The notes under the pieces are model-generated. The model did not search any database, had not been told where the DNA came from, and saw only the letters and a program-made list of their open reading frames with translations. This document shows, in pieces, positions 1 through 31,352 of a stretch of DNA of 31,352 bases. Positions within the stretch are counted from its first letter, which is position 1. Each line of letters starts with the position of its first letter. This DNA is from a virus. The stretch lies in the IMG/VR virus record IMGVR_UViG_3300043409_000621, positions 1 to 31,352 of that record; one strand, written 5' to 3'. Both the position numbers and the translations under genes were made by a program.

Positions 1-72
1 CTAGATAGAACAGTCATGAGGATTGTAGAGATAGCTACACCAGCACAAGCAACAAAAAAAGTATCAATTTAA
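1..72 (+). CDS. 3' end of an upstream gene (partial)
   Basis: An open frame enters from the left edge in frame 1 and ends at TAA (70-72), giving the last 23 residues, ending ATPAQATKKVSI. It lies 14 bases before the next start on the same strand, so it is probably the preceding gene of the same operon. The fragment is too short to assign a family; crAss-like phages often have a helicase or another replication protein at such a position, but that is only context. Confidence 0.55.
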   Translation, partial: LDRTVMRIVEIATPAQATKKVSI

Positions 73-86
73 AATGTAAATAGAAT

Positions 87-761
87 ATGAGAAAAGAAAA
101 AGAAAAAGAGTTTTTTGCGCAACACATGGAGACATTTAGATCTCATGGTATTGCAGATCCTACATTTATTATTAAGACAGCTTACTTTGTAAAAGGTAAA
201 GCAGAAAGGCAATTTCAGCTTTTTGAGTCTGAAATAACTAAAGGAACTGATATATACATAGAGTTCTATGACAATGTCAAAGATGAAAAAGATAATGTTA
301 CTGACATTGTACCTTTTAATTCTGATAGACAATTGTTTAAGTATAAGAGCAATCCTTATTATGGAGAAGAGTATGAGATGAAAGAAGGTATGAACTATAA
401 AGGGGAACCTTACAAACTTTATACTATTCCTGTAACTGAATTGCGTGCTGTTCTTAAAGATAGTACTGAAATACCTTATAATGTATATCAAAAAAGAAAA
501 GATGTAGGTGAACCTGCTGAAGACACAGTTGAAAACATTAAACTGCCAAGACTTCAGAAGTCTTTATTTCCTGATTTTGAACAAGAATTTCCTAATAAAG
601 AAGATAAGTTATCACTTGATGAGGTTTACAATACAGAAATTGCAGATGCACCTTTATCTGAAATAACTATCAGAGATCTTGCAGCAATTATGCTTATGAA
701 ACCTATAAGTGCAAGACCTTGGTTGAATGATATTATTAAACAAACAAAAAGTGAAATATGA
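87..761 (+). CDS. Conserved phage protein of unknown function, upstream of Sak4-like ATPase
   Basis: This encodes 224 residues that I do not recognise. The protein is soluble and highly charged, with a Lys/Glu-rich N-terminus, no membrane segment and no obvious catalytic motif. The C-terminal third (EITIRDLAAIMLMKPISARP) is more hydrophobic and probably helical. Its last codons overlap the start of the Sak4-like gene in an ATGA junction (758-761), which implies translational coupling and suggests a role in the same recombination or replication step. The start follows an A-rich leader with no Shine-Dalgarno site, as for most genes here. Confidence 0.8.
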   Translation: MRKEKEKEFFAQHMETFRSHGIADPTFIIKTAYFVKGKAERQFQLFESEITKGTDIYIEFYDNVKDEKDNVTDIVPFNSDRQLFKYKSNPYYGEEYEMKEGMNYKGEPYKLYTIPVTELRAVLKDSTEIPYNVYQKRKDVGEPAEDTVENIKLPRLQKSLFPDFEQEFPNKEDKLSLDEVYNTEIADAPLSEITIRDLAAIMLMKPISARPWLNDIIKQTKSEI

Positions 762-1483
762 GTATAGTACTTCCAACAAATAAAGTAATGGCTACTCAAG
801 TTAACCCAAAGAGGTTACTTGTTTATTCAAAACCTAAAACTGGTAAAACAACTGCTTTTGCAGGACTTGAAAACAATCTAATTATAGATTTGGAGAATGG
901 TTCAGATTATGTGGATGCTTTAAAAGTAAAAATTAATTCTTTACAGGAGTTACTTGATACCGGTAAAGCAATTAAAGAAGCCGGTAAACCTTATAAGTAT
1001 GTTACTATAGATACTGTAACTGCTTTAGAGACTATGATTATGCCGCTTGCCATTAAATTGTATAAAGCAACTGCAATGGGAAAATGTTTTACAGGTGATA
1101 CTGTTGCTACTTTACCAAATGGTGCAGGATATTTATATATCCGTGAAGCTTTTTTTCAAGTTTTAGATTTTATTGATACCTTAGCACCCCATATTATTTT
1201 ATCAGGTCACATTAAGGACAAGGTAGTTGATGATAAGGGAGAAATGGTTATGTCTGCCAATATTGATTTAACTGGTAAGATAAAATCATTAATATGTGCC
1301 CAAGCTGATGCTATAGGTTACATGTACAGAAAAGAAAATAAAACTATTTTAAGCTTTAAAACTAATGAAGAGGTTACTTGCGGTGCAAGACCTGAACATT
1401 TAAGAAATCAAGAGATAGTAATCACACAATTAGAGAGTGGAGTATTAACTACTTCATGGGACAAAGTATTCATTAACAATTAA
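758..1483 (+). CDS. Sak4-like RecA-family ATPase (AAA_24), putative single-strand annealing recombinase
   Basis: The 241-residue protein has a P-loop at residues 24-31 (SKPKTGKT) and a Walker B-like strand at 81-85 (YVTID). Its length and layout fit the phage nucleotide-binding AAA_24 family, which includes Sak4. Sak4 proteins are minimal RecA-like ATPases that promote single-strand annealing together with a cognate SSB. The next gene is a probable SSB, which supports this reading. The first Walker A glycine is replaced by Ser24, while GKT is intact. Residues 108-117 (MGKCFTGDTV) superficially resemble an intein start, but nothing is inserted. The start overlaps the preceding gene by 4 bases. 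The ATPase family is fairly certain; the annealing role is inferred. Confidence 0.85.
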   Translation: MSIVLPTNKVMATQVNPKRLLVYSKPKTGKTTAFAGLENNLIIDLENGSDYVDALKVKINSLQELLDTGKAIKEAGKPYKYVTIDTVTALETMIMPLAIKLYKATAMGKCFTGDTVATLPNGAGYLYIREAFFQVLDFIDTLAPHIILSGHIKDKVVDDKGEMVMSANIDLTGKIKSLICAQADAIGYMYRKENKTILSFKTNEEVTCGARPEHLRNQEIVITQLESGVLTTSWDKVFINN

Positions 1484-1494
1484 TATAAATAACA

Positions 1495-2181
1495 ATGGGA
1501 TTAAGTACAAAAGATCTAGTAACAAGTGGAGGCGGAGGGCTTCCTAAAACAATTGCACCTGGTAATCACAGATTAAAAATCAATAGCTTAGTGCTAGAAG
1601 ATTTTACTTTTATTGATGGAGCTAAACATTTAATTTTGAATGTTGAAACAGAACCAATTGAAGGTTTTGAAGGATTTTTCTTTGATAAAACTGATGAGAG
1701 TCTGGGAAAACATAAAGGTCAAGTAGGTAAAGTTAAAGGTAGTATGTATGCATTTGCAGACGGTACTACTAAAAGCGGAATTAAGATTGAAAGAGATAAA
1801 TCCCTTATGATTTATTTTAAAAGTTTATGTAATAATCTAGATATTTCTCAATGGTTTGAGAGTCAAGATAATTTACATGATACTATTGATCATTTTGTAA
1901 TTGCTTTTAATAAAACTGCACCATTTAAAGATATATATCTAGATTTTTGTGTAGCTGGTAGAGAGTATACTGATAAAAATGGTTACAATAACTATAATTT
2001 ATATCTTCCAAAAGCAGACAAAGGTAAATATGCTTATGGTAGTATTAAAGATGGTAAAGTATTAACTTTTAATGAAAGTGTTCATTTAAAGAAACAAGAA
2101 GTACAAGAAGTTAAAAACTTTGGTGATGATGATAGTTTATCTATTCCAAATAAAACTTCTACTGATTTTAGCTTAGACTAA
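1495..2181 (+). CDS. Putative single-stranded DNA-binding protein
   Basis: This 228-residue protein starts with a glycine-rich stretch (SGGGG, residues 11-15). A beta-rich body follows, then a charged, flexible C-terminus with an acidic patch (GDDDS) ending STDFSLD. That layout suits the SSB-like proteins crAss-like phages carry beside a Sak4-like ATPase, but I cannot confirm an OB fold by eye. It would coat ssDNA during replication and support annealing. It lies 11 bases after the Sak4-like gene and closes this transcription unit, being followed at once by a terminator. The function rests on position and general features, so it is tentative. Confidence 0.55.
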   Translation: MGLSTKDLVTSGGGGLPKTIAPGNHRLKINSLVLEDFTFIDGAKHLILNVETEPIEGFEGFFFDKTDESLGKHKGQVGKVKGSMYAFADGTTKSGIKIERDKSLMIYFKSLCNNLDISQWFESQDNLHDTIDHFVIAFNKTAPFKDIYLDFCVAGREYTDKNGYNNYNLYLPKADKGKYAYGSIKDGKVLTFNESVHLKKQEVQEVKNFGDDDSLSIPNKTSTDFSLD

Positions 2182-2195
2182 TTAAATAGTCAAAG

Positions 2196-2229
2196 AGGAG
2201 TCAGTTATTGCTTCTGGCTCCTTTTTTTA
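2196..2229 (+). terminator. Rho-independent terminator after the SSB-like gene
   Basis: A 9-bp stem pairs 2196-2204 (AGGAGTCAG) with 2214-2222 (CTGGCTCCT) with one G-U pair. A 9-base loop separates the arms, and a run of seven T follows. It separates the Sak4/SSB unit from the primase gene. Confidence 0.85.
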
Positions 2230-2244
2230 TTTTAATTATGTGTT

Positions 2245-3225
2245 ATGATTTCAACTAAAGGATTAATCTCTGATGTAAAAGATGTACCTGATGAGTGGGT
2301 ATTTGAATATTATTTAAATCTAAAGGAAAAGCTTAGTGGTCAAAATATAAAAATGCTATCTGCATTTAATCCAAAAGATAAGGTTCCGTCAATGTTTGTT
2401 TATTATGATGTAGTTTCTAATACATATAAGTTTAAAGACTTTTCTTCAGGTAATCAAGGCAATGGTTGGAAACTAATACAGCTTTTATATAATCTTTCTA
2501 TTGGTGATGCTGCTAAAAAGATTATGAATGATTATCATAGTTATTTAAAAGATAATAAAGTAGCTGAAACTAGGGAAATCATTATTCATGATAAGTTCAA
2601 AGTAGTAGATTATGAAATGAGGCATTGGAATAGTTTAGATCAAATCTATTGGACAGGATTTAAAATTGGATCAAAAATACTTGATGAGTATAATGTGGTT
2701 CCTTTAGAATTCTTTACAATGGAGAAAGAAGAAACAGATGGTACTATAACTTCATTTGTATTTAAGAAACCATATACTTATGGTTATTTTAGAAATGACG
2801 GGAGTTTATACAAAATTTACATGCCCAGGGTACCAGATAAGAAATTTATAAAGGTTGAGAATTATATTCAAGGTGTAGATCAGCTTAAGTATAATAGTAA
2901 ATATTTATTGATTAGCTCATCTCTTAAGGATCTAATGTGTTTTAATAAACTAGGTATTAATAATATTGAAGTAATTGCTCCGGACAGTGAGAATACTATG
3001 ATTGGTGAAAGAGCTATGAGTGAGTTAATGAGATCTTATCAGAAGATAATAGTTTTATTTGATAATGATGATCCGGGGATTAAAGCAGCTGAAAGATATA
3101 AAATGAAATATGGTTTTAATTATATTATTTTACCTATGGAAAAAGATTTATCTGATTCAGTTAAAGTACATGGTATAGATAAAGTAAAAGAAACATTATT
3201 TTTACTATTAAAACAAGCATTATGA
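2245..3225 (+). CDS. DnaG-like TOPRIM primase (variant)
   Basis: The protein has 326 residues. The N-terminal part (about 35-95) follows the pattern of the DnaG zinc-binding/N-terminal region (KDKVPSMFVYYD, then YKFKDFSSGN and a helical segment), but no cysteine or histidine ligand set is visible. The C-terminal half carries a TOPRIM-like core: LLISSSLKDL at 221-230, VLFDNDDPGIKAA at 270-282 with Asp273 and Asp275, and KDLSD at 300-304. The first TOPRIM motif normally has a catalytic Glu; here the position holds serines. Its role would be RNA primer synthesis for the family B polymerase encoded downstream. It starts just after a terminator, so a promoter is expected in 2223-2244, and its stop overlaps the next start (ATGA). 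Family fairly sure; activity less so because of the missing Glu and zinc ligands. Confidence 0.8.
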   Translation: MISTKGLISDVKDVPDEWVFEYYLNLKEKLSGQNIKMLSAFNPKDKVPSMFVYYDVVSNTYKFKDFSSGNQGNGWKLIQLLYNLSIGDAAKKIMNDYHSYLKDNKVAETREIIIHDKFKVVDYEMRHWNSLDQIYWTGFKIGSKILDEYNVVPLEFFTMEKEETDGTITSFVFKKPYTYGYFRNDGSLYKIYMPRVPDKKFIKVENYIQGVDQLKYNSKYLLISSSLKDLMCFNKLGINNIEVIAPDSENTMIGERAMSELMRSYQKIIVLFDNDDPGIKAAERYKMKYGFNYIILPMEKDLSDSVKVHGIDKVKETLFLLLKQAL

Positions 3226-3647
3226 GTTGGTTATATGAAGGAAGACCTTTTAATGATAGCATGATTCCAGAAGGAGCTATAGGCTTTGTGTATGAGATGG
3301 AAGTTATTATTGATGGAAAGTCTGTAAGATATGTAGGTAAAAAGAACTTTTACTCAGTAACTAAAAAAAAGTTTGGTAAAAAAGAACTTGAAAATATAAC
3401 TGATAAAAGAACTAAAAAGTACAGCACCGTGACAAAACCTAGTTATGACAATTACTATAGTAGTAATATAACTCTTAAAGAAGCTCACAAAGCTGGTGTA
3501 AAGATTAAAAGATTTATGGTTAAAATATGTTTTTCCAAAATGGAACTTACATATTATGAAACTAAGTATCAATTCACAAGAGAAGTTCTTGAGAAAGAAG
3601 AATTCTTAAATGGAAATATACTTGGAAGATTCTTTAAAATAAAATAA
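3222..3647 (+). CDS. SegE-like GIY-YIG endonuclease family protein
   Basis: The 141-residue protein matches the layout of SegE-type GIY-YIG proteins of tailed phages. GFVY (21-24) and YVGKK (37-41) stand for the GIY and YIG strands. An SYDNYYSSN segment (74-82) corresponds to the usual W-DYYGS motif. YYETKYQF (111-118) contains the likely metal-binding Glu113, and the C-terminus NGNILGRFF is typical of the family. Such proteins are often free-standing homing or nicking endonucleases, but the family also includes proteins of unproved activity. It overlaps the primase stop by 4 bases and so looks co-translated rather than an independent insert. Confidence 0.75.
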   Translation: MSWLYEGRPFNDSMIPEGAIGFVYEMEVIIDGKSVRYVGKKNFYSVTKKKFGKKELENITDKRTKKYSTVTKPSYDNYYSSNITLKEAHKAGVKIKRFMVKICFSKMELTYYETKYQFTREVLEKEEFLNGNILGRFFKIK

Positions 3648-3648
3648 T

Positions 3649-3864
3649 ATGAGTAATGACAGACACATTTGGGAAGGTTGGACAGTTCAAGCCTTTATAG
3701 ATGAATTAGAACCAACATTTAATATGATTATGGATAATAGCTCTTGGCAAAAGCCATTTAAGAGTAAAGAGGAAGTAAAAACTTGGTGTAAGGATAATCA
3801 ACCTTATTACAAGAAACACATTCCTGAAGTAGCAAAACATTTTATTCAAAAAGCAAAATTATGA
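3649..3864 (+). CDS. Small hypothetical protein (71 aa)
   Basis: A 71-residue soluble protein rich in Trp and Lys (four Trp), likely helical; no family recognised. It starts 1 base after the SegE-like stop and overlaps the next small gene (ATGA at 3861-3864), so it belongs to a tightly coupled run of small early genes. Such clusters in phages often hold host-takeover or anti-defence proteins, but nothing in this sequence shows a particular role. Confidence 0.7.
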   Translation: MSNDRHIWEGWTVQAFIDELEPTFNMIMDNSSWQKPFKSKEEVKTWCKDNQPYYKKHIPEVAKHFIQKAKL

Positions 3865-4001
3865 TATCACAGAAATGTATTATAAGACTTCATGGTAGTT
3901 GTACAGAAATTCTGACTGGAGAGTTTCATAGCATTGCTGCTGCTAAAAGATGGTTAGACTTATGTTGGTCTAGGCCTTATACAATTGTAAAAATCAAATA
4001 A
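3861..4001 (+). CDS. Very small hypothetical protein (46 aa)
   Basis: The frame starts with ATG at 3861, overlapping the preceding stop in an ATGA junction, and ends with TAA at 3999-4001, two bases before the next start. It encodes MISQKCIIRLHGSCTEILTG and so on, with three cysteines and a C-terminal IVKIK. The coupling on both sides fills what would otherwise be a 140-base gap in a densely packed operon, which is the main support. The pattern of beta strand, then an AAKRWLDL helix, then beta strand suggests a small compact domain. No family recognised. Confidence 0.6.
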   Translation: MISQKCIIRLHGSCTEILTGEFHSIAAAKRWLDLCWSRPYTIVKIK

Positions 4002-4003
4002 CT

Positions 4004-4411
4004 ATGACAGAAAATGAAATGACAGGCCTTCTACTTAAGTTGGCTGACCTTGGTGTTACAGGTATTAAAGTACAATATGATGGTGGAGGAGACTCCGGTG
4101 CCGTGGAATGGATTGGATATACAACAGAAAAGTGTGCTACTCCAGAAGATGTAGATGATTATATAGATACTTGGGATAATGATGCAAATTTAGCTGATTT
4201 AGATTCAAGTGCTTATTCTTTAATTGAAGATTTTGCACAAGAAAGAATTCTTGAAGATATAGAAGACTGGTGGAATAATGAAGGTGGTTATGGAGATTTA
4301 TCTATATGTGTTCCTTCAGGTAAATATTGTATAAACAATCATATAAGAATTACTGAAACTGAAGATTATAAACATGGTGGTAGTTTACTAGAAAAAGCAG
4401 AAGATGAGTGA
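4004..4411 (+). CDS. Acidic hypothetical protein, possibly DUF6878-like
   Basis: A 135-residue, very acidic protein with the motif YDGGGDSGAVE (about residues 25-35) and a second conserved-looking motif WWNNEGGYGDLSI (about 88-100). This two-motif layout recalls the DUF6878 family found in phages and bacteria, for which no function is known to me. The strong negative charge could mean DNA mimicry, but that is speculation. It sits between two small genes, 2 bases after the first and overlapping the second by 8 bases. Confidence 0.7.
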   Translation: MTENEMTGLLLKLADLGVTGIKVQYDGGGDSGAVEWIGYTTEKCATPEDVDDYIDTWDNDANLADLDSSAYSLIEDFAQERILEDIEDWWNNEGGYGDLSICVPSGKYCINNHIRITETEDYKHGGSLLEKAEDE

Positions 4412-4589
4412 AAAAGAAAAAGCTGATGAAATGTATGATTATGCAGTTAAACTACATGGTTTTGATGAAGCTAAAGAACAAGCATTAAAGTCTGCTACAG
4501 CAACTCATTCATTAGCACCATATCAAGATGGTAAAATGAAAGCTAAAAGTTACTGGGAAAGAGTAATTGAACATTTAAAAAATAAATAA
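4404..4589 (+). CDS. Small hypothetical protein (61 aa)
   Basis: A 61-residue charged, probably all-helical protein starting MSEKEKADEMYDYAVKLHGF. It overlaps the acidic protein upstream and touches the DUF6915-like gene downstream (TAATG with a shared base at 4589). No family recognised. The coding assignment rests on tight coupling and codon use like its neighbours. Confidence 0.65.
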   Translation: MSEKEKADEMYDYAVKLHGFDEAKEQALKSATATHSLAPYQDGKMKAKSYWERVIEHLKNK

Positions 4590-4930
4590 TGGCACATCCG
4601 CTAGAACACTGTAAGACATCAGTTAAAAAATGGAAAGGTCAAATATCTGATTATCAGGCTATCCATGAGTGGCTAGATGAAACTAAGGCTTGGATTGGTC
4701 ATAGTAAACACAGAATGTTTAGACATCATAGTGAAGGTATATTTGAATGTGAAAGAGTATTTGGGAAAAGTTTTATTAATTCAGATGGTAAAACTGTATA
4801 CACAAGATATGTTGCTGAACAACATGTTAAGGAAGACTGCAATGGTTATGTACCAAGTGCTAAAGAATGGGTGGAAAATCTTGAGACACCTACCTTATGG
4901 ATGATTAAAACATTAAAAATTGAAGACTAA
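4589..4930 (+). CDS. DUF6915 family protein
   Basis: The 113-residue protein matches what I know of DUF6915: an MAHP start, then SVKKWKG and the helix IHEWLDETKAWIGHSKHRMF, then RHHSEGIFECERVFG (43-57), then EQHVKEDCNG (78-87) and a PSAKEWVENL tail. The histidine-rich RHH and EQHV motifs could bind metal, but the family's activity is unknown to me. It is found scattered in phages and bacterial mobile DNA. It is coupled to the genes on both sides by TAATG overlaps. Confidence 0.8.
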   Translation: MAHPLEHCKTSVKKWKGQISDYQAIHEWLDETKAWIGHSKHRMFRHHSEGIFECERVFGKSFINSDGKTVYTRYVAEQHVKEDCNGYVPSAKEWVENLETPTLWMIKTLKIED

Positions 4931-5025
4931 TGGAAAAACAACTATTTGTAATTGATGGTTACAGAATCTGGGCAACTTCTTATGATGAAGCTCTAGAACA
5001 CTACAATATGATTATAAAATTTTAA
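4930..5025 (+). CDS. Very small hypothetical protein (31 aa)
   Basis: ATG at 4930 shares its A with the upstream TAA stop, and the frame ends at TAA 5023-5025, ten bases before the next gene. The product (MEKQLFVIDGYRIWATSYDE and so on) looks like a beta hairpin followed by a helix (YDEALEHYNMI). It resembles the 46-residue product of 3861-4001 in layout: two strands, then a helix. It is too short for family assignment; support comes from the coupling and fit within the operon. Confidence 0.5.
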   Translation: MEKQLFVIDGYRIWATSYDEALEHYNMIIKF

Positions 5026-5035
5026 ATAAAAAGTA

Positions 5036-5437
5036 ATGGCAAAATTAAAATTTGACAAAGAAGAAACAAAGAATTTATTAAACATGCTAAAGTCAAGTGA
5101 TTCTGAGAATCATACTATAGCATTTCAAGCATTGGAAAATGCTGATCTTAAAGATTATAAAGGTGAGTTAATAGTGCTGTATAAGTTTTCTAAGTTACCA
5201 AAAGATACTTGGCAAACAGAAGCTCCAAAATCATATAAGATATTGAGTAAAGCTGCTGCACTAGGTGACAATAATCTTACTAGTGGTAAGTGTTTATCAC
5301 TTATGACTTCTAATGGATCTAGTAAAGATTCAATAGAAATGTTCTTAGAGAACTTTGTATTTGACATGGTGGGATTCTTAGGACAACTAGGATATCCGGC
5401 AGATAAATTTGAAATAAATATTAAACTAAAAAACTAA
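5036..5437 (+). CDS. Hypothetical protein (133 aa)
   Basis: A 133-residue soluble protein with an N-terminal helical region (KFDKEETKNLLNMLKS) and a C-terminal helix FVFDMVGFLGQLGYPADKF. No family recognised. It was probably the gene immediately upstream of the VWA/metallopeptidase gene before the homing element arrived: its TAA stop overlaps the ATG of the leftover VWA start at 5437. Confidence 0.7.
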   Translation: MAKLKFDKEETKNLLNMLKSSDSENHTIAFQALENADLKDYKGELIVLYKFSKLPKDTWQTEAPKSYKILSKAAALGDNNLTSGKCLSLMTSNGSSKDSIEMFLENFVFDMVGFLGQLGYPADKFEINIKLKN

Positions 5438-5508
5438 TGGATAAAGTTCAGAGTTTAAGTAAAGCTAGTAAAGACCTAATGTTGAAACTTACTATGTTTT
5501 CTTTCTAA
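5437..5508 (+). pseudogene. Leftover 5' fragment of the VWA/metallopeptidase gene
   Basis: A 23-codon frame begins in a TAATG overlap with the upstream stop, exactly where a coupled gene is expected. Residues 5-16 (QSLSKASKDLML) align with residues 8-19 (ESLAKASKNLML) of the intact gene at 6308, with 9 of 12 identical. Many codons differ silently, for example Ser AGT versus TCA and Leu TTG versus CTT. After 5484 the frame runs into the 3' end of the antisense LAGLIDADG gene and stops. I read it as the original gene start, cut off by insertion of the homing endonuclease gene and replaced by a diverged start downstream. Confidence 0.65.
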
Positions 5509-6285
5509 AAAAACTGTAGCATTGAGATAAATTAAACTAGATATTTTATTTAAGTTTTGTTTACCTTGATAAGTTAAAACATGTAATTGAGTTATCTTGC
5601 AATTTTTAGGGTTATATAATTTAGTTCTACTAATTGCAAGATTATCTATTAAGATATTCTGAACATTAATTAAAAAATCTTTTGGTCCTAACATGCTAAA
5701 TAGATAATCTTTAGATTTATCATTTGCATAAACACAACCATCTCCATCAAAATATCCTCTTATAAAATGATGTTGTAATAGTTCTGAAACAGTAGTAGGA
5801 AATTTTAATGTTGTTCCCTTATTAGGATAAAGACCATGAGTAAGTAGATCACTTACAAGTTTTGGTGAGGTGATTGATAGTTTTATTTGGTTTTGTCTAT
5901 TACCTGATTTATTAATAATTAATACAGGACCTGTATAATTAAGAAAGTTTTTAAACTTTTCTATAATATCTCTGTCCTTTTCTTGTAGAGATATTGATAG
6001 TACATTATTTGTAACATTACCATCTGCATACAGTAGACCTAAATAATAAGCTTTTTCTTCAGTATCTATAATACTAAAGAAATCTTTATTATGGGTATAT
6101 TTAGTTGCAGCTTCTGATAATGTTCTTAATTGTGTATTAGATTTTTTAATTATTGAATAAATAGTTTGTGGTGTACAGTTGCAATCTTTTGCAATTGCAT
6201 AACATGATGCACCAGAAACATATTTATTAATAATTTCTAATTTTGATAGAGGTAACTTATAACCTTTATTTTGTTTTATAACCAT
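5476..6285 (-). CDS. LAGLIDADG homing endonuclease with N-terminal helix-turn-helix
   Basis: The 269-residue protein has two LAGLIDADG helices, AYYLGLLYADG (79-89) and HHFIRGYFDGDG (172-183), whose acidic ends bind catalytic metal in this family. The N-terminal 60 residues (YAIAKDCNCTPQTIYSIIKK) look like a helix-turn-helix. It is closely related to the intron-encoded enzyme at 7641: both have IDTEEKAY, HHFIRGYFDGDG and FLERK. It is the only - strand gene among the + strand genes, and its start lies 22 bases from the divergent VWA gene start. I see no group I intron core around it, so it appears to be a free-standing homing gene inserted at the 5' end of the VWA gene. Its last codons overlap the leftover gene start. 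Confidence 0.88.
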   Translation of the reverse strand: MVIKQNKGYKLPLSKLEIINKYVSGASCYAIAKDCNCTPQTIYSIIKKSNTQLRTLSEAATKYTHNKDFFSIIDTEEKAYYLGLLYADGNVTNNVLSISLQEKDRDIIEKFKNFLNYTGPVLIINKSGNRQNQIKLSITSPKLVSDLLTHGLYPNKGTTLKFPTTVSELLQHHFIRGYFDGDGCVYANDKSKDYLFSMLGPKDFLINVQNILIDNLAISRTKLYNPKNCKITQLHVLTYQGKQNLNKISSLIYLNATVFLERKHSKFQH

Positions 6286-6307
6286 AGTACAAATATAATA
6301 CTATAAT

Positions 6308-7435
6308 ATGAATGTAACAAATAAAAATGAAAGTTTAGCAAAAGCTTCAAAGAATTTAATGCTTGTTGAGCCCTATTATGGGTTTTTTCTCATTACATTG
6401 AATAAGCTTTGGGACAATAAGAGAGTACCAACAGCAGGAGTTAGTAAGAATGGTATTAATTATCAACTTGCTATTAATTCTGATTTTTGGGAAGAACTTA
6501 ATGATGACCAAAGACTTGGTCTATTAAAACATGAATTGCTTCATATTGCATTTGGACATCTTACTACTTTCTTTAAGTTTAGTGATAAGAGAATGGCTAA
6601 TGTAGCAATGGACATGGAAATAAATCAGTATATTGAAAAGTCTTGGTTGCCAGGTGGGGAATATTCTAAAGAAGAATTTGATGAGATAAAAGAAAAGGTA
6701 ACAGAAGAAGTTAAAGCTGCAATAGAAGCTGAATTAAGTCCAGAAGAAATACTTGAAATTAGCAAAAAATGTCCTGGAAGAGGTATTTTCATTGAAGACT
6801 ATGCTGATTTGAATCTTGAACTTAAAGCTGGTTGTAGATATTACTATGACAAGCTTAAAGAGTTAAAAGATGAAAAAGATAAGAACGGCACTTGTGGTAA
6901 TGAATCTATGGATGAATTACTAGATAATATTGAATCTGCTAATGTTCCTGATCATAGCACTTGGGAGGAGTTTGATAATCTTACTGAAGCTGAGCAAAAG
7001 TTAATTGAGAAACAGTTACAGAAAATATTATCTGATGCTAAAGAACAAACTATTAAAAAGCGTGGCACTGTTCCTGGAGAAATAGAAGGTGTTATTGTTA
7101 TTGAAGAAATAGTAGCAGCTAAATTTGATTGGCGGGGTTATATTCGTAGATTTACTGGTGTAAGTACTAAAGTATTTACTAAGAAGATCAGAAGAAAAGA
7201 GAATAGAAGATTTTCTGACAATCCAGGACTTAAGATCAAGATGAAACAACATATGTTGTTAGGTATTGATACTTCAGGTTCTGTAAGTGATACTGAGCTC
7301 AAAGAATTTATGAATGAGATTCATCATATTTATAAGGCTGGTGTAGATATTACTATTATACAATGTGATACTAAGATTGGTTCTATTAAACCCTATACAG
7401 GTAAATTAGAACTAGAAGTTCAAGGTAGAGGTGGT
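6308..7435 (+). CDS. VWA-like metallopeptidase (DUF2201 type), exon 1
   Basis: Exon 1 encodes 376 residues. The N-terminal domain has a zinc-binding HELLH motif (75-79), followed by AFGHL, with a conserved NVAMDMEINQYI segment downstream. This is the DUF2201 putative metallopeptidase layout. A charged helical linker follows, then a VWA-like domain starting LLGIDTSGSVS with the MIDAS Asp321-Ser323-Ser325. The continuous frame would end at 7474, but the last 12 codons lie inside a group I intron. The true exon ends in GRGG at 7435 and continues in phase at 8403 for a spliced protein of 437 residues. The partner is the MoxR-type ATPase next door; such pairs act as chaperone or remodelling machines. 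The ATG has only 22 bases of leader after the antisense homing gene. Confidence 0.88.
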
Positions 7436-8402
7436 AGGATCAAATGTGCCACCCTGTGCAGTGATGTACAGTAAAAAATGCTGTAAATTGCGGGAAAATG
7501 CTTAGAGCTATTAATTACTAACTTATGATGGTAACATACATAAGGGCTAGACTAATTATCTAGATATAGTAAAAAGATTAATAGATTGCACAATCCGCAG
7601 CCAAGTTTCTTGCAAATGTGAAATATTATTCTTAAATTGGATGTATATATATACCACCATGAAAAGAAAATATAATGTAAATGATGTTTATTTTAACAAA
7701 ATAGACACTGAAGAAAAAGCTTATTGGTTAGGTTTTTTACTAGCAGATGGGTGTATCCATGAGAGAGCTGGACAAGATAGATTATCATTAGTACTAGGTA
7801 TTAAAGATAAAAATCATTTAGAAAAGTTTAAAAAAAGTTTATCTTTTGAAGGACCTATAATTGATTATACTAAAAAGTCTGGTTTATTTATAGGTTTAAT
7901 ACACTCATATATTAGAATTACCTCTCAACTTTTAGTTAATGATTTAGCTAAAATTGGGTGTATACCAAGAAAAACCTTAACCTTAGAGTTTCCAATTATA
8001 CATGATGAGTTAAGACATCATTTTATCAGAGGATATTTTGATGGGGATGGTAGTGTATTTATATCTAAAGAAAAACATTGGAGAAACAATAATATTTTTC
8101 CTGTTATTCATTTTAGATTTAGTGGTACAAAAGCTTTTTTAAATGTATTAGATGAAAAAATTAATTTGTCTGGTAGATTAGTTCAAGCAAAAGGTAGTAA
8201 AGTATATGAGTTAAGCTATAAAAGAAATAAAAAAGCAAACTTATTTTATAACTATCTGTATAAAGATGCAACTATTTTCCTAGAAAGGAAAAAAGAAATC
8301 TTTAAAACACATTTACAAGAAAAAGGTTCAGAGACTATAATCAGCTAACTCAATAGAGTTAAAGGGATAGTCCAGTTATAAGTGAAAGCTTATATGTTAA
8401 TG
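7436..8402 (+). mobile_element. Group I intron in the VWA/metallopeptidase gene
   Basis: This is a 967-base intron. P1 pairs exon GGTGGT (7430-7435) with the guide GCCACC (7448-7453), including the U-G pair at the splice site. P4 pairs TTGCGG (7488-7493) with CCGCAG (7595-7600). P6 pairs TTTCTTG (7606-7612) with CAAGAAA (8316-8322) and carries the ORF in its loop. P7 pairs GACTAT (8333-8338) with ATAGTC (8367-8372). P8 pairs TAACTC (8346-8351) with GAGTTA (8356-8361). A short P3 (GCTG/CAGC) is possible. The last base is G8402, and the first exon-2 bases AC can form P10 with GT at 7446-7447. Joining 7435 to 8403 restores GRGG-TEFDP in frame. Confidence 0.93.
7641..8348 (+). CDS. LAGLIDADG homing endonuclease encoded in the group I intron
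   Basis: The 235-residue protein has LAGLIDADG helices AYWLGFLLADG (27-37) and HHFIRGYFDGDG (126-137). It would cut intronless copies of the VWA gene at the GGT|ACG junction and promote spread of the intron. Some relatives also help splicing. It is not in frame with exon 1 and has its own start: ATG at 7641, or possibly the second ATG at 7659, which would remove the odd YIYTT leader. It lies in the P6 loop, but its last codons and stop run through P6, P7 and P3 of the ribozyme. It is a homologue of the antisense enzyme at 5476 but lacks the N-terminal helix-turn-helix. Confidence 0.9.
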   Translation: MYIYTTMKRKYNVNDVYFNKIDTEEKAYWLGFLLADGCIHERAGQDRLSLVLGIKDKNHLEKFKKSLSFEGPIIDYTKKSGLFIGLIHSYIRITSQLLVNDLAKIGCIPRKTLTLEFPIIHDELRHHFIRGYFDGDGSVFISKEKHWRNNNIFPVIHFRFSGTKAFLNVLDEKINLSGRLVQAKGSKVYELSYKRNKKANLFYNYLYKDATIFLERKKEIFKTHLQEKGSETIIS

Positions 8403-8588
8403 ACGGAGTTTGATCCTGTCTTAGATTATTATAATGAGAATCAGAAAAAATATACAAGCTTAGTATATTTTACTGATGGTGAATGTAATACTTCTGTAAA
8501 ACCAAAAGGAAATGTTCTATGGGTTTTGTCAGAACAATCAAGTATGAATGATAGTTTGCCCGGAAAAGTAATCAAGTTAGAAATTTAA
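8403..8588 (+). CDS. VWA-like metallopeptidase, exon 2
   Basis: Exon 2 supplies the last 61 residues of the VWA domain. It begins TEFDPVLDYYNEN, whose Thr is the expected MIDAS threonine, and continues with LVYFTDGEC, whose Asp is the expected MIDAS aspartate. It ends in a typical VWA C-terminal strand and helix (NVLWVLSE). There is no sensible independent start: the open frame reaches back only to a GTG at 8382 inside the intron, adding residues that do not belong. It therefore depends on splicing to exon 1. The MoxR-like gene starts 13 bases after its stop. Confidence 0.88.
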   Translation, partial: TEFDPVLDYYNENQKKYTSLVYFTDGECNTSVKPKGNVLWVLSEQSSMNDSLPGKVIKLEI

Positions 8589-8601
8589 AAAAATTAAGAA
8601 A

Positions 8602-9771
8602 ATGAGTCAAGTACAATTGAATGTTGAAGAGTTAAAAAGCTTTATTAAGCACATGGTTGGTAATAACCAGCATATCCAATCTGAAGGAAAAGTTCCTGTA
8701 GCTATTAATATTGAAGGTGATGCGGGTCTTGGTAAAACTTCAGCTATTATGCAATTAGGTAAAGAGATGAGTATGCAAGTTGTAAAACTTAATCTATCTC
8801 AGTTGGAAGAACTAGGTGACTTAGTAGGTTTTCCTGTAAAAGAATTTGAAATCCAGAATGCCGAAGGTAAAACAACATGGATTAATGAAGCTCAGATAGA
8901 TGCAGCTGTAAAGAAAGGTTATAAAGTAGTGGGAAAGAGAATGTCACATGCTGCTCCTGAATGGATTCAGGGTAAAGGAGAAGGTGGTTTCTTAGTTCTT
9001 GATGATTATACCAGAGCTGATCATAGATTTATGCAAGCAACAATGGAAATCTTAGATAGACAAGAGTATGTATCATGGAAGCTTCCTAAAAACTGGCATG
9101 TTATCTTGACTACTAATCCAGACAATGGTGACTATAATGTAACTAGCTTGGATGTAGCTCAGAAAACAAGATTTGTATCTGTTGAGTTAAAATATGATGT
9201 AAATGTATGGGGCAAGTGGGCTGAGACTGCAAGCATAGATGGTAGATGTATCAACTTTATGTTGATGAATCCAGAACTAGTAACTCAAAGAGTTAATCCA
9301 AGATCAATTACTACTTTCTTTAATGCAATTAGTTCTATTCCTAAGTTTGAAGACAGCTTACCTTTAATACAAATGATTGGTGAAGGTTCTGTTGGTGTAG
9401 ACTTTAGTTCTATGTTTACTATGTTTATTAACAATAAGTTAGATAAGATTATCTCACCTGAAGATACACTTACTAAAGATGAGCAATATGTAATGAATGC
9501 ATTAACAAATGCAGTTGGTAAAGATGATGACTTTAGAGCTGATATTTCTAGTGTGATTGCAACCAGATTAATTAATTATTCACTTGTGTTTGCTGATACT
9601 AAACCTGTTCCTGCCGCTATGATTCAAAGATTAATCAAGCTTAGTACAGACTGTCTTGCATTTACTGATGACCTTAGATATTATATTATTAAGGAGATTG
9701 TTAATGGAAATAAGGTGAAGTTTGCACAGCTTATGATGAATAAAGACGTGGTGAAGATGGCTGTCAAGTAA
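8602..9771 (+). CDS. MoxR-type AAA+ ATPase
   Basis: The 389-residue ATPase has Walker A GDAGLGKT (39-46), Walker B GGFLVLDDYTRAD (128-140, Asp134/Asp135) and sensor 1 ILTTNPDNGDY (168-178). An Arg-rich segment TQRVNPRSITTFFNAIS follows. This is the MoxR layout: an AAA+ chaperone that works with a VWA protein to remodel or activate target proteins. Here the partner is the metallopeptidase/VWA gene directly upstream, separated by 13 bases. The pair recurs in crAss-like phages, but its target is not known to me. Two hairpins follow the gene. Confidence 0.9.
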   Translation: MSQVQLNVEELKSFIKHMVGNNQHIQSEGKVPVAINIEGDAGLGKTSAIMQLGKEMSMQVVKLNLSQLEELGDLVGFPVKEFEIQNAEGKTTWINEAQIDAAVKKGYKVVGKRMSHAAPEWIQGKGEGGFLVLDDYTRADHRFMQATMEILDRQEYVSWKLPKNWHVILTTNPDNGDYNVTSLDVAQKTRFVSVELKYDVNVWGKWAETASIDGRCINFMLMNPELVTQRVNPRSITTFFNAISSIPKFEDSLPLIQMIGEGSVGVDFSSMFTMFINNKLDKIISPEDTLTKDEQYVMNALTNAVGKDDDFRADISSVIATRLINYSLVFADTKPVPAAMIQRLIKLSTDCLAFTDDLRYYIIKEIVNGNKVKFAQLMMNKDVVKMAVK

Positions 9772-9774
9772 TTG

Positions 9775-9797
9775 AAGGGTTAAACAGTTAACCTTTT
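9775..9797 (+). terminator. Possible weak terminator after the MoxR-like gene
   Basis: A stem of about 9 bp pairs 9775-9783 (AAGGGTTAA) with 9788-9796 (TTAACCTTT) around an ACAG loop, four bases after the stop codon. The T run is only four bases long (9794-9797) and is followed by AAA, so termination would be partial at best. Confidence 0.45.
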
Positions 9798-9828
9798 AAA
9801 GAAAAATAATTTAAATACAAACAAACAT

Positions 9829-9850
9829 AGGGGGAGGTGATACTCCCCTT
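9829..9850 (+). promoter_or_regulatory. GC-rich hairpin in the leader of the 423-residue protein gene
   Basis: GGGGAG (9831-9836) pairs with CTCCCC (9843-9848), extended by a G-U and an A-T pair. The hairpin ends 15 bases before the ATG at 9866. Unlike the clear terminators of this phage it has no long T run. It could be an attenuated terminator, or a translational control or processing element. The stem is evident; its role is inference. Confidence 0.45.
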
Positions 9851-9865
9851 ATTAACTTTTAAACT

Positions 9866-11137
9866 ATGAAAAGATATATTGTATTATCAGAAGTAGAATC
9901 AAGTGAAAATGAGGTAATTATTAAAGTAGAACCATTATATTGTATGGAAAATAGGACTGAAGACATGTTTACTGCATATCTTAATGAATATACTCCTACA
10001 AAAGGTGACAAACTTTATTTTCTACCGGGAGTTAATGTTCCAAGAATAAAGCTTAAAGATCTAGCTTTACAACATGGAATAAGAACTATAAGAAATATAG
10101 ATGAAGCAACTCATATATTTGCTGCAAGAAATACAACAGATAAAATTACTAATGCGGAATGGAAATACAGCATGAATCTTACAGACTTTAATGAGATGAT
10201 GAATGATCCAAATATGTATATGGATGAAAGATACAGAGAGAATATCCGGGAAGCCCTAGAAAATTATGAAGAAGACAGAGTATTATTTAATTATTCTGTA
10301 TATAATGATATTAGACATGGAGACAATAAAACTCTAGTCTCATACACTGCTAATATGAATTCTTCAACATATTATAATACTATTGAGGATGATTACTCTG
10401 ATTTATGTCATAAAATAATAGGATCTACTGTATATGATGAGATGGCTATTTTAAAACATATAAATGGTGATGATGCTACTATTATAGATGAAACTATGTA
10501 TGAGCAAATACACCAGATGTTTGAGAGTAGAGATAATGATAATCATATTTTAGCTATGGAGATTATGGCTAATTCTAATTATGCAGAATCTTTATTATAT
10601 TTAGAAATGCTGTTTAAAGAACATAGTCATGAAATATCTAATAGTCATACTAAGAATCATGTGAATTTTAAATCTTTAATTGGTTACTTAAATAAAAATA
10701 GAGGTTACTTAGGCACTAGTTTAGATCAAATAGTTAATTCTCTTTGTACTAAAGAAGTAATCACTAAAGATATGATGGACATTTTAATGAAAAGATATTC
10801 TTCAGAAATTTCAGAAGGTGGAGATAGTGATCATTTTAGAGTTAAGGTTATAACTCTTAGTGATGAACTAAATGCAAAACTGAATATTAATTATGCTTAC
10901 CAACATGTTGATGACTTTGTTACTGAGGTATCTGAAGATAACTCTCCAGGGGTTGAAGGGGTTGAAAGTGATATTGAAGTATCTAATGAAGACATAGAAG
11001 AAGCATTTACTAGAATTGAGAGAAATGAACTCAAGTCAGAGTTAATAGAGTTAGAAGAATCTACAGGGGTCCCTGAGTCACATGCAAATAACAATCAAAT
11101 AGAAGAGAAAAATGATACAAACTTTGATTGGTTCTGA
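9866..11137 (+). CDS. Large conserved phage protein of unknown function (423 aa)
   Basis: I do not recognise this family. The N-terminal 100 residues look beta-rich (RYIVLSEVESSENEVIIKVE, KGDKLYFLPGVNVPRIKL). The middle is helical and acidic (YMDERYRENIREALENYEED), with no catalytic signature visible. The last 70 residues are a strongly acidic, low-complexity tail that ends NFDWF. An acidic tail closing on an aromatic residue is what phage and bacterial SSBs use to recruit partners, so a docking role at the replication fork is possible but unproved. The gene lies between the MoxR unit and the PD-(D/E)XK nuclease and overlaps the latter by 26 bases. Confidence 0.82.
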   Translation: MKRYIVLSEVESSENEVIIKVEPLYCMENRTEDMFTAYLNEYTPTKGDKLYFLPGVNVPRIKLKDLALQHGIRTIRNIDEATHIFAARNTTDKITNAEWKYSMNLTDFNEMMNDPNMYMDERYRENIREALENYEEDRVLFNYSVYNDIRHGDNKTLVSYTANMNSSTYYNTIEDDYSDLCHKIIGSTVYDEMAILKHINGDDATIIDETMYEQIHQMFESRDNDNHILAMEIMANSNYAESLLYLEMLFKEHSHEISNSHTKNHVNFKSLIGYLNKNRGYLGTSLDQIVNSLCTKEVITKDMMDILMKRYSSEISEGGDSDHFRVKVITLSDELNAKLNINYAYQHVDDFVTEVSEDNSPGVEGVESDIEVSNEDIEEAFTRIERNELKSELIELEESTGVPESHANNNQIEEKNDTNFDWF

Positions 11138-12116
11138 GGAACTAGAAAGATTCTACAAACAAAAGTTTTACTTCAGTTATAGTGGAATAAACAAACTATT
11201 ATTTTCACCTGGTATGTTTTATAATCATTATGTTTTGAATCAAAGAGAGGACAGTACAGACACGCATCTTGTAGGAGGGCGTGTCTTACACTGTTTATTA
11301 TTTGAACCAGATAAATATGATGATAATTTTACATCTATGCCAGGTAAGTTTCCTACTGACAGTCAAAAGAAAATTATTGATATTATTTTTAGATATCACA
11401 TAACATTAGGAAATAATACATTAACTTTGTCAGACTACTCAAATGAGATACTCACACATCTACTCACAACAAACCTTTACCAAACACTTAAAACAGATCA
11501 GCAGAGACTTGACAAGATCTTGACTCCTGAAAACATTGAGTATTTTAATTTTCTGAATCTTAGTTTAAACAAAACAACAGTAGATCAACCAACTTTGGAT
11601 GGCTGCAAAGTTGCGGTTGAAGTACTAAGGAACAATAAAGATGTGAGAGCTTTATTGCAACTAGACAAAGATGAAGAAGATAAAACTATTGAAGCCTATA
11701 ATGAGTTGCATATTAGAGCTAATGTAGAAAATTTACCCTTTGGTTTCCACGGTGTCCTTGACAATGTAGTTGTTGATTATAACTCAAAAACTATCTTTAT
11801 TAATGACTTAAAGACTCTTGGTAAGTCAATACAAGACTTTCCTGACTCTGTGGAATATTATAGATATTGGATTCAAGCCGTTATCTATGTTTATCTTGCA
11901 AAAGAAAGGTTTAGTATTACTGATGATTGGAATGTACAAGTTACTTTTATAGTAATTGATAAGTACAATTTAGTTTATCCTTATCAAGTTTCTTCAGAAA
12001 CACTAGTAAAATGGACAGATTCATTTAGTGAAGTAGTGCAAAAGATTAAGTGGCACTATGAAAACAAAAGATATGATCTGCCATATGAACTAGCATTAGG
12101 TAATATAAAACTTTAA
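11112..12116 (+). CDS. PD-(D/E)XK nuclease, RecE/RecB-like
   Basis: The 334-residue nuclease has the N-terminal signature of RecE- and RecB-like phage exonucleases: FSYSGINKLLFSP, then GGRVLHCLLFEPDKY. The catalytic core follows as GVLDNVVVD with Asp217, and INDLKTLGKS with Asp232 and Lys234. The helix SVEYYRYWIQAVIYVYLA comes next and usually holds a conserved Gln. It is probably a 5'-3' exonuclease supplying single strands for the Sak4-like/SSB annealing system encoded at the left of the window. The start at 11112 overlaps the preceding gene by 26 bases in another frame. The next in-frame Met would cut into the conserved N-terminal motif, so 11112 stands. Confidence 0.85.
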   Translation: MIQTLIGSEELERFYKQKFYFSYSGINKLLFSPGMFYNHYVLNQREDSTDTHLVGGRVLHCLLFEPDKYDDNFTSMPGKFPTDSQKKIIDIIFRYHITLGNNTLTLSDYSNEILTHLLTTNLYQTLKTDQQRLDKILTPENIEYFNFLNLSLNKTTVDQPTLDGCKVAVEVLRNNKDVRALLQLDKDEEDKTIEAYNELHIRANVENLPFGFHGVLDNVVVDYNSKTIFINDLKTLGKSIQDFPDSVEYYRYWIQAVIYVYLAKERFSITDDWNVQVTFIVIDKYNLVYPYQVSSETLVKWTDSFSEVVQKIKWHYENKRYDLPYELALGNIKL

Positions 12117-12121
12117 TATGT

Positions 12122-12688
12122 ATGGCTTTAAATGAAATTTACCGGAAATATTTCCAAAAATCTAAGATATTTTTGTATCCGCTCTTAGATATACCAAGAG
12201 GTGCCAAAGCTCTACCAACTGAAACTTATTTAAGTTGGGGCAGTAAATACACCACTGAGGATGCAAAACTTGTCTGTCTTTATCAAACTAAAGATGATCC
12301 AGAATATAGCATGTTTGAAGCACAGACTTTAATTAAACATACTAGGCTGAATGATTATATTAAAATTGATGAAACTACAAGTGCCTTAATATTTGATTTT
12401 TCTGATTTAAAATCTGATTGGAATCATGTTGTAAATGGCAAATACAGTCAAATGCAAGATCATTTAAAGCAAAAAATACTAAAATATTTCAATAACAATA
12501 GTGCTAATCATGGTTATATTAAAAGTTACCTGTATCCAGAATTTTATTTTAAACAATATGCAGAAATACTAGATGTATCCATTGAATTACTCACGTCTGT
12601 AGGTGAATTATGTAATAAACCTGATCTAGAAAAAGAAATGTTGTTAATTAGTGTCGGAGATTTGGAAAATATAAAAATTCTAGATTAA
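12122..12688 (+). CDS. Hypothetical protein (188 aa)
   Basis: An unrecognised 188-residue soluble protein with an aromatic-rich N-terminal half (IFLYPLLDIPRGAKALPTET) and a more helical C-terminal half. There is no membrane segment or clear catalytic motif. It follows the nuclease by 5 bases and precedes another unknown gene by 30 bases, so it belongs to the replication and recombination operon. Confidence 0.75.
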   Translation: MALNEIYRKYFQKSKIFLYPLLDIPRGAKALPTETYLSWGSKYTTEDAKLVCLYQTKDDPEYSMFEAQTLIKHTRLNDYIKIDETTSALIFDFSDLKSDWNHVVNGKYSQMQDHLKQKILKYFNNNSANHGYIKSYLYPEFYFKQYAEILDVSIELLTSVGELCNKPDLEKEMLLISVGDLENIKILD

Positions 12689-12718
12689 TTTGTATCAAAT
12701 TTAAAAAAAACCAACAAA

Positions 12719-13120
12719 ATGAGTGAAAACACAATGATGCTTGTACAATCTACATGGAATGACAAGCAAACTTTTAGAATGATTCCTATTTCTGAATCAT
12801 GTCCTTATGTAGAATGTATCATGGATCCAGATACTAAGGTCTTTGTAATAATTTCTAAAGTAACTAAGCAAGCATTGCATATGCTACCTAAAATGGATGA
12901 CAACGGTGATCCAATTGCAACTAAGCATGCAAGACCTAACGGTAGAAACTTTAGAGAAGAAAGACATAAGATAGAAGTATTTCAAGAATTCTATATAGAA
13001 GACACTACAGCTATGGAAGAAGTAATTAAACTATTTGCTGTAAATTCTAAAGGATTTGACTATAAAAAGTTTATGGGTGTTGAAAAAGCTGCACCGACTA
13101 AAAAGACTACTGAGAAGTAG
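12719..13120 (+). CDS. Hypothetical protein (133 aa)
   Basis: A 133-residue protein with beta-strand-rich layout (SENTMMLVQSTWNDKQTFRM, VFVIISKVTKQALHML), then a basic stretch (KHARPNGRNFREERHK) and a Lys/Thr-rich tail (KKTTEK). The basic loop may contact nucleic acid, but no family was recognised. It is the last gene before a strong terminator and it ends with TAG. Confidence 0.75.
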   Translation: MSENTMMLVQSTWNDKQTFRMIPISESCPYVECIMDPDTKVFVIISKVTKQALHMLPKMDDNGDPIATKHARPNGRNFREERHKIEVFQEFYIEDTTAMEEVIKLFAVNSKGFDYKKFMGVEKAAPTKKTTEK

Positions 13121-13139
13121 TTGTTGTTTTACAATGAAG

Positions 13140-13169
13140 AGGGAGGCTTTAGTCAGTCTCCCTTTTTTT
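13140..13169 (+). terminator. Rho-independent terminator before the DNA polymerase gene
   Basis: A 7-bp stem pairs AGGGAGG (13140-13146) with TCTCCCT (13157-13163) with one G-U pair, followed by a run of seven T. The 40 bases between this terminator and the polymerase ATG (13170-13209) should hold that gene's promoter; no motif stands out in them. Confidence 0.85.
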
Positions 13170-13209
13170 ATTAATTAAACGGGGGAACAGCTTAACTGAC
13201 CAAACAAGT

Positions 13210-15108
13210 ATGAAAACACATTATGTGATGGATTATGAAACATTATCCAATTGTTTCATTGGTGTCTTTGAAGATATCAAATCAGAAGAAAGACAAATCT
13301 TTGTAATACATGAATCTAGAAATGATATTGTTGCTTTCTTAACTTTCTTAATGCATAATGTAAACAATAATGAATGGCATGTTAGCTTTAATGGTTTAGG
13401 ATTTGATAGTCAAATTACTGAACATTGTTTAGCTAAAGGTCATGATTTACTTGATATGCCTGGTGATGAAATTGCTAGATTTATATATTCCAAAGCTCAG
13501 GATGTAATCAACAGACAAAGAGAAAGTGAGTTTTTAGAATTTAGTTCTAGAGACTTACATATTAGACAGGTTGATGTATTTAAGTTAAACCACTGGGATA
13601 ATCCAGCTAAAAGAAGTTCATTAAAATGGATTCAGTATACTATGGATTGGAAGAATATCATTGATATGCCTATACACCATAGTAGTGAAATTACAGAAGA
13701 ACAGATTCCAGAAATAATCAATTACTGTATTAATGATGTTAGGTCTACTAAACAGATTATGCATCTTAGTAAAGAGCAGATTAATCTTAGGAGAGCTTTG
13801 ACTGAAGAATATAATATTGATTTGTTCTCCGCTTCTGAGCCACGGATATCTAAAGAATTATTTTTGCATTTCCTGAGTAAACAAACTGGTATCAAAAAAT
13901 ATGAGCTGAGACAAATGAGAACTCACAGACCTCAGATTGTAGTAAATGATATCATACTACCTTATATAGAATTCAAGACAGCTACATTTCAGAACCTGTT
14001 AAAGAAATTTAAGGAAGTAGTAATTTATCCAGGAGAGACTAAAGGAGGATTTAAATATTCAGTGCAGTATAAAGGAGTTAAAACAGATTATGGTCTTGGT
14101 GGTATTCATGGTGCTAGAACTAGTAAAGTTTATGAATCTAGTGAAGATATGATTATTATGACTTCAGATGTTACTAGTTTTTATCCTAATCTTGCTATTA
14201 GAAATGAATGGGCACCGGGACATTTACCACAGAAAGAATTTTGTGAGCTATATGAATGGTTTTTTGAAGAAAGAAAAAAGATACCTAAGAAGGATCCTAA
14301 GAATTATGTATATAAGATTATTCTTAACTCAACTTATGGACTCAGTAATGATGAGAATAGTTTTCTATATGATCCAGAGTTTACCATGAGGATTACCATT
14401 AATGGACAGCTGAGTCTAACTCTACTGTATGAAATGCTTACTGAAGGTATACAAGGTGCTGTACCATTAGCACAGAATACAGATGGTTTAGAAACTTTGA
14501 TTCCTAGAGACAAAGTAGATAAGTATATGGAGATATGTGCAGAGTGGGAAAAAATTACTAATCTACAACTGGAACATGACAAGTATTCTAAGTTTGTATT
14601 GGGTGATGTAAATAACTATATAGCAGTTACAGAAGATAATAAGTCTAAATGTAAAGGTAGATTTGAGTATGAGAATTTAGCTCTTCATAAAAATAAGAGT
14701 TTCTTGATTATACCTAAAGCTATACATGCATATTTTGTAGATGGTATTGAACCTGAAGATTATCTAAAACAGAATCAAAACATATTTGATTACTGTGGTG
14801 GTAAAAAGATAAAAGGAGACTGGGAATTTTATTCACATTCTATTTTTGAAGGTGAGTATGAAAAAACTAAACTGCAGGATACTATTAGATATTATGTATC
14901 TAACTCCGGATGTAAGGTTATTAAAACAAACCTGTTTGATGGTAGAGAAACTCAAATAGAATCTGGACAATGGATGCAGACTATTTATATTGACCATGAA
15001 GAAAAACCATTTGATGATTACAAGATTAATCTTAGCTATTATCTAGATAAGATAAAGAAAGAAATAGCGGGTTTAGAACCAAATAGAAACCAATTAAAAT
15101 TATTTTAA
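13210..15108 (+). CDS. Family B DNA polymerase
   Basis: The polymerase has 632 residues. The 3'-5' exonuclease motifs are present: Exo I MDYETL (Asp8, Glu10), Exo II SFNGLGFDSQ (Asn61, Asp66) and Exo III YCIND (Tyr172 to Asp176). Polymerase motif A is DVTSFYPNLAIRN from Asp320, motif B is KIILNSTYG (369-377) and motif C is QNTDGLE with Asp425. Motif C reads NTD rather than the usual DTD, so its first Asp is Asn423. It is shorter than most family B enzymes, with compact fingers. It would be the phage replicase, and some crAss-like lineages carry family B and others family A enzymes. It starts 40 bases after a terminator and is followed directly by the next gene. Confidence 0.95.
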   Translation: MKTHYVMDYETLSNCFIGVFEDIKSEERQIFVIHESRNDIVAFLTFLMHNVNNNEWHVSFNGLGFDSQITEHCLAKGHDLLDMPGDEIARFIYSKAQDVINRQRESEFLEFSSRDLHIRQVDVFKLNHWDNPAKRSSLKWIQYTMDWKNIIDMPIHHSSEITEEQIPEIINYCINDVRSTKQIMHLSKEQINLRRALTEEYNIDLFSASEPRISKELFLHFLSKQTGIKKYELRQMRTHRPQIVVNDIILPYIEFKTATFQNLLKKFKEVVIYPGETKGGFKYSVQYKGVKTDYGLGGIHGARTSKVYESSEDMIIMTSDVTSFYPNLAIRNEWAPGHLPQKEFCELYEWFFEERKKIPKKDPKNYVYKIILNSTYGLSNDENSFLYDPEFTMRITINGQLSLTLLYEMLTEGIQGAVPLAQNTDGLETLIPRDKVDKYMEICAEWEKITNLQLEHDKYSKFVLGDVNNYIAVTEDNKSKCKGRFEYENLALHKNKSFLIIPKAIHAYFVDGIEPEDYLKQNQNIFDYCGGKKIKGDWEFYSHSIFEGEYEKTKLQDTIRYYVSNSGCKVIKTNLFDGRETQIESGQWMQTIYIDHEEKPFDDYKINLSYYLDKIKKEIAGLEPNRNQLKLF

Positions 15109-16401
15109 ATGCCAAGAAAAATTCAAGATTGCACAAAGGCGCACCTAGTAAGTGTGCCTTTACCAAGTCATGGTACTAGTTATACTGTAATTAGTCACCA
15201 ATTTATTATTGATTATGCATACACAGCTCTTGCTACTGCAGGATTTGCAATAGTAGATGAGGAGTACAGATGTACTGCTGATGGACAAATAGCTCAGGGA
15301 ATTTATAGATTAAACTTTAATTCTGATCCTGAGTTGTCAATGATGTTTGCATGGACAAACAGTTATAATAAACAAGTAAAATTTAAATGTGTAGTTGGCG
15401 CTTATATTAATCAATCCGGATCAGTAATGATATCAGGAGATATAGGTTCATGGGTTAGAAAGCACACAGGTACTGCCGATACTGAAGTAAAAGATACTAT
15501 TGATCAATATGTATCTAATGCTAATATGTATTATAATCAGTTATGTCTTGATAAAGCTGCTATGGAAGGAGTAAGTTTAAACAAAAGAAAACAGGCACAG
15601 CTTTTAGGCGTACTGTTTGCTGAGTATGAAATACTTACTACTGAACAAGCTAGTATGATCAGAGAACAAATGAAGAAACCACAACAAGTATTTGCTAATA
15701 CTGATAGTTTATGGGCTTTTTATAACTTTGTAACTAACTCTCTTCAGACTTCACATCCTAAAACTTGGATGGAAGATCAAAGAATTTTACATTTCTTTAT
15801 AGGTACAATCTGTGATTTTAGTACACCAGTTCAAGGATTAATTGCACCAGTTACATTATATTTAGCAACACCAATTGTAACTGAATCAGAGTTTGTTGAT
15901 CCTAATCAGTTAAGTTTACTAGATCAGATTGCAGATTTAGAAGCAGATCAAATGAATGAAGATGTTAGATATACTGAAGCGGAACTAGCTGATAATCAAG
16001 CGGTGCAAGAAGAGTTAGAAATAGAACCAGTTGTGCACCAGTCAGAAGAAATCATTCTAGATGTTATTGAAGCTGAGGAAGTTCCATTTGCAGAAGAAGA
16101 GTCTATTGAAGTTACAGAAGATGAAGTACCATGGGTTGATAATGAAGTAATTCACTATACGGATCCTGCAGGTAATACATTTGAAGCTCCAGTTATTCCA
16201 GATCCTGAAGATGAAGATGATATTTTGCAAGCACCTGAACCTAAAACAGGAGATGATGCTTTTGAATATAAAGCAGAAGAAGCTAACTTAGATTTAATTC
16301 AAGAAGAAAAAAAAGAAACAACTGATTTAGCAGATTTTGATCTAGACTTTGTTCCTAATGAAAATGAAGAAGATTCTGAAAATATTCCAGACTTTTTCTA
16401 A
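15109..16401 (+). CDS. DUF932-like protein with long acidic C-terminal tail
   Basis: The 430-residue protein starts on the base after the polymerase stop. The N-terminal 270 residues resemble DUF932 (phage/plasmid-like) proteins: MFAWTNSYNKQVKFKCVVGA corresponds to their Asn-Ser core, followed by a glycine-rich segment and RKHTG. The last 160 residues are a very acidic, probably disordered tail ending SENIPDFF, which recalls the partner-binding tip of bacterial SSB (DDDIPF). That ending and the link to the polymerase suggest a replisome accessory or DNA-binding role. This is inference; DUF932 proteins have no settled function known to me. Confidence 0.72.
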   Translation: MPRKIQDCTKAHLVSVPLPSHGTSYTVISHQFIIDYAYTALATAGFAIVDEEYRCTADGQIAQGIYRLNFNSDPELSMMFAWTNSYNKQVKFKCVVGAYINQSGSVMISGDIGSWVRKHTGTADTEVKDTIDQYVSNANMYYNQLCLDKAAMEGVSLNKRKQAQLLGVLFAEYEILTTEQASMIREQMKKPQQVFANTDSLWAFYNFVTNSLQTSHPKTWMEDQRILHFFIGTICDFSTPVQGLIAPVTLYLATPIVTESEFVDPNQLSLLDQIADLEADQMNEDVRYTEAELADNQAVQEELEIEPVVHQSEEIILDVIEAEEVPFAEEESIEVTEDEVPWVDNEVIHYTDPAGNTFEAPVIPDPEDEDDILQAPEPKTGDDAFEYKAEEANLDLIQEEKKETTDLADFDLDFVPNENEEDSENIPDFF

Positions 16402-16442
16402 AGAACCTTATCTATCCATAGGATGAGGGTTAATAATAATCT

Positions 16443-16474
16443 AGGGGATGCAGCAATGTGTCCCCTTTTTTTTT
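16443..16474 (+). terminator. Rho-independent terminator after the polymerase operon
   Basis: A 9-bp stem with two G-U pairs joins AGGGGATGC (16443-16451) to GTGTCCCCT (16458-16466), followed by a run of nine T. The MazG-like gene starts 11 bases after the run. Confidence 0.85.
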
Positions 16475-16485
16475 AAATTTACAAA

Positions 16486-16872
16486 ATGGAAAAGCAATTA
16501 AAAGCAGTAGCAAAATTTCACCGTGCATTTAAACAAGTAGATGGAGTATGGCCACAGAATCTTGAGAAAGATGAAACCGTATTAAGACATAGGTTAATGG
16601 CTGAAGAAAATGATGAGTATCTTGATGCATGTCACAAAAATTCATTAGTTGAAATAGCTGATGCTTTAGGTGATCAGTTATATATTTTATGTGGTACTAT
16701 ACTCAAACACGGTATGCAACATATCATAGAAGATGTATTTGATGAAATACAAGAGAGTAATATGAGTAAACTTGGTCCAGATGGTCAACCTATTCTTAGA
16801 GAAGATGGTAAAATACTAAAGGGTCCCGGATACTTCAGACCAGATATTAGCAAATTTATTAAAGTAGATTAA
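16486..16872 (+). CDS. MazG-like/PRA-PH all-alpha NTP pyrophosphohydrolase
   Basis: The 128-residue all-helical protein has the metal-binding signature of the MazG/phosphoribosyl-ATP pyrophosphohydrolase superfamily: LMAEENDEYLDA (Glu40/Glu41 and Glu44), then EIADALGDQLYI (Glu56, Asp59 and Asp63). The C-terminal stretch with GYFRPDISKFI is typical of phage members. Such enzymes hydrolyse NTPs or dNTPs to monophosphates and may adjust nucleotide pools or alarmones during infection; the substrate cannot be read from the sequence. It follows a terminator and is 1 base from the next small gene. Confidence 0.85.
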   Translation: MEKQLKAVAKFHRAFKQVDGVWPQNLEKDETVLRHRLMAEENDEYLDACHKNSLVEIADALGDQLYILCGTILKHGMQHIIEDVFDEIQESNMSKLGPDGQPILREDGKILKGPGYFRPDISKFIKVD

Positions 16873-16873
16873 T

Positions 16874-17056
16874 ATGCACCCCGTAGCATTTAGAAAAGCA
16901 ATGGCTGAAGCCTACATGGCTGGAGCAGAAGCAATGGCTAGTGGGGATATTGATGTTCCTAGTAAAAAAGAAGCTAAGGATTGGTTTGATAATGAATATG
17001 GATTAACTGTCACAAATTCTGATGAAATATGTGACTGTTGTGAAGAAAATGATTAA
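16874..17056 (+). CDS. Small hypothetical protein (60 aa), Cys-containing C-terminus
   Basis: The 60-residue protein is helical at the N-terminus (FRKAMAEAYMAGAEAMASGD) and ends ICDCCEEND, with three cysteines close together. Three cysteines in a CxCC array could bind metal, but there is no full zinc-finger pattern. It starts 1 base after the MazG-like stop. It is the last gene of the rightward block and is followed by a strong terminator. Confidence 0.7.
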   Translation: MHPVAFRKAMAEAYMAGAEAMASGDIDVPSKKEAKDWFDNEYGLTVTNSDEICDCCEEND

Positions 17057-17060
17057 CTCT

Positions 17061-17092
17061 AGGGGAACTGTAAAAGGTTCCCCTTTTTTTTT
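17061..17092 (+). terminator. Rho-independent terminator at the convergence point
   Basis: A perfect 8-bp stem joins AGGGGAAC (17061-17068) to GTTCCCCT (17077-17084), with an 8-base loop and a run of nine T. It ends the + strand block one base before the stop of the leftward late genes. On the - strand the hairpin is not followed by a T run, so it should stop only rightward transcripts efficiently. Confidence 0.9.
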
Positions 17093-17227
17093 CTATCTAC
17101 CCTGTTTCTTATATGTCTTCTTGTAGTTCTTAGAAGACTTTATCTTAGAAGTTTTTGACTTAGCATGTACACCTGGACGTGATGTTTTAGGTTTTACATA
17201 TGCTCTTGTTGATGCTGTTGTTGCCAT
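17093..17227 (-). CDS. Small basic protein (44 aa) at the end of the late block
   Basis: The frame starts at ATG on the - strand (17227) and stops with TAG (17093-17095), encoding MATTASTRAYVKPKTSRPGV and continuing to KKTYKKQGR. Of 44 residues about 16 are Lys or Arg and there are almost no acidic ones, so it should bind nucleic acid or another acidic partner. Short basic proteins with PGVHAKSKTSK and KKQGR-type endings recur, as far as I recall, in phages of Bacteroidota, with no known function. It begins 5 bases after the cargo protein stop, so it is probably translated from the same late message. Confidence 0.7.
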   Translation of the reverse strand: MATTASTRAYVKPKTSRPGVHAKSKTSKIKSSKNYKKTYKKQGR

Positions 17228-17232
17228 GATTA

Positions 17233-20200
17233 TTATTTTACAAATGTTGATTTAAAGCTTTCTATTGCTACATCTGGTGTTAAGTTATATCCAGAGAAGC
17301 CCATAAGTTTTAAGAAATAAGCCCAAGATTTATTATCACCTTTATCCCATACTCCTGTATCTCTTTTAAATGATAAGTCTTCTTCATCCCAAGTCAATAA
17401 GAATTGACTTACAAATTTTGTAAATCTATCTATTATACCTGTTACAGCTGATGGAGATTGAACAATCCTATACATATCTGGTAAACCAATTATTGGTAGA
17501 TAGGATGCTGTCTCACTTCTCATACGCATTGCTTCATATAGTATAAAGTAATATGCATAAGGCATTTCTTTTTTCTCATCATCATCACCTTCTGCCATTG
17601 AACCTAATACCATGATAAGTGCAGCTAGTGATGCAATTATAGTAAGTTCTGCTACTACTTTTCTAATTTGAGCTTTTTCAAATGGTGTATAGGTACTCCA
17701 CTTTTTAAATATTTCAAACTTATATCTATAAGTATCTTTCATTAAGGTTCTCCAAAATACTCTATACATACCTTCTGTGGCTCCTCCAAGTTCTTCATCA
17801 AATGAAGCACCTTTAAATCTTCTTTTTAAACCGGGAACTAGATGTTTACGGTACATTAGTAACAATCTACCACCAGCAAATCTTTGTAATGTACTCTTAT
17901 CAAAATCATTATATACACCATGCATTCTTTTATTAAGTGCATGTAGAGTATTCATAAAGTCTTGTCTTTGTCTTTCACCAAAGTCTACTCTTTCTATTGT
18001 ACCATCTAGATTAGTAACATCAATTGCTATCTTGTAATTATATACTCTTTTACCGTTCTCATCTTTTGTTACTTCAAATAGTTCTGGTCCATATTTTTCA
18101 TGGGCTTCTAGTAAAGTAATCTCATTACCTGTTTCTTTATCAATTACTTTTTTAGCATCCATCATTGCAAACAAAGTCTTTACTTGAATTTCATGCTCAG
18201 CAAAGTTTTGATTAAAGAATAATGTGTTTGTTCTAAATAGTTTATTTGCTAGACTTGCAGATACATTTTTACCATACTCATCTTTAAAAGTTCCTTGGAT
18301 AGGCTCATATATATCTATTAGTCTTCCCATCCAGCTTTCAGGTTTTGCTCTACCAAAGTCAGCTAAATTATCACCTACTGTTGCCCAATATTTAGTAAAT
18401 CCTTTACGCAAGTTTTTACCATTAAAGTATTCTCCTCCTACAGCTTCAATAGCAACCTGAATATTACCTTGAATATTATTTGCTGTACCTTTAAGTAAAT
18501 CCATAGAAATTGTGGTAATAGCTGATATTGCCATACCTGTATTAGCAATCTTAGATATTTCAAGTCCTAATAGTTTTTCTGCTTTTTGTGATTCTCCTTG
18601 GATTACCATTTCTATAAAAGCATCTACATGCATTTTAGAATAGGAGGTTCCATTATTATTTAGATACTGATCAAATCCTAATTTTTTTGCAGCAATGTTT
18701 AATATTGGTTCACCTGAAGCATTTACCGCAGTTGCTTTTCTTTCACCAATAATAGTTTTGAATGCATTAATCTCAGCATATACTTCATTCATTGCTTGGT
18801 ATCTTCTAGACATAGAGCCAAACTTAAGTACAGATCCTAATAAATCCACACTAACATCATCAGCATTCATTGATTGTGTATAGTATACAGGTAACATTAC
18901 TTGACCTGTTATGGATGCTCTGGCATAGGGTCTTGTATCTAATTCATCACCTTCAGTTACAGCCGTTCCATAAATGTCTTGATCATAGCTCTGGATTTTA
19001 AATGCTTCAATTGTATTTTTCTTTATTAAATTACCAGCTCCTTTTCTAAATACTCTTTCATAGTCTTCCATAGGAATAGAAGGTAGATAGTATCCCATTC
19101 TTTGTGTTTCAGGTATTAATTCCTGGTCTCTAAGATAAGCATCTGTAAGGTATTTATGGTATTCACCTTCTGGTGAAATAGGATTACCTTCTTTATCATA
19201 AAGACTTAACCATGCTTTATTTAAATATTTATTAGAAGGTTCTGTTAATTCACCATAAAATACTTTGATTCCGGTTTTTTTATCTTCACGTACTACTTTG
19301 CTTAACCATTCATCATGTTCTTCTGGTGTAATTATACCTGCATCACGATCTGCTTCTTTAGCTTTTTTAATTTTTATAATCTCTTCAGTAGATTTAGGTT
19401 GTCTGTTTTGCTGATACCAGTTTCTTCTTTTAGCTCTCCATTCTTTTAAAAATCCTTCATGTTCTAATGTATCAATTGCTGATGCATCTTCTTCTAACTT
19501 TGGTTTTGGATTATCTTTATAAAACTTAGATTCTGCTTCACCATAAAGATTAAGATCAAACTTTTGTACAAATGACATTTTATTATCAAATATAAGTTCT
19601 CCATCTTTTTTAACTGCTTTTCCTCTAAAGTCTCTTCTTAATACAGATATTTCTTCATAAAGACCTTTGTTTAATTCAGCTACATTATTTCTACTTCTTC
19701 CGGTTTTAGCTATGAACTCTTCCATTTTTTGAACAGATTCATCTCTTTCCATTATATCCTCCATCTTAGCTCCTTCAAACTGTGACTTTATCATTTTAGC
19801 AAATAAAGCCATAGCACTATCTTCAGAACTAATGAGGGGGTTTAATAAGAAATCAAATACACTTTCATCTTTAGAAGCTGTTCTTAACACATTAGCCAAT
19901 TTAGTTTTATCCAATAGCATATTTTGCCATTTGGTTAACTCTTTTCTATTAGAATCAATGTCTTTATTTTTTGATACATCTGATAAGCTAGAAGTTTTTA
20001 TATCTTCTATTCTTTTTTCATAAGCTTTTATTTGATCTACTATTGATTCTCTATTTGCATAGGTTCTATAGTTTACAAAAGCTTCAGCTAATAAATCTGG
20101 TACTTCTTGAGTAAATGCAATTTTTAAATACTTTTTAATATTTAATGCTTCCTTTACTTTGTCTTGTGGTGTATAATCCGCAAAGTTTTTTCTTTGTATA

Positions 20201-20727
20201 GGAGTGCTAAAAAATTCATCAACATCATCTTGAGCAATTTCATCTAGTACACTATAACCATTAGCAAACTGATTCATCATTACTAAACCTTCTAAGAAAT
20301 CTTTATTTGTTATTTTTCTTTCTTTATAGCTTTCTAGTAAACTGTTAAATTCTTTTTTATACTCTAATGCTTTGTCAAAAACATCATCAATAAACAAGTT
20401 AATAGATTCAACAGCTTCTAACTCTTTTATTTCTTTTATTAATCTGTTTAGTTTAGCTTCTTGTGCTTTTTGATTCTTAACCTTTTTTCTACTTAACTCA
20501 TATCTTTGTTCTTCTAGAAATACTCTAATCTTTTCTACTTTTTCAGTAAATTCTTGGGGCTCTTCTTCAGTTAAATCAGGATTGTCTTCAATAGGAGTTT
20601 CAAACTTATCATCTTCTTCTTGATTAAGTTTATGCCATTCTTCTAGAGCTCTTACTTCATCACCATTTTCTTGGGCAAGAAGTCTTTTCCATTCATCAGT
20701 ATTTTTATTTGGGCAGTTACCTAACAT
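17233..20727 (-). CDS. Large virion (capsid cargo) protein encoded beside the RNA polymerase
   Basis: The 1164-residue protein starts with a short module, NCPNKNTDEWKRLL, of the kind seen at joints of large polyvalent phage proteins. A long charged coiled-coil region (about 60-300) follows, then a mixed middle. Near the C-terminus (about residues 1026-1048) is a hydrophobic stretch, IIASLAALIMVLGS, which could cross a membrane. The stretch after about residue 900 is rich in Arg (MYRKHLVPGLKRRFKG). In crAss-like phages, genes at this place encode large proteins packed in the capsid and ejected with the DNA and RNA polymerase. A membrane-active segment fits delivery through the cell envelope. 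It overlaps the giant gene's stop by 7 bases. The role is inferred from position and architecture. Confidence 0.82.
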   Translation of the reverse strand: MLGNCPNKNTDEWKRLLAQENGDEVRALEEWHKLNQEEDDKFETPIEDNPDLTEEEPQEFTEKVEKIRVFLEEQRYELSRKKVKNQKAQEAKLNRLIKEIKELEAVESINLFIDDVFDKALEYKKEFNSLLESYKERKITNKDFLEGLVMMNQFANGYSVLDEIAQDDVDEFFSTPIQRKNFADYTPQDKVKEALNIKKYLKIAFTQEVPDLLAEAFVNYRTYANRESIVDQIKAYEKRIEDIKTSSLSDVSKNKDIDSNRKELTKWQNMLLDKTKLANVLRTASKDESVFDFLLNPLISSEDSAMALFAKMIKSQFEGAKMEDIMERDESVQKMEEFIAKTGRSRNNVAELNKGLYEEISVLRRDFRGKAVKKDGELIFDNKMSFVQKFDLNLYGEAESKFYKDNPKPKLEEDASAIDTLEHEGFLKEWRAKRRNWYQQNRQPKSTEEIIKIKKAKEADRDAGIITPEEHDEWLSKVVREDKKTGIKVFYGELTEPSNKYLNKAWLSLYDKEGNPISPEGEYHKYLTDAYLRDQELIPETQRMGYYLPSIPMEDYERVFRKGAGNLIKKNTIEAFKIQSYDQDIYGTAVTEGDELDTRPYARASITGQVMLPVYYTQSMNADDVSVDLLGSVLKFGSMSRRYQAMNEVYAEINAFKTIIGERKATAVNASGEPILNIAAKKLGFDQYLNNNGTSYSKMHVDAFIEMVIQGESQKAEKLLGLEISKIANTGMAISAITTISMDLLKGTANNIQGNIQVAIEAVGGEYFNGKNLRKGFTKYWATVGDNLADFGRAKPESWMGRLIDIYEPIQGTFKDEYGKNVSASLANKLFRTNTLFFNQNFAEHEIQVKTLFAMMDAKKVIDKETGNEITLLEAHEKYGPELFEVTKDENGKRVYNYKIAIDVTNLDGTIERVDFGERQRQDFMNTLHALNKRMHGVYNDFDKSTLQRFAGGRLLLMYRKHLVPGLKRRFKGASFDEELGGATEGMYRVFWRTLMKDTYRYKFEIFKKWSTYTPFEKAQIRKVVAELTIIASLAALIMVLGSMAEGDDDEKKEMPYAYYFILYEAMRMRSETASYLPIIGLPDMYRIVQSPSAVTGIIDRFTKFVSQFLLTWDEEDLSFKRDTGVWDKGDNKSWAYFLKLMGFSGYNLTPDVAIESFKSTFVK

Positions 20728-23700
20728 AGTTTATCCAGTATTTTAGTTATTTTATTAAAGTCTTCCTGAGTCTTAGCATTTGCTAAATTATTGATTATAT
20801 CATTAATATCATAACCCTTTACTGCTAATTGTTCTTCTATGTTAGTTGTAGCTCTCTGAGTGATAAGTTTATCAAGAGCATTTTGTATAACTTCAGGATC
20901 TACAGGTGTATCAAGACCTGGTTCAGTTTCCTGCTTACCTGTCTCCATATTTAGATTTCTCACATATATTTCACCCGTTGTTCTATCTACTAAGTCATAA
21001 TTACCATACTTGTTAAGCTTATACATTCTTACTCCATTTGTACCGCTATTGAAATCTGTTGGTTGTTTACCACTCATTTCATGTACAAGAAAGTCATATA
21101 CTTTCATATCATACTCTATACTATCTATTGGAGCCGGGCTTACTGGTGCTTTAGTAGGTTCAACAGTAGGTTGAGAAACTGGTTGAATTACTTCAAACTC
21201 TATAGCATAAGGATATTTTCTTACTAACTTATCTGTTACAGATTTTTCCCAACCTTCTTTTTGCCATGTAGTGTCTTGATATTTTTGTGTAAATTTAGCT
21301 ACATTGGTAATTCTGGTATACACTTGTTTTCCTGTTTTATCAGTCATTCTTATAACTCTTCCAACAAGCTCTGATATTTCACTTAAACCATAATCATTTA
21401 ACATTCTTAGTATATCAGTATAGGCTCTAGTTGTTCTGGTTCTATCTCCTGATATAATAAGATCCATAGTAGACTTACCTTTAAACTGTGGTTGCATTTG
21501 TCTACCACCATCACCATCTTTAAAATTTTGTTCAATAGGAGTTAGACTATCTGCTATATCAAATTCTTCAACACTAGTAGATGATTGAGTATTTAATTTA
21601 GCAGGAGCACTTGACATACCTGATTCTAAATCAGCGGCTCTTCTGAATGTAAAGGTAACTGTATACTTATTTATTGTTCTTCCGTCAGGTAAAGTTATAG
21701 GAGGAAAACTATCATCTGTTTTGTTACTTCTAATTACATCGTGTACAGCTTCAAATCTACCTTTACCACCCATACCAAATGTATAAATGTCACCATTTTT
21801 TAAAGTAAGAGTTTTTGGATTAACCATTTCTCCCATACCTCTAACAGCAGCTCCACCATTATCATCAATTCTTACCTTATGTTCATTACCTAAAACATAT
21901 ACTACAACAGGATAATTCTTTGCAGTATTAGATTCATCAATATCTGTATGTCTAAACAAATTAGTACCTTGAGTATAAATATTATTTAAAGCAATGTCAT
22001 AATCAGACATATCAATACCTAAATTATCCTCAATGTGTTTCTTTAAAAAGTTTAGTTCTGATATAGGTGGTACTACTGTACCATCATTATACTTAGAATC
22101 ATAAAAATATTTAGATTTAACAGCAACCGGATTTCCTTTACCACTAAAATCTACTTGAGCAGGTTCTACAATAAGTTTATCTCCAATAACTTGTTTAGAG
22201 TTATTACCTTTCCATTGCCATCCGTAGCTGAACATTAAATTAGCTGAACTACTACCATTTTCAATATAAGCATTATTCTTAATATTATCTGAAATTGAAT
22301 CAGTTAAATACTTGTCAAACTCTTTTGTAGGATTAGTTGCAACTTGAACAGCTCCATAGGTTGGAATAACGTCAACAACACTAGTAGATGATTGAGTAGG
22401 AGCCGGTGTAGGTGTAGTAGTTTTAGAAACTAGATGCATACCTGTTGAAAGGTTTACATTTTCATAGTATACTTCTCCAGAATCAGGATCCTGATCAATC
22501 ATATCATAATTACCATAACGGTTCTTAATCCATATTGCTGTTTGTGGCATACCTTGTCTCTTCCCTGTAGCTGAATTGTAGAACTTAGAAAAAAGAGTTT
22601 TGCTTGTAAAGAATCTTTCTGGCTTAGCTCCTTTAGCTTTAGTAACCATTTGGTTAAACAAGGTTACATCTTCTTGATTTATGAGTCTTTCTGATACTAT
22701 ATTTTCTCCTTCATCTTCATCAAATGACATTTCAACTTCATCTGTAGAGTTTTCCGTAGTATTATTAGCAGCTATATCAGCCATCTCAGCATGTCTGTAT
22801 TTTTCCGGATTGATCAAATGATTTTTGAATCTATCCATACTAACTACTGTATTGAAGATAGTGTTTAGTGTGTCATCATCTAAGTAGTTGTTAATAAAAT
22901 CAGTTGATGCATCCTTCATTATACTTTTATACTGGATAGGATCTAGCACTTTTGTAAATCCTAATTTAGTGTTACCAATACCATGTTGGTAGAACATCAG
23001 TAAAGAGAATATGTTAAACATCTCAGATATTCTTTTATTATCTGAAACATTCTCTACTTTCATTATACTTGGATCTGATAAGCTTCTTAAGTTTCCATAA
23101 TAGATAGAAGCAAGTTCACCTTGGGCTTCTTTCTTATTATTTAACTGTAGAACTTTTGCACCATCTGCATTTTCTCCTGGAGACAACTGTGCTGTAATTG
23201 GGTAATTAATTTTAAGTACATCACCAAACTCATCAATCAAATTCATAACAGAGTCACTATAGCTGTATTTAGTTTTACCCATTATGTATTTGTTATTAAA
23301 GCTAGCTGCTAGAGCCCGCTCTGAAATATAACTTTCAAATGCAGTATCAACATCATTTAACTCATTGATTCTTTTCTTAAAGTATTTGTTTTTCTCAAGT
23401 TCTTCAATTGGATTATTTACTCTAATGTACTCTCTAGCAATAACATATCTATAGTAGCTAGCTAATGTTTGAAAAGGATCTTGTTTAAGTGTAAATGTAT
23501 CTAGGCCTCTGTTTGTATAACTGTCTGTACTAGTATTGGTAGTTAAATAAGCTTTAGTAGCAAAGTCTCTTTCAATTATTTTTGTGTTAATAGCTATACC
23601 TTCTTCAAATACTCCGGCATCCATTGATAAGTCATCTTTTATTATGATATCAAGATTTTCATACATTTCAGGAATGTTTACTAATTTTCCTTTACCATTT

Positions 23701-26700
23701 ACAAAGTCTGACATATAGTTTTGGAAGATGTAGTTTACAACACCATTATTAAACAATGTGCTAAATCTCTCTTGACCTTTTACACCCTTACCAAATGTTG
23801 GATTACTTCTAACTTGAGCTGATTTATTCTGATCAATAAATACATTTGATATATATTTAGTAATAGTTGGATGTAATCTAAGATTAAACAGGGGTCTTGT
23901 AAGATCCAGTATAAGCTTGTCTTGGTTAAATGAAGATAAGACAGAATCATTTATTAATCTTTCTACATAATCTTTATCAACAGACTCTCTTCTAGCATAT
24001 TTTTCACCTTCTTTTGCTCTTGCAGATATCTCAGTATAAGCATCCTGTCTCTTAATAATCTGCTGTACTGTATCAAGTTTACTAGTATCTGGAGAGAATA
24101 ATTGTTGAAGCTCATTCATTCCTTTATATTGTCTATCTAGTTCAAGATAGTTCATGAACAATGCTAAAGCTGTAAAACTTGTTTTATCTTTAGACTTATA
24201 ACCAGACTTTAATGGCGCAAGATAAATCTTTCCATTAGGTAAAAAGTTATTAGATAAGTAATCAGTAGCAAATGCAAAGTTTGCAGTACTGTTTAAATTA
24301 GAACTGTACCAATATACATTCTTATCTCTTGACATTTTAGGATCAGTACTTATTGCCGCAATAGCTTGAGGAGATATACCTTTATTGTTTAACTTTTCAA
24401 TAAGTTCTCCTAAAGTAATTTCATAGATAGTCTTTAACTTAACATCATTAACAGTAAAGTAGTAAGTTTTATCTAAACCTGCTTCTTTTAACTCATTAAG
24501 TGTGTATCTTAGTTTAGATACATTAACCGCATTATACATTGGTTTGAGATCTTCTTCTTTGTAATTTTTTAAAAACTCATTTACAATGTTATTGGCCACA
24601 TTACCTTTTTCAGCAGTAGGTACTATTTTAGAATAAGCACTTTCTTTAAGTTGTTCTCTTTCTAAATACTCTGCTATCAATGGTTGATTTAAAAAGAAGA
24701 ATGCTTCTTCCTCATCAACTCCGGCCTGAAGCATGTAGTTATAAACACTCATTGCTTTAGGTACAAGTTTTAATTCAAAAGGGAATGATTCTTTTGCTCT
24801 ATCTAATATACCTTGTAAGTCATGTGATATTACATCAGTGATACGGGACCCCTTTTTAGTTCTTACACCACCAAGTGAGATAACTTCTTCACCTTTAGCA
24901 TTAGTAGTAACATTATGATCAAATCTCATTACTACAGGAAGTAAAAAACCAGTCTCAATTGTTTGGTTCAATGCTTCATTGTAGGAAGATGCTCTATATT
25001 TAGCCGGCATTAATGCTCCTATAGATTTACTTATAGGGTGAGACTTTGAAGACTTAGCCATTATACCTAAAGAAGCTTCAAGAGTTAAACATGCATCATG
25101 CTTGTATAAGTTATACAAATGCTCAAATGCTGTAGTAGGACTTGTTACTTTTTTTCTTTTACCATTTTCATCTTTAGCAGATGTCTTATTTGCTTGACCA
25201 TGTGTATTAGTGTATCTATCATAACCAATCTTAGTTTCTTCAAGTTCAGATACATATTTATCTACTAGATATGTTCCGTTTGGTTTAGTAAGATATGCAA
25301 AGTTTTCAGGAAGCATTAGTATATCTACTGCAGATGTCAAAAACTTATTCTGTAAATATTTCTTTTGTTGAACTATTATAGACGCAGGAGACGGAATTCC
25401 TTTTACAGGTTTCTTTGACTTAGCATTGTCTTGTGCTTTCTTAAATGTTTCTTTAAAATTATCTACACCTTTTGAAATATGTTTACCTTCTTTATCAATA
25501 TTAGGAAAAGTCATAAATAACTTATCACCATCAAAGTCAGATCCTGCTTTAGCAACAATCTCTGTAGGTAATATAATACTATTACCAAAGGCTGAATCTA
25601 AGAAATGCCATACAGTTGCAGCTTCTATAGTGTTAGTAGCATCATTAGGAATCCTTGGTCCAAAAATAGTAACAGCATTTTTATTGTCTGCTAACCATTT
25701 TGGATCTTTGATTACTTCATTAAGCCTATCAATAGTAGCAATCTTTTCTCCATCCGTATGTTTACCATTAAGTAGATTTAGAAAAGGACCTTGCAAAGCT
25801 ATTGCAACCTTCATTTCAGTGCTTCTTGTTCTTTTACCGTTGTCATCCTTATTAGTAAGATAAAATGGCAATGTATTAGAACCAAGAATTTTTTTAATCT
25901 CTTCCGGATCAGTAATAGATTCAAACTGCGTATCCCACAAACCATTGGTAAATGTAGCAGGTGTCTGAACTAACGGTTCACCATTTGTTTTTTGTTTAAT
26001 TAAACCATTCTGTAAGAAGCTCATTATGATTTTCTCTACATTGTCTGCTTCTGGATGTAGTGATAAATCCATGGCCAGCTGCTGATCATTATCTGTATTA
26101 AGAAGTCTGATTAGGTGTTCAGGAGTATCTCTATTTTTTAATTCATCTCTGAGAACTTCAATAAACTGTGTAAGATTACCGACATATCTACCGTCAATAA
26201 GCTCAAAGCCAATCTCATTAAGTAACTCATCTTTTAGAATTTCAGAGTATTCTTTTACTGAGTTTAAATAATTATTTACTACAGGTGCGTGATCCTTATT
26301 TAAAAGCTTACCATCTGAGTATAAGTTATCAAGTAAGATACCTCTTGTCTGAGTGGCTATTGGTAATGATCCTTTAAAGTATTCATTGATTACAGTAACC
26401 TCTTTAAGGTTAGACATGTAAATAGGATTTATTGTAAAAGAAACATCTTCATTTATAGATTTATCTTGTTTATTAGCAAAGATATTATCTAAATTACCAT
26501 CAGCTGTTAGATTAGAACCTTTAGACCCGGAATCAAATGTTATATACTGAACATTCTCTTTCATCATCTTTTTATGTAAGACATCTAACTGAGAACCCTC
26601 TTTAGCATTTACTCCAGGGATTAAAGGAATAACTGAAAACTTATGCATTGCTGTTGCCGGAAGTATATCATTTGCAATAGCACCAAAGTAATGTAATTTG

Positions 26701-29700
26701 TATACAGGGAAGAATTCTTTAACTGTTCTTGGATCTACTCTCTCACCTTTTATGATTCTTTGATAAAGATCTTCTTGAGCCATAGTCCAACCTCTTCCGG
26801 TTTCATGTAATGTTCTATATGCATCAAATGTCATATAGGCCATACCATCACCCTCTTTCATTTTCTTATAAGCTTTTGCGTCATTAGCAAGAAGTTCTTT
26901 TATCAAAGCTTTATCTGTATATACAGAAGAATATTCTTCTTTCCAAGCATCTAGATAATCATCTAGATAGACAGACTCTCTTACAGCATCTTTAATGATA
27001 GCTGTATTTAAATTTTCACTGTATCTAAAATTATCATAGTTATTTTCTGCAGTGCTGATAGTTTTAGCATAGTTGTTCTGATTAAAGTAATCATTAATAA
27101 AAGCTACAGTACCTTCATCAAATAAGAAACCAACACCATCAGATGTTAATCCTGGAATCCTTTTAGACCAATCTTCTTTTTCATGATTCCATTGAGCATG
27201 ATCTCCATATAATAAAGTAGATGTTTCAAACTTATGAATCCAGTCATTGTAAGAATATGCTTTTAATATCTTGTTAGATATATCTTTATCATTTCTAAGT
27301 TGATTAAGCTTCTCTCTTGTAAGTTGATCCGCAGTATATCCAATTTTTTCATAGATTGACTTTGATAAGTATGGTATTTTCTGAAAGTACAAATCATTTA
27401 AACTTTTTGTCTTTTCATTAAAGTAATCAATCATATCTCTAAAGATCTGTTTCTTTATTGGCTTACCTCTTAAGTAATCTGCTAAAGGAACATCTATCTG
27501 TTGATCGGCTAATGCATATAAAGCATTTTTAGTATCTTGAGTCAAGATACCATCAAATGCAACAAATGTAGCTCCTTGTGGTACATCAACATCATTACCG
27601 TCATTTACTAGTCTGTTATATCCTGTGAATCTTAGATATTGCTCTTTATCAGGACCTCTAAATTTCTTAACTCTATCAAACTCACTTTGCAAATAGGGAA
27701 ATAGATTGTTTCCAATTGCATAATATTCACCTTCATTTATATTATTTTTACCCATAGTAAAGAACTTATCTATCTCTACATATAAGTTCTTGTCTTCACC
27801 TTTCTTTTCAAAACCAATTGTGTCACCCTCAAGGCCTCCAATTATTTTAAGACCATATGAAAATTTCTTTTCAGAGTGTCTTGGGAATTCAGCAACACCT
27901 CCTAGACTCATAGTATGTAGTTCTTGTAAGAACTTAGAGTATGGGTCCAATTCAGTTGTAGTATTTCCTGCAGCTTCTTCAATATCTACAGCTCTTCCAT
28001 TCTTTATTACAGAAGTCTTTTTAGACATAGATGTACCATCTACGGCCATCAGTTGTACCGACTTACCTTCTAATTTCTTTCCTGTAGTTGTATTAAACAG
28101 GGATTTTATTATAGTTAAGTTTAGTGTGTATGAATTTATTTCTGGATTTAGATATGACATATAACTATATCTAGGGTCTGTCCATAACTGATTCATATCT
28201 GTTACTGCATTTAAGGCATAAGCATATGCTGTTGCCGCACTCCAATTCATTTCTTGGTATCCTGTATTACCATTAGCACGGATTACACCAGTTGTGGCTG
28301 AGTCAAAACCATATTTAGACTGTAATTCAGCAAGTCTTTTTAACTGAGTTAGTTCTTTTACAGGTCCTTTAATTCCAGATAATACTCCTACTGGTATTGT
28401 ATCTTTGAGAACATTAACAGGATTTGCTTTAAACAACTCAAGATATTTTAGTCTTTCAGGCGTTAATCTTGGATCTTGGGGACTTGTTTTCTGAATATTT
28501 TCAATCTGATTAAAGTTTTTGACAATATCAAATATGTAATCTAAACCATAGTAATCAAAGTTTGCTACAAGTTCTTGTTGGATATTATCATTCTTATCCA
28601 TGTCAATAGCAATAGCTCTTGCAAAGTCTAATCCATTCTCAGGTTTTAACTCTCCTTTTGTAGAAAATTTGTTAACTACATTAGATAAGTTTAAACTTGA
28701 AATGTTTTCTTTTGACTTTGAGATAAATTCAGTAGGTAGTGTACTCTTAAATAAAGCAGACCATCTATTAAGTGTATTATCTATTGCTATAGATGATTCT
28801 TTTACTTTAAAATCAATACCACCGGTTTCTTTATCATTATATGCAAACAACTGCATGTATCTTACTCTGTATTTTGCAAAGTCTAACCAGAATTGTTTAC
28901 TTATATCAAACTCAAACTTATTATTTGTTGCATTTGGGTTAGGATATTTTGTTTCATATAATTGTTTAAGCTCCGGAAATTTACCAGATTCTTCACCTAA
29001 CTTAGCATATGCAGCATATCTGTCACGTTCACCACCAATAGTCTTAGCCAGTATAGTAAATACTTTATTAAAGTCAGCTCTTTCTTTAAAACCAAATCTA
29101 TCTACTGGAGTTGTTCCATCAGGATTTACTTTAAACAAACTCTTAATTATATAAGTAGTTTCCTTACTCATCATTTGTTGAAGAGACTGAGTACCGGTTT
29201 TAGCTTCCATGGTATTCTCTTCACTACCACTATTCTCTGTTTCATCAATTACATTACCTTCAGAATCTAAACTTTGTTTAGTTTCTTTAGCAGATTCTAC
29301 TTCATATCTATCTTTAGATACTTCATAGTCAGTATTTTCTCTATGGTATTTTACAACACCACTTCTTTCATCACCCCAGTTAGCTAATGTAGTTTGTAAG
29401 ATTCTTATGTTATCTCTGATAAGTTCTTGTTCTTCATCAAGAGTAATAGCTTCAGCTTTTGGATTTTCTACAAGACCTGTATATACTTCAGCTTTAGCTT
29501 CTTTATAGTTTTCATATTGAAGTTGAGCATCTTCCAACCTTGGTATAATTACAATGTCTACAGGTCTTCCATTTTCATCCGTGATTTCATTATGTTTATA
29601 AAAGTCACCTAAGATTTTAATACTGTCTTTATAGTCTAAACCTTTTACTCTTTCTCCTCTTTTTAATGATGGAGTAATTTTATTGAAGTCTACTACTTGA

Positions 29701-31349
29701 GATGTTAAAAAGAAGTATTTGTTTTCTCCTTTTTTATTCTTCATTACAGCAACAGCATTATCACTAATTTCTTTTAGGGTACTGTAAGTATTAAACTTAT
29801 CTTGACCCTTAATCTTGTTAAGTTTATCTGCCTCTTTCTTTAATGTAGCTTCAAACTTAAGCTTAGCTTGATCATACATCCAAGCTCTTTTAGCTGGATC
29901 TGACAGCATCACAATACTAGCTGATTTAAGACCCTTAGATTCTACAAGCTCGTCTAATATTTCTTTAGTAACTTGTTTACCTTCTTCAGTAAATTTATCT
30001 ATAGCCTGTTTTCTTGTTTGTTTTACTCTTGTTTTATATATACTATCAATAACCTCTGACCATATGCTGTCAATACTGCTTGATATTTGATTAGAGTCTT
30101 GTGGACTTAATGCATCTTCTTTAGAATTACTTACTTGTCTTACACCTCTATCTAATTCATATAGCAATGCATTATCTATACTAGCTTGATAACTATTAAA
30201 TCTACCTAGATAAAGATTGTCAAACAATTCTTTAGCCATTGGAGAGTTAAGACTATCAATTAGTATATCTTTTTTTCTAAACTTGCTTAGAACTTTTCCA
30301 AATAGTTCTTTTAGGAAATTTAACATTGTTCTAAATAAACTATTCTTTACTGGAGCATTTGATTTTGCTTTACCAGTCTTAACATAATTTCTAAAGTCTT
30401 CAGCTAACATTTCTTCTAGCTGGCGGAAACTTTTAGATTTATTAGGCTGATTACCATTAGCATCTGTATAGTTCTGAAGTTCAGTATATAAATTAATCTT
30501 CTGAGCCTTAGTTAAGAATAACTGAGAGAACACGTGCCATGCCTCATGGTATACAGTAAGATTTTGATAGAATGAACCATTAAGCTTATTCACTTTAATA
30601 GTACCCATTTTATCATTTACATCAGCTAGTATTCCGGCATTAACTATGAATGTAGCAAACACATCTGAATTAACAATATTAGAGATATGCTGTAGATCAA
30701 TTAGATCTCTTAAAGGCTTCATCTTCTTACTGTTCCACCATAACTTAGCCTTAAGTATTTTAGCTGGATTAATTAACTCTTTTGAGAAACCTTTTCTAGG
30801 TAATCCACCTGGAATTGAATCTAAGTCAATATCACCGTCATCATCAAATATAATATTGTTTGCAGTGTTTGGACTAGTAGGGCTCTCTGCTCCGGGAGTA
30901 GTTAGTATTTGTTTTGTTTCAGCTTCTTTACTTTTAGGAGTTGAAGTGAATCCTCTTTGGTAAGCTATTCTATCATAATGCTCAACTTCTCTTTCTTGTT
31001 CAAGCATTTCTCTTAAAGTTCCTACTTCATCAAGTCTAGATTTTTCTAGAAGAGCTGCTCTATATTCTCTTTGAATTGCAGCTGCATCAGATAACTTAGA
31101 TACATCTTCTACAGGTTCAATAGGTTCTATAGTTTTTTCACTCTTAGTTATAACTTGACCCAATAAAGTATCAGGAGTGGTATAGTTTACTACATAATTA
31201 TAAAATCCGGGGTCTGCATTTGTAATATATACATCTGTAGGAAATGATTTAATAAATTCTATATAGTCTAAATCTTTAAAGCTTTTACCATCTGGTGCAA
31301 GTCTTTGATATTTTTTTCTAGCTTTTAATGAGTCTTTATTATAACTCAT
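20721..31349 (-). CDS. Giant crAss-like virion RNA polymerase polyprotein with zincin, AlkB-like and ASCH-like domains
   Basis: The protein has 3542 residues. After an acidic N-terminal region comes a zincin-like motif HEAWH (268-272) followed by EEMLAEDFRNY. The polymerase signature is GPRIP (Arg1899), then AKAGSDFDGDKLF with DFDGD at 1938-1942. This corresponds to the bacterial beta-prime stretch NRAPT...NADFDGD, which holds the catalytic Mg2+. The C-terminus is modular. A RYGNYD module (about 2938-2970) comes first. The AlkB-like dioxygenase (about 3030-3240) has H3134-x-D3136, H3203 and TFTFRR (R3236-R3237). An ASCH-like domain with SGDRTRTTR (about 3280-3385) and a second YGNYD module (about 3444-3468) follow. 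In related phages the polymerase is packaged, enters the host and transcribes early genes. Here it is one unbroken frame, starting 3 bases from the window edge. Confidence 0.93.
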   Translation of the reverse strand: MSYNKDSLKARKKYQRLAPDGKSFKDLDYIEFIKSFPTDVYITNADPGFYNYVVNYTTPDTLLGQVITKSEKTIEPIEPVEDVSKLSDAAAIQREYRAALLEKSRLDEVGTLREMLEQEREVEHYDRIAYQRGFTSTPKSKEAETKQILTTPGAESPTSPNTANNIIFDDDGDIDLDSIPGGLPRKGFSKELINPAKILKAKLWWNSKKMKPLRDLIDLQHISNIVNSDVFATFIVNAGILADVNDKMGTIKVNKLNGSFYQNLTVYHEAWHVFSQLFLTKAQKINLYTELQNYTDANGNQPNKSKSFRQLEEMLAEDFRNYVKTGKAKSNAPVKNSLFRTMLNFLKELFGKVLSKFRKKDILIDSLNSPMAKELFDNLYLGRFNSYQASIDNALLYELDRGVRQVSNSKEDALSPQDSNQISSSIDSIWSEVIDSIYKTRVKQTRKQAIDKFTEEGKQVTKEILDELVESKGLKSASIVMLSDPAKRAWMYDQAKLKFEATLKKEADKLNKIKGQDKFNTYSTLKEISDNAVAVMKNKKGENKYFFLTSQVVDFNKITPSLKRGERVKGLDYKDSIKILGDFYKHNEITDENGRPVDIVIIPRLEDAQLQYENYKEAKAEVYTGLVENPKAEAITLDEEQELIRDNIRILQTTLANWGDERSGVVKYHRENTDYEVSKDRYEVESAKETKQSLDSEGNVIDETENSGSEENTMEAKTGTQSLQQMMSKETTYIIKSLFKVNPDGTTPVDRFGFKERADFNKVFTILAKTIGGERDRYAAYAKLGEESGKFPELKQLYETKYPNPNATNNKFEFDISKQFWLDFAKYRVRYMQLFAYNDKETGGIDFKVKESSIAIDNTLNRWSALFKSTLPTEFISKSKENISSLNLSNVVNKFSTKGELKPENGLDFARAIAIDMDKNDNIQQELVANFDYYGLDYIFDIVKNFNQIENIQKTSPQDPRLTPERLKYLELFKANPVNVLKDTIPVGVLSGIKGPVKELTQLKRLAELQSKYGFDSATTGVIRANGNTGYQEMNWSAATAYAYALNAVTDMNQLWTDPRYSYMSYLNPEINSYTLNLTIIKSLFNTTTGKKLEGKSVQLMAVDGTSMSKKTSVIKNGRAVDIEEAAGNTTTELDPYSKFLQELHTMSLGGVAEFPRHSEKKFSYGLKIIGGLEGDTIGFEKKGEDKNLYVEIDKFFTMGKNNINEGEYYAIGNNLFPYLQSEFDRVKKFRGPDKEQYLRFTGYNRLVNDGNDVDVPQGATFVAFDGILTQDTKNALYALADQQIDVPLADYLRGKPIKKQIFRDMIDYFNEKTKSLNDLYFQKIPYLSKSIYEKIGYTADQLTREKLNQLRNDKDISNKILKAYSYNDWIHKFETSTLLYGDHAQWNHEKEDWSKRIPGLTSDGVGFLFDEGTVAFINDYFNQNNYAKTISTAENNYDNFRYSENLNTAIIKDAVRESVYLDDYLDAWKEEYSSVYTDKALIKELLANDAKAYKKMKEGDGMAYMTFDAYRTLHETGRGWTMAQEDLYQRIIKGERVDPRTVKEFFPVYKLHYFGAIANDILPATAMHKFSVIPLIPGVNAKEGSQLDVLHKKMMKENVQYITFDSGSKGSNLTADGNLDNIFANKQDKSINEDVSFTINPIYMSNLKEVTVINEYFKGSLPIATQTRGILLDNLYSDGKLLNKDHAPVVNNYLNSVKEYSEILKDELLNEIGFELIDGRYVGNLTQFIEVLRDELKNRDTPEHLIRLLNTDNDQQLAMDLSLHPEADNVEKIIMSFLQNGLIKQKTNGEPLVQTPATFTNGLWDTQFESITDPEEIKKILGSNTLPFYLTNKDDNGKRTRSTEMKVAIALQGPFLNLLNGKHTDGEKIATIDRLNEVIKDPKWLADNKNAVTIFGPRIPNDATNTIEAATVWHFLDSAFGNSIILPTEIVAKAGSDFDGDKLFMTFPNIDKEGKHISKGVDNFKETFKKAQDNAKSKKPVKGIPSPASIIVQQKKYLQNKFLTSAVDILMLPENFAYLTKPNGTYLVDKYVSELEETKIGYDRYTNTHGQANKTSAKDENGKRKKVTSPTTAFEHLYNLYKHDACLTLEASLGIMAKSSKSHPISKSIGALMPAKYRASSYNEALNQTIETGFLLPVVMRFDHNVTTNAKGEEVISLGGVRTKKGSRITDVISHDLQGILDRAKESFPFELKLVPKAMSVYNYMLQAGVDEEEAFFFLNQPLIAEYLEREQLKESAYSKIVPTAEKGNVANNIVNEFLKNYKEEDLKPMYNAVNVSKLRYTLNELKEAGLDKTYYFTVNDVKLKTIYEITLGELIEKLNNKGISPQAIAAISTDPKMSRDKNVYWYSSNLNSTANFAFATDYLSNNFLPNGKIYLAPLKSGYKSKDKTSFTALALFMNYLELDRQYKGMNELQQLFSPDTSKLDTVQQIIKRQDAYTEISARAKEGEKYARRESVDKDYVERLINDSVLSSFNQDKLILDLTRPLFNLRLHPTITKYISNVFIDQNKSAQVRSNPTFGKGVKGQERFSTLFNNGVVNYIFQNYMSDFVNGKGKLVNIPEMYENLDIIIKDDLSMDAGVFEEGIAINTKIIERDFATKAYLTTNTSTDSYTNRGLDTFTLKQDPFQTLASYYRYVIAREYIRVNNPIEELEKNKYFKKRINELNDVDTAFESYISERALAASFNNKYIMGKTKYSYSDSVMNLIDEFGDVLKINYPITAQLSPGENADGAKVLQLNNKKEAQGELASIYYGNLRSLSDPSIMKVENVSDNKRISEMFNIFSLLMFYQHGIGNTKLGFTKVLDPIQYKSIMKDASTDFINNYLDDDTLNTIFNTVVSMDRFKNHLINPEKYRHAEMADIAANNTTENSTDEVEMSFDEDEGENIVSERLINQEDVTLFNQMVTKAKGAKPERFFTSKTLFSKFYNSATGKRQGMPQTAIWIKNRYGNYDMIDQDPDSGEVYYENVNLSTGMHLVSKTTTPTPAPTQSSTSVVDVIPTYGAVQVATNPTKEFDKYLTDSISDNIKNNAYIENGSSSANLMFSYGWQWKGNNSKQVIGDKLIVEPAQVDFSGKGNPVAVKSKYFYDSKYNDGTVVPPISELNFLKKHIEDNLGIDMSDYDIALNNIYTQGTNLFRHTDIDESNTAKNYPVVVYVLGNEHKVRIDDNGGAAVRGMGEMVNPKTLTLKNGDIYTFGMGGKGRFEAVHDVIRSNKTDDSFPPITLPDGRTINKYTVTFTFRRAADLESGMSSAPAKLNTQSSTSVEEFDIADSLTPIEQNFKDGDGGRQMQPQFKGKSTMDLIISGDRTRTTRAYTDILRMLNDYGLSEISELVGRVIRMTDKTGKQVYTRITNVAKFTQKYQDTTWQKEGWEKSVTDKLVRKYPYAIEFEVIQPVSQPTVEPTKAPVSPAPIDSIEYDMKVYDFLVHEMSGKQPTDFNSGTNGVRMYKLNKYGNYDLVDRTTGEIYVRNLNMETGKQETEPGLDTPVDPEVIQNALDKLITQRATTNIEEQLAVKGYDINDIINNLANAKTQEDFNKITKILDKLC
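21569..21591. repeat. 23-bp direct repeat, copy 1 (right of AlkB cassette in protein order)
   Basis: This copy is identical base for base to 22376-22398 and encodes the linker TQSSTSV at residues 3254-3260 of the giant protein. The copies are 807 bases apart, exactly 269 codons, and enclose the AlkB-like domain. Confidence 0.9.
22376..22398. repeat. 23-bp direct repeat, copy 2 (left of AlkB cassette in protein order)
   Basis: This copy encodes the linker TQSSTSV at residues 2985-2991, after a Pro/Thr-rich spacer (TTTPTPAPTQSSTSV). It is in the same orientation and reading frame as 21569-21591, so recombination between the copies would remove the AlkB-like domain cleanly. Confidence 0.9.
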
Positions 31350-31352
31350 AAA

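Follow-up and report, generated by a model that had tools for sequence, protein, structure and literature searches.

Layout of the VWA locus

The window analysed was the whole 31,352-nt stretch of IMG/VR virus record IMGVR_UViG_3300043409_000621, a metagenome contig, and it was compared with related loci (L-numbers). A VWA/metallopeptidase (DUF2201) gene in this window has two starts, with an antisense LAGLIDADG homing endonuclease gene (HEG) between them (Table 1). The first start occupies the coupled position, its ATG (5437–5439) overlapping the stop of a 133-aa gene (TAATG) that adjoins VWA on the upstream side in nearly all relatives and that matched no Pfam and no PHROG families. This leftover start agrees with the start of HEG-free relatives up to codon 17 (AAA), with two base differences in 51 nt from that of the HEG-free sister L030, and is severed after ...ATGTTGAAA by the antisense gene; its frame continues into HEG sequence and reaches a stop at 5506–5508. 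The last codons and stop of the HEG (FQH-stop, 5476–5487) are the complementary strand of the leftover, and HEG copies with a shorter leftover use another antisense stop. The replacement start ends in ATGCTTGTT where the native start has ATGTTGAAR, after which the family sequence resumes at GAG, rejoining at GAGCCCTATTAYGGG, and the protein runs into EPYYGFF and the remaining VWA sequence. The spacer between the two divergent start codons presumably carries start signals for both the HEG and the VWA gene. The family to which the VWA gene belongs (phrog_1314) is labelled "HNH endonuclease" in PHROGs, at odds with Pfam.

Table 1. Features of the VWA locus (positions in the window).
Feature	Position	Strand	Basis or remark
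Upstream 133-aa gene	5036..5437	+	ORF; TAA stop overlaps native VWA ATG
Leftover native VWA 5' end, codons 1–17, MDKVQSLSKASKDLMLK	5437..5487	+	Agrees with start of HEG-free relatives
LAGLIDADG HEG, 269 aa	5476..6285	-	PF14528, E 7e-10; stop codon inside leftover
22-nt spacer between divergent start codons, AGTACAAATATAATACTATAAT	6286..6307	.	Near-invariant among copies
Replacement VWA 5' end, 20 codons, MNVTNKNESLAKASKNLMLV	6308..6367	+	Common to every HEG-bearing contig
Right half of presumed target and rejoining point, GAGCCCTATTATGGG...	6368..6391	+	Synonymous-site conservation, pairing
VWA/metallopeptidase (DUF2201) gene, first exon, on replacement start	6308..7471	+	PF13203, PF09967; alignment to uninterrupted relatives

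The HEG product combines an N-terminal helix-turn-helix with two LAGLIDADG motifs (GLLYADG and GYFDGDG), both invariant in 10 of 10 copies. Its AlphaFold model (pLDDT 81, pTM 0.72) gave LAGLIDADG enzymes as best PDB matches (E 3e-9, TM 0.5–0.6), the nearest folds being I-Tsp061I (2dch) and I-AniI (3eh8). Between diverged copies dN/dS was 0.03–0.26, purifying selection that indicates an enzyme kept functional. That the HEG lies within a group I intron or an intein was rejected, in keeping with the sequence-only reading: the HEG is antisense, the VWA gene has its own downstream start, the native codons are duplicated and not merely interrupted, and no Rfam intron was matched at gathering score in the window.

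Other insertions lie close by. A second interruption of the VWA gene follows GRGG (window 7455–8400); it looks like a group I intron that contains a LAGLIDADG ORF on the sense strand (7641–8348), and Rfam Intron_gpI matched below gathering score only (E 0.04 and 0.24). Further insertions in the VWA/MoxR-type ATPase gene pair were seen in L030 (3905–5001), L094, L083, L091 and L092, and in L016, L041, L051, L053, L076 and L079, the sites being near codons 75 and 102 in VWA, where the insertions bring LAGLIDADG ORFs, and at codons 43 and about 145 in the ATPase gene. The two genes form a hot spot for homing.

Empty sites and recurrence of the insertion

Close HEG-free relatives (L001, L005, L015, L017 and L030) have a single uninterrupted VWA start, MDKVQSLSKASKDLMLKEPYYGFF, directly 3' of the 133-aa gene. 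This start reads ATGGACAAAGTTCAGAGTTTAAGTAAAGCTAGTAAAGACCTAATGTTGAAGGA... and equivalents (e.g., MDK/MTK...LMLK) and is translationally coupled to that gene. The copy at 5437 is therefore a truncated native start and not part of another gene, which settles the comparison with insert-free relatives that the sequence-only reading had called for, since these carry the 5437-type start only. That reading had recognized the doubled start with its first copy in the coupled position, which proves to reach slightly further than it had proposed, and had correctly placed the HEG in the VWA gene. It had put the insertion near the start codon; the actual site lies about 17–18 codons inside the gene.

The HEG was found in 14 IMG/VR contigs, in all 14 at exactly the same site in the VWA gene, which together with the window represent about nine lineages; a profile search recovered the same 14 contigs. 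The duplicated start is thus not a chance feature of the window. The IMG/VR search revealed no related HEGs (at least 75% identity) at a second site, no close VWA relative was found in named phages, and no close relative was found in GTDB genomes. In all HEG-bearing contigs the HEG, the 22-nt spacer and the replacement 5' end form a constant unit, the replacement being of the type MN..NK..SLA..SK.LMLx with small variations. The spacer was identical in 10 of the 12 copies compared, with 1–2 changes in the two most diverged, against silent-site differences of mostly about 0.4–0.6 among copies of the HEG.

The leftover of each HEG-bearing contig is the start of its own lineage: that of L033 is identical to L026/L027, that of L094 matches L116 and that of L093 matches L200. 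Leftovers of L087–L092 are shortened and end after SLSK; those of L093 and L094 extend to GAGCC and GAGC, which suggests an original insertion within or next to GAGCCC. Because the left junctions vary between these groups, the sequences do not pin down where the cut is made.

Mobility as one unit

Between the HEG-bearing loci L033 and L083, pS was 0.04 for the HEG and 0.08 for VWA codons 1–22, compared to 0.71 for the upstream gene, 0.63 for the VWA body (codons 61–376) and 0.46 for the next gene. Counted from the replacement ATG, the similar block spans about -832/-814 to +36; its ends are sharp, and it contains only 7 mismatches in roughly 850 bp. Since this unit is 99% identical between loci whose flanks are near-saturated at silent sites, the HEG, spacer and 5' end move as one cassette. 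VWA codons 13–19, which are rewritten and nearest the target, differ between these otherwise 99% identical cassettes, so this end of the cassette, adjoining the target, has undergone changes of its own.

The reverse pattern was observed between the window and L030, with pS of 0.08 in the upstream gene, 0.17 in the VWA body and 0.92 in codons 1–22, and across pairs with bodies at 0.0–0.5 the pS of the first 22 codons jumps to 0.5–0.9. On the VWA-body tree, HEG presence requires 10 changes, at least 8 of them forced by supported branches. Empty sites, pS contrast and tree together identify a free-standing HEG that moves between alleles with and without it at a single site. VWA codons 31–90 of the window are closest to L017 (91–100%), and most other parts are closest to L030; this would fit co-conversion of the right flank, a reading that is suggestive only because L030 has its own insertion near codon 75.

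Loss of the presumed target codons from a conserved inverted repeat

A total of 159 distinct VWA starts were compared, 13 HEG-bearing and 146 HEG-free. The Lys before EPYYG is present in none of the 13 HEG-bearing alleles and in 130 of the 146 HEG-free alleles, mostly as ATGTTRAAR. In HEG-bearing alleles it is replaced by A, S, T, V or L, always ATGCTTNNN; all read ATGCTT-NNN-GAG, and the target codons TTR-AAR are gone in 13/13. The Fisher test of Lys loss against HEG presence (P = 1.7e-11) counts near-relatives separately and therefore overstates independence; by lineage the loss was observed in about nine of nine. The remaining 16 of 146 HEG-free alleles also have no Lys, so an allele can acquire or retain this change in the absence of the HEG.

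The sequence-only reading had described the start as silently recoded, and this needs correcting. Where residues match (QSLSKASKDLML/ESLAKASKNLML), codons differ at four of nine positions (leftover/replacement: Ser AGT/TCA, Lys AAA/AAG, Leu CTA/TTA, Leu TTG/CTT) and are the same at five. The residue itself changes at the three other positions and also at the one that follows, where Val replaces Lys directly ahead of EPYYG, and the decisive Lys codon changes residue in every HEG-bearing lineage. As Lys is encoded by AAA and AAG only, loss of the target bases forces a residue change and the rewriting is not silent. The further proposal that a diverged 5' end rescued the gene is strengthened, in that the rescue piece travels with the mobile unit and the same target codons are lost in every HEG-bearing allele.

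Silent sites are locked across TTGAAAGAGCCCTATTAYGGGTTCTTTC in HEG-free alleles, with GGG at 92% (16% expected), CCC at 88% (29% expected) and TTC at 93% (30% expected). This region forms a conserved inverted repeat, GAAAGAGCCC-TATTAY-GGGTTCTTTC, with 10-bp arms and a 6-nt loop. HEG-free alleles form 9.25 of 10 pairs compared to 7.5 for random synonymous codons, and the mean folding energy is -11.9 compared to -5.4 kcal/mol, while the wobble base in the loop varies freely. The cassette breaks the outer left arm, with three of the four outer pairs lost in every HEG-bearing allele; the inner left arm stays intact, as does the right arm. The place of insertion and the nearly symmetrical halves GAAAGAGCCC and GAAAGAACCC suggest that the HEG enzyme binds this repeat. 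No second copy of the 26-bp native target was found within 3 mismatches in the window, and five large related contigs each have a single copy of the inner target motif.

Downstream of the 10-bp hairpin, still within the VWA coding start, the sequence is T-rich, and synonymous sites around the hairpin are strongly conserved (window 6368–6391; HEG-free loci L001–L254). A terminator-like scan match was also obtained at 6368–6385, and the hairpin is possibly attenuator- or terminator-like.

Proposed homing cycle and alternative explanations

These results probably describe a mobile homing cassette of three parts: a free-standing LAGLIDADG gene, the 22-nt region from which both starts diverge, and a 5' end that substitutes for that of the invaded gene. 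The enzyme would cleave a co-infecting HEG-free phage in its VWA gene, at the conserved inverted repeat some 17 codons from the start, and repair would copy the cassette in. Homology for this would come from the upstream gene (the presumed left homology arm) and leftover start on one side and from the VWA body on the right. The native start would be severed and stay as the leftover, also providing the stop codon of the HEG. The cassette 5' end would join the VWA body in frame, so that the protein, presumably an important one, would stay whole and be expressed from the spacer. As this 5' end would arrive without the left outer half of the target (TTR-AAR to CTT-non-Lys), the new allele should be immune. 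Divergence between replacement and leftover should also hinder excision via repeat recombination.

An ordinary intergenic free-standing HEG beside an unrelated short ORF or leader peptide would account for an antisense gene between two ORFs, and intergenic HEGs are common in phages (PMC2988022). We consider this very improbable, since the leftover corresponds, in one lineage after another, to the native start of HEG-free relatives and decays (it is truncated in L087–L092); insertion next to a chance ORF is ruled out by the empty-site relatives. The data are metagenome contigs, and an assembly chimera or local duplication artefact could in principle mimic a doubled start. The same junction type in 15 contigs (the window and 14 from IMG/VR) with lineage-specific flanks makes the probability of this negligible and excludes it in practice. 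Neutral drift of the start after insertion, unrelated to cleavage escape, is given some weight by variation in both leftover and replacement. It is nevertheless improbable given that TTR-AAR is lost universally in HEG-bearing alleles through five different residues, that the adjoining GAGCCC...GGGTTY stays fixed next to the lost codons, and that pS in the first 22 codons is elevated in pairs with little-diverged bodies.

The source of the replacement start is more evenly poised. It may have been captured from a diverged VWA gene with a naturally uncuttable site and not recoded in place, an origin to which we assign even chances; the cassette would then be an HEG plus a foreign gene start, which departs from the homing-cassette explanation in origin only. 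The change of Ser from AGT to TCA takes more than one step, as capture would allow, and HEG-free L186 and L198 carry SLAKTSKNLMLSEP, although in other codons. A replacement-type start, MNTQNKADSLARTSKNLMLSEP, is also present in the HEG-free locus L115 (same contig as L110), where it is directly coupled (GAGTAATATGAAT) to the gene that L115 has upstream; L116, whose body is identical to that of L115 over codons 61–376, has a native start. However, the upstream type of L115 occurs in one contig only and could equally derive from an HEG-bearing allele after HEG loss, and twenty codons are too few for a tree. In L115, four genes and the VWA start (1671–3030) are foreign relative to near-identical L116/L117, the segment being bounded by the end of the primase gene and a point near the HEG target site. 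A simple excision scar is weakened as an account of L115, in which the upstream genes are also foreign to the L116/L117 backbone; L115 is thus either a donor-type allele or a recombinant.

Chimeric starts were also observed in HEG-free L099, L103 and L107, which begin with native-like MDKQQSLSK and continue with ISKNLMLTEP as in the L083/L084 replacement. L099 nests with L084 on the VWA-body tree (98/95), and this group looks like the product of HEG loss via recombination between leftover and replacement. Direct loss from the L084 allele itself appeared likely, yet four synonymous differences in 30 nt indicate that the source copy was not exactly that of L084. Together, the chimeric starts of the L099 group and L115 resemble what HEG loss or conversion would leave behind.

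We also lean slightly towards a wider form of the homing-cassette reading, a natural home-and-rescue drive in which the HEG would target a conserved RNA/DNA hairpin in a needed gene and the carried start would break one arm. HEG-free phages would then be split into cuttable and uncuttable (post-loss or resistant) alleles, completing a full cycle of invasion, immunity and loss.

Comparison with known systems

Selfish endonuclease genes normally do no harm to the host gene, either because they occupy intergenic positions or because they are spliced out. The cassette points to a third way in phages, in which a spare, apparently uncuttable start is carried for the broken gene, and through which homing can swap gene starts between phages. 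In the open-access library searched, no phage example of a homing gene that brings its own substitute gene start was found. Like the T4-type HEGs SegA-G and MobA-E, this is a free-standing phage HEG that spreads between related phages (PMC2988022). Some T4-type HEGs also lie inside genes (mobE in Aeh1 nrdA and mobA in T4 gene 60; PMC2988022); those insertions split the protein in two, whereas the start carried by the phage cassette keeps it whole, and the enzymes there are GIY-YIG/HNH and here LAGLIDADG. The predicted two-motif fold resembles that of the intron/intein enzymes I-Tsp061I and I-AniI, although the phage HEG lies outside any intron or intein, has an N-terminal helix-turn-helix and shares about 20% identity with them.

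The nearest precedent is the mobile ORFs (mORFs) that replace gene 3' ends in fungal mitochondria, where they make gene hybrids in Glomus atp6, atp9, cox2 and nad3 and in Allomyces atp6 (PMC3630166 and works cited there). In both systems an endonuclease gene that has entered a protein gene supplies a diverged substitute for the severed end, the gene end being present as one native copy, which stays as a duplicate, and one that is brought in and horizontally acquired, with no intron. The hybrid gene is the one in use in the mitochondria, as a hybrid transcript (PMC3630166), and presumably also in the phages, where the VWA gene would be expressed from the replacement start. mORFs replace the 3' end (C-terminus) and the HEG lies downstream of the gene end in use, whereas the cassette described here replaces the 5' end (N-terminus), its HEG is antisense and shares a 22-nt divergent start region, and it occurs in bacteriophages, with about nine lineages, matched empty sites and a clear target-codon change.

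There is also a parallel to engineered HomeR/recoded-rescue drives (PMC7968924), in which a nuclease sits inside its own target gene with a rewritten, function-restoring portion. The rescue portion of HomeR is uncuttable, and the loss of TTR-AAR would be consistent with resistance of its phage counterpart. HomeR is engineered, CRISPR-guided and used in insects; the phage cassette is natural, relies on a LAGLIDADG protein and includes a residue change in its rewriting. With matched empty, occupied and apparently post-loss alleles, the long-term fate of such a drive, including resistance and loss, becomes open to study in nature.
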